A DNA stretch of 64,000 bases, taken from NCBI RefSeq assembly GCF_002001085.1, contig NZ_MUNU01000003.1, positions 1 through 64,000 of the forward strand. Reading direction: 5' to 3'. The notes below the pieces were generated by a model that was not told where the DNA came from, ran no database searches, and was given only the letters and a program-made list of their open reading frames with translations. The first letter of the stretch is position 1, and each line of letters opens with the position of its first letter. Below are positions 1-64,000 of this stretch, one piece after another. Both the position numbers and the translations under genes were made by a program. The DNA comes from Rhodanobacter sp. B05. GTDB lineage: Bacteria > Pseudomonadota > Gammaproteobacteria > Xanthomonadales > Rhodanobacteraceae.

Positions 1-158
1 TCGTCATCGTCTGCGATGGAACAGCCGAGGCAGACAAGCGGATTGCGCGGGTGTTGTGGAATGATCCGGCGACCGGGGTGATGCGGCATGCGGATGCGGG
101 GTATGAGATTGCTGTGGAGTGTGCGAAGGAGCAGGGGTTGAAGTTGCCGATGGTTTGA
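1..158 (+). CDS. hutU: Urocanate hydratase, C-terminal end (partial)
   Basis: Only the last 51 codons are in the window, read in frame from base 3 to the TGA at 156-158. The peptide ends in the very conserved urocanase tail, with [19 protein letters not shown] followed by an Ala/Cys-Lys-Glu-Gln segment and a final LPMV. Urocanase is a cytosolic NAD-dependent enzyme that hydrates urocanate to imidazolonepropionate in histidine degradation. The rest of the gene, and probably other hut genes, lie upstream of the window. Nothing after the stop suggests a further hut gene on this side. Confidence 0.9.
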
Positions 159-223
159 GGGGTTTGAATGCGGTTTTTCTCAGCCGGTTAGGCGTGCGGT
201 GCGCAGGGAGTAGCGTGCAACGC

Positions 224-358
224 CTAGCGCAGCAGATGCAGGTAGCGCAAGTAGCGCTTCCGGTCGGTGTCATCGAGAAAACAGGGCAGGCGGTTGTTGC
301 CGCGCTGCACGATGTGCTGAGGAATGCCGGGAAGGTTGAGTTGAGGTTGCCGGGCCAT
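224..358 (-). pseudogene. REP-associated tyrosine transposase (RAYT), N-terminal remnant
   Basis: Read on the minus strand from the ATG at 356-358, the 44-residue peptide begins MARQPQLNLPGIPQHIVQRG and continues with NNRLPCFLDD and a Tyr-rich helix. This is the characteristic N-terminus of RAYT (TnpA-REP, IS200/Y1-like) proteins. The frame is stopped by TAG at 224-226, where a Glu codon would be expected. The next codons still read like the family (ALHATPCAPHA) before a second stop, after which similarity ends. The HUH catalytic part and the tyrosine motif are missing. It is therefore a dead fragment, but it shows that a REP-mobilising transposase once sat here, beside a short repeat arm at 446-462. 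Confidence 0.75.
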
Positions 359-445
359 TGATTTGGAATCGTGGAAGGCATCTACGCAGCAGTAGCCAGC
401 ATCGCCGCGGCCTGTCGTAGGTATTGGGCGCAGTCGTTTGTGCGA

Positions 446-462
446 AAGTGAACCTGACCCCG
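446..462 (+). repeat. Short repeat arm (AAGTGAACCTGACCCCG)
   Basis: These 17 bases recur exactly at 9582-9598, where they form one arm of an inverted repeat. Here only one arm is seen, about 90 bp from the RAYT remnant. The remaining DNA between 359 and 595 contains no reading frame I can support. Confidence 0.6.
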
Positions 463-595
463 TTCGACCGGGACAAAGTGAAGGGCGGTAGTGTGGTGGA
501 GTTCAAGCGACAGGCGTGATGGCGCGGGGCATCTGCATTTCGCATGTCTGCATCTCCATCTGTCGTTTTGCCCAATAGCGTTCTTCGAGGCCAAC

Positions 596-1177
596 GTGGT
601 CACCATTGAGAAGTCGGCAGCAGCAATCCAGCTCTTAGAGCGCGCGATCATCATGTACTTTGATGGTGAGCCGCTTTACTTCGTCGTCAACTTGGCTCAG
701 CCCGCCCACTTAATTTTGAAAGACATGGCGCAGAGGGCGATGCCCGATACGTACTTCAGTAGCGTCGTGCATCGAGACATCAAGGAGCACGGTGCGGATG
801 TGGCCCACGGAGTGCCGCTAGATGGGATCAAAGACTTCTTCAATGTTCTGCATGCACCTGCGAATTCGGCAAAGCACTTTCAGAATCCCGACGAACGCGT
901 GGTTACGATTGAGGCTGACGACATCCATGCGACCTTCACTCAAGCCATCGGGCATGCCCTTGACTTGGGTATTTCCACCAACATTCTGACTGCCTTTGGA
1001 ATGTGGCTTGTAGTCGCGCGGGGCCTTGAGGGATCAAAGGTATTGCCACAAGCTCGCGAAATATTTCCAGGCTTTGAAGGCATGACTGAAGCGGAGAAGT
1101 TGGAGGCGGGGCGCCGACTCATTCAGACCGTCGTGCAGACCGGGGAGGTTCCCCTTCCTCAGTTCGCGAAACGCTGA
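596..1177 (+). CDS. Hypothetical protein, 193 aa, mostly helical
   Basis: I do not recognise a named family. The frame is open from 491, but the first 35 codons look non-coding. A GTG at 596 preceded by CGAGG (586-590) is the best start and gives VVTIEKSAAAIQLLERAI at the N-terminus. The protein has no signal peptide or membrane span. It is rich in amphipathic helices, with an N-terminal segment that pairs a helix with a Tyr-Phe-containing turn. Its arrangement (short N-terminal helix bundle, then a conserved-looking His-Ala-Thr-Phe segment near residue 110) is reminiscent of small HEPN-like helical proteins, but the Rx4-6H motif is not evident, so this is only a guess. It stands alone between a transposase remnant and an AlbA_2 gene. 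Confidence 0.6.
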   Translation: MVTIEKSAAAIQLLERAIIMYFDGEPLYFVVNLAQPAHLILKDMAQRAMPDTYFSSVVHRDIKEHGADVAHGVPLDGIKDFFNVLHAPANSAKHFQNPDERVVTIEADDIHATFTQAIGHALDLGISTNILTAFGMWLVVARGLEGSKVLPQAREIFPGFEGMTEAEKLEAGRRLIQTVVQTGEVPLPQFAKR

Positions 1178-1314
1178 GATACCCTTTATTGCGCTTCTTC
1201 ATTACCGGGCTGTGCTGGAGTTTAAAGACGACTAGTCAGGGAACTATTCCAATAAGTTGATTTAAGACGGACGGGTACGCTGTCGCATAATCACAACGTC
1301 AGGGGCCACAAGAC

Positions 1315-2250
1315 ATGCCCTCTCTTCTTGATAAGGGTTTGAAAGCAAAGCGCGAGTCAAAATTCGTCGACTTCAAGCGAGAATTTGACCCTGCATCGCC
1401 TGGTGAATGGTGCGAGCTTATAAAGGATATTGTCGCAATGGCCAACAGCGGCGGCGGCGTTATCCTTATTGGGATAGACGATGGAGGAATTCCGTCCAAT
1501 GCTGATGTAACGGCGATTCTGGCTTTAGACCATGCGAAGGTGTTGGACAAGATTCGCAAATACACCGGATCGGAATTCGTTGAAATTGAAGTTCACGAAG
1601 CGCAGAAGGGCGCGGATACGATTGCGCTCTTAGAGGTCGCAGCGGTGGAAGTGCCGATAGTCTTCCAAGAGGTTGGCACATACGAGGGTCACGCAGGAAA
1701 GCAGAAAACAGCTTTTTCCAAAGGTACGGTCTATTTCCGGCATGGTGCAAAAAGCGAACCCGGCACGACGACTGACCTTCGCAATGTGATCGAGCGCAGG
1801 CTTAAAGCCATCAGGGCGGAATGGCTGGATGGCGTTCGCAAGGTGGTTACAGCACCGCAAGGATCGGCAGTTTCAATATTTGCAGGCGATGTCCGTGAAA
1901 GCGACGAAGTGGGCGCTGTACCTATCCGCCTAGTGACTGATCCCGAGGCGCCGGGATATCGCTTGATCGACCACGACACGACCTATCCTTACAGACAAAA
2001 AGAATTCATGAGTAAGATCAACGACATGCTTCCAGATGGTGTCAATGTCAGCACGTACGACATTCTCGCCGTTCGTAGGGTGCACGACATTGATCGTCAG
2101 CCTACGTATTGTCATACGCCTAAGTTTGGCAGTCCCCAGTACAGCGATAGCTTTGCCACTTGGATTGTTGCTAGCCACAAAGAAAACAACGAGTTTTTCG
2201 CGGAGGCGCGCAGTAAATACCATCAAGGTACGCATAGAAATGGTGAATAA
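1315..2250 (+). CDS. AlbA_2 / Schlafen-type ATP-binding domain protein
   Basis: The 311-aa product starts with an AlbA_2 (Schlafen_AlbA) domain at about residues 10-160. Visible signatures are the ESKFVDFKREF strand (14-24), in which an acidic residue precedes the DFK, and IVAMANSGGGVILIGIDDG (about 41-59), the glycine-rich loop typical of this fold. The C-terminal 150 residues are unassigned and contain no clear helix-turn-helix. Proteins of this family occur as putative regulators, as nucleases and in phage-defence islands; the substrate cannot be told from sequence. ATG at 1315 follows a weak purine stretch. The gene is a single unit flanked by short repeats, and its TAA stop lies at the edge of one of them. 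Confidence 0.75.
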   Translation: MPSLLDKGLKAKRESKFVDFKREFDPASPGEWCELIKDIVAMANSGGGVILIGIDDGGIPSNADVTAILALDHAKVLDKIRKYTGSEFVEIEVHEAQKGADTIALLEVAAVEVPIVFQEVGTYEGHAGKQKTAFSKGTVYFRHGAKSEPGTTTDLRNVIERRLKAIRAEWLDGVRKVVTAPQGSAVSIFAGDVRESDEVGAVPIRLVTDPEAPGYRLIDHDTTYPYRQKEFMSKINDMLPDGVNVSTYDILAVRRVHDIDRQPTYCHTPKFGSPQYSDSFATWIVASHKENNEFFAEARSKYHQGTHRNGE

Positions 2251-2271
2251 AGGGACCGTGGCTAATTAAAT
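2247..2271 (+). repeat. Short dispersed repeat, copy 1
   Basis: AAAGGGACCGTGGCTAATTAA lies right at the stop codon of the AlbA_2 gene. A near-identical sequence is at 2932-2955, so the GIY-YIG-like gene between them is bracketed by direct repeats. Confidence 0.6.
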
Positions 2272-2310
2272 CCGATCGTCGTCTGGCGGGATGAGTCTCC
2301 TTCTGGGCGA

Positions 2311-2365
2311 GGCGTCAGGGACAATTTATGGCTAGCTGTCGGAGGACGTAAATTGTGCCTGGCGC
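2311..2365. repeat. REP-like inverted repeat (GGCGTCAGGGACAATTT type)
   Basis: The left arm GGCGTCAGGGACAATTTA at 2311-2328 pairs with TAAATTGTGCCTGGCGCC at 2348-2365 with two mismatches. The central 19 bp form the loop. Arms of the same family occur at 6538-6591, 12097-12113, 13207-13222, 13453-13476 and 14083-14097. It lies 36 bp upstream of the next start codon. Confidence 0.7.
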
Positions 2366-2400
2366 CATTGTTCACATCACTATCAGGACAGGGGGGAATC

Positions 2401-2913
2401 ATGACCGTGACCGTATCCTTTGATTACAAGACCAAGCACACGGTGGAGGTTGACGGAAATCAGCACGTCGTGGCACGAGCCGCCATCCCGGCGTCTCCAG
2501 GACTTTACGTTATACGCAACAAGGCACAAGCAGCTCATGTTTATGCGGGGACATCGTCCAATTTGAAGCAGCGATTTAATGCTCGCTTTGAAGTTTTTCG
2601 GGAGACCGGGTTTGTCACTGCTGATCTTGCCGGTCTGCGTATCTATATCATTAAAATTCTGATCAATGGTGCTTCTCGCGCGGTTAACGACAACGGTATC
2701 ATTCTTGTCAATGGTGTCGCTTTCGATGTCGAAAACCTGCTTATACGCAGCATCGTGGCTGTTAAACATTGCAACGTTCTCAATGTTGCCAAGTGGCAGA
2801 CCTTCTCCAATCCCTTCAACGAGCAGTTGGATGTGAATTTTCTCAATTTCCCGCACTCGACCGCCTACTTCGTCCCGGGAAATTTTTACATGGCGGCCCA
2901 TCACGTCTTGTGA
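2401..2913 (+). CDS. GIY-YIG-like domain protein, 170 aa
   Basis: The ATG at 2401 follows a strong purine run (AGGGGGGAATC), which fixes the start. After a 30-residue N-terminal segment the sequence reads GLYVI (34-38), then VYAGTSSNLKQRF (47-59). This matches the GIY...YIG element with the conserved Arg on the following helix. A Glu at about 111 and Asn residues at 125-140 could be the remaining active-site positions. In the canonical motif GIY is replaced by GLY and YIG by YAG, as in many divergent members. The family consists of endonucleases, but activity here is inferred only. The gene is flanked by direct repeats and may have moved as a unit. Confidence 0.55.
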   Translation: MTVTVSFDYKTKHTVEVDGNQHVVARAAIPASPGLYVIRNKAQAAHVYAGTSSNLKQRFNARFEVFRETGFVTADLAGLRIYIIKILINGASRAVNDNGIILVNGVAFDVENLLIRSIVAVKHCNVLNVAKWQTFSNPFNEQLDVNFLNFPHSTAYFVPGNFYMAAHHVL

Positions 2914-2931
2914 TTAGCCAAAATAAAGATC

Positions 2932-3015
2932 AAAGGGGACGTGGCTAATTAATTTCGTCGACCATGTTGGCTGACCGTGCCGGTGCGCTGCATTTGATTG
3001 GCCGCGTCCCCTTTG
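2932..3015. repeat. Inverted repeat pair with AAAGGGGACGTGGCTAATTAA arm
   Basis: The left arm CAAAGGGGACGTGGCTAAT at 2931-2949 pairs imperfectly with ATTGGCCGCGTCCCCTTTG at 2997-3015 (16 of 19 positions). It follows the GIY-YIG-like gene by 18 bp. A degenerate half with CGTCCCTTTTG recurs at 3261-3271. This is consistent with a REP doublet. Confidence 0.6.
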
Positions 3016-3087
3016 TCGCGCTTGCAGTTATCGCGGCAGGTTGATCACCCGAGGATCGAGGAAGCGTGATAGCTGCTCGACGAACCG

Positions 3088-3240
3088 TCAGCGCCCAGTA
3101 GCGGTGTAGGTGAATTTCTGGCCGGCGAGCGAGGCTTCATACATCCGCCCGCCCCTGGTGACGGTGAAGACGGCCATGCCCTTGTCATAGCCGCCGCCGC
3201 TGGCCGAACCACCCGCGCCAAATAGGGGGTCGGAGGTAAT
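3088..3240 (-). pseudogene. C-terminal fragment of an unidentified protein
   Basis: On the minus strand the frame ends at 3088-3090, with a tail reading GGGYDKGMAVFTVTRGGRMY followed by EASLAGQKFTY. This is a well-formed C-terminus of the kind found at the end of some proteobacterial exported proteins with a MAVFT...GGLMYEA...GQKF pattern, possibly lipid-binding SYLF relatives (uncertain). The upstream part is replaced at about 3240 by repeat DNA and the IS4 transposase tail, so only some 50 residues survive. I treat it as a remnant cut by mobile DNA. Confidence 0.4.
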
Positions 3241-3253
3241 TAAGCCCGGATAA

Positions 3254-3520
3254 CTACCTTCGTCCCTTTTGATTGAAGTGCTCTTGCTGCTCAGCGCGAT
3301 GGCGGCTTTTGCAAGCTGGCTTGTGGGCATGGCTTGCGAAAGCTGCGGTATCGACGCCTGGCTCGCGCCATTCCGATCGAAACGACGCCTCTACTCGGTG
3401 ATGCGGCTGGGTCGTGAGGCACTCGTGCGACGATGGCCGAACACGCACTTGAGCAAACTCATCAATCAGCTGCGCCACCCCAGTTCACAACTGCTCGATC
3501 AACTGGGTGTGCCGGCATGA
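3254..3520 (+). pseudogene. IS4-family transposase, C-terminal remnant
   Basis: The frame is open from 3254 to the TGA at 3518-3520. It encodes the typical end of IS4-type DDE transposases: LIEVLLLLSAMAAFASWL, then a Cys-containing helix, RRLYSVMRLGREALVRRW and a final Leu-Asp-Gln-Leu tail. The DDE catalytic region is absent because the upstream sequence is unrelated. No matching left end is visible in the window, so the element cannot be delimited. Confidence 0.7.
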
Positions 3521-3822
3521 AAACGTGGGGAAACCTCAGGGTCAGAGCGCACTTCTTTGAGGCTGCCGCCTTGGAAAGTCGACTCTGCCCCCGGTTTCTC
3601 TGCATCGCCATAGTCCTTCTCCGCGCACTCAGCTGGGCGTACCATCACCTGCAACGACTAAGCGCCGGGAAACAAGTCGGTCCGGAGTAGCCCAGGGGTC
3701 ACCGAGAGCGCCGTGCCCGACGCTCGTGCAGCCCCTGTTTCCGCCTGCCGGCGAGGTGCATTGCAACGGCCGAAGGACTGGTCAAGCGGAAATCCAGTGA
3801 CTTCACCGTTGTCCGGAGGGGA
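3521..3822. other. Non-coding stretch with a short inverted repeat
   Basis: No supported gene. GGGTCAGAGCGCACTTC at about 3539 and GGAAAGTCGACTCTGCCCCC at 3571 form an imperfect inverted pair of the same style as the other REP-like repeats, and may mark the end of the IS4 remnant. The last 60 bp carry the GGAGG that serves the TIR gene. Confidence 0.4.
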
Positions 3823-5979
3823 GTGTTGCCAGTGCTGGCGCAGGATTCCATCGCACCACCGTTCCGCTATTACGCCTTCATCAGCTACAGCCACCAGGAC
3901 AAGGCCTGGGCCGACTGGCTGCACAAGGCGCTGGAGACTTATGCGGTGCCGAAACGACTGGTCGGCCAGACCACCGACGCTGGCGTCATTCCCACGCGAC
4001 TGACGCCGATCTTCCGTGATCGCGACGAACTGGCCAGCGCCCATGACCTCGGTGGCAAGGTCAATGCCGCGCTGGCGCAATCGGCGAACTTGATCGTGAT
4101 CTGCTCGCCGCGCTCGGCGACATCACATTGGGTGCAGGAGGAAGTACTCGCCTACAAACGGATGGGTGGCAGCGAGCGGATCTTCTGCGTGATCGTTGAC
4201 GGCGAACCCAACGCCAGCGCCATGCCCCAACACGAGGCCGAGGAATGCTTCGCGCCCGCGCTTCGCGTCCAGTTTGACCGGCAGGGCCGAGCCACCGCGC
4301 TGCCGGCCGAGCCCATCGCAGCTGACGTGCGCGCCGGCAAGGACGGCAAGGCCAACGCCAAGCTAAAACTGATCGCCGGGATGCTTGAGGTGGACTTTGA
4401 CCGCCTCAAGCAACGCGAGCTGCAGCGGCGCGCGCGGCGCCTGACAGCAGTCGCGGGGCTGGCGGTGGTGGTGATGGCAATCACATCCATTCTGGCCATC
4501 TTCGCGCTGGTCTCGCGCCACGATGCCCAGCGACGCCAAGCCCAGGCCGAAGATATTCTGGGTTTCATGCTTGGCGATTTGCGCGGCAAGCTTGCCACGG
4601 TCGGACGGCTCGACCTGATGGTGGCGGTCGACGACAAGGCCACCGCTTACTTTGGCACGCTGCAGCCGAGTGATCTCAATCAACATGCGCTGGAGCAACA
4701 GGCGCGTTTGCTGACCGGCATCGGTCAGGTGCGATTGGACCAGGGTCACGATAACAAGGCCATGCTGGCGTTTCACGACTCCTATGCGCGCAGCAGCGAA
4801 CTTTTCAGACGTGAGCCCGGAAACGGTCAAAGATTGTTCGACAAGGCCCAGGCCGAATACTGGATAGGGTTCGCTTTCTGGCGCCAGGGGCAACTGGACA
4901 ATGCGCAAGCGTGGCTACGACGTTATCGCGATAGCGCGCTGAAGCTTGCCGCGATGGATCGAACGAATTTCGCGTGGCAGCGTGAGGTTGCTTCCGGCCA
5001 GGAAAACCTGGCCACACTCGACTTGGCTCGCGGTCGCGACGAGCAGGCCGAGCGCGTTTTCCGCAACGCCTATGAGCTCTATCTTGGTTGGATGAAAACC
5101 CATCCGCACGACACCGGGTTGCGTGACGAGGCGGCCAATATTGCCTCTTATCTGGGTAGCCTGGCGATGCAGGACGGTCGGCTCGCGGAGGCGCGCGCCC
5201 GCTACACGGAACAGGTGGAATACCTCACGGCCAATCGCACTGCCGAGCCCGACAATGCGCAATGGAAATCGGAGTGGCCGGATGCGCGTCTGTTCCTGGT
5301 GGAGGTACAAGCCGAAACGGGTGACATTGCCGACGCTCGTCGTGGTGCTGCAGAGGCGACGGCCCTGGGCGAAGTGCTGGCCAAGCAGGACCCCACCAAC
5401 AAGACCTGGCAGGTGCAGCTTGGCAAAGACTACTGGTGGGTTGCGCGTCTCGATTCAGGGGTGGCACCGGATCGGGCCATGACTGAAGCACTCAGCGCGG
5501 AACGCATCTTCGCCACCACGCGCGCCGTTGAAACGAAGGACAGCCTCGACCTGCACTGGTTGGCGAAGTCGCAGATGCTGCTTGGCGAACTGATGTGGCG
5601 ACTTGGTGAGAATGCCGAAGCGACGACTTGGCTGTCTCGTGCCAATGCCGAGCTGGCACCGGCACTCGCCACCCAGCAAAACAAGGATGCTTACCGGTTG
5701 TTGCCGCCCGAGTTGCATTTGCTTCTGGGGGGCGTTGCGGCGCAACGTGGCGACGACGCTGCCGCACAGGCTGCCTGGTCCATTGCCGAACAGGAGTTGC
5801 GCGAGGGTACCAGGCAGCCTACGTTTGATCGCCTCGATCTGCTGGTACGCGTCTTTCTGGCGCAGCATCGCGACGCTACCGCGTCGCCCTATCTGGCACG
5901 ACTGAAGGCAAGCGGGTACGTGCCGCTGTACCCGTGGCAGGATGGCCCAGGCACCCCGGCGACGGCCGAGTCGCGGTGA
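3823..5979 (+). CDS. Membrane-anchored TIR-TPR protein
   Basis: The protein is about 718 aa. Residues 14-150 form a TIR domain: YYAFISYSHQDKAWADWL at 16-33, FRDRDEL at 64-70, and SHWVQEEV at 101-108. Glu106 or Glu107 sits where the NAD-hydrolysing glutamate of catalytic TIR domains lies. A hydrophobic segment at 207-231 is a single membrane span. The remaining 490 residues are helical repeats of TPR type. The TIR end would be cytoplasmic and the repeats periplasmic if the positive residues at 201-206 are inside. The start is ambiguous: GTG 3823, TTG 3826 and GTG 3832 are in frame, and GGAGG at 3815-3819 favours TTG 3826 or GTG 3832. TIR-TPR proteins occur in sensing and anti-phage contexts; no effector partner other than the next small gene is adjacent. 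Confidence 0.85.
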   Translation: MLPVLAQDSIAPPFRYYAFISYSHQDKAWADWLHKALETYAVPKRLVGQTTDAGVIPTRLTPIFRDRDELASAHDLGGKVNAALAQSANLIVICSPRSATSHWVQEEVLAYKRMGGSERIFCVIVDGEPNASAMPQHEAEECFAPALRVQFDRQGRATALPAEPIAADVRAGKDGKANAKLKLIAGMLEVDFDRLKQRELQRRARRLTAVAGLAVVVMAITSILAIFALVSRHDAQRRQAQAEDILGFMLGDLRGKLATVGRLDLMVAVDDKATAYFGTLQPSDLNQHALEQQARLLTGIGQVRLDQGHDNKAMLAFHDSYARSSELFRREPGNGQRLFDKAQAEYWIGFAFWRQGQLDNAQAWLRRYRDSALKLAAMDRTNFAWQREVASGQENLATLDLARGRDEQAERVFRNAYELYLGWMKTHPHDTGLRDEAANIASYLGSLAMQDGRLAEARARYTEQVEYLTANRTAEPDNAQWKSEWPDARLFLVEVQAETGDIADARRGAAEATALGEVLAKQDPTNKTWQVQLGKDYWWVARLDSGVAPDRAMTEALSAERIFATTRAVETKDSLDLHWLAKSQMLLGELMWRLGENAEATTWLSRANAELAPALATQQNKDAYRLLPPELHLLLGGVAAQRGDDAAAQAAWSIAEQELREGTRQPTFDRLDLLVRVFLAQHRDATASPYLARLKASGYVPLYPWQDGPGTPATAESR

Positions 5980-6081
5980 CCGGCGCGCTCCACGCGGAGA
6001 CAGTCGATCATCCATTCATCGGACCGGCGGACCGTGCGTCCACCGTTTGGGCCCTGAGCGGCCACACTTCACGCGGGAGCA

Positions 6082-6519
6082 ATGGCCATGTCAAACAGCA
6101 ATCTCACAGTGGTGCTCAATGTTTGCAACTTCCACAACAGCGACGGTTACTGGACCAATATCAGTGCCGCCAACGGGAGCCCCTACAGCTATCAGTATTC
6201 CGGCGGCAACGACCACGACCAGGATAGTCCGCAAGGCCATATTCCGCATGGCCATGTAAAGCACGCCGTCGGCCATGGTGCCGCCACCATTGAAGTGCAG
6301 TTGCGATGCGACCCACGTTACGTGTTCGACCAAGTGTCTTTCGATGGAAATGATCAAGGCCAGTTGGCTTGGCAACGCCAAGGCACGGATCCGAAAAGTC
6401 GAACAATCACGAACCAGTGCACCCACGCGACCACTACGCACTACAAGATCAAGATCAGGGATACGACGGCCAACACCACCCTCGACTGCGACCCGGTGAT
6501 CAGAAATGTCCCGGTCTAG
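6082..6519 (+). CDS. Hypothetical protein, 145 aa, probable partner of the TIR-TPR gene
   Basis: I do not recognise this family. It follows the TIR-TPR gene by 102 bp in the same direction, after CGGGAG at 6074-6079; ATG 6082 or ATG 6088 could start it. There is no signal peptide or membrane span. The composition is rich in Asn, His, Thr and Asp. Its alternating pattern (LTVVLNVCNF near the start, ATIEVQLRCDP in the middle, THYKIKIRDTT near the end) suggests a small beta-sandwich. Three of its four cysteines lie in the second half. The repeat at 6538 follows directly, so the pair probably forms one insertion unit. Confidence 0.6.
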   Translation: MAMSNSNLTVVLNVCNFHNSDGYWTNISAANGSPYSYQYSGGNDHDQDSPQGHIPHGHVKHAVGHGAATIEVQLRCDPRYVFDQVSFDGNDQGQLAWQRQGTDPKSRTITNQCTHATTTHYKIKIRDTTANTTLDCDPVIRNVPV

Positions 6520-6537
6520 CAGAAAAAAGGGGGGAAG

Positions 6538-6591
6538 GTCTCAGGGACAATTTTTCAGGGACCACGCGGTCTCTAAATTGTCCCTGACATC
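6538..6591. repeat. REP-like inverted repeat
   Basis: GTCTCAGGGACAATTTT at 6538-6554 pairs with AAATTGTCCCTGACATC at 6575-6591. It is 18 bp past the stop of the preceding gene. The following 240 bp, up to the MBOAT start at 6832, hold no frame I can support apart from the ribosome site GGGGAG at 6821-6826. Confidence 0.7.
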
Positions 6592-6831
6592 ATTCTTGAA
6601 GATCAAGGCGGGTTCGAGCCACTTCCTGTACCGGATCGTCCATCGTCGCCACCAGCAAACTGCGGCTCTGCGCCGGTTACGAAGCGATGGCCGGGTGCCC
6701 ACGATTCCAAGCGACATGCTCCAAGCCCTCCCATTGCATTCGCCCTCGGGTCGGCCCATGCTCGCGCCCGCTCCAGGGGCTCGTGCGAAGTGGCGTTTCA
6801 GCAGCGGCTTGATCATTGACTGGGGAGAGTC

Positions 6832-8247
6832 ATGGTCTTCAATTCGCTTACCTTCATCGCGTTCTTCGCGTGCGTACTCGCGCTGCATTCGTTGCCGCTG
6901 CCCTGGACCACGCGCAAGATCAATCTGCTGATCGCCAGCTACGTCTTCTACATGGCGTGGAATCCGCCGTTCGTCATCCTGTTGTGGATCTCGACCGTGG
7001 TTGACTGGTACGCGGCGCAAGGCCTGGTAAAAGCGCAGCGGCAGCGCGCCCGGCATGCATGGATGCTGCTGTCGGTAGTCGCCAACCTCGGCATGCTTGG
7101 CTACTTCAAGTACGGCCAGTTTCTGCTCGACAATTTCAGCGCGCTGATGGCGTCGCTCGGCGTGGTCTATCAGCCACCGCATGCCGACATCGTGCTGCCG
7201 GTGGGCATCTCTTTTTACACCTTTGCCACGTTGTCCTACACGCTGGACGTCTATCTGCGCCGCGCCAAGCCCGCGCGCAATTTCCTCGACTACGCGCTGT
7301 TCGTCACGTTCTTCCCGCATCTCGTCGCCGGGCCGATCATGCGTCCGACCGAACTGGTGCCGCAATTCGCCCAGCCGCGGCGCGCCAGCGCGGATCAACT
7401 GCGGTTCGGCCTGGCGTTGATGACGCTCGGACTGTTCAACAAGGTCGTGCTGGCGGACAGTTTCCTCGCCAATGTCGCGGAAAAAATCTACGACGTGGAC
7501 AAGATTCCGGGTGCGCTCGACGCCTGGACCGCGACACTCGCGTTCAGCGGTCAGATCTTCTGCGACTTCGCGGGCTATTCGACCACGGCGATCGGCGCGG
7601 CGATGTGTCTGGGCTTTGCGATGCCGGACAATTTCCGTTTTCCGTATGCGGCGGTGGGTTTCTCCGACTTCTGGCGGCGCTGGCATATCACGCTGTCGTC
7701 GTGGCTGCGTGACTATCTCTATATTCCGCTCGGCGGCAATCGCCATGGCGAACGACGCACGTATGCGGCGCTGATGGCGACGATGCTGCTTGGCGGCCTC
7801 TGGCACGGTGCGAACTGGACCTTCGTGGTTTGGGGCGGATTGCACGGCCTGTATCTCGCGGCCGAGCGCGTGCTGCGTACGCGTTTTCGCGGTTATCGGC
7901 CCGGCCCGGCAGCGTTTGTCGCACTCGGCCTGCTCACTTATCTGCTGGTGAATCTGACCTGGGTGTTCTTCCGCGCCAAGACCTTCGGCAAGGCCTGGAG
8001 CGTGCTTGGCGGCATGCTTGGGCAGCATGCGGCGGCGAAACCGATTCTTGCCATGTTTTCGTTGATCTCGGTGGCGGCGATTGTCGCCGGTATCGTCGCC
8101 ACGCACTGGCTGATGCGCGAGCGCACGCTGGAATCGGTGGTCACGCGTACGCCGGCGGTGGCACTGTCGGTCGTGTGGGCGCTGATGGCGTTTGCCATCG
8201 TCATCGCACAGGGAGAAGGCAGTGCCTTCATCTATTTCCAGTTCTGA
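6832..8247 (+). CDS. MBOAT-family O-acyltransferase (AlgI-like)
   Basis: The 471-aa multi-spanning membrane protein has the AlgI/DltB architecture of about ten hydrophobic segments. Signatures are FRFPYAAVGFSDFWRRWHI (His285), the conserved WLRDYLYIPLGGNRHG loop, and GGLWHGANWTF with the catalytic His325. Such proteins pass an acyl group across the inner membrane to polysaccharide acceptors. The ATG is preceded by GGGGAG. The next gene overlaps its end by 26 bp and encodes the SGNH-like partner, the usual two-gene arrangement for polysaccharide O-acetylation. No polysaccharide backbone genes are near, so the acceptor is unknown. Confidence 0.9.
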   Translation: MVFNSLTFIAFFACVLALHSLPLPWTTRKINLLIASYVFYMAWNPPFVILLWISTVVDWYAAQGLVKAQRQRARHAWMLLSVVANLGMLGYFKYGQFLLDNFSALMASLGVVYQPPHADIVLPVGISFYTFATLSYTLDVYLRRAKPARNFLDYALFVTFFPHLVAGPIMRPTELVPQFAQPRRASADQLRFGLALMTLGLFNKVVLADSFLANVAEKIYDVDKIPGALDAWTATLAFSGQIFCDFAGYSTTAIGAAMCLGFAMPDNFRFPYAAVGFSDFWRRWHITLSSWLRDYLYIPLGGNRHGERRTYAALMATMLLGGLWHGANWTFVVWGGLHGLYLAAERVLRTRFRGYRPGPAAFVALGLLTYLLVNLTWVFFRAKTFGKAWSVLGGMLGQHAAAKPILAMFSLISVAAIVAGIVATHWLMRERTLESVVTRTPAVALSVVWALMAFAIVIAQGEGSAFIYFQF

Positions 8248-9415
8248 TCAAGATCGTTCTGATCCGACCCAGGTCGTCCAACGCGTCGTCAGCGTGTCGG
8301 GTGCCGAACGCCTGACCGCGGCAGATCGGCCCGGTGTCGCCCAGCCGGTACCGGTGCGCGACGTGCCACCACAGCCCTGGCGGCGAATTTTTCTGGGCGC
8401 GCTGACCATGCTGGTATTGCTGCTGGCGGCATGGGAAGGCTACTGGCGCGCCTATGGCGTTACCCCGGGCTACTACAACAGCAACGGCGAGTGGGCGCAG
8501 CAGCGGCGGCGCATCGACCAGGGCGAGGGTGGCAAGACCGTGCTGATCGGCTCATCGCGCGTCCTGTTCGATGTGCAGTTGCCGGTGTGGGAGAAGCTCG
8601 CCGGCGAGCGCCCGATCCAGCTTGCCATGGAGGGCACATCGTCAGTTCCCGTGCTCGAAGACCTGGCTGCGGATCCGAAATTCACCGGACACCTGGTGGT
8701 CGGTGTGGCATCGGACCTGTTTTTCAGCGGCTTCGCCTATCGCGGCGACGTGGTGCCGTATTACCACAGGGAAACCCCGTCGCAGCGCGTGGGCAGCTGG
8801 TTGTCGCAGCACCTGCTCGAACCCTTTGTCGCCTTCGACGATTCCGACTTCGCTCTCGCGACCGTGCTCAAGCGGCAGGCATGGCCGCAGCGACCGGGCG
8901 TCCCGGAACGCATGGACGTGCGCAAGCTGTCCGTGCAGGAAGCCGATCGCAGCACGCATATGTGGAGCAAGCTCGAGACCGATCCCGAGTATCGCGCGCT
9001 GGCGCGCAGCATCTGGGCACAGCATTTCGATGGGCCGCCGCCACCGAACATGGACACGCCGGAAAAGCTGCAGAAGGTTATCGACACGCAGATCCAGCGC
9101 GCCGTCGTCGCCGTCGCGAAATTGCGCGCGCGCGGTGTGCAGGTATTGTTCGTGCGTCCGCCCACGGCAGGGCGTTATCTCGAATTCGACGACAAGGTGT
9201 TCCCGCGCGCGAAAACCTGGGACGTGTTACTTGCCCGCACCGGGGCACCCGGCATCCATTTCGAGGATTACCCGGAACTGCAAGGACTGGAACTGCCGGA
9301 ATGGTCGCACTTGAAGACGACCGACGCGCAGCGATTCACTGCCGCGCTTTACCGCATCATCGCCCGCGACTACTGGCGGCAGGATCGCGTGCGCCTGGCC
9401 GACTCGCCACGCTGA
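8222..9415 (+). CDS. SGNH-like acyltransferase partner of the MBOAT protein
   Basis: The GTG at 8222, inside the end of the MBOAT gene and 5 bp after GGAGAAGG, is the likely start and gives 397 aa. A cytoplasmic N-terminus of about 50 residues is followed by one membrane span (FLGALTMLVLLLAAWEGYW); the rest is periplasmic. VLIGSSRVLFDV carries the block-I-like Gly110-Ser111-Ser112-Arg113, and PEWSHLKTTDAQRF near the C-terminus carries His363 of the DxxH-type block. This resembles the DltD/AlgX-like group that finishes O-acetylation begun by an MBOAT protein. Translational coupling with the upstream gene is likely. Confidence 0.8.
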   Translation: MPSSISSSDQDRSDPTQVVQRVVSVSGAERLTAADRPGVAQPVPVRDVPPQPWRRIFLGALTMLVLLLAAWEGYWRAYGVTPGYYNSNGEWAQQRRRIDQGEGGKTVLIGSSRVLFDVQLPVWEKLAGERPIQLAMEGTSSVPVLEDLAADPKFTGHLVVGVASDLFFSGFAYRGDVVPYYHRETPSQRVGSWLSQHLLEPFVAFDDSDFALATVLKRQAWPQRPGVPERMDVRKLSVQEADRSTHMWSKLETDPEYRALARSIWAQHFDGPPPPNMDTPEKLQKVIDTQIQRAVVAVAKLRARGVQVLFVRPPTAGRYLEFDDKVFPRAKTWDVLLARTGAPGIHFEDYPELQGLELPEWSHLKTTDAQRFTAALYRIIARDYWRQDRVRLADSPR

Positions 9416-9416
9416 G

Positions 9417-9552
9417 GCCGCCAAGCGGTGGTCATGCCGGCATGTCCTTCGACTTCCTCGCTCCTCAAAGCTGTGGCCATCCATAGCCACTCCCCGCGTG
9501 CGGCCTTCCCCGGACCTGATCCGGGGACGAACGGGCTTAAGGAAGTGTCATT
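9417..9552 (+). repeat. Dispersed 136-156 bp repeat, copy 1
   Basis: The sequence from GCCGCCAAGCGGTGGTCATG to GGAAGTGTCATT recurs inverted at 13222-13377 and, more divergent, at 17776-17893. The core contains the near-palindrome GTGGCCATCCATAGCCAC and CCCCGGACCTGATCCGGGG. This copy lacks about 20 bp (GGCCTACGCTCAGAGCCTGC) present in the other two. It starts 2 bp after the stop of the SGNH gene. Confidence 0.8.
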
Positions 9553-9553
9553 C

Positions 9554-9597
9554 GGGTCAGGTTCGCTTTCGGCGAGGATGTAAGTGAACCTGACCCC
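9554..9597. repeat. Inverted repeat, GGGTCAGGTTCGCTT type
   Basis: GGGTCAGGTTCGCTT at 9554-9568 pairs with AAGTGAACCTGACCCC at 9582-9597. The right arm is identical to the lone arm at 446-462 next to the RAYT remnant. It may also act as a hairpin between the convergent SGNH and SDR genes. Confidence 0.7.
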
Positions 9598-9635
9598 GCT
9601 TTTGCCGAATGAAGTAACCGGCCGGGCGTGGCGCG

Positions 9636-10370
9636 TCAGATTTGCGCCAGGCCGCCGTCGACGGCGAGCTCGCTGGCGGTCATGAAGCTGCTGTCCGACG
9701 ACGCGAGAAAGGCCGCCGCCGCCCCGATCTCCGCCGGTTCGGCCATGCGCTGGAGTGGATTCATCGCGGCGAAAACCTTCAAGCCTTCCTCGCCCAATGC
9801 TTCCTTCGCCAGTTCGGTCGCCGTCGGCCCGGGCGACAGCACATTGACCCGGATGCCGGTGCCTTTCAGGTCCTCCGCCCAGGTCTTCGCGAGGTTGCGC
9901 ACGGCCGCCTTGCTCGCGCTGTAGGCGCTGAAGGCCGGCGCGCCGGTGGTGCCGGCACTCGATCCGGTCAGGATGATCGAGCCGCCCTGGCCCATCAGCG
10001 GCAGCGCCTTTTGCACCGTGAAGATCGTGCCCTTCACGTTGGTGTCGAACGTTTCGTCGATGTGCTCGGCGGTGATCTCGCCGAGCGCAAGCAGGCTTCC
10101 CGTCCCGGCATTGGCGAAGACGATATCGAGGGTGCCGCGCTCGGCCTGCACCGCCGCGTAAAGTCGGTCGAGATCGGCCGGATCGGCGACCGAGCCCTGC
10201 ACCGCGCGGGCATTCGGCCCGAGGTCGGCCACGGCGTCGTCGAGTACGTCCTGCCGGCGGCCGAAGATGAAGACGAAGGCGCCTTCCTCGATGAAGCGCT
10301 TTGCCGCCGCGCGGCCGATGCCGGTCGCGCCGCCGGTGATCACGGCGGTCTTTCCATTCAGTCGGGTCAT
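9636..10370 (-). CDS. SDR-family NAD(P)-dependent oxidoreductase
   Basis: This is a classical short-chain dehydrogenase of 244 aa. It has the TGGATGIGRAAA nucleotide-binding loop (about 12-23), FANAG (about 87-91), the catalytic Ser in LTGSSAG, the YSASKAA Tyr/Lys motif, and the C-terminal VDGGLAQI. An acidic or basic coenzyme-specifying residue follows beta-2 (FGRRQD), which suggests NADP. The substrate is not predictable. The gene lies 28 bp downstream of the F420-type reductase gene, so both are probably transcribed together and controlled by the divergent LysR protein. Confidence 0.9.
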   Translation of the reverse strand: MTRLNGKTAVITGGATGIGRAAAKRFIEEGAFVFIFGRRQDVLDDAVADLGPNARAVQGSVADPADLDRLYAAVQAERGTLDIVFANAGTGSLLALGEITAEHIDETFDTNVKGTIFTVQKALPLMGQGGSIILTGSSAGTTGAPAFSAYSASKAAVRNLAKTWAEDLKGTGIRVNVLSPGPTATELAKEALGEEGLKVFAAMNPLQRMAEPAEIGAAAAFLASSDSSFMTASELAVDGGLAQI

Positions 10371-10398
10371 GTCATGGATCCTTGGGTTGGGTAAGTGA

Positions 10399-11007
10399 TT
10401 ACGATCCTGCGACAGCTGTCGCCGCTCGCTCGGGTTCGTTCTTGAACAGGTCCTGGAAGATCAGCGGCGCCCAGTTCTTGTCCCGCACCTGTACCAGCGC
10501 GCCGCCTTCTTCGAGCTTGCCGAGATTGACGGGTGCGAAACCCAGTTGTTCGGCCAGCTCCGCCACTTGCGCTGCGGCGGCTTTGTCGTCGCTCGACAGG
10601 AACACGACCCGGCGGCTGCCCTTGACGTTCGGGTCGGCGGCCAGCGTCCTCGCGGGCAGATGATTGAAGCCCTTCACGAGCCGGGCACCGGGAAAGGCTT
10701 TGGCGACGTCGGCAGAAGACAGGCCCTCGAAACCGTTCATCGCGTCCACGACCGTCTTGCCCTGCCAGCTCGGCAGAGTCTTGGCGACCTCGCGATGTCC
10801 CTCGAAGAGAACGGCGAGAAAAATCACGTCCGCCTTCAGCGCTTCCTGCAGTGTCTTGGGAATGACCGTGGATCCGATCGCCTGCGCCTGTGGCAACAGG
10901 GCTTCGGGCGACCGCCGACTGGCGACCGCGACTTCGATGTTGTTGCGGGCGAAAGCGCGGGCGAGGGCCTGGCCTATGGCGCCGAAACCGATGATGGCGT
11001 AGCTCAT
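10399..11007 (-). CDS. NADPH-dependent F420-reductase-like dinucleotide-binding protein
   Basis: ATG at 11005-11007 is preceded on the minus strand by AAAGGACAATGTC, a good ribosome site; the longer frame upstream is not needed. The 202-aa product begins MSYAIIGFGAIGQALARAF, a Rossmann GxGxxG loop, followed by VASRRSPEAL for NADPH phosphate binding. The length and the FNHLPARTLAADP segment match the NADPH:F420-reductase/NADP oxidoreductase family that is common in proteobacteria without F420. In such genomes the true substrate is unknown. Confidence 0.85.
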   Translation of the reverse strand: MSYAIIGFGAIGQALARAFARNNIEVAVASRRSPEALLPQAQAIGSTVIPKTLQEALKADVIFLAVLFEGHREVAKTLPSWQGKTVVDAMNGFEGLSSADVAKAFPGARLVKGFNHLPARTLAADPNVKGSRRVVFLSSDDKAAAAQVAELAEQLGFAPVNLGKLEEGGALVQVRDKNWAPLIFQDLFKNEPERAATAVAGS

Positions 11008-11109
11008 GACATTGTCCTTTTCAGTACGGGAGGTGGAGTGGTGTGACCCGTTCGGGCCGGTTGCCCAACCAAGCTGGGTCGCTTGACGCATCAACACAAT
11101 TGACGAAAC

Positions 11110-11124
11110 ATCGCTTAATACGAT
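11110..11124. promoter_or_regulatory. Candidate LysR-type operator (T-N11-A)
   Basis: ATCGCTTAATACGAT is a dyad (ATCG/CGAT) with the T-N11-A pattern used by LysR proteins. It is the only such site noticed in the 135-bp intergenic region between the divergent reductase and LysR genes. It is 18 bp upstream of the lysR start, so it could mediate autoregulation and activation of the reductase/SDR operon. Confidence 0.45.
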
Positions 11125-11142
11125 CTATTTTCCGGATAGTCC

Positions 11143-12033
11143 ATGCTCGACAACGTCACCATCAACCAGCTGCGTGCATTCGTTGCGGTGTGCGATCAGG
11201 GAAGCTTCTCGGGTGCGGCGCGCAAGCTCGCACGGGCGCAGTCGGCCATCAGCCATGCGATCAAGGCGCTGGAAAGTGCGTTCGATGTCGAGTTGTTCGA
11301 GCGCAACACACGCAAGGCGCAGCTCACCGCGGCGGGGCGCAGCCTTTTGCCGGACGCACGGGCGGTGATCTCACGCACGGAAGAAATGAAGAACCGCGCC
11401 GGCGCGATCGCCAAGGCCGGGGTACCGCAGGTTTCGGTGGCGGTCGATGCCTACTTCCCGCGCACCCACCTGATCGACTGCTTGCGGACGCTGCAGGAAG
11501 AGTTTCCGACCGCAGCGATCAACCTGCGCATCACGACTATGCAGGGGGGTGAGAACCTGGTGCTCGAAAGGGTGTGTGCCCTGGCCGTCACGATCGAGAA
11601 CGTGCCGGAGGTGAACCCGGAAGCCATCGAACGCCGCTGGCTGCGCGAGGCGGAGATGGTGACGGTATGCGCGCCATCCTATCCGCTCGCTTCGATACCC
11701 AAACCCATCCCCGTGGACGAGTTTGGCCGACGCACCCAGATCGTCGTCACGGACAATCAGCCCGAGGCAGAAAAGACCCAACAGGGCGTTGCCGGCAAGC
11801 GCCAGTGGCTGGTCAACGATCTCGGCGCCAAACGCGATCTGCTCAAGGCCGGCCTCGGCTGGGGGCACTTGCCACGGCACCTCGTCAGCGAGGATCTGGC
11901 AAGCGGCCAACTGGTCGAACTTGAGCGCCATGCCTGGCACATGGGTCCGCTCACGTTCGTGGTGTCGCAGCGCCGGGGTTACGATCTCTCACCATGCGAA
12001 TCGCGGTTGGTGGAGCTCCTGGGCAGACCTTAG
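11143..12033 (+). CDS. LysR-family transcriptional regulator
   Basis: The 296-aa protein has the usual N-terminal winged helix (INQLRAFVAVCDQGSFSGAA, then ARAQSAISHAIKALE as recognition region) and an effector domain from about residue 90. It is transcribed away from the F420-type reductase/SDR operon, the classic arrangement for a LysR regulator and its target. The effector is unknown. The ATG is used here; no strong ribosome site is visible upstream. Confidence 0.9.
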   Translation: MLDNVTINQLRAFVAVCDQGSFSGAARKLARAQSAISHAIKALESAFDVELFERNTRKAQLTAAGRSLLPDARAVISRTEEMKNRAGAIAKAGVPQVSVAVDAYFPRTHLIDCLRTLQEEFPTAAINLRITTMQGGENLVLERVCALAVTIENVPEVNPEAIERRWLREAEMVTVCAPSYPLASIPKPIPVDEFGRRTQIVVTDNQPEAEKTQQGVAGKRQWLVNDLGAKRDLLKAGLGWGHLPRHLVSEDLASGQLVELERHAWHMGPLTFVVSQRRGYDLSPCESRLVELLGRP

Positions 12034-12096
12034 CTTCATGCGAATCGTGGCTGTCCGTATGGGTTATCGCTTAATGGGGCAGCAACAGGAGTCGTC

Positions 12097-12157
12097 AAAT
12101 TGTCCCTGACACCATTCTTCTCATTCTTCTGACTATTTCACTCTGACCCCGTTCGGT
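12097..12157. repeat. Two half-arms of REP-like repeats
   Basis: AAATTGTCCCTGACACC at 12097-12113 is one arm of the GTCAGGGACAATTT family. CACTCTGACCCCGTTCGG at about 12140-12157 resembles the ACCTGACCCCGTTCG sequence at 452-466. The space from 12034 to 12244 holds no other recognisable feature. Confidence 0.5.
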
Positions 12158-12244
12158 TGGAAGTGTTATTGGCTGCGAACCGGGTGCAAGGGCGAGGGCT
12201 TGGCGAGCGCCTTTTTCGCATTGCCGCTTGTCCCTTCCGAAGGC

Positions 12245-13114
12245 TCAGAACCGGTAGCCAACGCCGATGCCGATGCCGTTTGAGCTGAGATGGATGACGT
12301 TGCCGTCTTCCCGGCTGCGTTCGTCCTGCCCGAGATAGCGATGGACGACGTAGGCGATCGCCTGCCAGTGCGGTGCGAACTCGTACTCCAGGCCCAGTTC
12401 CTCTTCCTCATTGGTCTGTGCGAGCCGCACCTCGCCCCCTTCGGTGCGCAGGCTGTTGACCCAGGGCAGCCGCCCCAGCGTGACGTCGGCCGTGAGCTTC
12501 AGCGCGTCGGTCAACGGATAGCGCAGGTGCAGGCCCAGCGTGGGCACGGGAAGCTCCTGCACGTAGAAGTCTTCCTTCAACTCGTGACCGGTGCTGTCGG
12601 CGGCGATGCTGCCGTCGAGTCGGAAGTTGAGCATCACGTAGGTTGCGCCCACGCTGCCCCACAAGCGGCCGCCATTGCCGAAGTCGGTCAACCGGTGCCA
12701 GTACGACGCGTCGAACGCGACGAAATCCTGAAAATGAGTAATGGTGTCCAGGCGTCCGGGAGCGATGGTGGTGCCGTTGTAATACATCGGCGTGCCGATC
12801 AGCGTGTGGCCGTTCAGCCGGCTGGTGGAAAACCCGAAGTGCAACTCGCTGGCGTCGGAAAGCGGCTTCCAGGCGTCCAGCCTGATTGTTTGCATATGGT
12901 TGACGCCAAGCCCGTCGTGGATGGGCAGCTGCGTGCCCTGGATGGCGTTTTCCCGCACGCGGACCCAGCCACCGGGCGTCGCCTGTTCGGCGCGGACCGC
13001 CACGTGCCAGCTGTCGTCGTCTGCGTGCGCGGGAAGACTGATCAGTCCAGCGGTCGCGACCAGCAAGGCAGCGCTACCCAGGATGGAGCGCAGATAGGAT
13101 TTCGTTCTGGACAT
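12245..13114 (-). CDS. Outer-membrane beta-barrel protein with signal peptide
   Basis: I choose the ATG at 13112-13114, which gives 289 aa beginning MSRTKSYLRSILGSAALLVA and a signal peptide cleaved after PAHA (about residue 32). The mature part alternates hydrophobic and polar residues in strand-length blocks and ends with IGIGVGYRF, a C-terminal aromatic typical of BAM substrates. Aromatic girdles and short turns suggest a 10-12 strand barrel. No family or ligand is recognised. The gene stands alone between repeat-rich spacers, with no clear ribosome site. Confidence 0.7.
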   Translation of the reverse strand: MSRTKSYLRSILGSAALLVATAGLISLPAHADDDSWHVAVRAEQATPGGWVRVRENAIQGTQLPIHDGLGVNHMQTIRLDAWKPLSDASELHFGFSTSRLNGHTLIGTPMYYNGTTIAPGRLDTITHFQDFVAFDASYWHRLTDFGNGGRLWGSVGATYVMLNFRLDGSIAADSTGHELKEDFYVQELPVPTLGLHLRYPLTDALKLTADVTLGRLPWVNSLRTEGGEVRLAQTNEEEELGLEYEFAPHWQAIAYVVHRYLGQDERSREDGNVIHLSSNGIGIGVGYRF

Positions 13115-13202
13115 GGCTGTGTGGCACGGGGTTGCAAGCCGCCTCGACCCGACATGGATGCCCTGAACCTGTGCCGCCAGTTTACTCTCGGGCCGAAACA
13201 GT

Positions 13203-13480
13203 AAAAAAGGTGTCGGGGACAAATGGCACTTGCTTAAGCCCGTTCGTCCCCGGATCAGGTCCGGGGCAGGCTCTGAGCGTAGGCCGAAGGCCGCACGCGG
13301 GGAGTGGCTATGGATGGCCACAGCTTTAAGGAGCGAGGAAGTCGAAGGACATGCCGGCATGACCACCGCTTGGCGGCGCTTCGACTCCGCCCGCTGCGCG
13401 GGCTACGCTCAGCGTGAACGGTTGAGAACCGAATGGCCCCAGGCCCTAAGTAAGTGCCATTCGTGTCGGGGACAATTTCG
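13203..13480. repeat. Composite repeat block including dispersed repeat copy 2
   Basis: Copy 2 of the dispersed repeat lies inverted at 13222-13377. It is flanked by GGTGTCGGGGACAAATGGCA at 13207-13226 and by TAAGTGCCATTCGTGTCGGG at 13451-13470, which belong to the GTCAGGGACAATTT family. Between them, 13379-13423 (CTTCGACT..GCTCAGCGTGAACGG) matches the shape of a segment at about 46411-46453. The block fills the gap downstream of the small HMA-like gene region and upstream of the barrel gene. Confidence 0.7.
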
Positions 13481-13508
13481 GGACGCCATTCGACGACAGA
13501 TAGCCATG

Positions 13509-13697
13509 CGGAAACCGGGACAGAGGAAGTTACTAAGACGAAACAAAGTATCCGTACAAGAGAGGCTCTAAAACCCCTAGTTTCATGCAGTTTTTGAAAT
13601 TGGTATGTTCGACTACAAAGTTTCGGCTTAGTAAATGCCGGGCGGCACAAGGCCTTCTCCGCCTGGGCCCGCTTAACTTCCTCTGTCCCGATTTCCG
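13509..13697. mobile_element. MITE-like element with nested inverted repeats, 189 bp
   Basis: The outer 24-bp arms at 13509-13532 and 13674-13697 (CGGAAACCGGGACAGAGGAA start and complement) differ at one base. Directly inside, CTAAGACGAAAC at 13533-13544 pairs with GTTTCGGCTTAG at 13620-13631. The left half of the interior is AT-richer than the surroundings, and a GC-rich hairpin (GGCGG...CCGCC) fills the right. No frame is present. The structure suggests a non-autonomous mobile element or a large structured repeat. Confidence 0.55.
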
Positions 13698-13737
13698 TAT
13701 TGGCCTTGGTCCGGAGGGCAGCCGGCCAGGACCCACT

Positions 13738-13977
13738 TCATCCGGAGCAGCCACCGCAACATATGGTCGGCAACTGCGCCACCTGTTCCGGCGCCACTGT
13801 CCAGCCGGTTCGCCGCAGTACCTCGATCAGGTCCCCCACCGTCACGTAGGAGGATATCCGCATCACCAAGCCCCTCATGTCGAGATCGACTACCGCATTT
13901 GGATCGACATCGAACATGACGTCCTGGATGACGTTGGGGCCGGGGCAGGCATCGGTGAGCGCGATATGGAATTCCAT
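13738..13977 (-). CDS. Small HMA-fold-like protein with a CCGGC tail
   Basis: The 79-aa product begins MEFHIALTDACPGPNVIQDV and follows the beta-alpha-beta-beta-alpha-beta order of heavy-metal-associated domains (VDPNAVVDLDM, LVMRISSYVT, GDLIEVLRRTGWTV). The metal loop that should read CxxC is CPGP here, with one Cys (Cys11) left. Instead the C-terminus ends TICCGGCSG, giving three cysteines (73, 74, 77). Metal binding may have moved to the tail, or the protein may bind something else. The start ATG at 13975-13977 lacks a strong ribosome site. Copper chaperone relatives are the alternative reading. Confidence 0.6.
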   Translation of the reverse strand: MEFHIALTDACPGPNVIQDVMFDVDPNAVVDLDMRGLVMRISSYVTVGDLIEVLRRTGWTVAPEQVAQLPTICCGGCSG

Positions 13978-14077
13978 TCGTATGGTCTCGTTTCATGCAT
14001 ATCGTTGTGGTGTAGCGATACTGCATGTTCCCCGAGCAGCGCAATTGGCGTCTTGATCCCGGTCAGGTGGAGCAGTG

Positions 14078-14098
14078 GAAAAAGGTGTCAGGGACAAT
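14078..14098 (+). repeat. Half-arm of GTCAGGGACAATTT repeat
   Basis: AAAAAGGTGTCAGGGACAAT, just past the stop of the GlxA-type gene (which ends at 14115 on the minus strand). No second arm is adjacent. Confidence 0.5.
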
Positions 14099-14114
14099 GT
14101 CAGGGCGCTCCACG

Positions 14115-15146
14115 TCAGGCCGTCGACAACGAGCGCCGCATCGCGCCGAAGCGGCGCCGGTACTGGATTGGCGCAAGTCCGACCTTGCGCCGGAACAGCT
14201 TGCCGAAAAAGCCCGCGTCCTCGTAGCCGATCGCGTTGGCGATCGCCTCGACCGGCTCGTTGCCGGCCTCGAGCATCTGCTTGGCCTCCTCGAGGCGCAG
14301 CGTGTGGACGTACTCGAGCGGCGACAACCCGGTGGCGCGCTGGAAGCGTCGCTTGAACGTCCGTTCCGGCAGTTCGCTCAGACGCACCATCGCGGCAACA
14401 GGCGCCGGCTCCTGGTAGTGCTCGGCGATCCAGACCTGGCATCGTGCGATCAGCGCATCCTCGGACTGGCGTGAGCGCGCGAGCCGCGCGTACGGCTGCT
14501 GGCCGACGGCATGCCATTCGACGAGGTTCATGCGTGCCGTGTCCATGGCTTGCCCGACGCCGGCGAAGCGGGAGATCAGGTACAGCGTGAGATCGGACCA
14601 GGACGTGCCTCCCCCGGCCATGATCAGGCGATGCCCTTCGCCGGTGACGACCAGTGCGTTCTCCGGGCGCATGCGAATGCGCGGGTGGCGTCGCGCGATC
14701 GCGTCGGCGAAAGCCCAGTGCGTCGTCGCATCGTAGCCGTCAAGCAGGCCGGCCTCGGCGAACAACAGGGCTCCCGAGCAGGCCGAGGCGAGCACCGCGC
14801 CGCGCGCATGGCAATCCTTGAGCCAGGCGATCTCGGTCGCGAAACGGTCCAGGTCGAAAGGGCCGCCCGGGTCGACCGCCAGGTCGGGAATGACGACGAC
14901 ATCGGGGCAGCCGATGCGATCGATCGTCGTCTCCGGCGTCACGTGGACGTCGTTGACGACCGGGAACGGGCCTTCGCGCGTGGCGACGACGACGGGCTGC
15001 ACCACGCCCGGTCCCGCATCGCCGCCGATCGCCATGTTCCAATCGCGGCCGGCCGAACGGAACAGGTCGTACATGCCGTAGAGGACCGATGCCGAGGTCT
15101 CGGGCACGGCAAGGATCGCGATCACGGGTTGCGGGGCTGCGGTCAT
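14115..15146 (-). CDS. GlxA-family AraC-type regulator with DJ-1/PfpI domain
   Basis: The start chosen is the ATG at 15144-15146, giving 343 aa beginning MTAAPQPVIAILAVPETSAS. Residues 8-185 form a DJ-1/PfpI-like (class I glutamine amidotransferase-like) domain with the nucleophile-elbow-like SACSGALLFAEAGLL. The C-terminal 110 residues are an AraC DNA-binding domain with LSERTFKRRFQRATGLSPL-type sequence and AIGYEDAGFFGKLFRRKVG. The gene is transcribed away from the hydroxylase gene that starts 92 bp away, its probable target. The ligand is unknown. Confidence 0.88.
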   Translation of the reverse strand: MTAAPQPVIAILAVPETSASVLYGMYDLFRSAGRDWNMAIGGDAGPGVVQPVVVATREGPFPVVNDVHVTPETTIDRIGCPDVVVIPDLAVDPGGPFDLDRFATEIAWLKDCHARGAVLASACSGALLFAEAGLLDGYDATTHWAFADAIARRHPRIRMRPENALVVTGEGHRLIMAGGGTSWSDLTLYLISRFAGVGQAMDTARMNLVEWHAVGQQPYARLARSRQSEDALIARCQVWIAEHYQEPAPVAAMVRLSELPERTFKRRFQRATGLSPLEYVHTLRLEEAKQMLEAGNEPVEAIANAIGYEDAGFFGKLFRRKVGLAPIQYRRRFGAMRRSLSTA

Positions 15147-15238
15147 GGCCGATCCGTCCGATTCGCTGCCGAAATGACTGGGGGCGCTGGCTGTCGCGTG
15201 GGCTATCGTAACCCGTACCAGGCAAGCCGGAGTCGCCC

Positions 15239-16027
15239 ATGCCCACGCCGATTGAAGTCCTGCTCGATCCGGTCTCCCTGACCGTTTTCGCCATCTACGC
15301 GACGCTGATCCTCTGGGAGCATTGCTTCCCGGCGCGCGAACTGCCCCGGGCGCCGGCATGGCGCATGCGCGGACTTGCCGCGTTCATCCTCTTTCTCGCG
15401 CTGTCCACGTACCTGCCGCTGCTATGGACCGAATACCTGTTGCCGTGGCAGTTGTTCGACCTCAGCCATCTCGGCATTGCGACCGGCGCCCTCGTCGGCG
15501 TCCTCGTCTACGAATGCATCGGCTACTTCTACCACCGCGGCATGCACGCCTCCGACCTGCTGTGGCGTGGCCTGCACCAGATGCACCACAGCGCCGAGCG
15601 CATCGATGCCTGGAGTGCGTACTGGTTCCACCCGTTCGACATGATCGGCTGGACCGTCATGTCGAGCCTCGCGCTGACGCTCGTGGTCGGCCTGTCCACG
15701 TCGGCGACGACGGCTGCCCTGCTTGTCTTCACGCTGCTGTCGATCTTCCAGCACACCAATGTGCGCACGCCGCGCTGGCTCGGCTACATCGTCCAGCGTC
15801 CCGAGAGCCACTCCTGGCACCATGCGCGCGGACGGCACCGCAACAACTATGCCGATGTGCCGCTGTTCGACATCCTGTTCGGTACCTTCGACAACCCGCA
15901 CGACTTCGCCCCGGCGACGGGGTTCTACGATGGTGCCTCGTCGCGCATCGGCGACATGCTGCTGTTCCGCGAGGTCTCGGTGAATCCGCTCACGCACGAG
16001 AATCCGCAGGGCGCTGCTTTGCCGTAG
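15239..16027 (+). CDS. Sterol desaturase / fatty-acid hydroxylase family membrane protein
   Basis: The 262-aa integral membrane di-iron protein has the histidine boxes of this family: HRGMH, HQMHHS and HSWHHARGRHRNNY, plus an isolated His in WFHPFD. Hydrophobic segments flank the boxes. It would hydroxylate or desaturate a lipid chain in the inner membrane with O2. It faces the GlxA-type regulator across 92 bp, which implies regulated expression. The exact lipid cannot be read from the sequence. Confidence 0.88.
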   Translation: MPTPIEVLLDPVSLTVFAIYATLILWEHCFPARELPRAPAWRMRGLAAFILFLALSTYLPLLWTEYLLPWQLFDLSHLGIATGALVGVLVYECIGYFYHRGMHASDLLWRGLHQMHHSAERIDAWSAYWFHPFDMIGWTVMSSLALTLVVGLSTSATTAALLVFTLLSIFQHTNVRTPRWLGYIVQRPESHSWHHARGRHRNNYADVPLFDILFGTFDNPHDFAPATGFYDGASSRIGDMLLFREVSVNPLTHENPQGAALP

Positions 16028-16207
16028 CCGATGCAGTAGCCGCGGCTCTGCGCAATAAGTGGGTCGGAGCCCGTTACATCCAAAGAGTCCGGGATATGGG
16101 AACCCGGCATGCGCAGCTGGCGATTGCCTGGGTGGGCAACGGCCAGGCACGTGCGGAGCGGGGCCGACCCGGCTATCGTGCTGTTCTGATCATGCACAAA
16201 CACCTTG

Positions 16208-16480
16208 ATGAAAAGCTACGAGCCACCCCTCACCACGAATCCGCACGCTCCCCTCTACCGCGTCGATAAAGGGATCAAGGCAGCCCAGCAACGGCTGGAT
16301 GCCGCTATCGATGCCAAGCGCCATCACACCAGCCAGAATCTGGCCCACGAAGTGATCACGGAGGCGCGCGAAGGACTCAAAAAGTCGGAGCAGTTGCGTG
16401 TGCTCAAGATCAAGGAACTCGCGCAGAGGGCGGCGGAGACCGGGGCGGCTGTGGACGGACGAAGCTGGGACTCAGAGTGA
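16208..16480 (+). CDS. Small hypothetical protein, 90 aa
   Basis: ATG at 16208 gives a charged, helical, cytosolic protein beginning MKSYEPPLTTNPHAPLYRVD, followed by a long Lys/Glu/Ala-rich helix that could form a coiled coil (about 22-80). It ends 12 bp before the convergent GST stop. I recognise no family. Codon use looks like that of the neighbouring genes, which is the main reason to keep it. The 180 bp before it contains nothing else. Confidence 0.45.
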   Translation: MKSYEPPLTTNPHAPLYRVDKGIKAAQQRLDAAIDAKRHHTSQNLAHEVITEAREGLKKSEQLRVLKIKELAQRAAETGAAVDGRSWDSE

Positions 16481-16492
16481 GGTGGCCCCTTT

Positions 16493-17140
16493 TCATTGAG
16501 CCTTGCCAGTGAACACCGCCAACTGAGCGGCGAAAGCGCGCTTGAATGCAGGCCGTGCTTCGCCACGGGCGACATAGGCGGCGAGGTTCGGGTACTCGTC
16601 CAGCATCCCCGATGCTTTCAACCGGAGCAGCACCCCTGCCATCATCAGGTCGCCCGCGCTGAACGCACCGTCGAGCCAGTCGGCCTCGCCGAGGCGATCG
16701 GACAGTTCGCCCAGGCGGGCACGGATGCGATCCTTGATGAGCGGCAGGCGCTGCTCGGACCAGGGCTTGTCGCTCTCCAGGAACTTGGCGGTCTGGAGTT
16801 CGAGGATCGGCGGCTCCACCGTGTTGAGCGAGGCAAACATCCATGTGATCGCGCGCGCCCGGGCATTGGCATCTTCCGGCAGCAGGCCCGCATGGCGCTC
16901 CGCGATATGCAACACGATGGCGCCCGACTCGAACAGGGCGAGATCGCCTTCTTCATAGGTGGGGATCTGCCCGAAGGGATGCAGCGCCCGGTGCGCGGTT
17001 TCCTTCATCGCACTGAACGAGAGCAGACGAACCGTGTAAGGCTGGCCCACTTCTTCCAGCGCCCAGCGAACGCGCATGTCGCGCGCGAGTCCTCGGCCGC
17101 GATCGGGCGAACTTTCAAAGGCGGTGATGGTGGGGATCAT
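16493..17140 (-). CDS. Glutathione S-transferase family protein
   Basis: ATG at 17138-17140 gives 215 aa. The N-terminal thioredoxin-like domain includes RVRWALEEVGQPYTVRLL, the cis-Pro region FGQIPTYEEGDLALFESGAI, and the Glu-Ser pair that contacts glutathione. The helical domain includes ITWMFASLNTVEPPILEL. A paralogue is encoded at 27960-28613 and shares these motifs. It would conjugate or reduce small electrophiles using glutathione in the cytosol. A TTG at 17150-17152 is an alternative start. Confidence 0.9.
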   Translation of the reverse strand: MIPTITAFESSPDRGRGLARDMRVRWALEEVGQPYTVRLLSFSAMKETAHRALHPFGQIPTYEEGDLALFESGAIVLHIAERHAGLLPEDANARARAITWMFASLNTVEPPILELQTAKFLESDKPWSEQRLPLIKDRIRARLGELSDRLGEADWLDGAFSAGDLMMAGVLLRLKASGMLDEYPNLAAYVARGEARPAFKRAFAAQLAVFTGKAQ

Positions 17141-17317
17141 GGGAACGCTCAAGGTGATTGCATGACGTCATGGGAAAACAGGGCGGATTGGCTTGATTGA
17201 ATAGTTGGCCGTACTTGATTGGAGCGATGCACGAAATCGGCAAGCACGGCGCCGCCGGTTGAGCATCCGGTGCACGCGGTTGTCAGGCCGCATGGTATTC
17301 GTGGTTGAACATGCAGG

Positions 17318-17722
17318 TCATTTCTGTTCCGGCATGGCGCTCATGTGGAAGATCCCCCACCCATGGCCGTCCGGGTCGACAAAGCTGTGCGAGTAAATGA
17401 AGCCGAGATCTTCCGGCTCGTCGTAGGTCGAACCGCCCGCGGCAAGCGCTTTGGCAACGAGGCCATCCACCTCATCACGACTCTCGCAACTTAGGTTGAG
17501 CAAAACTTCGACGGCCTTGCTGGTGTCGCAGATGGCCTTGGGCGTGAAGTCACGAAACCTGACGTGCGTAAGCAACATGACGGAAATCGTGTCGCTGACG
17601 ACGATGCATGTGCCAGTGTCGTTGGTGAACTGCAGGTTTTGTGAAAAACCGAGTGACTTGAAGAAGGCGATTGACTTCGGGAGGTCGGCGACAGGGAGGT
17701 TGATGAATACTTGTTTGCTCAC
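17318..17722 (-). CDS. VOC-family (glyoxalase/bleomycin-resistance fold) protein
   Basis: The GTG at 17720-17722 has AAAGGAG seven bases upstream on the minus strand, which fixes the start; the frame beyond it is non-coding. The 134-aa product begins MSKQVFINLPVADLPKSIAF and holds one pair of beta-alpha-beta-beta-beta modules, with Asp/Glu residues at SFVDPDGHGWGIFHM typical of this family. Its closest type is the YaeR/extradiol-like group. The substrate is unknown. Confidence 0.85.
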   Translation of the reverse strand: MSKQVFINLPVADLPKSIAFFKSLGFSQNLQFTNDTGTCIVVSDTISVMLLTHVRFRDFTPKAICDTSKAVEVLLNLSCESRDEVDGLVAKALAAGGSTYDEPEDLGFIYSHSFVDPDGHGWGIFHMSAMPEQK

Positions 17723-17775
17723 GGATTTCTCCTTTGTGTTGTTGGTTGCGATGATGTGCGGTGCGGCCTGGCCCC

Positions 17776-17893
17776 CACATGTCCCTGGACTTCCTCGCGC
17801 CTCAAAGCCGTGGCCATCCATGGCCACTTTTCGCGAGCAGCCTTCGGCTTGCGCTCAGAACCTGCCCCGGACCCGATCCGGGGACGAACGGGC
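17776..17893 (+). repeat. Dispersed repeat, copy 3 (divergent)
   Basis: Shares CATGTCC-TGGACTTCCTCG, the GTGGCCATCCATGGCCAC palindrome, GCTCAGAACCTGCCCCGGAC and the GGGGACGAACGGGC end with copies 1 and 2. It lies between the two VOC genes and ends a few bases before the stop of the downstream one. Confidence 0.75.
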
Positions 17894-17898
17894 GTTCG

Positions 17899-18378
17899 TC
17901 AGCCGCGCCGCGCGGCCTCGATTGCGGCGATGTCGATTTTCGTCATTGTCATCATCGCGTCGAACGCGCGCTTGGCGACGGCAGGGTCCGGGTCGGTGAA
18001 CGCGGCGGTCAGGACGCGCGGGGTGATCTGCCACGACAGCCCCCACTTGTCCTTGCACCAGCCGCAGACGCTGGCCTGGCCGCCGTTGTCGATGATCGTG
18101 TTCCACAGGCGGTCGGTTTCGGCCTGGTCGTCGGTCGCCACCTGGAACGAGAACGCATCGGTATGCGGAACCCCGGGGCCGCCGTTCAAGCCCAGGCACG
18201 GAATGCCCATGATGGTGAACTCGACCGTCAGCACATCGCCCTGCTTGCCGGCAGGGTAGTCGCCTGGAGCACGATGGACAGCGCCCACGGCGCTGTCCGG
18301 GAACGTCCTGGCGTAGAACGTGGCGGCATCCAGCGCGGTGCCGTCATACCAGAGGCAAATCGTGTTCTTGCTGACCAT
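17899..18378 (-). CDS. PhnB-like VOC-family protein
   Basis: The 159-aa protein begins MVSKNTICLWYDGTALDAA; GGAGAACCCGC precedes its ATG. The pattern FYARTFPDSAVG, LTVEFTIMGIPCLGLNGGP and FQVATDDQAETDRLW, with CGWCKDKWGLSWQITP, is that of the 3-demethylubiquinone-methyltransferase-like (PhnB/YjdN) subgroup of VOC proteins. These are often misannotated as methyltransferases and their function is not established. It stands alone on the minus strand. Confidence 0.85.
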   Translation of the reverse strand: MVSKNTICLWYDGTALDAATFYARTFPDSAVGAVHRAPGDYPAGKQGDVLTVEFTIMGIPCLGLNGGPGVPHTDAFSFQVATDDQAETDRLWNTIIDNGGQASVCGWCKDKWGLSWQITPRVLTAAFTDPDPAVAKRAFDAMMTMTKIDIAAIEAARRG

Positions 18379-18557
18379 GCGGGTTCTCCGGGTTCAGGGC
18401 GGGGAGGGTGCCCTTCATTCTCTTCGACGAACGACCGGCGCGCAGATCGACACGCAAAACTCGGGTCAGTCCAATTGTTGGCGAAAAGTGTTTGCGATTC
18501 CGGGGATGGATCGGGACCATCTGCATCGTCCCACGCGAAGCCGGCATCACCGCATGG

Positions 18558-19403
18558 CTACCTACGGCGCTTGGCCGCATACATCGCGCGGTCGGCGTGC
18601 GTCAGCAGGGCGTCCGGGTCGCTGCCGTCTGCCGGGAAACAGGCAATGCCGATGCTGGCATCCAGCCGGAACAAGCCATCGGGCAGCGTGTACGGAGGGC
18701 TCAGCCGGGCACGGATACCGTCGGCAATGGCCTGGGCTGCCCTGATATCCCTGCAGCCGGGCAGCAACGCCACAAACTCGTCGCCACCGACACGGGCGAC
18801 GAGGTCGCCTTGTCGAAGGCTTTGCTGAAGCCGCTGTGCGACCTCGTGCAGCACGCGGTCGCCGGCGTCGTGCCCGCACCGATCGTTGACTTCCTTGAAG
18901 CCGTCCAGGTCCAGGTAGAGCACAGACAACCCATCGCCGGTTTGCGTCGCGTGGGTGATGGCGTATTGCAGTTCGCTCCGCAACCGGCGGCGGTTGGGTA
19001 ATCCGGTCAACGAGTCGTGGCTGGCGCGATGCTCAAGCTCGCGCTCGGCGTGGCGCAGCTCGGTCACCTCGTGGGCCACCCCGATACGCACGCCGTGCTC
19101 GGGCAGCCAGCGGGCCGACCATTGAATGTCCACGCTGTGACCATGCTTGTGGATATAGCGATTGCGGAAGTGGCGCTGCAGCTCTCCAGCCGTTACATGT
19201 GCGGCCTGCTGCATGGTCGCCGCGCGGTCGTCGGGATGGACCAGCTCGAATATTCGCCGACCAAGTACTTCATCGGGGGTGTAGCCGAGGATGCGCTCGA
19301 AGCTCGCATTGACGTACAGGAGATGGCCTTCGGCATCGACGACGCAGACTGCATCGGGCATCAGGTCGAGTACTTCGGCGAGCGGAGGCAATTTCGGGAT
19401 CAT
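18558..19403 (-). CDS. PAS-GGDEF diguanylate cyclase
   Basis: ATG at 19401-19403 gives 281 aa. Residues about 8-115 form a PAS domain (VDAEGHLLYVNASFERILGY, HPDDRAATM) and residues 120-281 a GGDEF domain. SHDSLTGLPNRRRL and the active-site RVGGDEFVALLPG are intact, so synthesis of c-di-GMP is expected. No RxxD inhibitory site is evident five residues before GGDEF. There is no membrane span, so the sensor is cytosolic. The gene is not part of an obvious operon. Confidence 0.9.
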   Translation of the reverse strand: MIPKLPPLAEVLDLMPDAVCVVDAEGHLLYVNASFERILGYTPDEVLGRRIFELVHPDDRAATMQQAAHVTAGELQRHFRNRYIHKHGHSVDIQWSARWLPEHGVRIGVAHEVTELRHAERELEHRASHDSLTGLPNRRRLRSELQYAITHATQTGDGLSVLYLDLDGFKEVNDRCGHDAGDRVLHEVAQRLQQSLRQGDLVARVGGDEFVALLPGCRDIRAAQAIADGIRARLSPPYTLPDGLFRLDASIGIACFPADGSDPDALLTHADRAMYAAKRRR

Positions 19404-19479
19404 GATGTTGCCGGGCTGGTGGCGGTGCCGTGCTGCAGTGTCGGTATGGTAGCGTCTGGGAAACCACGGGAGATGGAGG

Positions 19480-19857
19480 TCATGCGCCACCCACCCCGGG
19501 AAAAGGCCGGAGTCGAAGGACACCCGCCTGATCGAAAAGCGGGATTCCGTGCCGATCCGGTTTCAAGACCACAGCCAGAGGGCTGTTTGTCACGCTGACC
19601 GCGATCAGCCATGAGAGCAGTAGCTCGAAGCGCATCTGAGCCTTCACGTGCTGGAGCGCACGCCTGGCGTGGTCGGGCTGACGCTGATCCAGGCGGCGAT
19701 CGCTGTCGTCGAGTGCGGTGCCGGCGCGAATTTCTTCGACGTTCGACGGTGGGTGCATGTCGTCTCCTTCGAGGAAATCCCAGCCCGGCGTCGCGGCCAG
19801 CGCTTGCCCGAAGCTCGATTTGCCGTTGCCGAACGCGCTCGTCACCACAATCACCAT
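19480..19857 (-). pseudogene. Gluconokinase-like gene, 5' fragment
   Basis: The first 57 residues are a good gluconokinase N-terminus: P-loop SAFGNGKSSFGQAL, then FLEGDDMHPPSNVEEIRAGT and ALDDSDRR. In the family the next residues should be PWLD followed by a CSALK motif. Here the frame continues with unrelated sequence (RLDQRQPDHARRALQHVKAQ) and stops at 19480, and neither of the other two minus-strand frames restores the missing part. It appears to be a truncated, probably inactive gene, with a few bases lost around 19690. Confidence 0.55.
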
Positions 19858-19919
19858 GGACCTTCCTTAGCCAGTGCGAGCGCTGGGTCGCGCTTGTTTC
19901 GAGGCCGATGCATTTAGGT

Positions 19920-20720
19920 TCATGGCCTCGTTTTTCCGTCCTCTTGAAGCGAAGGCAGTTGATGCCAGCCGGCATCACGCGCCGCGCGCTCCTGCTGCGC
20001 ATCGAAGACGTCGCCGCGCAGACGCGCGTCGACCGCGGCCTCCACCGCGGGCGGCAAGGTACTCGCCGCCTGGCGCAGTTCGCCGCCTTCCGACGGGGCC
20101 ATCGCGCTGAGCACGAGCAACGCCCAGCCCGCATTTTCGTGGCAGGCAAGGCCGGCTCGCGCCGGCGGGGCGCGCAGCACGAAGGTGCGGCAGATGCGCC
20201 CGTCGGTACTGCGGAAACTCAGGCCGATGGCGACCGGGGCATGCGCATCCGGTTCGCTCGCCAGCGCCTCGTCGAGCGCATGGGTCAAGGTGCCCGCGGC
20301 GAATGATTGGCCGCCCTGCATGCGCACCATGTCGCCGCCGGGCTGCCACCACCACCACAAAGCCACGGCGAGCAGCGCCACCGATGCGGCCAGCGCGGCA
20401 CCTGGCACAAACCGGCGACGGATCGCACGGCGGCGGGTCGCGCCCGTGCCATGTCGGCCCGCAGGCATGCCGAGCCGCGTGGCCGCTATCGCGGTCTGCG
20501 CGGATGGCGGCTGCAACAAGGCGGACAGGTGCGCCGGCACCGGCTCGTCAAGCACCGGATCGAATGCGGCGCGTAGCTGCGCACGCACGTCGCGCGCGTG
20601 CTGCACGCGGCGGGCGAGCACGGCGTCGTGCGCCAGCGCGGCGTCGATCCGTGCGCTACCCGCCGCATCGAGTTCGCCGTCCACGTAAGCCTGCAAGGTG
20701 TCGTCGTCGATCGGGTTCAT
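19920..20720 (-). CDS. Membrane anti-sigma factor
   Basis: The 266-aa product has an N-terminal zinc-free anti-sigma-like helical region (IDDDTLQAYVDGELDAAGSA), a single membrane span around residues 106-126 (AALAASVALLAVALWWWW) and a 140-residue periplasmic domain with two cysteines. Its ATG overlaps the sigma factor stop (ATGA, 20717-20720), so it is co-translated with that gene. It probably holds the ECF factor at the membrane until a periplasmic signal arrives; the divergent protease is a candidate regulon member. Confidence 0.85.
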   Translation of the reverse strand: MNPIDDDTLQAYVDGELDAAGSARIDAALAHDAVLARRVQHARDVRAQLRAAFDPVLDEPVPAHLSALLQPPSAQTAIAATRLGMPAGRHGTGATRRRAIRRRFVPGAALAASVALLAVALWWWWQPGGDMVRMQGGQSFAAGTLTHALDEALASEPDAHAPVAIGLSFRSTDGRICRTFVLRAPPARAGLACHENAGWALLVLSAMAPSEGGELRQAASTLPPAVEAAVDARLRGDVFDAQQERAARDAGWHQLPSLQEDGKTRP

Positions 20721-21208
20721 GTGTCTTTCCCAAGATGGGCCTGCAAGGTGGCGCGGGCGCGGGCCAGGCGGCTGGTGACGGTGCCCACCGGCACTTCCAG
20801 CAACGCGGCGGCCTCGCCGTATGACATGCCCTCGACCAGCACCAGGGCCACCACTTCGCGATGGTCCGGCGCGAGCGCTGCCAGTGCCATTGCCAGTTCC
20901 AGTTGTTGCGCCGGCTGTGTACTGGCGCGGTCGGCAGCCATCTCACCAGCTTCCTCGGGCGCGAACAGGTGTTGTGCCCGGCCGCGTGCACGCAGCTCGT
21001 CCCGCCAGGCGTTGCGCGCGATCGCGAATACCCACTTGTCCAGCGCGGCATCCGGCTGCCACTGCGCGGACCGGGCCAGTGCGCGCTCCAGCACGATCTG
21101 CACCAGGTCGTCGGCATCGGCAACCTGTCCTGCCAGCGCCCGCGCCAGGCGACGCAGGCGCGGCAACAGCGGGATCAGTCCTTCGCGCACGGCATCGCTC
21201 GAATTCAC
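20717..21208 (-). CDS. ECF-type RNA polymerase sigma factor
   Basis: The 163-aa protein has region 2 (LARALAGQVADADDLVQIVL, then DKWVFAIARNAWRDELRA) and region 4 (LAPDHREVVALVLVEGMSYG, VPVGTVTSRLARARATLQAH), with no region 3. It starts at the ATG at 21206-21208, 121 bp from the divergent S8 protease. The sigma and anti-sigma genes overlap by four bases. ECF factors normally direct their own operon, and the shared intergenic space suggests control of the protease. Confidence 0.92.
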   Translation of the reverse strand: MNSSDAVREGLIPLLPRLRRLARALAGQVADADDLVQIVLERALARSAQWQPDAALDKWVFAIARNAWRDELRARGRAQHLFAPEEAGEMAADRASTQPAQQLELAMALAALAPDHREVVALVLVEGMSYGEAAALLEVPVGTVTSRLARARATLQAHLGKDT

Positions 21209-21329
21209 GCATCACCTTCCATTACGCCTGGAGGGGAGGATTCCTTCCCTCGTGCGCATCGGCGCAGTCCGAGGGCGTAAAGCGGGCCCATGCTAGCATC
21301 CGGCCCCGTTGCTCCCGAGGCCGTTGGCC
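21209..21329. promoter_or_regulatory. Divergent promoter region, sigma operon and S8 protease
   Basis: This 121-bp spacer must hold both promoters. It contains the imperfect dyad GAGGGGAGGATTCCTTCCCTC at about 21232-21252, which could be an operator or part of an ECF promoter. No clear -35/-10 pair is recognised. The protease ribosome site CCGAGG is at 21315-21320. Confidence 0.35.
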
Positions 21330-22577
21330 ATGTCTCTGCGCCGTCCGTTCGCCGTGCTCGTTCCGCTGCTGGCCATCGCATTTGCGGTGGCCGGTGCGAT
21401 GCCTGCGCAGGCGCAGGTGCTCGGCCCGGTGCAGGGTCTGCCCGGCGTGCAGGTTCCCGGCGTGGGCTTGCCCGTTGTCGCTCCCGCGCAGCCCCTGCGC
21501 AGCGTCGACGATCTGCTGCGGGGGTCACTGGCCGTCACGCGAAGGTTGCAGATCGACGCGCTGCTGCGCGAAGAACCCAGGCGCGTTGGCATCGACCCCC
21601 ACGGTGCGCCGATCCTGCGCCACGAATTTCTCGCCATGGGTCTGTCGGACGCGCAACTCGATGCCGTGCGGGCGTCAGGTTTCAGCGTGGCTCGCGAAAC
21701 CCCGGCGGACGCGACGCTGGGCCTGGATTTCGTAGTCCTGCACGACACCCGCAGTCGCAGCACGGCCAGGGCCATGCGCGCCTTGCAGCGAGCCGCACCG
21801 GACGCGACGTTCACCTACCAGCACCTCTACCTGCCCGCGGGCCAGGGCGAGGTGGCCCGCGCAACCAGCTCGGCGGCTCCATCGTCCGGCGCAGCGACAC
21901 GACGCGTGGGACTGATCGATGGCGGCGTCGACCCGGCCGATCCCGCGCTGGCGCGTGCGCACATCGAACGGCATGGCTGCAGCACGACGAATCCGTCGCG
22001 GCACGGCACCGCGGTCGCCGCGCGCCTCGTCGACGGTGATCCGGTCACGCTGTATGCCGCCGACCTGTGGTGCGGCGACGCGGTCGGCGGCGCCATCTCG
22101 AATCTCGTGGACGCGCTCGCGTGGATGGCGCGCGAACGCGTGGCGGTGATCAACATCAGCCTGGTCGGACCCGACAACCCGGTGCTCGCGCGCGCGGTGC
22201 AGGCGATGATCGCGCGTGGCCACGTGCTGGTCAGCGCAGTCGGCAACGATGGACCCGCGGCACCGCCGCTGTTCCCGGCGGCCTATCCGGACGTGATCGG
22301 TGTCAGCGGTGTCGACGCGCATGATCGCGTGCTGCCCGAGTCCGGCAGCGGCGACCAGGTGGATTTCTGCGCGTCTGGTGTGGTCGGCAGCGGCCGCAAC
22401 GCATTGCGCGGTACTTCGTTCGCGGCGCCGATCGTGGCGCGAAAAGCCGCCCAATTGCTGGACGCGCCTCGCGATGGCGCTGCGGCGCAGGTGCAGCGAC
22501 AACTGGTCGGCGAGGCCCGCCACCTCGGCGCCCCGGGCCACGACCCGCGCTATGGCTACGGCCTGCTGTCGCCCTGA
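21330..22577 (+). CDS. Secreted subtilisin-like (S8) serine protease
   Basis: ATG 21330 with CCGAGG upstream gives 415 aa. A signal peptide (about 1-28) is cleaved at PAQA/QVLG. After a 165-residue pro-region the S8 triad is intact: Asp197 in GLIDGGVD, His225 in SRHGTAVAA and Ser363 in GTSFAAPIVA; Asn306 (AVGNDGP) forms the oxyanion hole. The mature N-terminus QVLGPVQGLPGVQVPGVGLP is low-complexity and resembles that of the next gene product. It is divergent from an ECF sigma/anti-sigma pair, which suggests stress-induced export. Confidence 0.92.
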   Translation: MSLRRPFAVLVPLLAIAFAVAGAMPAQAQVLGPVQGLPGVQVPGVGLPVVAPAQPLRSVDDLLRGSLAVTRRLQIDALLREEPRRVGIDPHGAPILRHEFLAMGLSDAQLDAVRASGFSVARETPADATLGLDFVVLHDTRSRSTARAMRALQRAAPDATFTYQHLYLPAGQGEVARATSSAAPSSGAATRRVGLIDGGVDPADPALARAHIERHGCSTTNPSRHGTAVAARLVDGDPVTLYAADLWCGDAVGGAISNLVDALAWMARERVAVINISLVGPDNPVLARAVQAMIARGHVLVSAVGNDGPAAPPLFPAAYPDVIGVSGVDAHDRVLPESGSGDQVDFCASGVVGSGRNALRGTSFAAPIVARKAAQLLDAPRDGAAAQVQRQLVGEARHLGAPGHDPRYGYGLLSP

Positions 22578-22682
22578 ATCTGAACGCGCCCCAACCGAAG
22601 CCTGCTGGCATGGAAGGATCCCCGGGGCGCGAACGTACAGGACCCCGGAAGCCGCGGATTCGCCGCAGGCAGGAGGTCCCCC

Positions 22683-23747
22683 ATGCGAAACACGACGCTC
22701 AACAACAAGACTTTCGGCATCACCTTGTTCGCCGGTGCCTTTGCCCTGGCCGTGATGGTCCCGGCGCACGCCCAGATTCTGGGTGGCGGTGCGCTTCCCG
22801 GTGGCATCACGGGTAGTGGCGGGTTGGCCGGTTCGCTCAATTCAACGATGGGCCAGATGGGTGGCCGGCTCGACGGTTCCGCGCGTGGCATGGGCAACCT
22901 CCATGCTCCCGACATCAACCAGCGGGCTGCCGCGCTGCGTGCGGAGCGCCTGCATCAACGCGCCACTTCGGCCGCCGCTTCGGCGACGGACACCGCTGCA
23001 CAAGCCACCCGCCAGGTGAACGGCCAGGCCGCTGCTGACGCCGCCGGCGGCCTCACCGGTGCGACTGGTGCCAGCGCCGGCAACGGCAACAGCAACAGCG
23101 CTGCGCTGGGCGGCACCGGGCAACTGGGCTCGTCGGCGGCGGGCGCAGTCGACACTTCAGGTGCACGCGATGCCGTAGCTGGCGCCGCGGGCCAGGCCGT
23201 CGGCCAGTCGCGTTCAGCCGTCTCGATGGCCAAACGCGGTGCCCAGGATGCGCTGAACCGCGCGCAAAACGTGGCCGGCGACGCGTCCGCGAATGCCGAA
23301 GGTGCGGCCGAAGGCTCGGCCACTGCCGGCCTGAGCGTGGCCCGGCAAGCCACCGCTACCGGCACCCAGTCGGCCCAAACCGCCGGCTCGCTCGGCACGG
23401 ACGCCGTCGGCGCCACGTCGCAGGCGACCTCGACCGGTGCGAGCACTGCAAACCGGTCGTCGGGTAACGCCGCGAATGCGCAGGCACCGACCACGCAACC
23501 GGGCCTGCTGTCGCCGACATCCAGTGCGTTGCGCGGCGCTGCTGACAAGACGGTCGACGTGTCCGGCTCGGGTGCAGCCAACGGCAACGCGAACGGCAAC
23601 GCCGGCTCGACCTCCGGCAGGGGTGGCTCGGCCAACGCCAGCGGCCGGGCCGGCGCCCGGGCCAGTGCCCACGGTTCCGCCCGCGACGGCATCTCGACTT
23701 CGGTGCAGCCCACCGGCGACGCCAGTGCGAATGCGCAACAGCACTGA
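22683..23747 (+). CDS. Exported Ala/Gly/Ser-rich low-complexity protein
   Basis: The 354-aa protein has a signal peptide of about 30 residues (cleavage at PAHA/QILGG) after a purine-rich AGGAGG ribosome site. The mature chain is dominated by Ala, Gly, Ser, Asn and Thr with scattered Gln and Arg, and has no Cys. It looks disordered or fibrous, with an amphipathic Ala-rich section (about 75-270). No family is recognised. It follows the S8 protease by 105 bp in the same direction and ends at a strong terminator, so the two are probably one operon; the protease may process it, but that is inference. Confidence 0.8.
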   Translation: MRNTTLNNKTFGITLFAGAFALAVMVPAHAQILGGGALPGGITGSGGLAGSLNSTMGQMGGRLDGSARGMGNLHAPDINQRAAALRAERLHQRATSAAASATDTAAQATRQVNGQAAADAAGGLTGATGASAGNGNSNSAALGGTGQLGSSAAGAVDTSGARDAVAGAAGQAVGQSRSAVSMAKRGAQDALNRAQNVAGDASANAEGAAEGSATAGLSVARQATATGTQSAQTAGSLGTDAVGATSQATSTGASTANRSSGNAANAQAPTTQPGLLSPTSSALRGAADKTVDVSGSGAANGNANGNAGSTSGRGGSANASGRAGARASAHGSARDGISTSVQPTGDASANAQQH

Positions 23748-23768
23748 ATTGCCAGCACCGGAAAAACC

Positions 23769-23800
23769 GGAGCCCCCGTTTGCGGGGGCTCCTCCGTTTC
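23769..23800 (+). terminator. Rho-independent terminator after the S8/Ala-Gly operon
   Basis: GGAGCCCCCGTTTGCGGGGG (23769-23788) is a perfect 10-bp stem with a 4-base loop, followed by TCCTCCGTTTCC. The U-run is weak. Confidence 0.7.
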
Positions 23801-23942
23801 CGGCCTACCCAATTTTGGGGCCCTCCGCCAGGGTGATCGACCGTGGCCGTGGGCGATCGCATCGACTTGATCTTGCGAAACAGCCACCTGGATTTCCGTT
23901 CGCGCGGGAATAACGCCATCAGGGCCGAGGGCCGCCTGCAAG

Positions 23943-24389
23943 TCAGTCCGGAATTTCTGGCTCCACCAGCTTGCCGAGCAATACCAGCGATTCCTGCCAA
24001 CCCAGGTAGCACAGCTCGACCGGGATCATCTCGGGTATGCCTTCCTGCACCACATGCATTTCGGTGCCGCAGGAAACGGCGCGGAAAGTGATGGTGGTGG
24101 TCATCTCGCCAGGCAGGTCGGGGTCCTCGAAGCGATCGTCGTAGCGGATGCGCTCGCCCGGCACGAGCTCGCGATAGGTGCCGCCGAAGCTGTGGCCATT
24201 GCCGCTGGAGAAGTTGGTGAACGTCATCCGGTAGCCGCCGCCGACCCGTGCGTCGAACTGGTGCACCTTGCAGGTAAAGCCGTTCGGCGGAAGCCATTTG
24301 GCGATCGCATCGGCATCGAGGAAGGCGCGGTAGACCCGCTCGGGCGGAGCACGCAGCACGCGGTGAAGACGGAGGGTGTTGCCGGCCAT
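23943..24389 (-). CDS. SRPBCC (START/AHSA1-like) domain protein
   Basis: The 148-aa protein begins MAGNTLRLHRVLRAPPERVY and follows the AHSA1 pattern: FLDADAIAKWLPPNGF, a middle sheet with FDARVGGGYRMTF, and a C-terminal long helix (LCYLGWQESLVLLGKLVEPE). It would bind a hydrophobic ligand in a deep cavity. A similarly sized DUF1428 gene lies upstream on the same strand. No enzymatic motif is seen. Confidence 0.85.
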   Translation of the reverse strand: MAGNTLRLHRVLRAPPERVYRAFLDADAIAKWLPPNGFTCKVHQFDARVGGGYRMTFTNFSSGNGHSFGGTYRELVPGERIRYDDRFEDPDLPGEMTTTITFRAVSCGTEMHVVQEGIPEMIPVELCYLGWQESLVLLGKLVEPEIPD

Positions 24390-24463
24390 GACGGTTTCCT
24401 TTGCAGAGGATCGGATCCTGCCTTGCAGGGCAAGTTGCCAGAGCGTATATCGATCTGCCGCAA

Positions 24464-24820
24464 CTATGCGGACAGGCTTACCACCGGCATGAAGCCGCCG
24501 AAGATCATGCGCTTGCCGTCGAAAGGCATCTTGCTGGCTTCCGGCATGCGCGGATCCTTCATGATTTTCTCCATGCCGGCATCGCGGGTGGCCTTGTCAG
24601 GCCATTCGATCCAGGAGAACACCACGGATTCGTCCTTCTCTGCCTGCACGGCACGGCGGAAATCGGTGAGCTTGCCGTCGGGCACGTTGTCGCCCCAGCA
24701 CTCCACCACCCGGGTGGCGCCGAACTCCATGAAAACGGCGTCAAAGGTCTTGGCGTGCGCGATGAACTGCGCGCGGTTGGCGTTGGGTACGGCGATCACG
24801 AAACCATCGATGTAGGACAT
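24464..24820 (-). CDS. DUF1428 family protein
   Basis: ATG at 24818-24820 is preceded by GAGGAGACAGCC. The 118-aa product begins MSYIDGFVIAVPNANRAQFI and contains VFMEFGATRVVECWGDNVPD, a conserved block of DUF1428 (a ferredoxin-like dimeric alpha-beta barrel fold). The function of the family is unknown. It is upstream of the SRPBCC gene on the same strand, with 74 bp between them, and the DyP peroxidase is divergent. Confidence 0.85.
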   Translation of the reverse strand: MSYIDGFVIAVPNANRAQFIAHAKTFDAVFMEFGATRVVECWGDNVPDGKLTDFRRAVQAEKDESVVFSWIEWPDKATRDAGMEKIMKDPRMPEASKMPFDGKRMIFGGFMPVVSLSA

Positions 24821-25002
24821 GGCTGTCTCCTCGGCGGTGGCCGGTATGGCCACCCTCTTGCCTGCGACGAACGGGCGCATGCAGGATCGACATGGGGGCG
24901 TGGTGCTGTCGACCCCATTATTTTGAAACCGGGTATCAGCCCGCTTTGGAAATCCATTCAGCCCCGTTCATACTGGGGAAAACCATTCGCAAGGGGTGGA
25001 TC

Positions 25003-25932
25003 GTGTCTTCCGTCATTCCGCAACCGGTTGTCGCCAAGCTGACGAGTGCCGCCATTTTTCTGGTGGTGACGCTGCATCCCGAGCCGCACCATGAACCGGC
25101 GGTGCGAGCGCTTTGTGGTGATCTGGCGTCTCTCCTGCGCGGGGTGGGTTTCCACGAACCTGATGGCCGCCTGTCCTGTGTCATGGCCTTCGGGTCGGAC
25201 GCCTGGGACCGGTTTTTCGGGAAACCGCGACCCGCTGATCTGCACCCGTTTCGCGAGATCAGGGGGCAGCACCATGCGGTCGCCACACCGGGGGACCTGC
25301 TCTTTCATATCCGAGCCATGCGCATGGACCTGTGCTTCGAGCTGGCGACCCGGATCATGACGCGCCTCGGCGACGCCGTCTCGACGGCGGACGAAGTGCA
25401 TGGCTTCAAGTATTTCGACGAACGCGATCTGCTCGGCTTCGTCGACGGCACCGAGAATCCGGTGGACCAGGCTGCCATCGACGCGGCGATCATCGGCGAC
25501 GAGGACGCCGGCTTTGCCGGTGGAAGCTATGTCATCGTGCAGAAGTACCTGCATGATCTGAAGGCGTGGAACACGGTGCCGGTGGAGCAGCAGGAACGCA
25601 TCATCGGCAGGGCGAAACTGTCGGATATCGAGCAGGACGATACCGCGAAGGCTCCCTACGCGCACAACGTGCTGACCAACATCGAGAAGGATGGCGAGCA
25701 GTTGCAGATCGTGCGCGACAACATGCCGTTCGGCGATGCAGGCAAGGGCGAGTTCGGTACCTGTTTCATCGGTTACGCGCGCGATCCGGGCCGGATCGAG
25801 CAGATGCTCGTCAACATGTTTGTCGGCAAGCCGCCAGGCAATTACGACCGTTTGCTGGATTTCAGCAAGGCCGTCACCGGCACATTGTTCTTCGTCCCGT
25901 CGGCAACGTTTCTGGACAATGTCCAGGCTTGA
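25003..25932 (+). CDS. DyP-type (dye-decolorising) heme peroxidase
   Basis: GTG at 25003, six bases after AAGGGG, is the likely start (309 aa); earlier codons do not fit the family. The DyP hallmark GFVDGTENP (Asp148 of GxxDG) is present, as is the heme-pocket region with IVQKYLHDLKAW. No Tat or Sec signal is visible, so it is probably cytosolic or an encapsulin cargo. No encapsulin gene is in the window. DyP enzymes oxidise dyes, lignin-like phenols and protoheme with H2O2. Confidence 0.9.
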   Translation: MSSVIPQPVVAKLTSAAIFLVVTLHPEPHHEPAVRALCGDLASLLRGVGFHEPDGRLSCVMAFGSDAWDRFFGKPRPADLHPFREIRGQHHAVATPGDLLFHIRAMRMDLCFELATRIMTRLGDAVSTADEVHGFKYFDERDLLGFVDGTENPVDQAAIDAAIIGDEDAGFAGGSYVIVQKYLHDLKAWNTVPVEQQERIIGRAKLSDIEQDDTAKAPYAHNVLTNIEKDGEQLQIVRDNMPFGDAGKGEFGTCFIGYARDPGRIEQMLVNMFVGKPPGNYDRLLDFSKAVTGTLFFVPSATFLDNVQA

Positions 25933-25939
25933 GAAGACT

Positions 25940-26590
25940 TCAGCGTGAACTGGCCCGGCTTTTGGGCCGGCGGATGGCGGTGACCTTGCCGCTGCGTCCG
26001 CCGCCACAGAAGAAGCGGTCGCTGCCATCGGATTCGAGTCCCGCCACGCCGACACCGGCTGGCATCTTCAGGCTCTCGAGCACTTCGCCGGTGGCGGGGT
26101 CGATGCGGCGCACATCGCTTTCGTCGCCTTCCCACGTGCCGTGCCACAGCTCGCCGTCGACCCAGCTGACGCCGGTGACGAAACGGTCGCTCGTGATGCT
26201 GCGAAGAATCGCCCCGGTTTCGGGATCGACCTGATGGATCTTGCGTTCGCGGTATTGTCCGACCCAGAGCGAGCCCTCGGCCCAGGCGAGCCCGGAGTCG
26301 CCACCCGCGCCCGGCGCCGGGATGGTGGCGAGCACGCGGCCAGTCGTCGGGTCGATCTTCTGGATGTTGTTCTCGACGATCTGGAACAGGTGGCGGCCAT
26401 CGAAGGCCGTACCCGCGTGCGCGGCGACATCGATCGTGTGAGGTGCTTCCTTGCTGGCCGGATCGAACGCAGCCAGTGCATCGCCGGTGGCAAACCAGAC
26501 GCGCTTGCCGTCATAGGTGACGCCATGCACTTCGCCGATACCCGGGAAGGGGCCGTATTCGCTGATGATTTCCGCGTTTGATCGTTTCAT
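25940..26590 (-). CDS. Beta-propeller protein of the glutamine-cyclotransferase/YncE type
   Basis: The 216-aa protein contains repeated blade sequences such as VDPETGAILRSIT, IDPTTGRVLATIPAPG and IDPATGEVLESLKMP, each with the DP-x-TG-x-V/I-L pattern of the Vgb/YncE/PQQ-like propellers. About five blades are visible. No signal peptide is present. It follows the TPR regulator gene by nine bases on the same strand, so the two are likely co-transcribed. Ligand or partner is unknown. Confidence 0.7.
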   Translation of the reverse strand: MKRSNAEIISEYGPFPGIGEVHGVTYDGKRVWFATGDALAAFDPASKEAPHTIDVAAHAGTAFDGRHLFQIVENNIQKIDPTTGRVLATIPAPGAGGDSGLAWAEGSLWVGQYRERKIHQVDPETGAILRSITSDRFVTGVSWVDGELWHGTWEGDESDVRRIDPATGEVLESLKMPAGVGVAGLESDGSDRFFCGGGRSGKVTAIRRPKSRASSR

Positions 26591-26599
26591 GCATCCATC

Positions 26600-27820
26600 C
26601 TAATCGCCGGGGAAGGGTGCCGGGAGTAACAAGCTTGTCGGGAATCCCGGCACGGGCGGGGTCAACCAGCGAAGCGCCCGGCCGCGACCGAACGAGTCCA
26701 CCTTGTGTGCGGCGGCTAGCGCATCGAGTGCGCGCTGCACGCTGCGCTGGCTGGTGCCTAGCGCCAGTGCCAGCGCCGAGCTCGACCATGCTTCGCCATC
26801 GGCGAGCAGGGCAAGCACCGCCGCATGCGCGTCGTCGACGGGCCGGGCCAGCACCACGACCTCGCTGGCGTAGTGTGGCGCCAGGGTGAAGCCGTGCTTC
26901 GTCGCACTGATGTCGGCCATGGTGCGAAGCTGGGTGCGCAGGCGCCCGACTTCGACGCGCAAGCGCGCACGATGCGATTCGTCGGCATGCTTCGTGCGGA
27001 AGGCTTGTGCGATCAGCGTGGCGCGTGGCACATCACCGGGCCACGCTTCGGCCAGGATCCGTGCCAGCGCGAACAACACCGGGCGCCGCTCCAGCGAAAT
27101 CATTGAACGCGCATCGCGCACGACGTAGCGGCACGCGTCGACGACGAATGCGGTGGAGGTCAGCCATGTCTCGACCTCGTCGAGCTGCAGGAGCCGTTCA
27201 CCACCGTGGGCGATCAGGCGTGCAGCGGGCAGCTCCAGCACGCGGAAGGCGTTTTGGACTTCCGCCATCAGCGCCGGAATGCCAGCCTGGCGCGCCGCCT
27301 GTTCGGCTCGAACGAGGGCGGCGCGTGCCGGCGCCGTGCGCAGGCGACGGATCGCGATGCCCGCGACGACCAGTTCGCAGGAGGCCCGCGACGCGGGCGG
27401 CAACGCGGCCGGGTCGAGTTCGGCGAGCGTGCGCTCGGCGTCGTCGAGACGTCCGATCAGCAGCAGTCGGCGGGCCTGGAGATAGCGCGCATACGCGGCG
27501 TTCGCGTGATCGCCGTGCGCTTCCAGCGTGGCCAGCGCGGCATCGAGCGCCTTCGTGGGTTCGCCGAGGTCGCGCGAAACGAGCGCAATCTCGGCCTCGG
27601 CGACGGCGCAGCGTGCGCGGGCCATGGTTTCGTGCGGATTGAAGGCGCGCGCGGCGCGGCGCAAGAGCGCCTTCGCACGCGCGAAATCGCCAAGCTGGGC
27701 CATCGCGATGCCGCGCAGTGCGAGCGCCGGCGCATCGTCGCGCAAGGCGACGCGCTTCAATGCGCCGAGCGGGTCACCCGCCGCGAGCGCACGTGCCGCG
27801 GCCGTGATCAGGGAGTCCAT
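26600..27820 (-). CDS. TPR-type transcriptional regulator with C-terminal helix-turn-helix
   Basis: This 406-aa protein starts with several alpha-helical repeats (ALRGIAMAQLGDFARAKALL, AYARYLQARRLLLIGRLDDA) and ends in a winged-helix-like region (WSSSALALALGTSQRSVQRA, then LDALAAAHKVDSFGRGRALR). This suggests a signal-integrating regulator of the SARP/BTAD-like or helix-turn-helix/TPR type. It faces the GST gene across 139 bp and leads the beta-propeller gene. Targets are unknown. Family assignment is moderate because the HTH is inferred from pattern only. Confidence 0.6.
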   Translation of the reverse strand: MDSLITAAARALAAGDPLGALKRVALRDDAPALALRGIAMAQLGDFARAKALLRRAARAFNPHETMARARCAVAEAEIALVSRDLGEPTKALDAALATLEAHGDHANAAYARYLQARRLLLIGRLDDAERTLAELDPAALPPASRASCELVVAGIAIRRLRTAPARAALVRAEQAARQAGIPALMAEVQNAFRVLELPAARLIAHGGERLLQLDEVETWLTSTAFVVDACRYVVRDARSMISLERRPVLFALARILAEAWPGDVPRATLIAQAFRTKHADESHRARLRVEVGRLRTQLRTMADISATKHGFTLAPHYASEVVVLARPVDDAHAAVLALLADGEAWSSSALALALGTSQRSVQRALDALAAAHKVDSFGRGRALRWLTPPVPGFPTSLLLPAPFPGD

Positions 27821-27959
27821 TTCAGCGAGCCTTGTTTGAATCCCGCCACACTTGTCACTCCCACCCTTGGATGGCCCGGCCGCAGTCTATCTCACGCTCA
27901 CCAACCAGGGTGCCGGCGACAACCGGTACCGACATCACGTGAATGCGAGGAGAAACAAG

Positions 27960-28613
27960 ATGGAAAAGATTGCCGTGTGGGGCTTCAGCTGGGTGCCGCC
28001 TTTTGCCCAGGGACTGGTGCGTGACCTGCGCGCGCGCTGGGCGCTCGAAGAGGCGGGGCTTGCCTATGAAAGCCGGTGGATCGGCATCGAGGAACGGAAC
28101 TCCGCTGCCTATCGACGCAAGCATCCGTTCGGCATGGTGCCCGTGCTCGAATCCAGTGACGGAACCTTGATCGAATCGGGCGCCATCGTCCATGCCATCG
28201 CCGAACAGTGCAAAGCGCTCATGTCAGCCGACCAGCGCGCCGAAACGCTCACCTGGATGTTCGCTGCACTCAATACCGTCGAGCCGCCGCTGTGGAATCT
28301 GTTCGTGATCGATCAGCTGAACCATGACGAGGCATGGGCAAAGCTGCGGCGTGCCGGGGCAGTTGACGAGGTACAGGCTCGATTGGCCGCACTGTCCGAA
28401 TGTCTCGACGGTCGCGATTATCTGCTGGGTCGTTTCACGGCGGCCGACATCCTGATGGCCACCGCGCTGAGGTTCATCCGGCATACGGATCTGCTGGCCG
28501 GAATCCCGCGGCTCGATGCCTACGTCAAGCGTTGCGAGGCGCGGCCAGCCTTCCAGGCGGCCTTGCGCAACCAGGCGACTGGCTACGCGCGCAACGCACC
28601 GATCGCAGCCTGA
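27960..28613 (+). CDS. Glutathione S-transferase family protein (paralogue)
   Basis: ATG 27960 is preceded by GCGAGGAGAAACA; the 217-aa product is a GST. It shares with the gene at 16493-17140 the pattern VRDLRARWALEEAGL, FGMVPVLESSDGTLIESGAI and LTWMFAALNTVEPPLWNL. The second helical domain ends normally. The DUF899 gene follows 20 bp downstream, after AAGGAG, so the two probably form an operon controlled by the divergent regulator. Confidence 0.9.
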   Translation: MEKIAVWGFSWVPPFAQGLVRDLRARWALEEAGLAYESRWIGIEERNSAAYRRKHPFGMVPVLESSDGTLIESGAIVHAIAEQCKALMSADQRAETLTWMFAALNTVEPPLWNLFVIDQLNHDEAWAKLRRAGAVDEVQARLAALSECLDGRDYLLGRFTAADILMATALRFIRHTDLLAGIPRLDAYVKRCEARPAFQAALRNQATGYARNAPIAA

Positions 28614-28633
28614 ATTCTGGAAGGAGAGCAGCG

Positions 28634-29419
28634 ATGACTACATACAAGACTGGAACACGTGAGGAATGGCTGGCAGCGCGGCTTGAGCTGCTCCAGGCGG
28701 AGAAGGAGTTCACCCGGCGCGGCGACGAGCTGGCGCGGCAACGGCAGGCGCTGCCGTGGGTGCGCGTCGACAAGGATTATCGTTTCGAGACCGAATCAGG
28801 TAGCGCTTCGCTGGCAGATCTGTTCAAGGGGCGCTCGCAGCTGCTCGTCTATCACTTCATGTTCGGGCCCGACTACAAGGCGGGATGTCCCACCTGCTCG
28901 TCGATCGCGGACGGATTCAATGGCTTTGCGATCCACCTGGCGAACCACGACGTCATGTTGATGGCGGTGTCGCTGGCGCCGTTCGCCAAGCTGCAGGCGT
29001 ACAAGCAGCGCATGGGTTGGACGTTTCCGTGGGCGTCTTCGTTCGACGGTGATTTCAACGCCGATTTCAACGCCTCGTTCACCGAGGAACAACAGCGCGA
29101 GGGAGGCATCGAGTACAACTATCGACGTGAGCCGCCAGCGTCGCAAATTCCTTTCAAGATGGGCAAGGAAGCGGGCGACGAATCGCCGCCCGTCCAGAAC
29201 GCCATCATGACCGGAACCGACGTCTCCACCTATCTGCGCCAGCGGCCGGGCATGAGCGCCTTCGTGCTCGCGGATGGCGTCGTCCATCACACTTATTCCA
29301 CTTATGCACGCGGACTGGACGGCCTCTGGGGCATGTACCAGTGGCTCGATCATGCCCCCAGGGGACGCAACGAGACGGGCATGTGGTGGCGCCGTCACGA
29401 CGAGTATGACCAGCGTTGA
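28634..29419 (+). CDS. DUF899 thioredoxin-like protein
   Basis: ATG 28634 after AAGGAG gives 261 aa. DUF899 proteins resemble thioredoxin-fold redox proteins. Here FMFGPDYKAGCPTCSSIADG contains the CxxC-type pair, and the C-terminal MTGTDVSTYLRQRPGMSAFV region and the WLDHAPRGRNE motif are conserved. Its role is unknown, though co-location with a GST suggests a detoxification setting. No signal peptide. Confidence 0.85.
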   Translation: MTTYKTGTREEWLAARLELLQAEKEFTRRGDELARQRQALPWVRVDKDYRFETESGSASLADLFKGRSQLLVYHFMFGPDYKAGCPTCSSIADGFNGFAIHLANHDVMLMAVSLAPFAKLQAYKQRMGWTFPWASSFDGDFNADFNASFTEEQQREGGIEYNYRREPPASQIPFKMGKEAGDESPPVQNAIMTGTDVSTYLRQRPGMSAFVLADGVVHHTYSTYARGLDGLWGMYQWLDHAPRGRNETGMWWRRHDEYDQR

Positions 29420-29468
29420 GTCATGTCCTGGCGGTGGTGCAAAGATGCTTCATGGCGGGAGAGAGGAC

Positions 29469-29765
29469 GTGGGCGAGGTGCATGCTGACGCAGGTGTCTG
29501 TGCCGCCATCGGTCAGGGAGGCGGCGATGCGGTTTCCTTCCGCGCAGTCGACTGGCTGGGCCTCGCGGCTGCGCCGACGTTCGCCCTCATGGCGCTGCTG
29601 ACCGGTGTCTTCGGCCGCGGTCCGATGGATATGCCTTGCTCAGCCGCGCACGGCGTCTCGCCACTGAGCAGCATGGTGCTGATGTATGGGCTGATGAGTG
29701 TCTTCCACTTGGCACCCTGGCTGAAGTGGATTGCTCGCCATCGCCGCGGTATCCGCCGAGCCTGA
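29469..29765 (+). CDS. Small hypothetical membrane protein, 98 aa
   Basis: GTG 29469, right after GAGAGGAC, gives a small protein with two predicted hydrophobic segments: LGLAAAPTFALMALLTGVFG and SSMVLMYGLMSVFHLAPWL. The short loops contain a Cys. It lies 49 bp after the DUF899 gene in the same direction. It resembles small uncharacterised membrane proteins of Rhodanobacter-type genomes (from memory). The start is uncertain because earlier in-frame codons could be translated. Confidence 0.6.
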   Translation: MGEVHADAGVCAAIGQGGGDAVSFRAVDWLGLAAAPTFALMALLTGVFGRGPMDMPCSAAHGVSPLSSMVLMYGLMSVFHLAPWLKWIARHRRGIRRA

Positions 29766-29779
29766 TCCGCGTTCGCCAC

Positions 29780-29845
29780 ATAAAAACCAAGGTGCCAGAG
29801 ACACTATTCATCACTACCATGAATGTCTCTGGCACCCTGGTTTTA
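29780..29845. repeat. Long inverted repeat (AAAACCAAGGTGCCAGAGACA)
   Basis: ATAAAAACCAAGGTGCCAGA (29780-29799) and its complement ending in GGTTTTAT (to 29845) form a 27-bp imperfect hairpin with a 9-base loop. It is the GGTGCCAGAGACA variant of the REP-like repeats and could also terminate the upstream transcript. Confidence 0.7.
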
Positions 29846-29961
29846 TCCTCAGCGGCATGCCGACCGTCGATACGGCCCCGCTTGCGGGTGCCCCTGTCCC
29901 TTTTGCGGATCATTGCCGGGAGCGGCAGGCGAGGTGTGCCACGCCTGATCGGGGGATGTGC

Positions 29962-30744
29962 ATGAGAGCGATGAAGCTGGCATTGCGCCTGCGCGAATAC
30001 GACTGGATGGCAGCGGTCATCGAACTCGCGATCGTCGTCGTCGGCGTCCTGATCGCGCCGCAGGTGAGCAACTGGAACCAGGATCGGATGGATCATGCAC
30101 GCGCGGATGGCTACTACCGGCGCCTTCATGCCGAGTTGATCGTCGATCAACACAACATCGACAACACGCTGGTGTTCTGGAAAAAGGTGTCGGACTACGG
30201 CACGGCCGCCATCGCCAACGGAGAAACCGGGCAACGCGTGGGCGGCTCGAACTGGAAGACCATGCTGGCCTGGTACCAGGCCAGCCAGATGATGCCTTTC
30301 GAGCTTCAGGACACCGCCTATACCGAGATGCGCGATGGTGGGGGACTGGCCCTGGTTGAGCAGGAAGGGCTGCGCAAGCAACTGGCCGGCTATTACCAGC
30401 TCGCCGGTACCGGCGTCACGGCCAGCATCCTCCGTCACGATCCAGCGTACCGGGTACAGATACGCGGGCTCACGCCCTGGCACGTGCAGCAGTACATCTG
30501 GAGCTGATGCTTCCGGGAGGGCAACGCAAGCAACGCGGCGAATCAGGAGCTGATCGATTGTCCGGCGCCGATCGGCGAGGATGAAGCCGCCGCGATTCTT
30601 GCCGCCTATCTGCATTCGGACATGTTGTTGCAGAACCTTCGCTCATGGATGTCCACGTTGAGCGTGAGCAAGATGGTTCTCGTTGCAACTCGCAAGGACA
30701 CGGCCAACCTCGCGGCCGAAGTGCAGGCGGCGCAGATGCGATAG
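29962..30744 (+). pseudogene. Conserved membrane-anchored protein interrupted by an in-frame TGA
   Basis: From ATG 29962 the frame encodes an N-terminal membrane segment (MAAVIELAIVVVGVLIAPQV) and a helical domain with YYRRLHAELIVDQHNIDN. At 30505-30507 the codon is TGA (TGG ATC TAC AGC in the mRNA sense reads ...YIWS-stop). Exactly in frame afterwards the sequence continues CFREGNASNAANQELIDC..., a good C-terminal domain, to TAG at 30742-30744. The combined length is about 259 aa. A single nonsense mutation or a sequencing error is the simplest reading; selenocysteine is unlikely. Confidence 0.7.
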
Positions 30745-30867
30745 CGGAATATCGTTCCGGCCCGGCAGGATCCGGATCCGCGCCAGGCCGCCGCGTTGCG
30801 CGTATTCGGGCGGAACGACGCAAGCGGCATGGCCACGGAGTTGGCGGAGCTGCCGTGTCGTGGCTGG

Positions 30868-32247
30868 CTACAAGCCGTCCTCCGGTGGCTTGTCGTGCCC
30901 GCGTCGCGCAGGTTTTCGCCGCTCGTGCCACCAGTCCAGCAATTCGCTGGACAGGCGCACTTTTTCCTGGCTGACCGGGACGTCGGCGCGGGCGGTCATC
31001 CACGAGGTCTTGGTGGCGGCGAGCTGCTGTTCGGGATATACGCTGCGGTGGCCGACGATGAGATAGGCGGCAATCGTGGCGCCGGAGACATACAGGATGC
31101 TCTCGCCGCCAAGCATCTCGACGCCCATCAGGATCGCCGCGATCGGGGTGTTGGATGCTGCCGCGACCACGGATACCAGCCCCACGGCCGCGCCCAGCGC
31201 CGCGTGCATGCCGAACAGATGGGCGAAGGCGCCGCCGGCCACGGCGCCCATCACGAATTGCTCGGTGATGAGGCCGCCATAAAACCCCGAACCCAGTGTG
31301 ATGGCGACCAGCAGCGCCTTCCACAAAAAGCCCAGATAGGGCATCGGTTGCCCCTGCAGTGCACGATCCATCAGCGGCAGGCTGAGGCCCATGTAATCGT
31401 TGGGGATCACCAGGATCAGCAGCGCCAGCACCACGCCGCCGATGCAGGGGACCAGAGGTGGCCAGATCGCGAAGCGAACGCGCAACCGGGTGAACTGTCG
31501 CTTCGCCCCATGCAGCAACTCGATGAAGATCCATGCCACGGCGCCGCAGAGGATGCCGATCGCCACGGTTTTCAGGAACAGCCATTCGGTGAAGACGCCG
31601 GCGAACGAGATGTCGATGTGCGGATAAGGCACGCCCCAGAAACGGCTGACCTCGTAGGAGGTCACGCCCGCCACGATCGCCGGAAACAGGAAATTGTGGC
31701 GGATGCGGCCGATGGCCAGCACCTCGACGCCGTAGATGGCTCCGGCGATGGGGGTACCAAACACGCTCGCAAAGCCTGCGCTCACGCCGCATGCCACCAG
31801 GCGCCTGCGCAGCTCGGAGTTGAGGTGCAGCAGTTCGCCGATGCCGGAGGCGATGCTTGCACCAAGGTGGGAGCAGGGGCCTTCCTTGCCGGCGGAGCCG
31901 CCGCAGCCCAGGGTGATGAGCGTGGCAACGGGCTTCACCCAGAATGTCTTCCATGGCAACCGGCCGTGCTGGTCGTTGACCGAAATGATCACCGAATCCT
32001 TGAGGCCGGTGCGGTTCAGCCGGTTGCCGTAATGAAGCAGGAGGCCATTCAGCAGCCCGCCTGCCGGCAGCAAGGTCATCTGCAGCCAGAGCGGTGCCGT
32101 ATAGGTATGTCCGGCGACCGCGAACAGTACATGCAGAAAGAAGCTGCAGCCCGTGCCGACCACGGCGCCGGTCAGGATCGACAGCACCAGCCACTGCAGG
32201 ACGGTCGCCAGCATCACCAGCGGTTCGGTTAGGTGTGACCGGAACAT
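30868..32247 (-). CDS. ClC-family chloride channel or antiporter
   Basis: The 459-aa polytopic protein has the ClC signature GGSAGKEGPCSHLGASIASG, the central GSGFYGGLITEQFVMGAVAG, and the TPIAAILMGVEMLGGES segment. There is no C-terminal CBS domain. It has the usual length of short bacterial ClCs. The gating-type Glu is in GKEGP. It is a single gene with a good start at 32245-32247. Its physiological role (acid resistance or ion exchange) cannot be read from the context. Confidence 0.9.
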   Translation of the reverse strand: MFRSHLTEPLVMLATVLQWLVLSILTGAVVGTGCSFFLHVLFAVAGHTYTAPLWLQMTLLPAGGLLNGLLLHYGNRLNRTGLKDSVIISVNDQHGRLPWKTFWVKPVATLITLGCGGSAGKEGPCSHLGASIASGIGELLHLNSELRRRLVACGVSAGFASVFGTPIAGAIYGVEVLAIGRIRHNFLFPAIVAGVTSYEVSRFWGVPYPHIDISFAGVFTEWLFLKTVAIGILCGAVAWIFIELLHGAKRQFTRLRVRFAIWPPLVPCIGGVVLALLILVIPNDYMGLSLPLMDRALQGQPMPYLGFLWKALLVAITLGSGFYGGLITEQFVMGAVAGGAFAHLFGMHAALGAAVGLVSVVAAASNTPIAAILMGVEMLGGESILYVSGATIAAYLIVGHRSVYPEQQLAATKTSWMTARADVPVSQEKVRLSSELLDWWHERRKPARRGHDKPPEDGL

Positions 32248-32504
32248 GGTGGGTGGTCTGCTGCCAGGACTTGAATCGCGACTTTACCAAACGCGCCTGC
32301 GTTGCGGGTAACGGCCGGGGCCTGGTCGGTCGGAAGTCGCTGCGGATGCCGTGAAGGATCCCCTGGCGCCGGTCGCGCTGGCCGACAGGAAATGGCCGGG
32401 GCACAATGCGGATGATTCACTCGATACCAACGCGCTCGTGAATTTGCCCGCAGCCCACCAAGGGCCAGTTCACGCAACCCGCTGCATAGCCAAGGGGAAC
32501 CTGG

Positions 32505-33833
32505 ATGTCTGCAAAAATTCTGATGACGTGCCTTGTGTCGCTGGCCCTGTCCGCGTTGGCCGGGGCGGCGCTTGCCGCCGAACCGGCCTTGCTGCTTGCC
32601 CACGTGGCGATCATCGACGGCACCGGTACGCCGGCGAAGCCGAACATGACCATCCTCGTCGAAGGCGGTCGCATCGCCGCGATTTATCCGGACGGCAGCC
32701 AGCCGGCGCCCACGGGCGCGAAGGTGGAAGACCTGAGCGGTCGCTATGTGATCCCCGGCCTGATCGATGCGCACGTGCACCTTACCGGCGCCGAGCCGGA
32801 TTTCGCGCACTACGTGCCGCATCTGCAGGCACTGTTGCGCGGCGGCGTCACCGCCATCCGTGACATGGCGGGCGACGATCGCCTGATTGCCTACCTCGCC
32901 GGCGAGGCGAATTCGGATGCGCTGGCGTCGCCGGATATCTACTACGTGGCGCTGATGGCCGGGCCCACGTTCTTTGCCGAAGACGTGCGTGCGCAGGAGG
33001 CGTCCGCGGGCGAGCGGCTGGGCTTTGCGCCCTGGATGCAGGCGATCGGCCCGGACACCGATATCCGGCTGGCCGTGGCCGAAGCGAAGGGTACCGGGGC
33101 GACCGCACTCAAGCTTTACGCCAACCTGCCGCCGAACCTGGTCCGGCAGATCACCGCCGAGGCGCATCGGCAGGGCTTGCGCGTGTGGACGCACGCGACG
33201 ATTTTCCCGACCACCCCGACCGAAGCGGTGGACGCGGGAGTCGATACCATTTCGCACAGTCCCTACCTGGTCTGGGCGGCCGCGCCGAAGGTGCCGGATG
33301 ACTACCGGGTGCGCGCGCTGGGTGATTTCACGCATATCCGGCCGGACGCGCCGCAGATCGTCTCGCTGTTCAAGGCGATGAAGCAGCGCGGCACGATACT
33401 CGACGCCACCTTGCTGCCGTTCCTGGAGGAGGCGAAGCATGCGTCCGGCAAGGTGGGTGCCGGCATCATGCCGTGGAGCTATGCGGTCACCCGCCTCGCC
33501 CACCAGCAAGGCGTGCTGGTCGACGTGGGCACGGACAGCTCGGGGCTTGCCGACGGCGCGCAGGGTCCGAACCTGAAGGCGTTGCCGCTGGTGCACTCGG
33601 AGATGGCCTTGCTGGTCGAGCACTGCGGATTTACGCCAATCGAGGCGATCCGTGCCGCCACGCAAATCAGCGCGGCGGCGATGGGCCAGTCGGCACAACG
33701 CGGTACGATCACCCCCGGCAAGCGCGCCGATCTGGTGGTGTTGAACGCCGACCCGACGCACGATATAGGCAACACCCGCAAGATCGACTTTGTGGTCAAG
33801 AGTGGCCGGATTTATCGCAAGGACGGCGGCTGA
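32505..33833 (+). CDS. Exported amidohydrolase-family metal-dependent hydrolase
   Basis: ATG 32505 follows AAGGGGAACCTGG and gives 442 aa with a signal peptide of about 26 residues (AALA/AEP). DAHVHL contains the HxH metal pair (His90, His92); ALKLYANL has a Lys that may be carbamylated; VWTHATIF and SHSPYLVW add further His; GTDSSG supplies the Asp. This is the imidazolonepropionase/dihydroorotase-like fold with periplasmic location. The substrate, perhaps an Xaa-Pro or imidazolone-type compound, is not predictable. A stand-alone gene. Confidence 0.85.
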   Translation: MSAKILMTCLVSLALSALAGAALAAEPALLLAHVAIIDGTGTPAKPNMTILVEGGRIAAIYPDGSQPAPTGAKVEDLSGRYVIPGLIDAHVHLTGAEPDFAHYVPHLQALLRGGVTAIRDMAGDDRLIAYLAGEANSDALASPDIYYVALMAGPTFFAEDVRAQEASAGERLGFAPWMQAIGPDTDIRLAVAEAKGTGATALKLYANLPPNLVRQITAEAHRQGLRVWTHATIFPTTPTEAVDAGVDTISHSPYLVWAAAPKVPDDYRVRALGDFTHIRPDAPQIVSLFKAMKQRGTILDATLLPFLEEAKHASGKVGAGIMPWSYAVTRLAHQQGVLVDVGTDSSGLADGAQGPNLKALPLVHSEMALLVEHCGFTPIEAIRAATQISAAAMGQSAQRGTITPGKRADLVVLNADPTHDIGNTRKIDFVVKSGRIYRKDGG

Positions 33834-33948
33834 GGTCGAAGTTGCCCGGGTTGGCACGCGGGGCTGGTCGGGATGGCGACATCAGTGGCGCGCCGTGCGG
33901 GCCGGAGGTAGTCGATGGGAGAGTGCGGCTTGCATCTCTTCGACAGGC

Positions 33949-34173
33949 TCAAGGTACCGCGCAGGTTACCCCGCTGACCGACGCGATCGCCTGTCCCGGC
34001 GTGAGCGCCGCAAGCCGCGCGTCATGCATGCCCTTCGTCCACGATGGCCACTGCTCGCCCACATAGCGTGCGCCGTCCGCGGGGACGGCAAAGACGCTGG
34101 CATACCGGATGCGGGCGGCCTCGCGACAGACGCGAAATGCCGCGTCCGGATCCGCGTTACTTCCGGCACTCAT
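33949..34173 (-). CDS. Small hypothetical protein, 74 aa
   Basis: On the minus strand ATG at 34171-34173 gives MSAGSNADPDAAFRVCREAA, followed by VPADGARYVGEQWPSWTKGM and SGVTCAVP. The residue pattern is coherent and Cys-containing, but no family is recognised and no ribosome site is clear. It may be the end of a longer exported protein that lost its N-terminus. Confidence 0.35.
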   Translation of the reverse strand: MSAGSNADPDAAFRVCREAARIRYASVFAVPADGARYVGEQWPSWTKGMHDARLAALTPGQAIASVSGVTCAVP

Positions 34174-34248
34174 TGCGCCGATTCCCCTGCATGGATACTG
34201 GCCGCTCATGGTCGCCGGGGCCAGCTGATGGATCGCAGAGGGCATGGC

Positions 34249-34992
34249 ATGACCAGCGAAAGCAGGACGGCGCGGTGGGCGGGGCTGGTCTATCTGGTGG
34301 TGGTCGTGACCGGTTTCTTCAGTCTCGGCTATGTACCCGGAAAGATCGCCACAGCGGGCGACCCGCAAGCCTTGTTGAACAACATCGTGGCGCACGAGTA
34401 CCTGGTCCGTGCCGGCATCGCATCCTTCATCATCGAGCAGGCTGCGTTCCTGCTGCTGCCGCTGTTGCTGTTCCGGTTGTTCGGCGGCATGCATCGCGGT
34501 GCGGCGGTGGCAATGGTGGCGCTGGCGGTCACGGCAGTACCGATTGCGCTGGTCGGCGTGGCGCATCGGCTGGATGCATTGCAACTGCTGACGGACGCGA
34601 GCGGCTTGCCGCTCGATACGGCGCACGCCATGGCGCGGTTTTCGCTGAACGCATGGAGCCATGACATCTTCGTGGCCAGCCTGTTCTGGGGGCTTTGGCT
34701 GTTTCCGTTCGGCTTCCTGGTGATCAGGAGCGGTCTGCTGCCACGCCTGTTCGGTGTGTTGCTGATCCTGGGCGGCATGGGTTATCTGGTCGATGTGGGT
34801 GGCGATTTGCTGCTGCCCGGATATGCGGACATGGCGTTCTCCAACTACGTGCACCTGCCTGCAGCGCTGGGCGAGGTGGGTACCTGCCTGTGGCTGCTGA
34901 TCGTGGGCGCGCGAGTTCGCAGCGCAGACCAGCGTACGAATCCGGGTTCCTCGACCATTGCGAGTCAACATTCGACGGAGCGCCCGGCATGA
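34249..34992 (+). CDS. DUF4386 family membrane protein
   Basis: ATG 34249 gives 247 aa with six or seven hydrophobic helices; DUF4386 proteins are small integral membrane proteins of unknown function. Characteristic are ARWAGLVYLVVVVTGFFSLG at the start and the TTDASGL/AHAMARFSLNA loop. The stop codon overlaps the ATG of the next gene (ATGA, 34989-34992), so they are translationally coupled, typical of DUF4386/DUF6326 operons. Confidence 0.85.
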   Translation: MTSESRTARWAGLVYLVVVVTGFFSLGYVPGKIATAGDPQALLNNIVAHEYLVRAGIASFIIEQAAFLLLPLLLFRLFGGMHRGAAVAMVALAVTAVPIALVGVAHRLDALQLLTDASGLPLDTAHAMARFSLNAWSHDIFVASLFWGLWLFPFGFLVIRSGLLPRLFGVLLILGGMGYLVDVGGDLLLPGYADMAFSNYVHLPAALGEVGTCLWLLIVGARVRSADQRTNPGSSTIASQHSTERPA

Positions 34993-35395
34993 AGACCATT
35001 GCGCTGGATGACATCCAGGTGCATGTGCGATTCAAGCTGTCGGCGCTGTGGGCGGCGCTGATGTTCTGCTACATCTACGGCGACTACTTCGGCCTGTACG
35101 TGCCGGGCAAATTGCAGGGCATACTGGCTGGCCGGGGCCCGGTGGGGCCGGTGAGCGAGGGTTCGCTGACCGCCACGGCGTTGTTGCTGGCGGTGCCGGG
35201 GCTGATGGTGTTCCTGTCGCTGGCGCTGGCGCCGCGATGGTGTCGCTGGCTGAACATCGTGCTGGGGTTGTTTTATACGGCGATCGTGTTGCTGACCATG
35301 CCGGCGCCTGGTGGTTCTACATCACGCTGGGTGTGATCGAGGTCGTGCTGTCGCTGCTGATCGTGGTCGACGCGTGGCGCTGGCCGAGGGGCTGA
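34989..35395 (+). pseudogene. DUF6326 family membrane protein, frameshifted
   Basis: From ATG 34989 the frame encodes four hydrophobic segments with CYIYGDYFGLYVPGKLQGIL and runs to TIVLLTMPAPGGST before stopping at 35336. The correct ending WWFYITLGVIEVVLSLL and VVDAWRWPRG is in the +1-shifted frame and stops at 35393-35395. One G is missing near 35302 (ATGCCGGCGCC where ATGCCGGGCGCC is expected). The last 30 residues, one membrane helix, would be lost. Sequencing error is possible. Confidence 0.75.
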
Positions 35396-35407
35396 TGCGT
35401 CCGCTGG

Positions 35408-36436
35408 TCAGGGTACTGACGCGGTGCCGGACGATGCGGGCGCCGCCGGTTTGAATGGCACGGCAGGCCCGATCCTGATTCCATGGCGCCACCGCGCCAG
35501 CTGATCCTCGATGCCGCTGCCGATATCGATCTGCGGCTCGGACGGGGTCAGTTTGTCCTGCTGCTCCCACTTGGCGATTTCGCCGCGGGCCTGCTTGAAG
35601 GCGTCGACGAAGTTGTCGGTGTGGTTCAGGGCGTCGACCAGCCAGGCGTGGCCGAAGTAGGTGATGTCGGATTCGCTGCCGCAGCCGAATGAACTGCGGT
35701 CGCTGCGGGCGGCGGTGAGCACCAGGGTGCCGGGGCCGCGCAGCGGGGGCACGAAACCGCCGGAGTAGCAGGCGTTGATCACCAGTACCTTCCACTTGAA
35801 ACGATGCATGGACAGGATGCCGGCCAGATCCTGCGCGCCGATCTGGTCCAGCGGCAGCGGGTCCATGTCCACCAGCAAGGTATGGTCCTCGCTGCCGTGG
35901 CTGGTGACGTACAGCAGCAGGATGTCCTGATCGGGCTGCATGATCTTGTCGAGGCCGCCGAGCGCGGCATCCAGGTTGCTCCAGTCGGCAAGTGGTTGCG
36001 TGGCGAGCGTGGCCGGATTGTTTTCCAGTACCAGGGCATGCGCGGTGGCGCCGAACCGTTGGGTGAACATTTGTGCGGCGTATTCGGCTTCGTTGCGGAA
36101 GACGTCTTCACCGCCATCGCCGGCGAAGGCGAGCAGGTACAGGTTCGGCTTGCCGGATACGCGTGGAGTGAGCTGGCTCAGTGCGCTTCTCACCATCCGG
36201 GGTTGTGCGTACATCACTTGTTCCGGGGTCGGGCCCGCGTCCGGCCAGTCGTCGTCGGCCTGGGCGTTGTCATTGGCGACTACGCTGGAAGCTTGCGGTG
36301 GCACCGTGGCGGAGGCGACGGGCACAGTTGCGACCGCCGGCGCCGCGAGGTTGGTCGTGTGCGGGCGATCCGGCATCCACAGCATCAGCAGGATGCCGGC
36401 GGCGAAGGCCAGCAGGATGGTCAGGACGGTGCGCAT
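35408..36436 (-). CDS. Membrane-anchored C13 (legumain-like) cysteine peptidase
   Basis: The 342-aa protein begins MRTVLTILLAFAAGILLMLW, an N-terminal anchor or uncleaved signal, then a Pro/Ala-rich linker (25-70) and a clan CD caspase-hemoglobinase domain. His180 (YVTSHGSED) and Cys223 (VINACYSGGF) form the dyad, spaced as in the C13 family. The catalytic domain should be periplasmic. Related bacterial C13 proteins are poorly characterised. Neighbours are the broken DUF6326 gene and the mtn genes, neither obviously linked. Confidence 0.8.
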   Translation of the reverse strand: MRTVLTILLAFAAGILLMLWMPDRPHTTNLAAPAVATVPVASATVPPQASSVVANDNAQADDDWPDAGPTPEQVMYAQPRMVRSALSQLTPRVSGKPNLYLLAFAGDGGEDVFRNEAEYAAQMFTQRFGATAHALVLENNPATLATQPLADWSNLDAALGGLDKIMQPDQDILLLYVTSHGSEDHTLLVDMDPLPLDQIGAQDLAGILSMHRFKWKVLVINACYSGGFVPPLRGPGTLVLTAARSDRSSFGCGSESDITYFGHAWLVDALNHTDNFVDAFKQARGEIAKWEQQDKLTPSEPQIDIGSGIEDQLARWRHGIRIGPAVPFKPAAPASSGTASVP

Positions 36437-36451
36437 GGCGGGGCTCCCGCG

Positions 36452-37144
36452 TCAGGCGGAAACGTGGATGGCGTCGAAATCGCGATAAACCGGATGGCGT
36501 GGCGACACCGGCAGTGCCTGCGGTTCGCGCACCAGCCAGCCGGTATGGAAGCCGGCAGCCTGCGCGGCGTCGAGCTCTTCCACGATGTCGGACAGGAACA
36601 ACAGGTGCCGGGGTTGCTCGTCGATTGCCTCGGCGATGCGGCGGTAGGATTCAGCCTCGCGTTTGGGGCCTGTTTCGGTATCGAAATAGCCGGCGAACAA
36701 CGGTGTCAGGTCGCCGGCCTCGCCATGGCGGAAGAACAACTGCTGGGCCGCCACCGAGCCGGATGAGTAGACGTACAGACGCAGCCCTTCGGCACGCCAG
36801 TGTCGCAGTCGGGCGGCGACTTCCGGGTACATGTGGGCGCGATAGCTGCCTGCTTCGTAGCCATCCTTCCAGATCATGCCCTGCAGTGCCTTCAGCGCCG
36901 TGGACTTGCGATCCTGGTCGATCCATTGCAGCAGCAGCTCGATGATTTCCTGGCGACTGGCTTCGACCAGGTTGGCTTCCCGCGCGGCTTCATGCAGCCA
37001 GTGCTGCACCTCGGGCCGGTCGCCGTGGGTTTCGACGAAGGCGGGCAGGCGCTTGCGCGCGTACGGAAACAGCACGTCGCGGACGAAGCTGATCGAGCTG
37101 GTGGTGCCCTCGATGTCGGTGACGATGGCACGGATTTCGATCAT
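36452..37144 (-). CDS. mtnC: Acireductone synthase (2,3-diketomethylthiopentyl-1-P enolase-phosphatase E1)
   Basis: This is a 230-aa HAD-superfamily enzyme of methionine salvage. Motif I is VTDIEGTTSSISFVRDVLFP (Asp nucleophile), motif II in LYVYSSGSVAAQQLFFRHGE, motif III Lys in GPKREAESY, and motif IV FLSDIVEELDAA. It enolises and dephosphorylates the diketo-phosphate to acireductone. It is the third gene after mtnB and mtnD; a REP doublet at 37164-37252 separates it from mtnD. Start ATG at 37142-37144. Confidence 0.93.
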   Translation of the reverse strand: MIEIRAIVTDIEGTTSSISFVRDVLFPYARKRLPAFVETHGDRPEVQHWLHEAAREANLVEASRQEIIELLLQWIDQDRKSTALKALQGMIWKDGYEAGSYRAHMYPEVAARLRHWRAEGLRLYVYSSGSVAAQQLFFRHGEAGDLTPLFAGYFDTETGPKREAESYRRIAEAIDEQPRHLLFLSDIVEELDAAQAAGFHTGWLVREPQALPVSPRHPVYRDFDAIHVSA

Positions 37145-37163
37145 GGCGGCTGTCGTCCTGAGT

Positions 37164-37252
37164 GTAGGAGCCCGCTCGCGGGCGATGCTGTCGATTTGAT
37201 CCATTTTGGTACGTCATCAGAGCAAGAGCATCGCCCGCGAGCGGGCTCCTAC
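37164..37252. repeat. REP doublet, GTAGGAGCCCGCTCGCGGGCG type
   Basis: The arm GTAGGAGCCCGCTCGCGG starts at 37164 and its complement ends at 37252, with 26-bp arms and a 37-bp loop. The right arm overlaps the last codon of mtnD, so the TAG stop (37249-37251) comes from the repeat. The left arm is 20 bp upstream of the mtnC start. It could attenuate or stabilise the mtnBD transcript before mtnC. Confidence 0.85.
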
Positions 37253-37809
37253 GAATTCCGTATCGCCGGTGCCATGCGCGGGAAGCGCGTGGCGATGTCG
37301 TCTCCGGTGAAGCTGGCGACCCAGCCTTCCTTGTTGGTGAACAGGCGGATCGCCACGAAACTGGGCGATTCGCTCATGTCGAACCAGTGGCGGGTGCCGT
37401 CCGGCACGCCGATCAGGTCGCCCTGTTCGCACAGGATGTCGTAGACCTTGCCGTCGATGTGCAGGGTGAACTGGCCGGAGCCGGCGACGAAGAAGCGCAC
37501 CTCGTCCTCGCTGTGGGTGTGCTCGCTGAGGAATTTCTGGCGCAGCGTGGCGCGGTCGGGGTGGTCGGGCGCCAGGCTGATCACGTCGACGGCCTGGTAA
37601 CCCTTTTCTTTCATCAACCGGTCGATGTCGCTGCGGTAAGCGGCGATCACTTCGTCCTGGCTGGCGCCCGGCACGATCGGCTGGCTGGCCTGCCATTGCT
37701 CGAAGCGGATACCGACCTTGCCCAGTTCGGCAGCGATCGCCGCGTGCTCGCCGAGCGTGAGGCGCGCGGTTTGCGGTTCGTTTTCGTCGAAGATGCGCAG
37801 GCGGCTCAT
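37249..37809 (-). CDS. mtnD: Acireductone dioxygenase
   Basis: The 186-aa cupin uses O2 to cleave acireductone to the ketoacid precursor of methionine plus formate. Metal ligands His97, His99, Glu103 ([13 protein letters not shown]) and His141 (DGTRHWFDM) are in place. Its ATG overlaps the mtnB stop (TGATG-type overlap at 37806-37809), indicating co-translation. The stop codon is donated by the REP doublet. Whether Fe or Ni is used cannot be told. Confidence 0.93.
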
Positions 37810-38456
37810 GATGCCCTCAACTTTCTCAGGTCCAGTTCGCAGCCGAGCAGGAACTCCAGCGCCTCCAGGTGGCGCTCGGTCTCGGCCATGTCGCGGCCCC
37901 AGGTGTAGATGCCGTGGCCATCGATCAGGTAGGCGTGCAGCGGCTTGCCCGCGTCCAGCCACGCATCGACCCGGGCGACCAGTTCGGGGATGTGCTGGGT
38001 GTTCGGAAACACCGGGATTTCCAGCACGCTTTCATGCGTGTCGTGGCCGCTGATCGCCTTCTGCAGTTCCCATCCCTGCAGGCGGATCACGCCTTCGGCG
38101 GCGAACAGCCGCGAGGCCACGCTCTGCGTGCGCGAATGGGTATGCAGGACCGCGCCAGCTTCTGGCCAGCGCCGGTAGACATGAGTGTGCAGCGCGGTTT
38201 CCGCGCTGGGTCGTGCTTCGGTGCCGACGCCATGGCCATCCATGTCGATCAGCATGATGTCGTCGCGGCCGAGCTTCCCCTTGTCGCGCCCGGAGACCGT
38301 GATGGCGGCGTGAGTCGCATCGACGCGCATCGAGAAATTGCTGCTGGTTGCCGGGGTCCAGCCGCGGGCTGCCAGCTCTCCAGCCGTCCGCGCGATGCAG
38401 TCGGCGCAGCCGTTGAACACGCTGACGGATATCGTGTCGGGCAGGGTCTGGCTCAT
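37806..38456 (-). CDS. mtnB: Methylthioribulose-1-phosphate dehydratase
   Basis: The 216-aa class II aldolase-like protein has the zinc-binding [11 protein letters not shown] (His-x-His) and a downstream [12 protein letters not shown], plus [15 protein letters not shown] with the third His. It dehydrates methylthioribulose-1-phosphate in the methionine salvage pathway. It is the first gene of the mtnBDC operon. The perfect palindrome TTTGGACGTCCAAA lies 5 to 18 bp upstream of its ATG, in the ribosome-site position. mtnA and mtnK are not in the window. Confidence 0.92.
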
Positions 38457-38460
38457 GCGG

Positions 38461-38474
38461 TTTGGACGTCCAAA
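38461..38474. promoter_or_regulatory. Palindrome upstream of mtnB (met-box-like)
   Basis: TTTGGACGTCCAAA is a perfect 14-bp palindrome whose centre GGACGTCC matches six of eight bases of the MetJ met-box AGACGTCT. It overlaps the ribosome-binding region of mtnB. A regulator of methionine metabolism is a plausible binder; this is inference from similarity and position. Confidence 0.45.
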
Positions 38475-38620
38475 TGAAGGGCGATGATAACATGCGGCAG
38501 CGGGCACTTCCGCTGGAATGAGAGCCATTCTCGCAAGTCAGGAAATATTGCGCCCGCAGGCGTACCATCGCCATGGATCTGGTGCAGGGTGTGCCGGGCG
38601 GAAACGATGGAGGCTTGTCC

Positions 38621-38953
38621 ATGTCGAACGATAAAGATATCGAATCGCGTCGCCGATTCCTGAAGGTAGCTGCGGGCACGACGGCAGTGGCGGTGGTGAT
38701 GGGTGGTCTGCCGCGTTTTGCGCGTGCCGCCGACCTGCCGGCGCTCAGCGATGCCGATCCGACCGCCAAGGCGCTGGATTACGTGGAAGACAATACCAAG
38801 TCGGCCAACCCGAAGCACAAGGCCGGCGACGACTGCACCAATTGCCAGTTCTACTCCGGTGGCCCGACCGGGCGCGGGCCTTGTCAGCTGTTCCCCGGGA
38901 AATCCGTGAACGCCAAGGGTTGGTGCGTATCGCACTCGCCGAAGAAAGCCTGA
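38621..38953 (+). CDS. High-potential iron-sulfur protein (HiPIP), Tat-exported
   Basis: ATG 38621 follows GGAGG and gives 110 aa. The N-terminus has the twin-arginine signal (SRRRFLKVAAG) and ends near ARA/ADLP (residue 37). Cys72, Cys75, Cys88 and Cys102 (CTNCQFY, GPCQLFPG, GWCVSH) bind the [4Fe-4S] cluster. The protein is a periplasmic electron carrier, e.g. between bc1 complex and a terminal oxidase or reductase. A strong terminator follows the stop. A Fur-like sequence lies 90 bp upstream (see findings). Confidence 0.93.
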   Translation: MSNDKDIESRRRFLKVAAGTTAVAVVMGGLPRFARAADLPALSDADPTAKALDYVEDNTKSANPKHKAGDDCTNCQFYSGGPTGRGPCQLFPGKSVNAKGWCVSHSPKKA

Positions 38954-38974
38954 TCGCAGTATTCGACAGCACGG

Positions 38975-39000
38975 AGGCCGGCGATTTCGCCGGCCTTTTT
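38975..39000 (+). terminator. Rho-independent terminator after HiPIP
   Basis: AGGCCGGCGATTTCGCCGGC plus CTTTTTC: a 10-bp GC-rich stem followed by five T residues, 20 bp after the HiPIP stop. Confidence 0.9.
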
Positions 39001-39391
39001 CATTTGTGCGACGGAGGATGGCGCGGATGTTTCGGCAGGCGCTGGTGTGACCGGGTCGAGCGTGGTCGAGCGTCGACGAGCACACCGGAATCCGGACAAA
39101 GTGCGGCCCGGTGACATCAGGCTGAGGAGCTGCTTGCCTGACGCACCGGGCCGCGATCCGGGGCCCACTGCCAAGTGATATACCTCGGACTGGGGATCAT
39201 ACTCCCGCGATCGACGAATGGGCGACCCCCTGCGTGAGGATTCTCCAGAAGTCTGGAATAAAATCCTTTAAAATCAAATATATAACATTGATTTTACAAG
39301 TAAGTCCGCAAGATGTGACTCTTCCAGCCAAGTTGGCTTGTTCGGCTCATCTGTCTGAAGTTTAGCCAATATGACGGAATTTCGACGATTT
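39001..39391. other. AT-rich non-coding gap between convergent genes
   Basis: No supported reading frame. The section 39255-39300 (AATAAAATCCTTTAAAATCA, ATATATAACATTGATTTTAC) is strikingly AT-rich for this genome, and it lies between two gene ends rather than at a known promoter. CCAAGTTGG at about 39332 is a small hairpin. It could contain a promoter for a small RNA. Confidence 0.3.
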
Positions 39392-40858
39392 TCAGCGAAA
39401 TTTCGTGACCGAGCCTTCGTGGGCGGTCTGGCGCAGCAAGCTGTGCCGGCGGCTGTAGAGAAAGTAGATCGCGAACCCGAGCAGGGTCCAGATCCCCAGG
39501 ATGGCCCAGTTGAACCAGTCCAGGCTGAAAAGCAGGGCGAAGCAGCTTGCCACGCCGGCCAGGCAGGTGAACCAGACCCACGGCACGCGGAACGTGCGCG
39601 GCAGCTCCGGCATGGTGTGACGCAGGATCAGCACGCCACCGCATACCGCCGAAAAGGCGATCAGGGTGCCCATCGAGGTGAGGTTGGCCAGCAGGTCGAG
39701 CGGGAACACCGCGGCGAGCAGGGCGATCATGCCGCCGGTGATCAGGGTGTTGATGTGCGGCGTGCGGTAGCGCGGATGCACCTTGCCGAACACCCGCGGC
39801 AACATGCCGTCACGCGCCATGATCATGAAGATGCGTGGCTGCGCGATGATCATCACCAGGATCACCGAGGACAGGCCGATCATCGCGCCGATTTCCACGA
39901 TCAGGCGCAGCCAGCCCAGCTGCGGGATGGCCGCCACCGCAGTGACCACGGGCTCGGAGGTATCCAGCATCGTGTACGGCACCAGTCCGGTCAGGACGGC
40001 GGCCATCGCCAGGTAGAGCACGGTGCAGATCACCAGCGACACGAGAATGCCGAACGGCAGGTCGCGCTGCGGGCTCTTGCATTCCTGCGCCGCAGTGGAG
40101 GTGGCCTCGAAGCCGATGTAGGCGAAAAACACCATCGCCGCGCCACGCATGATGCCGGACCAGCCGTACTTGCCGTCGCCCTGCGGTTCGGGAATGAACG
40201 GGTGCCAGTTCGCCGGGTTCACGTAGCGGTAGCCGGCGACGACTACGATGATGATCAGGCCGACCTTGACCAGCACCATCAAGGCATTCAGGCCCGAGGA
40301 CTCGCGGATGCCGATGTAGCACAGCCAGGTCAGCGCCAGCACGATGGCGACCGCAGGCAGGTTGAACAGATGGCCGGTGGTCACCAGGTGGCCATTGGTG
40401 AAGGCCAGCGGTGCCTCGGTCAGGGCAATCGGAAGGTGCAGGCCCATGTGGTCGAGCAGACTGGTGAAGTAGCCGGTCCAGCTGGCCGCCACTGCCGAGG
40501 CCGAGATGCCGTATTCGGCGACCATGTTCCAGCCGATGAACCATGCCGCCAGCTCACCCAGCGAAGCGTAGGCGTAAGAATAGGAACTGCCGGAGATCGG
40601 GATCAGGGTGGCGAACTCGGCGTAGCAGAGCGCACTGAATCCGCTGCAGATGGCGGCAATGACGAAGGAGATCAGCACCGCCGGGCCGGCATGCTCGGCT
40701 GCGGCCGTGCCGGTGACCACGAAGATGCCGGTGCCGATGACCGCACCGATGCCCAGCGCGGTAATCCCCCAGGGGCCCAGTGTGCGGCGCAGGCCGGGGC
40801 CGTGGGCACTGTCGTCGTTGCTGAAATCGGTCTTGCGCGCGAGCAACTGCTTGAGCAT
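39392..40858 (-). CDS. APC-family amino acid permease (tandem paralogue 1)
   Basis: ATG at 40856-40858 gives 488 aa with about 12-14 membrane segments. The family core GIGAVIGTGIFVVTGTAAAE and FFAYIGFEATSTAAQECKSP are clear; it belongs to the cationic amino acid transporter (CAT) subgroup. It transports amino acids across the inner membrane, substrate unknown. The next gene on the same strand encodes a close relative, 89 bp upstream. Confidence 0.9.
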   Translation of the reverse strand: MLKQLLARKTDFSNDDSAHGPGLRRTLGPWGITALGIGAVIGTGIFVVTGTAAAEHAGPAVLISFVIAAICSGFSALCYAEFATLIPISGSSYSYAYASLGELAAWFIGWNMVAEYGISASAVAASWTGYFTSLLDHMGLHLPIALTEAPLAFTNGHLVTTGHLFNLPAVAIVLALTWLCYIGIRESSGLNALMVLVKVGLIIIVVVAGYRYVNPANWHPFIPEPQGDGKYGWSGIMRGAAMVFFAYIGFEATSTAAQECKSPQRDLPFGILVSLVICTVLYLAMAAVLTGLVPYTMLDTSEPVVTAVAAIPQLGWLRLIVEIGAMIGLSSVILVMIIAQPRIFMIMARDGMLPRVFGKVHPRYRTPHINTLITGGMIALLAAVFPLDLLANLTSMGTLIAFSAVCGGVLILRHTMPELPRTFRVPWVWFTCLAGVASCFALLFSLDWFNWAILGIWTLLGFAIYFLYSRRHSLLRQTAHEGSVTKFR

Positions 40859-40947
40859 GGGCTGAAAGTCTTGGAAGGCAGGGCGTGGGAGCGCCGGATG
40901 GTTCTGAAACACCGCGGCCGGCGCTGGAGGCGTCGGCCGCGGAGAGG

Positions 40948-42477
40948 TCAGTTGGCGTTCTGGCGCAGCTTGCTGTTGCGGTAGCCGTAGAAGCCGTAGA
41001 TCAGGAAGCCGATCGCGGTCCAGCCCAGGATCAGCCACCAGCGGGTCACGAACGCCTGCCAGAACAGGAACAGGCAGGCGGCCGCGCCGAGCGGGCAGAC
41101 GATCCAGACGAATGGCACGCGGAACGCGCGCGGCAGATCAGGACGGGTATGACGCAGTACCAGCACGCCGATGCACACGGTGGTGAAGGCCAGCAAGGTG
41201 CCCATCGACACCAGGTCGCCCAGCACGTCCACGGGGAACAGGCCGGCCAGCACCGAGGCGATCACGCCGACGATGATGGTGCCCACGTAGGGTGTACGGT
41301 GTTTCGGGTGCACCTTGCCCAGCAGCTTGGGCAGCAGGCCGTCGCGCGACATCGAATAGAAGATGCGCGGCTGGCCCATCAGCATTACCAGCACCACCGA
41401 ACTCAGACCCGCCAGCGCGGCGAACACCACCAGGATCTTCAGCGTACCGAGGATGTGGCTGGCGCTGCTGCCCGCGGCCACCGTGCCCAGCACGTAGTTG
41501 AGTGCGGTCGCCACCGGTTCGGGTGTGTTGAGCTGGGTGTACGGCGCCAAACCGGTCAGCGCAGCCGCCATGGCGATGTACAGCGCGGTGCAGATGATCA
41601 GCGAGCCGAGAATGCCGATCGGCATGTCGCGTTGCGGATTCTTCGCTTCGCCGGCCGCGGTCGATACCGCGTCGAAACCGATGTAGGCGAAGAACACCAG
41701 GGTGGCCGCGCGGATCACGCCGCTCCAGCCGTATTTGAAGCCGCCTTCGTTCTCGGGGATGAACGGGTGCCACAGGCTCGGGTTGAGGTAGTGAAAGGTC
41801 ACCGCCAGGAACAGCAGGATCACGATCACCTTGATCGCCACGATGATCGCGTTGACCGTGGCCGACTGCGTGATGCCGCGGTAGCACAGCCAGCTGATCG
41901 CCGCCACGATCGCCACCGCCGGCAGGTTGATCAGGGTGCCGGTGGCAATGATGTGGTGGCCGCTGGCGTCGAAGGTCAGCGGTGCGGAGGACAGCGCGGC
42001 CGGCAGCGAGATGTTGATGCCGATCCAGCCGCTGACCATGCGCAGCATTTCGTTGAAGTAGCCCGACCAGCCCACCGCCACGGTCGATGCCGCGAACAGG
42101 TATTCCAGCACCAGGTTCCAGCCGACGAACCAGGCGACCACTTCGCCCAGCGTGGCATACGAATAGGAATACGCGCTGCCGGATACCGGCAGCATGGCGG
42201 CGAACTCGGCGTAGCACAGGCCGGCCAGTGCGCAGGCGAAACCCGCCATCAGGAAGCTGATCACCAGGGCAGGCCCGGCGAACTGCGCGGCGGCCGTGCC
42301 GGTGAGGACGAAAATGCCGGCGCCGATCACGGCACCGATGCCCAGCATGATCAGGTGACGCGCGGTCAGCACGCGCTTCAGAGTTATTTCACCGGTGCCG
42401 CTGCCCTCGACGGGTTCGCCAGCATCTATGTGAGGCATCGCCTCGATGGCGTGAGTGGCAAAAAGACCTTTTGTCAT
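40948..42477 (-). CDS. APC-family amino acid permease (tandem paralogue 2)
   Basis: The start ATG at 42475-42477 follows GAGGGGAACTCG. The 509-aa product carries GIGAVIGAGIFVLTGTAAAQ and FFAYIGFDAVSTAAGEAKNP, the same motifs as its neighbour, so the pair arose by tandem duplication. The two differ in their loops and N-termini, so substrates may have diverged. The order suggests one operon with paralogue 2 first. Confidence 0.9.
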   Translation of the reverse strand: MTKGLFATHAIEAMPHIDAGEPVEGSGTGEITLKRVLTARHLIMLGIGAVIGAGIFVLTGTAAAQFAGPALVISFLMAGFACALAGLCYAEFAAMLPVSGSAYSYSYATLGEVVAWFVGWNLVLEYLFAASTVAVGWSGYFNEMLRMVSGWIGINISLPAALSSAPLTFDASGHHIIATGTLINLPAVAIVAAISWLCYRGITQSATVNAIIVAIKVIVILLFLAVTFHYLNPSLWHPFIPENEGGFKYGWSGVIRAATLVFFAYIGFDAVSTAAGEAKNPQRDMPIGILGSLIICTALYIAMAAALTGLAPYTQLNTPEPVATALNYVLGTVAAGSSASHILGTLKILVVFAALAGLSSVVLVMLMGQPRIFYSMSRDGLLPKLLGKVHPKHRTPYVGTIIVGVIASVLAGLFPVDVLGDLVSMGTLLAFTTVCIGVLVLRHTRPDLPRAFRVPFVWIVCPLGAAACLFLFWQAFVTRWWLILGWTAIGFLIYGFYGYRNSKLRQNAN

Positions 42478-42647
42478 CGAGTTCCCCTCAGGTGATTTTT
42501 TCTGCTCGCAACCGCTCTGCGGCGGATGGATGGACGAGCCCGGTAATGGCGGGCCAACATATCCCATGCAGCAAAGGATGTACAAGCTTCATTCATGTTG
42601 CGGCGAAACATGTCGCGGCCGGTTTCAAACCACTTCATCGGAAGTCC

Positions 42648-43268
42648 ATGTCAAAGCCCGCCGTCATCATGATCGAGGCATTCCGGCGCTACCGTGACCA
42701 ATGGCAGGGGGAAGCCGCGACGGTTGCGCAGTTCGAGGTTTTCCTGCGTACGCATGCGGATGCATTCGAGCGCAGCAACCAGGCCGGTCACTTCACCGGT
42801 TCGGCGTGGCTGGTCAGTGGCGACGGCACGCGCGTGTTGCTGATGCACCACCGCAAGCTCGACCGCTGGCTTCAACCTGGCGGTCATGCCGATGGCGATG
42901 CCGATCTTGCGCGGGTTGCCTTGCGCGAGGCGCAAGAGGAAACCGGCATGCAGAACCTGCAAGTCGAAGGCGGCATCTTCGATATCGATCGTCATGCCAT
43001 CATGGGCCACATCCCTGTGTCCCACCCTGGTGGGCCGGCTTTGCCGTTCGCGTTCGCTCCAGGCGAACGCAGTCCTGCGCGCACGAGCGAGCCGCGGCAC
43101 TGGCATTACGACGTGCGTTACGTGGTACGTGCCGGGGCGGACGAGTCGTACGTTGTCAACGCCGAATCGCACGCGTTGGCATGGCGACCGGTTGTCGACG
43201 TGGCTTGCGACGAAACTCTCGACGCGTCGCTGCGACGAATGGCGCGAAAGTGGCTTGCGCAATTGTAG
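42648..43268 (+). CDS. NUDIX hydrolase
   Basis: ATG 42648 gives 206 aa; a later ATG (MIEAFRRYRDQ) is an alternative. The Nudix box is intact: GGHADGDADLARVALREAQE then ETGM, i.e. Gx5Ex7REUxEExGU. Upstream is a C-terminal-dimer-type extension. Substrates of such stand-alone proteins are nucleoside diphosphate derivatives in general. The TAG stop (43266-43268) belongs to a REP arm. The dioxygenase gene is convergent. Confidence 0.88.
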   Translation: MSKPAVIMIEAFRRYRDQWQGEAATVAQFEVFLRTHADAFERSNQAGHFTGSAWLVSGDGTRVLLMHHRKLDRWLQPGGHADGDADLARVALREAQEETGMQNLQVEGGIFDIDRHAIMGHIPVSHPGGPALPFAFAPGERSPARTSEPRHWHYDVRYVVRAGADESYVVNAESHALAWRPVVDVACDETLDASLRRMARKWLAQL

Positions 43269-43358
43269 GAGCCCGCTGGCGGGCGATGTTTTCTTTTGCG
43301 GGCTTCGGGCTTCGGGCTTCGGGCTTCGGGGAGGCATCGCCCGCTAGCGGGCTCCTAC
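43265..43358. repeat. REP doublet between convergent genes
   Basis: The arm GTAGGAGCCCGCTGGCGG at 43265 and the inverse arm ending 43358 flank a short loop that contains four GGGCTTC units (43300-43327). The left arm supplies the NUDIX stop TAG; the right arm supplies the dioxygenase stop TAG (43355-43357) on the other strand. Confidence 0.85.
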
Positions 43359-43876
43359 GCGTACTTTTCGGGCGCTGGATGAAGGTGGCCGCAGGCGTCG
43401 CAGGTGCGTGCCTCGTGCGAACGGTAGAAGCGTTCGAACACCGGCGGGAAATCGCGCTCGATGCTGTCGAGCGTGAAGTATTCCTCGTACAGCTTGTGGT
43501 TGCACTGCTCGCAGAACCACATCAGACCGTCTTTCTCGCCGGCGACGCGGTGGCGCTCGATCACCAGGCCGATCGAACCGGCGGCGCGGTTGGGCGAGTG
43601 CGGCACGCGCGGCGGCAGGTAGAAGATCTCGCCGGCGCGCAGCGAGATGTCGCGCGCGACACCGTCGTCCTGCACCTTAAGCGTGATCTCGCCTTCGAGC
43701 TGGTAGAAGAACTCGGGGCCTTCGTCGTAGTGATAGTCGGTGCGCGCATTCGGGCCGCCGACGATCATGATGATGAAGTCACCGTCGACGATGCACTTGT
43801 TGCCCACCGGCGGTTTCAGCAGATGGCGGTGTTCGTCGATCCAGCGTTGCAGGTCGAGTGGTGGCAGCAAGGCCAT
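43355..43876 (-). CDS. nbaC: 3-Hydroxyanthranilate 3,4-dioxygenase
   Basis: ATG at 43874-43876 gives 173 aa. The cupin contains the iron ligands His, Glu, His ([27 protein letters not shown]) and the C-terminal rubredoxin-like pair CEQC and CDACGH that mark the bacterial form. It opens the ring of 3-hydroxyanthranilate in the kynurenine pathway to quinolinate or in 2-nitrobenzoate breakdown. No other kynurenine gene is near. Confidence 0.92.
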
Positions 43877-43927
43877 GTGCAATTACCCGTGGGAAAGTAA
43901 CCAGCACCATAGCGCCGCCGCTGCCGC

Positions 43928-43963
43928 AAAAAAAGCCGCCCCGATGAGGGAGTCGGGGCGGCT
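43928..43963 (-). terminator. Rho-independent terminator for the fasciclin remnant
   Basis: On the minus strand, AGCCGCCCCGACTCCCTCAT followed by CGGGGCGGCT forms a stem of ten base pairs and is followed by a run of seven T. It lies 24 bp past the stop of the fasciclin-like gene. Confidence 0.9.
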
Positions 43964-43986
43964 GGCAGTTTGCGGCGCGGGACGGG

Positions 43987-44259
43987 TTACGGCATCAGCA
44001 CCTTGTCGATCACGTGGATCACGCCGTTGGACTGCATCACGTCACCGATGGTCACATGGGCGGTGTTGCCCTTGTCGTCGGTGATGGCCCAAGTATCGCC
44101 ATCCTTGCGCACCGTGATCGAGTCGCCTTCCACAGTTTTCAGCATCGCCTTGCCGCCGCCGGCGGCAACCCTGGCGGCCAGGTGGCGCGTGGTCAGCCGG
44201 CCGGCCACGACGTGGCAGGTGGCCCTTGTTGGGGTGCGCATGCGGGAATGAGTCTCCAT
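43987..44259 (-). pseudogene. Fasciclin-domain protein, N-terminally truncated
   Basis: From the ATG at 44257-44259, which has CGGAGAG upstream, only 90 codons are present. From residue 13 the sequence is the second half of a FAS1 domain: TCHVVAGRLTTRHLAAR (the YH/H2 block), KTVEGDSITVRKDGDTWAIT and DVMQSNGVIHVIDKVLMP. The first half, including the H1 block and the signal peptide, is missing and the first 12 residues are unrelated. It may still be expressed, since it has a ribosome site and a good terminator, but it cannot form a complete FAS1 fold. Confidence 0.6.
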
Positions 44260-44387
44260 GCATGCTCTCCGGGATTTTTCGCTTCGCGGATTGGAGACAC
44301 CTTGAGGTACGCGGCAGGCATCGACATGGATGCAACGTCGCTGTTCGGGATTCAGTGAAGTGAATCCCCCGCGAAGACGCGCGAGCC

Positions 44388-46461
<2,074 letters not shown>

Positions 46462-48309
46462 TCACCGATACCCCTGCGCCTGCAGCGAAAACAGATGCGC
46501 GTAGTGTCCATCTTCGGCCATCAACTGCTCATGGTTGCCGCGTTCGATGATGCGGCCGTCCTGGATCACGATGATCTGGTCGGCCATGCGCACGGTGGAG
46601 AAGCGGTGCGAGATCAGGATCGCGATGCGGCCGCCGGAGAGTTCGCGGAAGTGTTCGAAGATGCTGGCCTCGGCCTGCGCGTCCATCGCGGCGGTGGGTT
46701 CGTCCAGCACCAGGATGTCGGCGCGCGAGCGCATGAAGGCGCGGGCCAGCGCGATCTTCTGCCACTGGCCGCCTGACAGTTCGCGGCCGTCGTTGAACCA
46801 CTTGCCCAGTTGCGTCTCGAAGCCGGCCGGCAGGCTGTCGATGAAGTCGCTGGCCATGCCCTTGTCGCTGGCCTCGCGCCAGCGCGCTTCGTCCTCGAAG
46901 TGGGTGACGTCGCCGGCACCCACGTTTTCGCCCACGCGCATCTGGTAGCGCGCGAAGTCCTGGAAGATCACGCCGATGCGCTGCAGCAGCATGGCTTCGT
47001 CCCACTCGCGCAGGTCGGTGCCGTCGAGCAGGATGCGGCCGCTGTCGGGCGTGTACAGGCGCGTGAGCAGCTTGATCAGGGTGGTCTTGCCCGAACCGTT
47101 CTGGCCGACCAGGGCCAGCGATTCGCCGGGGCGGATGTGCAGGTCGATGTCGTGCAGCGCCGGCTCGCTGGCGCCGGGGTAGGTGAAGCTGACCTGCTCG
47201 AAGCGGACGCCGTCGTCGGGCCTGGCGCCACGCTGCATTGTTCCCGTCGCGGGCGGTACCGGCGTTTCCAGGTATTCATACAGGGTGGACAGGTACAGGT
47301 TGTCCTCGTACATGCCACCGATCGCCGACAGCATCGCGGACACCGCCGACTGGCCCTGGCGGAACAGCGCCAGGTACATCGTCATCTGGCCCAGCGTGAT
47401 GCGTGCGAACACCGTGCTGGCGGCGATCCAGGCGTAGGCACCGTACAGAGTGATGGTGCCGAGCAGGCCCAGCCCGAAGCCCCAGCTGTCGCGGCGGATC
47501 GCCAGCTCGCGGTCGGCGCCGTACAAGGTATGGAAGATGTCGCGATAGCGCTGTAGCAGCAGCGGCCCGAGGCCGAACAGCTTCACTTCCTTGGCGTGGT
47601 CCTCGCGCGCCAGCACGGTTTCCAGGTACAGCTGCATGCGCGTTTCCGGCGAACGCCAGCGGAACAGGCGGAACGCGTCACCGGAGAATTTCGTCTCGGC
47701 GAAAAACGAGGGCAGGCCGGCCAGCAACAGCACCGCCACCGCCCATGGCGAGAACTGGAACAGCAGGCTGCCGTAGCTGACCAGCGAGATCGCGTTCTGG
47801 CCCAACCCGAACGTGCGCGTCACCAGCGACAGCGGCCGGGTCGACGCCTCGCGTCGCGCGCGGGTGAGCTTGTCGTAGAACTCCGAATCCTCGAAGTGCG
47901 CCAGCTCCAGGGTCAGCGCCTTCTCCAGGATCATCACGTTGACGCGCTGGCCGAGCAGCGCACGCAGCAACGACTGGCACAACGAGAGCCCGCGTTGCGC
48001 GCCGGCGACTGCTGCCACCAGCACGCCTTCCAGCGCGACCCACTCGAATACCGGCCGCAGCGGCGCCTGTCCATTGGCGGCCCACTGGCGGCTGGCACCG
48101 ACCACCGCATCGACGATATGTGCCCCGACATACGCCACGCCGGCCGGCAGCAGGCCGGCGACCAGGGTAAGCAGGGCCAGCGCGACGGTCAGCGCGCGGC
48201 TGGTGCTCCAGACCAGTTCCAGCGCACGCCCGCTGTAGCGAAACACGCCCAGGAAGCTGCGCGTGAGATCGCTCGAAGCGGACGGTGGAGGGGTTGCGTG
48301 AGGCGGCAA
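46462..48309 (-). CDS. ABC transporter, fused permease and ATPase
   Basis: The 615-aa half-size exporter has a transmembrane domain of about six spans (residues 20-310) and an ATPase with Walker A GQNGSGKTTLIKLL, signature LSGGQWQKIALARAF, and Walker B ILVLDEPTAAMDA followed by HRFSTVRMADQI. It would work as a homodimer or with a partner. The start Met has a Pro-rich leader. The substrate is unknown. The downstream MsrA gene is separate. Confidence 0.93.
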   Translation of the reverse strand: MPPHATPPPSASSDLTRSFLGVFRYSGRALELVWSTSRALTVALALLTLVAGLLPAGVAYVGAHIVDAVVGASRQWAANGQAPLRPVFEWVALEGVLVAAVAGAQRGLSLCQSLLRALLGQRVNVMILEKALTLELAHFEDSEFYDKLTRARREASTRPLSLVTRTFGLGQNAISLVSYGSLLFQFSPWAVAVLLLAGLPSFFAETKFSGDAFRLFRWRSPETRMQLYLETVLAREDHAKEVKLFGLGPLLLQRYRDIFHTLYGADRELAIRRDSWGFGLGLLGTITLYGAYAWIAASTVFARITLGQMTMYLALFRQGQSAVSAMLSAIGGMYEDNLYLSTLYEYLETPVPPATGTMQRGARPDDGVRFEQVSFTYPGASEPALHDIDLHIRPGESLALVGQNGSGKTTLIKLLTRLYTPDSGRILLDGTDLREWDEAMLLQRIGVIFQDFARYQMRVGENVGAGDVTHFEDEARWREASDKGMASDFIDSLPAGFETQLGKWFNDGRELSGGQWQKIALARAFMRSRADILVLDEPTAAMDAQAEASIFEHFRELSGGRIAILISHRFSTVRMADQIIVIQDGRIIERGNHEQLMAEDGHYAHLFSLQAQGYR

Positions 48310-48391
48310 GTGGGGAGGATGTCAGGAAGCGCGACAGGACGCGAAGCTCCCGACATGGGGGCCGCGTCGGCCCACGCAACCCGGGGGCATT

Positions 48392-49105
48392 TCAGTGCAG
48401 CTGCACCTCGACAAACTGCTGCTCGGGTTGATAGAGCGCGGGGAACAGCTTCTGCAGGTGCGCCACCTTGGGCGCATCGTTGAACACGATGTAGGGGTTG
48501 TCCGGATGCAGGTCGTAGTAGTGCTGGTGGTAGGCCTCGGCCGGGTAGAACGCCTGCAGCGGCACGACCTGGGTCACGATCGGCGCGCTGAAGGCTTTGG
48601 CCCGGGTCAGCTGGGCGATGTAGTCCGTGGCGATCTTCTGCTGCTGCGCGTTGCCGTAGAAAATCACCGAGCGGTATTGCGTGCCGCTGTCCGGACCTTG
48701 CCGGTTCAGTTCGGTGGGATTCAATGCCACCGAGAAGAACACCTGCAACAGGGTGCCGTAGCTCACCTGCGCAGGGTCGAATTCCACTTCCACCGATTCG
48801 GCATGGCCGGTGGTGCCGCTACCGACCATCTCGTAGTGCGCGGTGTCGGCGGCGCCACCGGAATAGCCGGCGGTGACCTTGCGCACGCCCTTGACGTGCT
48901 CGAACACCGCCTCGATCCCCCAGAAGCAGCCGCCGGCGAGCACGGCCACCTGGTCATGCCCGGCGGAGATTGGTGCGGCATCGACGGCCGGCGCCGGCAA
49001 TCGGGTGACTTCGGTGGCCGTCGCCACCGGTTGGCAGGCGGCGAGACCGGCCAGCAGGACGGCGCCGGCCAGCGGAAAAATTCGGAATGCACGGTAGCGA
49101 ATCAT
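48392..49105 (-). CDS. msrA: Peptide-methionine (S)-S-oxide reductase, lipoprotein form
   Basis: ATG at 49103-49105 gives 237 aa. The N-terminus has a type II signal with lipobox LAAC (Cys24), so the enzyme is anchored to a membrane. The active site GGCFWGIEAVFEHVKGV (Cys60) and YHQHYYDLHPDNPYI follow the family. The C-terminal QQFVEVQLH is unusual, with no resolving Cys at the end. It reduces oxidised methionine in exported proteins. Confidence 0.92.
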   Translation of the reverse strand: MIRYRAFRIFPLAGAVLLAGLAACQPVATATEVTRLPAPAVDAAPISAGHDQVAVLAGGCFWGIEAVFEHVKGVRKVTAGYSGGAADTAHYEMVGSGTTGHAESVEVEFDPAQVSYGTLLQVFFSVALNPTELNRQGPDSGTQYRSVIFYGNAQQQKIATDYIAQLTRAKAFSAPIVTQVVPLQAFYPAEAYHQHYYDLHPDNPYIVFNDAPKVAHLQKLFPALYQPEQQFVEVQLH

Positions 49106-49277
49106 GGGTAGCCTCGCTGGGGATGGGCATGCACGAGCCCGCGGCATGCATGACAGATTACGTTGAAATAGCGGGAATGGATGCACGCGCGCCGAAGCGC
49201 GCTCATCGGGTCATTCGCCGCCGGGCCATCCACGGTTACCTGCGGCTACCATGTCCGCGGACCATCTGGAGAATCGT

Positions 49278-50090
49278 GTGCCTGACAGAATTGATCTGGA
49301 TGCCTATCTGCACCGCATCGGCTGGCATGGTGCGGTAGCGGTCGACCTGGCAACCCTGCGCGGCCTGGCCATGGCGCACGTCGCTGCCATCCCGTTCGCC
49401 AACCTCAACCCGCTGATGGGTCTGCCGGTGGAGCTGGATCTGGCCGCGCTGCAGCAGAAGCTGGTGCAGCAGGGTCGCGGCGGCTACTGCTTCGAGCAGA
49501 ACCTGCTATTCGAGGCGGTGCTGCGGCAGATCGGCTTCGCGGTCACGGGCTTGATCGCCCGGGTGCTGTGGGGACATCCGGAAGATGCGATCACGCCGCA
49601 GACCCACATGTTGCTGCGCGTCGACCTGGCCGGCGAGGGCTGGCTGGTCGACGTCGGCTTCGGTGGCCATGTGCTCACCGGGGCGCTGCGCCTTCAACCG
49701 GACATCGAACAGGCCACCGGGCATGAACCGTTCCGGCTGCTCCGGCACGACGCCGAGTGGCGCATGCAGTCGCTGGCGCACGGGTCGTGGCGCACGCTGT
49801 ACCGCTTCGATCTTCAACCGACGCCACTGGTCGACTACGTGGTGGCCAATCACTACGTATCGACGCATCCCGCATCACGCTTCGTGAGCAACCTGATGCT
49901 GGGGCGCACGACGGCGGATCGTCGCCTCGGCCTGTTCAATCGGGAGTTCACGGTGCGACGAACTGGATGCGAGCCGGAACGTCGCAATTTGCGTGACGTT
50001 TCAGAGCTGCGTCATGTGGTCGAGCAGGAGTTCCTGCTGCGCATTCCCGCCGGTGCTGATATCGACCGACGGTTGGCGGCCCTGCCGTAA
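49278..50090 (+). CDS. nat: Arylamine N-acetyltransferase
   Basis: GTG 49278 is preferred over ATG 49251 because TGGAGAAT lies just before it; the product then starts MPDRIDLDAYLHRIGWHG and has 270 aa, the usual length. The catalytic triad is in place: Cys71 (RGGYCFEQN), His110 (TPQTHMLLR) and Asp125 (WLVDVGFGG). It transfers acetyl groups from acetyl-CoA to arylamines and hydrazines. The S4 gene is convergent. Confidence 0.9.
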   Translation: MPDRIDLDAYLHRIGWHGAVAVDLATLRGLAMAHVAAIPFANLNPLMGLPVELDLAALQQKLVQQGRGGYCFEQNLLFEAVLRQIGFAVTGLIARVLWGHPEDAITPQTHMLLRVDLAGEGWLVDVGFGGHVLTGALRLQPDIEQATGHEPFRLLRHDAEWRMQSLAHGSWRTLYRFDLQPTPLVDYVVANHYVSTHPASRFVSNLMLGRTTADRRLGLFNREFTVRRTGCEPERRNLRDVSELRHVVEQEFLLRIPAGADIDRRLAALP

Positions 50091-50097
50091 GACGCAA

Positions 50098-50352
50098 TCA
50101 ACGTGCCTGGGGGCGGCCATCTGCCAGACCTTCCGAATCGGCCAGCACGCGGATCTCCACGTCGTCGATCGTGGCCACCTGGCCCGCGTGGATCTTGCAC
50201 GTCTTGCGCAGCTCGATCTGGCCGTCCACGGACACCGCGCCGGTGGCGACGATCGCCTTGCCGGCACCGCCGCTGTCGCACAGCCCCACCAGCTTCAGCA
50301 GCATGTTGAGCTCGACGTAGTCGCCTTCCAGTTCGAATTCGATGGTTTGCAT
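50098..50352 (-). CDS. RNA-binding S4-domain protein (YbcJ-like)
   Basis: The 84-aa protein has the pattern LNMLLKLVGLCDSGGAGKAI, then GAVSVDGQIELRKTCKIHAG, of the S4 RNA-binding fold, similar to YbcJ. It ends eight bases from the NAT stop. It lies 25 bp from the barstar stop on the same strand, in the same transcription unit as barnase and barstar, but that association may be chance. Confidence 0.85.
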   Translation of the reverse strand: MQTIEFELEGDYVELNMLLKLVGLCDSGGAGKAIVATGAVSVDGQIELRKTCKIHAGQVATIDDVEIRVLADSEGLADGRPQAR

Positions 50353-50376
50353 GGTGTTCCGGAGGTCTGGGGTTGC

Positions 50377-50829
50377 TCAGGGTGACACGGCCGGGGCGTG
50401 ACGGCGGTCGAACGCGTCATCGGGCAGGGTGAGGAAGGCGAACCACGGCACCTCGTGCTCGGCACCGAACGTCGCCGCGTCGTCGAGAATGCCGAGCAGG
50501 ATGTTGTAGTCGGCCTCTGCAGCCTGGCGCAGTTCGTCGGCATGCTCGAATAGCAGCACATGGCCCCAGGCCGGAATCCAGCGCAGGTCGCGCAGGCAGT
50601 CGGCCAGCGCGTCCCAGTTGTGGCCGAACGAGGCCGGCAAGGGCAGCGATAGCGCAAGACGCCGCAGCAATTCGTCCTTGTCGTGGCAGCCGGTCAGGTC
50701 GGTGCGGCAAACATGCAGTTCGTGCTGCCGGGCGGTTCTGGCCAGGCGATCGAGATCGTGGGCGCCGACGAAATACACGCCGCTCTGGGTCGGCCGGGTC
50801 AGGTCCGGATCGAGGCCGCGCGCGCTCAT
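50377..50829 (-). CDS. Barstar-family ribonuclease inhibitor
   Basis: The 150-aa protein has the barstar core: DLTGCHDKDELLRRLALSLP, then FGHNWDALADCLRDLRW. The first 30 and last 15 residues are extensions beyond the 90-aa barstar. It begins at ATG 50827-50829, overlapping the stop of the upstream RNase gene by four bases, so inhibitor and nuclease are co-translated. It should protect the cell from the nuclease before export. Confidence 0.85.
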   Translation of the reverse strand: MSARGLDPDLTRPTQSGVYFVGAHDLDRLARTARQHELHVCRTDLTGCHDKDELLRRLALSLPLPASFGHNWDALADCLRDLRWIPAWGHVLLFEHADELRQAAEADYNILLGILDDAATFGAEHEVPWFAFLTLPDDAFDRRHAPAVSP

Positions 50830-51239
50830 CGGCCGATCTTGAAGCTGCGGAAGCTGTGGTAGTGGTCGTCGGTGTAGTAATAGGTCTCGGGCGGCGTGCC
50901 GCCGGTGATGATGCGCCGCGTGCCGCGCGTGCTCGCGCCGGGCGTCTCCACCGTGTATTCGTGATAGTAGCCGCGCGGCTGCTCCGGCAGCAGGTGTTCA
51001 TAGTTGCCGAATACCACCCCGTCCTGGCTGTGCGGGAACGGGCCGCCGCTGGCGATCAGGTCCAGCGTGGCATGTGCCTCCGGCGGCAGGAAGGCGGGTA
51101 GTGCTGCGGCCGTGCCGTCGCTGATGCTTGTGGTTGCGGCGTGATTCGCCGGGCCGGCAGGCGAGGGCGTGTGCTGCCGCCACAGCACCATGGCAACCAC
51201 CAGGGCAGCGAGCAGGATCAGCGGATTGAGTCGACGCAT
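50826..51239 (-). CDS. Barnase-type ribonuclease with N-terminal membrane segment
   Basis: ATG at 51237-51239 gives 137 aa. Residues 4-20 form a hydrophobic signal/anchor (LNPLILLAALVVAMVLW). The RNase N1/T1 core is at about 55-137: Glu94 in YYHEYTVETP (general base), Arg108/Arg109 in RGTRRIITG and His126 in DDHYHSFRSF (general acid). There is no lipobox. The protein is probably exported or anchored in the periplasm. It pairs with the overlapping barstar gene. Confidence 0.88.
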   Translation of the reverse strand: MRRLNPLILLAALVVAMVLWRQHTPSPAGPANHAATTSISDGTAAALPAFLPPEAHATLDLIASGGPFPHSQDGVVFGNYEHLLPEQPRGYYHEYTVETPGASTRGTRRIITGGTPPETYYYTDDHYHSFRSFKIGR

Positions 51240-51371
51240 GCGGAGGGGCCGGTGTGGGACCGGTGTCGAGCTTAATGCAGGCCGTGCCCGTCGATATACC
51301 GGCAGATGAAAGCGAGCCGGGATTGCAGGCAGCTGGCGTGCTGCCATCCACCCACCACACAGGAGATCGCC

Positions 51372-51740
51372 ATGATCGGCTACGTCACCCTGGGCACCAA
51401 CGACATGCCGCGCGCGTCGGCGTTCTACGACGCGCTGTTCGCCGAACTTGGCGCCAGGCGCCTGATGGAAAGCGAGCGCTACATTTTCTGGGGCATCTCC
51501 TTCGACAAGCCCAGCCTGGTCATGATCAAGCCGTTCGACGGCCAGCCTGCCAGCGTCGGCAACGGCGTCATGGTGGCGCTGGTGATGAACAGTCGCGACA
51601 AGGTGGATCGGGCGCACGCCAAGGCACTCGCACTGGGCGGCAGCGACGAGGGTGCGCCGGGCGAGCGCGGCGACGGTTTCTACGCGGGTTATTTCCGCGA
51701 TCTCGAAGGCAACAAGCTCAACGCGTTCTGCATGGGTTGA
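51372..51740 (+). CDS. VOC-family glyoxalase-like protein
   Basis: ATG 51372 after AGGAG gives 122 aa. The chain begins MIGYVTLGTNDMPRASAFYD and contains LMESERYIFWGISFDKPSLV and FRDLEGNKLNAFCM, the beta-alpha-beta-beta-beta pattern with a metal-binding Glu/His region. Related to the fosfomycin-resistance/glyoxalase branch, substrate unknown. It is a single gene between the barnase promoter and the DUF72 gene. Confidence 0.85.
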   Translation: MIGYVTLGTNDMPRASAFYDALFAELGARRLMESERYIFWGISFDKPSLVMIKPFDGQPASVGNGVMVALVMNSRDKVDRAHAKALALGGSDEGAPGERGDGFYAGYFRDLEGNKLNAFCMG

Positions 51741-51764
51741 GGCGTGAGCAGCAGCGTATTGCGT

Positions 51765-52598
51765 TCAGCGGCTGCCATCGACGCGTGACTGCAGTGCCAT
51801 TGCCGCTGCCGGGTTGCGATGCTTGGCGGCGCTGATGAAGAACACGAACACGTCGCGCAGCCGGCTTGCCGGTTGCAGTGCGGCCGCATGCGGCAGCTCG
51901 CCGATATCGTTGCCCGCGGCCCAGCCGCGTGCGTGCTGGGCCCAGTGATCCAGTGCCTCCGGCGCATAGCCGCTGGCAATCCCGTCGGCGCTGCGCATCA
52001 GCCGCGCATAGGTGAAATCACCGGTGAGGTCGGCCAGCGACGGATAGTCGGGCGAATCGGTGAACACGGTGGGCACGCGGTGCGCGCGGGCCAGGTCCAC
52101 ATAGTGTTCGTCGAGGAAGCTGGGATGGCGTACTTCCAGCACATGTCGCAACGGGCGACCGTTCAACTCGCGCGGCAGACCGTCGAGGAAGGCACCCAGG
52201 TCGTCGGCGTCGAATGGCCGCGACGGCGGCAGTTGCCACAGGATCGGACCCAGCCGGTCGCCCATCTCGGCCAGCCCGCCGTGCACGAAGCCGCTGACGC
52301 CGTTGCCGGTATCGGCCAGCCGTTTGCCTTCGGTGATATAACGGGGTGCCTTCAGCGAGAACACGAAACCACTGGGCGTCTCCGCCGCCCACTTTGCGTA
52401 GGTGGCGGGTTTCTGCGCACCGTAGAACGTGCCGTTGATCTCGATCGTGCGCAGTTGCCGGCTGGCGTATTCCAGTTCGCGCCGCTGCACCAGCTTTTCG
52501 GGATAGAAGTTGTTGCGCCATGGCGCGTAGGTCCAGCCGCCGATGCCAACGCGGATTCGCGGGCCATCACTGGGAGCGGCGGCAAACAGGTCGTTCAT
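51765..52598 (-). CDS. DUF72 family TIM-barrel protein
   Basis: The 277-aa protein begins MNDLFAAAPSDGPRIRVGIG and contains GGWTYAPWRNNFYPEKL, FYGAQKPATYAKWAAETPSG and RHVLEVRHPSF, all conserved in DUF72. The fold resembles UPF0759/YecE. Its function is unknown. It starts four bases inside the end of the PAP2 gene (ATGA, 52595-52598), so the two are co-translated. Confidence 0.88.
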   Translation of the reverse strand: MNDLFAAAPSDGPRIRVGIGGWTYAPWRNNFYPEKLVQRRELEYASRQLRTIEINGTFYGAQKPATYAKWAAETPSGFVFSLKAPRYITEGKRLADTGNGVSGFVHGGLAEMGDRLGPILWQLPPSRPFDADDLGAFLDGLPRELNGRPLRHVLEVRHPSFLDEHYVDLARAHRVPTVFTDSPDYPSLADLTGDFTYARLMRSADGIASGYAPEALDHWAQHARGWAAGNDIGELPHAAALQPASRLRDVFVFFISAAKHRNPAAAMALQSRVDGSR

Positions 52599-53386
52599 GG
52601 CGATAGCCTCGTCGTCGGGTCGCGCAGGATTTCAGCAGCCCCGATGCACAGCACCAGCCACGCCGCGCCGGCGGTGTATCCGGCCAGCACGTCGCTGAAA
52701 TAGTGCACCTGCAGCAGGATCCGGCTGATGCCGACCACGCCGATCAGCAGCACCGCGGCGGCGATGATGGTGCGATGGAAGCGTGGCGACAGGCGCAGCA
52801 GCACATAGGCGAGCATGCCGTAGAACACCACCGAGCCGAACGCATGCCCACTGGGGAAACTCCAGCCCGGCTCGATGATGAAGCCGTGATCGTGCAGTGG
52901 GCGCGTCCGCTGGAACAGCATCTTGAGGCCGCCATTGACCGGCAGGATGCCGAGCAGGGCCACCGCCCAGGCCAGCGCCAGCTGCCAGTGCCGGCGCAGC
53001 AGCAGCATCAGCAGCATCAGGGACGCGACCGCGGTCACCCACAGCTTGTCGCCCAGATCGGTGATCACCGCGATCACGCGCAGCACCGGCAGTGGCAATT
53101 GATCGCGCAGGCCTTCGGCCAGGCTGGCATCAAAGCCCGCCAGGGCGCTTGGCTGCCGACCGAATATCGCCAGGGCGATCGCGGCGAAGAACAAGGCCAG
53201 CGCCAGCAGCAGCAACACGCCGACCTGCCAGCGAAGCACTGTCGACGCGTGCCCGAGCCGGACCGCGCGGCGTTGCCAGCGTGCATTGTGTTGCCAGGCG
53301 AGGTCGCCACCCAGCAGCGCCAGCATCAGCAGCAATGCCCACAGCAGCAGGGCGTGGGCAGCGATCCATTCCACCATGGGGTTCAT
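52595..53386 (-). CDS. PAP2-family membrane phosphatase
   Basis: ATG at 53384-53386, after GGGAGCCCGG, gives 263 aa. There are six membrane segments and the three phosphatase motifs: KMLFQRTRPLHDHG, PSGHAFGSVVFYG and SRILLQVHYFSDVLAG. It dephosphorylates a lipid phosphate such as undecaprenyl pyrophosphate at the periplasmic face. An in-frame ATG at 53423-53425 would give 13 more residues but lacks a ribosome site. Confidence 0.9.
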   Translation of the reverse strand: MNPMVEWIAAHALLLWALLLMLALLGGDLAWQHNARWQRRAVRLGHASTVLRWQVGVLLLLALALFFAAIALAIFGRQPSALAGFDASLAEGLRDQLPLPVLRVIAVITDLGDKLWVTAVASLMLLMLLLRRHWQLALAWAVALLGILPVNGGLKMLFQRTRPLHDHGFIIEPGWSFPSGHAFGSVVFYGMLAYVLLRLSPRFHRTIIAAAVLLIGVVGISRILLQVHYFSDVLAGYTAGAAWLVLCIGAAEILRDPTTRLSP

Positions 53387-53536
53387 CCGGGCTCCCGCTC
53401 TCGCAGCGTCGTTGAGGTCAAGCATGATCGATGCAGGCGGGCGTCGCGTCGAGCGCTCCGCGTGCATGACTTCCAGCGCTGGCCTTGCCGGTGGTTTGCC
53501 GCGATAGTTGGGGGATTGTCGTCAAGGGGAGTTCCG

Positions 53537-55237
53537 ATGCATCAGCGAATCCTTTCCGTGCGCCCGCTTTCCGTGCGGCTGGCAGGCTGCTGTGCGCTGC
53601 TGATGGTTGCCACCGCCACGTTGGCGCAGGCACCGGCGCCGCGGCGCCTGCCGCCGCCGGTGTCGACCGGCGACCTCGTGCGGCCGCTGATGCCGGCGCA
53701 ATTGCAGGATTTCGATGCCTACATGGCCGATACCCTGAGTACGTTCAAGGTGCCCGGCATCGCGGTGGCCATCGTCAAGGACGGCAAGGTGGTGATGGAG
53801 CAGGGCTTCGGCGTACGCGAACTGGGCAAGCCGGATCGGGTCGACGCGCATACCCTGTTCGCGATCGCCTCCAACACCAAGGCGTTCACCGCGGCAGCGC
53901 TGCAGCAGCTGGCCGAGGCGGGCAAGCTGAAGATGGACGACCGGGTGATCGATCACCTGCCGTGGTTCCGCATGTCCGATCCCTACGTGACGCACGAGAT
54001 GCGCATCCGCGACCTGCTGGCGCACCGCAGCGGGCTGAGCCTGGGCGCGGGCGACCTGCTGTACTGGCCGCCGACCTCGTACACCACGAAGGAGGTGGTC
54101 GAGCGGCTGGCGAAAGTGCCGCTGAAGAACGGCTTCCGCAGCCACTACGCCTACGACAACATCCTGTTCGCGGTGGCCACCCTGGTCATCGAGCAGGCGT
54201 CCGGCCAGCGCTATGCCGATTACGTGCGCGAGCACCTGTTCAAGCCGGTCGGCATGGACGAGTCGCTGATCGACATGACCTACCTCAAACCCGGCATGGA
54301 CGTGGCCACCGGCCATGCGCCTTACGATTTCAAGGACGTCGAGCCGGTGCCGCCGATGGCCTGGCTCAACGATCCGGGTGCTGGCGGGATCTATGCCAGC
54401 GTGCACGACCTGGCGAAGTGGATGAACGTGCAACTGGCTGGCGGCGCGTTGCCCACGAAAGATGCCGACGGCAAACCGCAGCGTGTGTTCTCCGCAAAGA
54501 GCCACCACGAGATGTGGTCGATGCTGACGCCGATCCCGATCAAGCCGGCGTCGATTCCGGAACTGGCTCAGCTGACCCCGGATTTTTACGGCTACGGCGA
54601 GGGCTGGTTCCTGAGCGACTACATGGGCCAGAAACTGGCCTGGCATACCGGCGGCTGGCCGGGTTTCGTGTCGCGCGTGACGATGGTGCCGAAACTGCAC
54701 CTGGGCGTGGTGGTGCTGACCAACCAGCAATCCGGTGCGGCGTTCAATGCCGTCACTTACCGCGTGCTGGATGCGTATCTGAACCCGTCGCACAAGACCG
54801 ATTGGGTCGCGGTCTACCAGAAGGCGGTGCAACAGGCCGAAGCCAAGGCGGACGACAGCGTGGCGAAGCATGAACAGGCACGCGATCCACGCAGCAAGCC
54901 CTCGCTGCCGCTGGCCGACTATGCCGGCACCTATCGCGACCCGTGGTACGGCGATGTCGTGATCACCAGCGAGCACGGCAAGTTGCGCCTGCGTTTCAGC
55001 AAGACGAAGCAGTTGATCGGCACGCTGACGCCGTGGCAGCACGACAGCTTCACCGTGCGCTGGGACGACCGCTCGCTGGATGCCGATGCCTTCGTCGATT
55101 TCGCGCTGGACATGGACGGCCATATCCGCGAGATGCGCATGCAGCCGATCTCGCCGCTGACCGATTTCAGTTTCGATTTCCAGGACCTGCGGCTGGTGCC
55201 GGTGGCGAATGAGCATCCACCCGTGTCGAAGCATTGA
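53537..55237 (+). CDS. Exported class C beta-lactamase-related serine hydrolase
   Basis: ATG 53537 after AAGGGGAG gives 566 aa. A signal peptide (cleaved near TLAQ/APAP, about residue 31) leads to a beta-lactamase-fold domain: SNTK (Ser112, Lys115), YDN (Tyr206) and HTGG (His370). The C-terminal 140 residues, with DYAGTYRDPWYGDVVI, form a DUF3471-like beta domain. The protein could be a D-amino-acid esterase or peptidase; true beta-lactamase activity is unlikely. The next exported esterase gene starts 44 bp later. Confidence 0.88.
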   Translation: MHQRILSVRPLSVRLAGCCALLMVATATLAQAPAPRRLPPPVSTGDLVRPLMPAQLQDFDAYMADTLSTFKVPGIAVAIVKDGKVVMEQGFGVRELGKPDRVDAHTLFAIASNTKAFTAAALQQLAEAGKLKMDDRVIDHLPWFRMSDPYVTHEMRIRDLLAHRSGLSLGAGDLLYWPPTSYTTKEVVERLAKVPLKNGFRSHYAYDNILFAVATLVIEQASGQRYADYVREHLFKPVGMDESLIDMTYLKPGMDVATGHAPYDFKDVEPVPPMAWLNDPGAGGIYASVHDLAKWMNVQLAGGALPTKDADGKPQRVFSAKSHHEMWSMLTPIPIKPASIPELAQLTPDFYGYGEGWFLSDYMGQKLAWHTGGWPGFVSRVTMVPKLHLGVVVLTNQQSGAAFNAVTYRVLDAYLNPSHKTDWVAVYQKAVQQAEAKADDSVAKHEQARDPRSKPSLPLADYAGTYRDPWYGDVVITSEHGKLRLRFSKTKQLIGTLTPWQHDSFTVRWDDRSLDADAFVDFALDMDGHIREMRMQPISPLTDFSFDFQDLRLVPVANEHPPVSKH

Positions 55238-55281
55238 GAACTTGCCGCAACGTCTGTTGCACCACGTCCAAGGGGAAAATC

Positions 55282-56931
55282 ATGGGTTACCGTCGTCATC
55301 TGACAGCGATCCTGCTGTCATTCGGCCTGTTGGCAGGTGTTGCCCAGGCACGCGTCCAGAACGCCACCGAACACGGCTTCTTCCACGTCCGGCTCGGTGC
55401 CGCCAGCGCGCAGCCGACCTCGGGCCGCCTGCTGCTCTTCGCTATCGATGCGAAAACCGCGGAAGCGGCGGCCATGGCCGAATCGAAGGGCAAGAGCAGT
55501 GTGGTCGAAGAGGTCGATGCCAACCCGTTCCGGGCTACCGAGACCAGCGTCGCCGCTCGCGAGATAAGTCGCTGGATGCCAGGGCAGGAAGTGGATATCG
55601 ATACCGACCGCCTGGCATTTCCGACGGCCTGGTCAAGCTTGCCGCCGGGCGATTACTACGTGCAAGCGGTGCTGGATGTCGATCACGACTACAACTACGG
55701 CGGCCGCGGTGCGGGCGACCTGATCAGCGCGGTGGTGAAGATGCATCTGCCGGCGTCGTCGATTCCCACGTTGAGCCTGGAGCGGGTGCTGCCTGCACAC
55801 GATCCCTGGGCCCTGAGTGAGCGGACGCCGGAGGCACAGCGCAAGGCCCTGCCGGCGGTGCGCCAGCACGCCCGGCTGATCGATTTCGACAGCCCGTCGC
55901 TCGGCGCATTCTGGGGGCGCACGATCCACATGCGTGGTCGCGTGCTGTTGCCGCCGGATTACCACGCGGATTCGAAGAAGACCTGGCCGGTGGTGTATTA
56001 CACCCAGGGTTTTGGCGGCAACAACGATCGTGTGATCGGCACCATGAGCAACGTCTACACGGCGATGGCGCAGGGTGAAATGCCGCCGATGATATGGGTG
56101 TTCCTCGATGAGTCCGGCCCGACCGGTACACACGAGTTCGCCGACTCGGTGAACAACGGACCATGGGGGCACGCGCTGACCACCGAGCTGATCCCGCATC
56201 TCGAAGCCAGCTACCGGATGGACGCCCGGTCGAGCGGGCGCTTCCTGCAGGGGCACTCCTCCGGTGGCTGGGCCACGCTGTGGCTGCAGACGCGTTATCC
56301 GAAGATTTTCGGCGGCACCTGGTCGACCTCGCCCGATCCCGGTGACTTCCATGATTTCACCGGCATCGATCTGTACGCGCCGCATGCCAATGTCTACCAC
56401 CGGCCGGACGGCTCGGCCTATCCGCTGGTGCGGGATCACGCCAAGGTGCTCGGCACGTTCGAACAGTTTGCGAAGCTTGAACGGGTGCTGGGCAGCTACG
56501 GCGGCCAGCTGGCTTCATTCGAATGGGTGTTCTCGCCGCGTGGCGAGGATGGCCGGCCCGAGCCGATGTTTGATCGCGACACCGGCGATGTCGACCCGGC
56601 GGTGGTGACGTACTGGCGTGATCACTACGACATCGCCTGGCGCCTGCAGCATGAGTGGCCGGAATTGAAGGCCGACCTGGACGGCAAGATCCATCTCTAC
56701 GTGGGTACCGCCGACACGTTCTACCTTGATGGCGCCGCGCACAAGCTGAAGGCAGTGCTCGACGGTCTCGGCGCGAGGTCTGACATCCGCTTCCTGCCGG
56801 ACCGCACCCACTCCGACCTTTACCGGATCGGCAAGGACCGGCATGGCCTGCTCAAGCAGATCAGCTGGCAGATGTATGCGGTGGCGCGTCCGGGTTCGAC
56901 CTTGCGCGCGCCTGCGGCGGCTGCGCCTTGA
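55282..56931 (+). CDS. Exported esterase of the enterochelin-esterase/Esterase D type
   Basis: ATG 55282, after AAGGGGAAAATC, gives 549 aa with a signal peptide (about 1-23, AQA/RVQ). The middle contains RGRVLLPPDYHADSKKTWPV, the nucleophile elbow GHSSGGW (Ser), and the His of RTHSDLYR. The N-terminal 200 residues form a separate all-beta domain of the alpha-2-macroglobulin-like or Ig type, unassigned. It follows the serine hydrolase closely and may be in one operon. Confidence 0.8.
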   Translation: MGYRRHLTAILLSFGLLAGVAQARVQNATEHGFFHVRLGAASAQPTSGRLLLFAIDAKTAEAAAMAESKGKSSVVEEVDANPFRATETSVAAREISRWMPGQEVDIDTDRLAFPTAWSSLPPGDYYVQAVLDVDHDYNYGGRGAGDLISAVVKMHLPASSIPTLSLERVLPAHDPWALSERTPEAQRKALPAVRQHARLIDFDSPSLGAFWGRTIHMRGRVLLPPDYHADSKKTWPVVYYTQGFGGNNDRVIGTMSNVYTAMAQGEMPPMIWVFLDESGPTGTHEFADSVNNGPWGHALTTELIPHLEASYRMDARSSGRFLQGHSSGGWATLWLQTRYPKIFGGTWSTSPDPGDFHDFTGIDLYAPHANVYHRPDGSAYPLVRDHAKVLGTFEQFAKLERVLGSYGGQLASFEWVFSPRGEDGRPEPMFDRDTGDVDPAVVTYWRDHYDIAWRLQHEWPELKADLDGKIHLYVGTADTFYLDGAAHKLKAVLDGLGARSDIRFLPDRTHSDLYRIGKDRHGLLKQISWQMYAVARPGSTLRAPAAAAP

Positions 56932-57100
56932 GTCGGTCGCGCGGCGGTTTCGCAAGTTCCTTCGGAACGGCCGTCTGCCGGATGAACGCGACCGATCGGC
57001 AGTCTCTTGCGAACATGATTTTGCGGCATAGTTGCGCGGCAGGCATCCGTCGTCACCGATGCCTGGGTGCATCACGAATTCGTCCTGGAGGGAGTCCGCA

Positions 57101-57586
57101 ATGAAATCATCGATCTTGGCTGCAGTGGCACTGGCTGGCCTGTTCCTGGGTTCGGCCGCTTATGCGCAACAGGCATCCGCACCTGCCGGTTCGACCGGCC
57201 AGTGCAAGGATGGCAGTTACACCAGCACGGCGAGCAAGCGGGGTGCCTGCCGCGGGCACAAGGGAGTGAAGGAGTGGTACGCCGCCGCCAGCGCGCCGGC
57301 GGCCGCCGCGGCGCCGGCAGCTGCCGCGGCACCCATGGCAGCTGCGCCCGCTGCTGCGGCCGCGCCTGCGGCGAATACCGCCATGAAGTCGCACCACATG
57401 ATGCCGGCCCCGGCCGCCAACGCCGCAGCCGGCGGCGGACCGGGCATGGTCTGGGTCAATGGCAAGGTCTATCACTGCTCCACCGACAAGTGGTACGGCA
57501 AGACGAAACATGGCGAGTACATGAGCGAGGCGGACGCCAAGGCGAAGGGCGCGCACCCGGAGCATGGCAAGGTCTGCACTCCGTAA
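57101..57586 (+). CDS. Exported DUF3761 protein with an Ala-rich linker
   Basis: ATG 57101 after GGAGGGAGTCCGC gives 161 aa. A signal peptide (AYA/QQA, about 1-23) is followed by the DUF3761 block GQCKDGSYTSTASKRGACRG with HKGVKEWYAA. Residues 64-98 are an Ala/Pro linker. The C-terminal VWVNGKVYHCSTDKWYGKTK and a second Cys (GKVCTP) form another small conserved unit. The function is unknown. A strong terminator follows. Confidence 0.85.
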   Translation: MKSSILAAVALAGLFLGSAAYAQQASAPAGSTGQCKDGSYTSTASKRGACRGHKGVKEWYAAASAPAAAAAPAAAAAPMAAAPAAAAAPAANTAMKSHHMMPAPAANAAAGGGPGMVWVNGKVYHCSTDKWYGKTKHGEYMSEADAKAKGAHPEHGKVCTP

Positions 57587-57611
57587 CCCATCGCGCTGTA
57601 TGTGATGACCA

Positions 57612-57641
57612 CGAGGCCGGCGCAAGCCGGCCTCGCTTTTT
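57612..57641 (+). terminator. Rho-independent terminator after the DUF3761 gene
   Basis: CGAGGCCGGCGCAAGCCGGC then CTCGCTTTTT: a 10-bp stem, a short loop and five T residues, ending next to the stop of the convergent VOC gene. Confidence 0.9.
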
Positions 57642-58064
57642 CTAGTCGATGTACCAGGGGTCGTAACTGCCGAAATACCACAGATGGCCTTCCGGATCGC
57701 GGCAGCTGTAGCCGGCGCCGCCGTAGTCCTTTTCCGAATATTCGTTGACGATCACCGCGCCGGTAGCGCAGGCCTGGTCGTAATGCGCCTTGCAGTCCGA
57801 CACGATCACGCAGGCACATTGCGTTTCGCGGCCGCCGATCTCGTCGGGCTGGGCGATATGCCTGCCGAAGTCGTCATGGCGTACGCCACCCAGCATGATC
57901 ATGCCGTTGCCGTAGACCAGCTGCGCGTGCTCGACTTCGCCGCGATCGTTTTCGTGGACGGCGTTCCTGGTGAAGCCGAATGCCTTGCACAACCACTCGA
58001 TCGCCGCGTGCGCGTCGCGATAGCGCAGGCAGGGGATGATCGTGCTGCCAGCAGTCTTCGACAT
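57642..58064 (-). CDS. VOC-family glyoxalase-like protein (140 aa)
   Basis: The protein begins MSKTAGSTIIPCLRYRDAHA and contains IEWLCKAFGFTRNAVHENDR, LVYGNGMIMLGGVRH and CRDPEGHLWYFGSYDPW, the YaeR/PhnB-like VOC pattern. Start ATG 58062-58064, no strong ribosome site. It lies between a terminator and an AraC remnant; adjacency to an AraC fragment is common for this family, which suggests the broken regulator once controlled it. Confidence 0.85.
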   Translation of the reverse strand: MSKTAGSTIIPCLRYRDAHAAIEWLCKAFGFTRNAVHENDRGEVEHAQLVYGNGMIMLGGVRHDDFGRHIAQPDEIGGRETQCACVIVSDCKAHYDQACATGAVIVNEYSEKDYGGAGYSCRDPEGHLWYFGSYDPWYID

Positions 58065-58136
58065 GGCGGTCTCCTTGAGTGAGTAGGGCGCCAGATTAGC
58101 CCTGCAGCGCGGCGTGGTCTTTTAGATTTCCGTCGA

Positions 58137-58278
58137 TCAATCCAGCGGCAGATGATTCGGATACGGCCCGCGCACGGCCATGAATGCCATCGGCGTAACG
58201 CCGGCGAACTCGCGGAACTCATGGGTCAGATGGGCCTGGTCGCAGTAGCCGCAGTCGGGGTGGAGGGTTGCAGTCCAG
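58137..58278 (-). pseudogene. AraC-type regulator, C-terminal remnant
   Basis: On the minus strand the frame from about 58278 to TGA 58137-58139 reads ...HPDCGYCDQAHLTHEFREFA then GVTPMAFMAVRGPYPNHLPL. This is the second helix-turn-helix and tail of an AraC DNA-binding domain. The upstream part is lost and the frame runs straight into the end of the mechanosensitive-channel gene. It cannot be functional alone. Confidence 0.7.
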
Positions 58279-58287
58279 CGCGGCGGT

Positions 58288-60687
58288 TCAGCCGGTGCGT
58301 TCGTCGTGCTCGGCCAGTGGCGGCAGGGTGCGGACCAACTGCGCGCGGATCAGCGGCAGGCGCGCTGCGCGCAGACGCTCCAGGATCTCGAACAGCAGAT
58401 CGCTCTTCACGCCGCTGGCGTCCCGTGGACTGTTGACGTAGGCCACGCAGTTGAACGTCATCGCGCCGTCGTCGAGGTTCGCCAGTTGCACGTAGGGAGC
58501 GGGCGCGGCCAGGGTGCCGGGATGTGCGTTCAGCACGTCCAGCACCAGGGTGTGCACCTTGCCGGCATCGGTGTCCAGCGGCATCGGCAGCTTGACCTGC
58601 ACGCGCCCGAGCGCATTGGCCTGGGTCACGTTGCGAACGTTCTCGGTGATCAGCTGCGAGTTCGGCACGATCACGGTGGAACGATCCCACAGCTGGATTT
58701 CGGTGGCGCGCACGTTGATCCGGCGGATGTCGCCCTCGACCGTGCCCAGGCTGACCCAGTCGCCCACCTTCACCGGCCGCTCGACCAAGAGGATCAGCCC
58801 GGAGATGAAGTTCTGCACGATCGCCTGCAGGCCGAAACCGATGCCGACCGACAGCGCGCTGACGATCCAGGTGATGCTGGTCAGGTTCACGTGCAGCGCG
58901 GCCAGCGTGAGCACCAGCACCAGCAGGCCGCCGAGGTAACCGAGCAGGGTGACGATGGAATCCTGCATGCCGGCTTCCATCGTGGACTTCGGCAGCAGTT
59001 GTTCGCGCAGCCAGCGCTTGAGCATGCGCAGCAGCAGGATGCCGATCACCATCACGGCCGCTGCGGTGAAGATGCTGCCGGGGTCGATCGGGAGGTCGCC
59101 CAGTTTCAGGCTGCTGAACGTGCGACTGGCGCTGGCCAGCAAATCGCCCGGGCCCGCACCGAACGGTGTGAGTACCGTGGCCAGTGCCAGCAGGGTCAGC
59201 AGGATCCGGGTCAGGCCGGCGAACAGGGTTGCGGCCTGATCCAGCGTGTGCGGCGCCAATTGGAAGGTGGCCTGCAGCCGCCGTCCGCCACGCCCGTGCG
59301 AGGAAAGCAGGGTATGGATCAAATCGTTCAGCAGGTGGAACAGCAGGTAGGCGCTGGCCACGATCACGCCGATCCACAGCATCTGCACCGCCACGAAAAA
59401 TGCCAGGGCGATATAACCCAGCGCCACGCCCAGCCAGCTGGCCAGCACGCCGAGTACCGCCGCGGCTCCGAGCAGGCCGACCCACAGCGGACGATGTTCC
59501 ACCTCGCCGTCGGCAGCCCGTTGCCGCCGCGCGCCGCGCAGGCGAAGCCACGCCACGCCGATCAGGCCGCTGACCACGAGTGCCATCAGGCCGCGCGTGG
59601 CCACCGTCGCCGGCAGGCTGGAGCCGATCGTGCGGCTGATCCGCTCGATCAGGCCGAACAGCAGGGCGGCGGCGCCGAGCAGCCAGGGAATCCGGCGCAG
59701 CCGCTGGGCGGCCAGATCGGATAGTGGCGGCAGGCGCCAGGAAGGCCGGCGCACCGACAGCAGCGCCCGGCCAAGGCCGGTGACAAAGGCGGCAAAGCAC
59801 ACCAGACGCACGGCGGAACTGGCCAGTGTGTCGAGGTCGGTATCAAGAATGTCGTTCCAGTTCAGCCCCAGATAGACCAGCTGCGCGGCGAGGCCGGTGG
59901 TGAACACCGCGGTCAAGGCCACCGCGGTGGCCATCGCGCTGCGGCGCAGATGGCCGTCCGGAACGCGCCGGGTCGCCAGTTGCAGCAGCAGCCGTTCCAG
60001 CAGCCAGCGGCCCACGCCGAGCAGGAGCGCCGCGCCGATCAAGCAGAGCAGCAATGGTCGCCGGTTTGGCGACTGCCACGCCTCGCTGCCGGCAGCGGCA
60101 GCGCGCGCGCCGAGCCGCTTGAGCCGAGCCAGGTCGTCGGGGAAGGTGCGCGCCGGATCAGCCCAGAAAGCGGCACTGAATGGCGTGGCCGTGCGCGAGG
60201 CCAGTCGCGCCTGGAACTCGTCGTTGCGCAGGCCGGTGAGCTGTGCCGCCAGTTGCAGCGCGTTCTGGTTGAGCAGTTGTGCCTGCTTGATCTGTGCGTC
60301 GAGGTTCGCCTGCGCCTTGTCGAGTTGCCGGCGCTGGCTGGCAACCTCGGCGGCTTCCGGCGGTGCCCCCTTGGCCGGCGGCGGACCCAGCACCGCGAGT
60401 TGCGCCTGCAACGCGGCCATCTGCGGTGTGAGGCTGCCGGCCAGCTGGCGCGCCTGGTCCTGCACGCCGAGGGCGGTATTGCGCAAATCGGCGAGCGGCA
60501 CAGTCGCCTGCTTGTCCTTCAGCGCGGCCTTGACCGAATCGAGGCGGCCGCCCAATTGGTCCAGTGCCTGCGCCGGGGTCGCGGCGGACGCGGCGGGTGC
60601 CGGGAGGGGACTGCTGTTCTGGGCATGCGCGGCGAAGTTGCCGAGGCAGAGCAGCACGAGCAGGAGAGAGCGGCACAGGGTAGGCAT
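58288..60687 (-). CDS. Large mechanosensitive channel (MscS family with DUF3772 domain)
   Basis: ATG at 60685-60687 gives 799 aa with a signal peptide (NFAAHA/QNS, about 22). The periplasmic domain 25-180 is helical (DUF3772-like), followed by about ten membrane segments. The MscS core is GIGFGLQAIVQNFISGLILL, VERPVKVGDWV and GTVEGDIRRINVRATEI. The tail has PYVQLANLDDGAMTFNCVAY. It releases solutes on osmotic downshock. The longer frame upstream of the ATG has no support. Confidence 0.9.
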   Translation of the reverse strand: MPTLCRSLLLVLLCLGNFAAHAQNSSPLPAPAASAATPAQALDQLGGRLDSVKAALKDKQATVPLADLRNTALGVQDQARQLAGSLTPQMAALQAQLAVLGPPPAKGAPPEAAEVASQRRQLDKAQANLDAQIKQAQLLNQNALQLAAQLTGLRNDEFQARLASRTATPFSAAFWADPARTFPDDLARLKRLGARAAAAGSEAWQSPNRRPLLLCLIGAALLLGVGRWLLERLLLQLATRRVPDGHLRRSAMATAVALTAVFTTGLAAQLVYLGLNWNDILDTDLDTLASSAVRLVCFAAFVTGLGRALLSVRRPSWRLPPLSDLAAQRLRRIPWLLGAAALLFGLIERISRTIGSSLPATVATRGLMALVVSGLIGVAWLRLRGARRQRAADGEVEHRPLWVGLLGAAAVLGVLASWLGVALGYIALAFFVAVQMLWIGVIVASAYLLFHLLNDLIHTLLSSHGRGGRRLQATFQLAPHTLDQAATLFAGLTRILLTLLALATVLTPFGAGPGDLLASASRTFSSLKLGDLPIDPGSIFTAAAVMVIGILLLRMLKRWLREQLLPKSTMEAGMQDSIVTLLGYLGGLLVLVLTLAALHVNLTSITWIVSALSVGIGFGLQAIVQNFISGLILLVERPVKVGDWVSLGTVEGDIRRINVRATEIQLWDRSTVIVPNSQLITENVRNVTQANALGRVQVKLPMPLDTDAGKVHTLVLDVLNAHPGTLAAPAPYVQLANLDDGAMTFNCVAYVNSPRDASGVKSDLLFEILERLRAARLPLIRAQLVRTLPPLAEHDERTG

Positions 60688-60777
60688 CCGGCCATGATCG
60701 AAGCGATTCGACAGGCGGTCAATCGCGTTGGGCGTTGTCGCCTTGCCCGGCATGGGGACCGTTCAGATTGGTCCGCC

Positions 60778-61269
60778 TCAGCCCTGCTGCCGAGTCGACG
60801 CCAGCAGCGCTTCGCGCCGCGCCAGGCTGGTGGCGGGCCAGTACGCGTCGCGATCGTAATACTCCGCCACCGCGGGGATATCCGGCGACAGCACGATCCA
60901 CGGCTGCCTGGTGGAGGTGAAGATATGGATGTCCGGCGGCAAGCGATACGGTTCCCGCAGCGTACCCACGCGGACGAATGCCACCGCCTTGCCGGCGCCG
61001 GCGTAGTGGCTCCACAGTGCCACGTGGCAGCGTGGGCAGCGCACGATCAGCTGTCCCTCGCCGCTGTTCGAAGGCGTCTCGACGAGTACCGGTTCGCCTT
61101 GCAGCAGTTCCAGCCGAGCGCTTTCGATCATCGCGTTCAGTGCGAAGGCGGCGCCGGACTCGCGCTGGCACCAGGTGCAGTGGCAGCAGTGCACGAACAG
61201 CGGCGCGTCGGTCATCCGGTAACGGATTTCGCCGCAGGTGCAGGTGCCTTCGAAACTCGGCTCGGACAT
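60778..61269 (-). CDS. GFA/CENP-V-like zinc-binding protein
   Basis: ATG at 61267-61269 gives 163 aa. The zinc pattern is TCTCGEIRYRM, VHCCHCTWCQRESGAA and CPRCHVALWSHY, characteristic of glutathione-dependent formaldehyde-activating enzyme and CENP-V-like proteins. The role in this branch is unknown. It faces the ABC exporter across 90 bp, so regulation may be shared. Confidence 0.88.
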   Translation of the reverse strand: MSEPSFEGTCTCGEIRYRMTDAPLFVHCCHCTWCQRESGAAFALNAMIESARLELLQGEPVLVETPSNSGEGQLIVRCPRCHVALWSHYAGAGKAVAFVRVGTLREPYRLPPDIHIFTSTRQPWIVLSPDIPAVAEYYDRDAYWPATSLARREALLASTRQQG

Positions 61270-61359
61270 GCTGGAATCCAGACGGACGCGACGCCACATC
61301 GTCACACCGGCCGCATCGCGTATCAAGCACAATGCGGCATCCATCAAGCTGGCCCGCCC

Positions 61360-63201
61360 ATGATCTTCCGTTGGTTCGAATCCCTCATCGACACGTTCAA
61401 GGATCCGGTCGATGGCATGCCGCCGCAATCGGTGGCGCGTTTCTACATGTTCTATCTGCGCCAGGTATGGCCGGTGTTCGCCGCGGCGATCGTGGTCGGC
61501 TTCGGCGTGGCGGTGGTGGAGGTGTCGCTGTTCGGCTTCATCGGCCGCATCGTGGACATGGCGCGCGGCACGCCGGCGGATCTGTTCCGCCAGCATGGCC
61601 GCACGCTGGTGTGGATGGCGGTGGTCGCGCTGGTGGCGCGGCCGGTGCTGGGCGGCCTGCACGACCTGCTGATGAACCAGACGATCCTGCCCAGCCTGAA
61701 CAATCGCATCCGCTGGCAGAACCATCGCTACGTGATCCGTCAGAGCCTCGGCTTCTTCCAGAACGATTATGCCGGGCGCATCGCCAACCGGATCATGCAG
61801 ACCGGTGGCGCGCTGCGCGAATCGGCGGTGCAGATGGTGGATGCGCTGTGGTACGTGATCATCTACACCGGCAGCGCAATCGCGCTGTTCGCGCAGGCCG
61901 ATGCGTGGCTCGCCGTGCCGCTGGTGGTCTGGGTGTTCGCCTACGTCGGCCTGCTCGCGTTCTTCATCCCGCGCGTCAAGCAACGCTCGTGGAAGGCGTC
62001 GGAGGCGAAGTCGAAGCTGATGGGGCGCATCGTCGACGGCTACAGCAACGTGCTCACCCTGAAGCTGTTCGCGCATACGCGCCGCGAGGAAGCCTACGTG
62101 GCCGATGCGATGGCCGAGCAGACCGACAAGCTGCGCTTGATGACCCGCATCACCACCCTGATGGACGTCAGCATCACCACCCTCAACGGCTTCCTGATCA
62201 CCGGCACGTCGGCGCTGGCGATCTGGCTGTGGAGCGAGGGCCGCGTGACGGTGGGTGCGATCGCGCTGTCGACCGGGCTGGTGATCCGCATCAACAACAT
62301 GTCCGGCTGGATCATGTGGGTGGTCAACGGCATCTTCGAGAACGTGGGCACGGTGCAGGACGGCATGACCACGATCTCGCAGCCGCGCGCGGTACAGGAT
62401 CACGAAGGCGCGATGCCGCTGGAGGTAGTCAACGGCGCGCTGCGCTTTGATCATGTCCACTTCCACTACGGCAAGCAGGGCGGCGTGATCGCGGGGCTGA
62501 ACCTGGACGTGCGCGCGGGCGAGAAGATCGGCGTGGTGGGTCCATCCGGCGCCGGCAAGTCGACCCTGGTCAACGTGCTGCTGCGGCTGTACGACCTCGA
62601 GGATGGACGCATCCTGGTCGACGGCCAGGACATCGCCGGCGTGACCCAGGAAAGCCTGCGCTCGCAAATCGGCGTGGTCACCCAGGACACCTCGCTGCTG
62701 CACCGCTCGATCCGCGACAACATCCTGTATGGACGTCCCGATGCCAGCGAGGCGCAAATTGCCGAGGCGGTGCGCAAGGCCCGCGCCGACGAGTTCATCC
62801 CGCAACTGATCGATGGCGAGGGGCGCAGCGGCTACGACGCGCTGGTCGGCGAGCGCGGCGTGAAGCTCTCCGGTGGCCAGCGCCAGCGCATCGCGATCGC
62901 GCGCGTGCTGCTGAAGGACGCGCCGATCCTGGTGCTCGACGAGGCCACCTCGGCGCTGGATTCCGAAGCGGAGGCGGCGATCCAGGACAGTCTCGACCTG
63001 CTGATGCAGGGCAAGACCGTCATCGCCATCGCGCATCGGCTGTCCACCATCGCGCGGATGGATCGGCTGGTGGTGCTGGACAAGGGCGCGATCGTTGAGA
63101 CCGGCACGCACGCCGAGCTGATCGCGCAGGACGGTCTGTATGCACGGCTGTGGAAACGGCAGACCGGCGGCTTCGTGGCGGCGGACGATGCTTTGGCGTG
63201 A
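61360..63201 (+). CDS. ABC transporter, fused permease and ATPase (type I exporter)
   Basis: ATG 61360 gives 613 aa. Six membrane segments lie within about 35-310. The ATPase has Walker A GPSGAGKSTLVNVLL, signature LSGGQRQRIAIARVLL, and Walker B ILVLDEATSALDSEAE, then AHRLSTIARMDRLVV. It shares only the general domain order with the exporter at 46462-48309. Substrate unknown; it is expressed alone. Confidence 0.93.
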   Translation: MIFRWFESLIDTFKDPVDGMPPQSVARFYMFYLRQVWPVFAAAIVVGFGVAVVEVSLFGFIGRIVDMARGTPADLFRQHGRTLVWMAVVALVARPVLGGLHDLLMNQTILPSLNNRIRWQNHRYVIRQSLGFFQNDYAGRIANRIMQTGGALRESAVQMVDALWYVIIYTGSAIALFAQADAWLAVPLVVWVFAYVGLLAFFIPRVKQRSWKASEAKSKLMGRIVDGYSNVLTLKLFAHTRREEAYVADAMAEQTDKLRLMTRITTLMDVSITTLNGFLITGTSALAIWLWSEGRVTVGAIALSTGLVIRINNMSGWIMWVVNGIFENVGTVQDGMTTISQPRAVQDHEGAMPLEVVNGALRFDHVHFHYGKQGGVIAGLNLDVRAGEKIGVVGPSGAGKSTLVNVLLRLYDLEDGRILVDGQDIAGVTQESLRSQIGVVTQDTSLLHRSIRDNILYGRPDASEAQIAEAVRKARADEFIPQLIDGEGRSGYDALVGERGVKLSGGQRQRIAIARVLLKDAPILVLDEATSALDSEAEAAIQDSLDLLMQGKTVIAIAHRLSTIARMDRLVVLDKGAIVETGTHAELIAQDGLYARLWKRQTGGFVAADDALA

Positions 63202-63376
63202 ACCAGCTCGGCAGGGTACGCAGGTTTCCCGCCGTTCGCTCCCTTGCCAGCCTTGACGGACTTCGGCATGATTTTGTCAGGGTGAATCCAGCTGCAAGTC
63301 TTCCGACCTGAAGGCGCCGCGCGTTTGTGCGGTGCTGCGATGTGCAACGGATCTGCGGCACGCGAGGGGAAACGCG

Positions 63377-63817
63377 ATGAGTAGCTGCAGGTGGCCGTCG
63401 GGGTTGGCGCTGTTGTTGCTGCTCGGTGGCTGCGCCACCGGCTATCACTCCGACCAGGGCGTGATCCGCGGTTACACCGGCGGCTACTGGGATCAGCCCG
63501 GCCCGGGCGAACTGCTCAAGGTGGGTTTTGGCGGCAACGGCTATATCGACCGCGACACCACCCATGCCTACCTGATGTATCGCTGTGCAGAGCTGGCGCT
63601 GCAGCGGCACAAGCCGTATTTCCGCATGTACGAATCCTTGCCGGATGCGATCCGTGACCGGCCCGCGATGGATCTCACCGTGGGCCGCGTGGCCGGCGCG
63701 ATGGGCGACTGGGTGTTCGTCCTGTTCGACCAGAACTATTCAGCGGGCGACCTGTCGGCGACCGAGGTGGAGCAGCGCTACGCCTCCTATATCCATCCGC
63801 AGGGAGCCCACTCGTGA
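63377..63817 (+). CDS. Lipoprotein, CC0125/CC1285-like family
   Basis: ATG 63377 after GAGGGGAAACGCG gives 146 aa. The type II signal ends in the lipobox LGGC (Cys19). The mature part ATGYHSDQGVIRGYTGGYWD resembles the CC0125/CC1285 lipoproteins, with GELLKVGFGGNGYIDRDTTH and a C-terminal helical region. It overlaps the next gene by GTGA (63814-63817). Confidence 0.8.
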   Translation: MSSCRWPSGLALLLLLGGCATGYHSDQGVIRGYTGGYWDQPGPGELLKVGFGGNGYIDRDTTHAYLMYRCAELALQRHKPYFRMYESLPDAIRDRPAMDLTVGRVAGAMGDWVFVLFDQNYSAGDLSATEVEQRYASYIHPQGAHS

Positions 63818-64000
63818 GCCGCCGCGGACGCATCACCCGTCGCCTCGGCGCTGGCCTGGCGCTGGCCATGCTCGGCGGTTGTGTCGGCCTGCCGATGTAT
63901 CAGCCTGGGCCGAACCAGCCGCTGGCCACGATCAGGCTGTCGCCAAGCATGGCCAGCCAGTCGATGCCGTTGAGCATGTGCGACGGCCAGCACTGCTACG
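63814..64000 (+). CDS. Lipoprotein, N-terminal part (cut by window end)
   Basis: GTG 63814 is inside the end of the preceding lipoprotein gene, whose TGA stop overlaps by four bases, so the pair is translationally coupled. Sixty-two codons are seen: MSRRGRITRRLGAGLALAML then GGCVGLPMYQP, with lipobox LGGC (Cys23). The rest lies beyond the window, so the family is not recognised. Confidence 0.7.
   Translation, partial: MSRRGRITRRLGAGLALAMLGGCVGLPMYQPGPNQPLATIRLSPSMASQSMPLSMCDGQHCY

Follow-up and report, generated by a model that had tools for sequence, protein, structure and literature searches.

Gene content of the locus

The window, by which is meant the whole stretch of 64,000 nucleotides of Rhodanobacter sp. 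B05 DNA that was analysed, carries a cassette of four genes. The minus-strand genes, which sit just left of the span 21209-23800, encode an ECF sigma factor of 163 aa (20717..21208) and a membrane anti-sigma factor of 266 aa (19920..20720). The plus-strand genes encode an exported S8 serine protease of 415 aa (hereafter S8; 21330..22577, with a TTG at 21309 as an alternative start) and, 105 nt beyond the S8 stop codon, an exported low-complexity protein of 354 aa rich in Ala, Gly, Ser and Thr (hereafter LC; 22683..23747). The four genes named in a preliminary description of this DNA are real and have been located at these coordinates, with family support for the sigma factor and S8, and its statement that S8 and LC are divergent from the sigma/anti-sigma operon agrees with the strands. 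A short minus-strand frame (19480-19857), situated between the anti-sigma gene and one for a PAS-GGDEF protein (18558-19523), resembles the beginning of a P-loop kinase of the gluconokinase-like kind (AAA_33, E 0.04) and is possibly a truncated or frameshifted gene.

The sigma factor matches TIGR02937 in a Pfam/NCBIfam scan (E 2e-22) and is 41% identical over 157 aa to RpoE6 of Sinorhizobium meliloti; by this identity to RpoE6 it is classed here as RpoE6-type ECF26. The anti-sigma factor gave only a weak family match (NF052375, E 6e-6, below cut-off), but it is 28% identical over 236 aa to S. meliloti EcfR6, with most of its length alignable, and 35% identical to its Novosphingobium counterpart. 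It has an N-terminal anti-sigma domain, one transmembrane helix (recognised by eye) and a periplasmic domain of about 140 aa. An adjacent anti-sigma factor with these three parts is an ECF26 trait, as is a serine protease gene divergent from the sigma gene, and both are present. The promoters share the layout of the ECF26 consensus but differ from it in their letters, reading GGAAGGA..CGTA here and GGATGA..CGTT in sphingomonads against a consensus -35 of GGAATA and -10 of GT.

S8 matches Peptidase_S8 in a family scan (E 3e-20), and its best matches amongst solved structures are subtilisins BPN' (E 3e-24). The protein comprises, in order, a signal peptide, a short Pro/Gly/Val stretch, an I9-like propeptide (about residues 86-165) and the catalytic domain. 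The triad residues D197, H225 and S363 and the oxyanion residue N306 are invariant across 22 S8 relatives, and by this Asp-His-Ser triad and oxyanion Asn S8 classifies as a subtilase. In the predicted structure, residues 94-165 follow the propeptide-like beta-alpha-beta-beta-alpha-beta order; the catalytic domain, built on a shallow alignment, was modelled poorly (mean pLDDT 46) and less well than this region, too weakly for a fold search of that domain.

Mature LC consists of 24.5% Ala, 17.6% Gly, 12.1% Ser and 8.4% Thr, and lacks Cys, Trp, Tyr and Phe. It would be exported through Sec as a probably unstructured chain rich in these four residues. Conservation is highest at the start of the protein, and the C-terminus is alike in near relatives only. 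Pfam and NCBIfam scans of LC returned no family match; this, together with its low complexity and an internal TAG in the LC frame of a relative (L038, G105:C19:71819-72814; either a pseudogene or a sequencing error), would suit the view that LC is no real protein gene or that the neighbourhood is accidental. However, the start, promoter, leader and position of LC are conserved across two bacterial classes amongst relatives whose LC proteins are 26-77% identical, and that view is regarded as very improbable and largely refuted.

With cleavage sites predicted by the (-3,-1) rule, mature S8 would start with QVLG (after AQA) and mature LC with QILG (after AHA). The matching Q-(V/I)-L-G start that had been pointed out earlier is hence present in the two window proteins. 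In relatives, LC mostly retains Q-x-L-G, whilst S8 begins with QLRG, QVHG, QMRG or QFRG, and elsewhere with QLAV or QLLPS; since the S8 start drifts whilst that of LC is kept, the two families have no such motif conserved in common. The idea that it acts as a functional tag was rejected, given the lack of conservation in S8 of relatives.

Promoters and the LC leader

Two copies of the ECF-type promoter GGAAGGA-N15-CGTA were found, one before the sigma/anti-sigma operon (21223..21248, minus strand) and the other behind S8 and ahead of LC (22612..22637, plus strand), the latter supporting the earlier suggestion that LC is under ECF-type control. The sigma-gene copy is present in 26 of 27 Rhodanobacteraceae loci, and GGAAGAA-N15-CGTA precedes the sigma gene in four of five Lysobacter-like loci, the spacer always being 15. 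Across 20 aligned loci, the LC promoter is invariant in 8/8 columns of the -35 and 4/4 of the -10 element, as against 0/14 in the spacer and 6/34 in the upstream flank. In sphingomonads, GGATGA-N16-CGTT-like sites (read by eye) precede the sigma gene, LC and also S8, which the motif faces because the short intergenic region is palindromic. The motif has changed in parallel at the sigma and LC genes, as expected if a sigma factor and the promoters that it serves change together. When the pattern was loosened, it had 14 matches in the whole genome of the window strain, as against 15 for a reversed control, and the 12 matches outside the cassette fall within or across genes, as far as they were read. 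No further intergenic ECF-type site was found in this genome beyond the sigma and LC copies, and a larger regulon in it was rejected on these counts.

An ECF promoter had also been anticipated between 21209 and 21329; one is present there, but it points at the sigma gene and none is directed toward S8. Nor was an ECF-type promoter facing S8 found in the other Rhodanobacter loci, where ATGCTAGCAT alone is invariant (21290..21299 in the window, assigned to no strand). This palindrome is some 30 nt upstream of the S8 start, is invariant in 27 loci and occurs as a single copy in the 3.8 Mb genome. A consensus scan detected no sigma-70 -35/-10 pair; ATGCTAGCAT is probably the extended -10 (TGC TAGCAT) of a housekeeping promoter, or else an operator.

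Immediately downstream of the LC -10 element, 40 nt (22640..22679, plus strand) fold as a hairpin, and the Shine-Dalgarno sequence AGGAGG forms part of its outer stem. The structure pairs in 91% of the cells of the alignment, compared with 31-56% when shifted by one, two or three columns. There is modest covariation, with double changes at 2 of 14 pairs (4 cells, a value matched by 4 of 500 shuffles). Amongst the Lysobacter-like leaders three of five fold alike, with a different outer stem. An Rfam scan of the leader returned no family, and a known RNA family was rejected. It is plausible that the hairpin would provide a translational check on LC. At the other end of the gene there is a strong terminator-like hairpin with a 10 bp stem (23769..23792, assigned to no strand), with a T tail on the minus strand only. 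As to the terminator that the preliminary description has S8 and LC share, no terminator-like site was found between the two genes, but LC has an ECF-type promoter of its own.

Conservation of the gene set in Rhodanobacter

Of 45 genomes from the genus, 26 have both the sigma gene and S8, which do not occur apart, and one further genome has a partial S8 at the end of a short contig. The two genes are always divergent and about 120 nt apart, or 118-134 nt in nearly all loci when measured from the start of the sigma match to the S8 start (two larger values come from S8 matches beginning inside the gene). A sequence search located LC in 19 genomes, each of which has S8, and in none of the 18 genomes without S8. 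The preliminary description had envisaged that related genomes might carry the ECF pair without the protease, or the genes scattered; in this genus the sigma factor and S8 are inseparable and LC occurs only with both, as befits a unit. The co-occurrence of S8 and LC runs in one direction: whilst 19 of 19 LC genomes carry S8, LC has been lost or has decayed in 8 of the 27 S8-bearing genomes and S8 has been retained, and therefore S8 cannot exist for this LC alone.

In the S8 genomes without LC, the same place holds an LC remnant (a short MRNTT... frame) or none, followed by an exported 'type B' protein (MKTRNLTLTLVC...), and in one genome the place of LC is taken by a tandem-repeat protein. Type B lies directly after LC in three LC-bearing genomes, elsewhere in others, and is absent from G000; it appears to have been the downstream neighbour for longer and to have stayed in place after LC decayed, an order of events that we infer. 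Type B proteins (L184-L193; G230, G215, G231, G224 and others) combine a conserved globular N-terminal domain, for which no Pfam match above cut-off was obtained, with DHPTGLS or RPQxP repeat tails. Where LC has decayed, their gene follows the ECF promoter that otherwise serves LC; elsewhere it is unlinked.

Because it is S8, and not LC, that is inseparable from the sigma factor, even where LC has decayed, a reading has to be weighed in which S8 belongs to the signal path, either cutting the periplasmic domain of the anti-sigma factor in a site-1-like manner or acting as the sensor, with LC as the output. The anti-sigma factor does have a periplasmic domain, and S8, having no ECF promoter in Rhodanobacter, could be present before activation. 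However, the S. meliloti homologue SMa0142 is strongly induced by overexpression of RpoE6 (PMC6180224), and the ECF-like motif also faces S8 in sphingomonads, both of which suit an output gene; a role for S8 in signalling is considered unlikely, although worth keeping in mind.

The cassette in other lineages

Five Lysobacter-like genomes (G121, G195, G101, G141 and G075) have the same layout, with S8 47-52% identical and LC starting, where read, with ...AQVLGGAG or ...SQSLVGGA. On sphingomonad plasmids (Alphaproteobacteria), all seven loci have the sigma gene divergent to S8 and a downstream protein starting with ...AQ(L/I)LGGGG, the S. hankookensis locus having one extra gene between S8 and the LC-like gene. 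When the LC family is defined by an export signal, an AQ(V/I/L)LGGG-like start, an Ala/Gly/Ser-rich chain and a gene position after S8, it comprises the proteins of 19 of the 27 S8-bearing Rhodanobacter genomes, G080, four Lysobacter-like loci and 7/7 sphingomonad loci. At the level of sequence, conservation establishes the linkage, both promoters, the leader hairpin, the export signals and the intact catalytic triad. The sphingomonad LC proteins of L195, L197, L198 and L144 end, after the low-complexity chain, in a PRC-barrel-like domain (of the two scanned, L195 matched Pfam PF05239 and L144 had no match).

Elsewhere the sigma/S8 pair is accompanied by other exported low-complexity neighbours, namely an (SGRGG)n protein in Paracoccus, a D-rich protein in Agrobacterium and an (NSSS)n protein in S. 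meliloti. No low-complexity neighbour was recognised at the Shinella, Aminobacter and Ensifer loci, where the signal peptide of S8 is followed by an acidic or Ser/Asp-rich stretch, and in a further gammaproteobacterial family S8 itself has a long (EDDA)n tract in that place (L126 3160-5436, oriented; also L121-L123, L125 and L127). The sigma operon of this family carries a SlipAM-type barrel (PF04575 in L126), and the product of the upstream gene in L126 and L122 is exported and has a C-terminus made up purely of Asp and Glu. In Paracoccus L199 (5357-5728 and 5735-6976), the (SGRGG)n protein is of the Tat-type exported kind and is encoded after S8, followed by a PqqD-domain/HprK-like protein that recalls RiPP maturation. 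The RiPP idea was not carried over to the window cassette, next to which no PqqD-like gene was seen.

The low-complexity protein is unrecognisably different between lineages (AQxLGGG Ala/Gly, NSSS, SGRGG, D-rich) whilst S8 stays homologous, and LC has its own promoter. These observations are in keeping with S8 and LC as independent outputs that have no enzyme-substrate relation. LC would then protect the envelope or form a polymer of the surface or matrix, and S8 would be an envelope protease of general function. Yet in most of the lineages examined an exported chain of low complexity is encoded next to S8 or within it, including a fusion with a long (EDDA)n tract, which suggests a functional tie; independence of the two is possible, if rather doubtful.

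A model for the cassette

The reading that we favour, and hold to be moderately probable, is that the cassette is an ECF26 switch that turns on a secreted protein of low complexity and includes a subtilase devoted to this protein, which it probably processes. The anti-sigma factor would keep the sigma factor at the inner membrane until an envelope signal freed it, and the sigma factor would then transcribe its own operon and the LC gene via the two copies of GGAAGGA-N15-CGTA. The 5' hairpin of the LC mRNA would mask the ribosome-binding site as a second, translational control, and LC would be exported via Sec. The divergent S8, with its I9-like propeptide, would be exported too; in Rhodanobacter its transcription seems to start at a promoter of its own that is not of the ECF type, and most likely it would process or remove LC, either in the periplasm or extracellularly. 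Of the roles put forward for LC in the preliminary description (substrate, matrix protein or propeptide partner) any may apply, a substrate being favoured here. We infer the use of these promoters by the sigma factor, the signal, LC as the substrate and the role of LC as an envelope or matrix polymer; LC is taken as the putative S8 substrate because the genes are linked and low-complexity tracts recur beside or inside the protease. What speaks against this reading is that S8 has no ECF promoter here, unlike in sphingomonads and S. meliloti, and that S8 is retained in the 8 of 27 genomes where LC is lost or decayed; the modest covariation of the hairpin and the poor model of the S8 catalytic domain also count against it.

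As a speculative extension, for which we would claim only a small chance, ECF26 modules may be a widespread on-demand device that couples a secreted disordered polymer of free sequence to a dedicated subtilase trimming or clearing that polymer. If true, this would make them envelope or matrix systems of a new class, in which the polymer (Ala/Gly, NSSS, SGRGG, D-rich or EDDA) can be swapped as long as it stays low-complexity. LC offers a concrete output to assay for RpoE6-type ECF26 sigma factors, and it is a candidate for what the divergent protease, otherwise without explanation, acts upon. It is also an example of a protein, exported and probably disordered, of which the sequence gives way to another from lineage to lineage whilst the regulator and protease are kept.

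Comparison with known systems

S8 shares with subtilisin BPN', an S8A enzyme with an I9 propeptide, the catalytic Asp, His and Ser, the oxyanion Asn and a propeptide-like domain; it differs in being exported by a Gram-negative bacterium and in having an extra Pro/Gly-rich or acidic stretch between signal peptide and propeptide. The cassette also resembles systems in which class I anti-sigma factors such as RseA and RsiV undergo regulated intramembrane proteolysis (RIP), in that a single-TM anti-sigma factor with a periplasmic domain is encoded next to a protease gene. Amongst the site-1 proteases of RIP, none is known to be an S8 subtilase whose gene accompanies an ECF26 pair.

The closest relative is the RpoE6-EcfR6-SMa0142 system of S. 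meliloti, with its homologous sigma factor, anti-sigma factor and S8, divergent layout and autoregulation. The serine protease divergent from RpoE6 (ECF26) has been described there as widely conserved in the group; SMa0146 is induced alongside SMa0142 when RpoE6 is overexpressed, and microarray data failed to define the function of RpoE6 (PMC6180224). Since RpoE6, EcfR6 and SMa0142 are homologous to the window proteins, the sigma/protease half of the cassette was already known, and the earlier remark that no description of the set existed holds for the LC part and not for the sigma factor and divergent protease (PMC6180224). In the literature searched, no description was found of a low-complexity partner that is conserved and has an ECF promoter to itself, nor of the spread of LC over two classes and its replacement between lineages; the words low-complexity are absent from PMC6180224. 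The published SMa0142 promoter on pSymA lies just before the homologue of the window S8 (32% identity over 351 aa), and the gene after ecfR6, which is SMa0146 by gene order, encodes the exported (NSSS)n protein. The S. meliloti system differs in that its protease has a mapped RpoE6 promoter, its low-complexity gene follows the anti-sigma gene, its promoter reads GGAATA..CGT as opposed to GGAAGGA..CGTA in the window, and its (NSSS)n protein is unrelated in sequence to LC. A further likeness is that, of the neighbouring hypothetical genes that RpoE6 induces together with the protease, one (SMa0146, by order) encodes an exported low-complexity protein.
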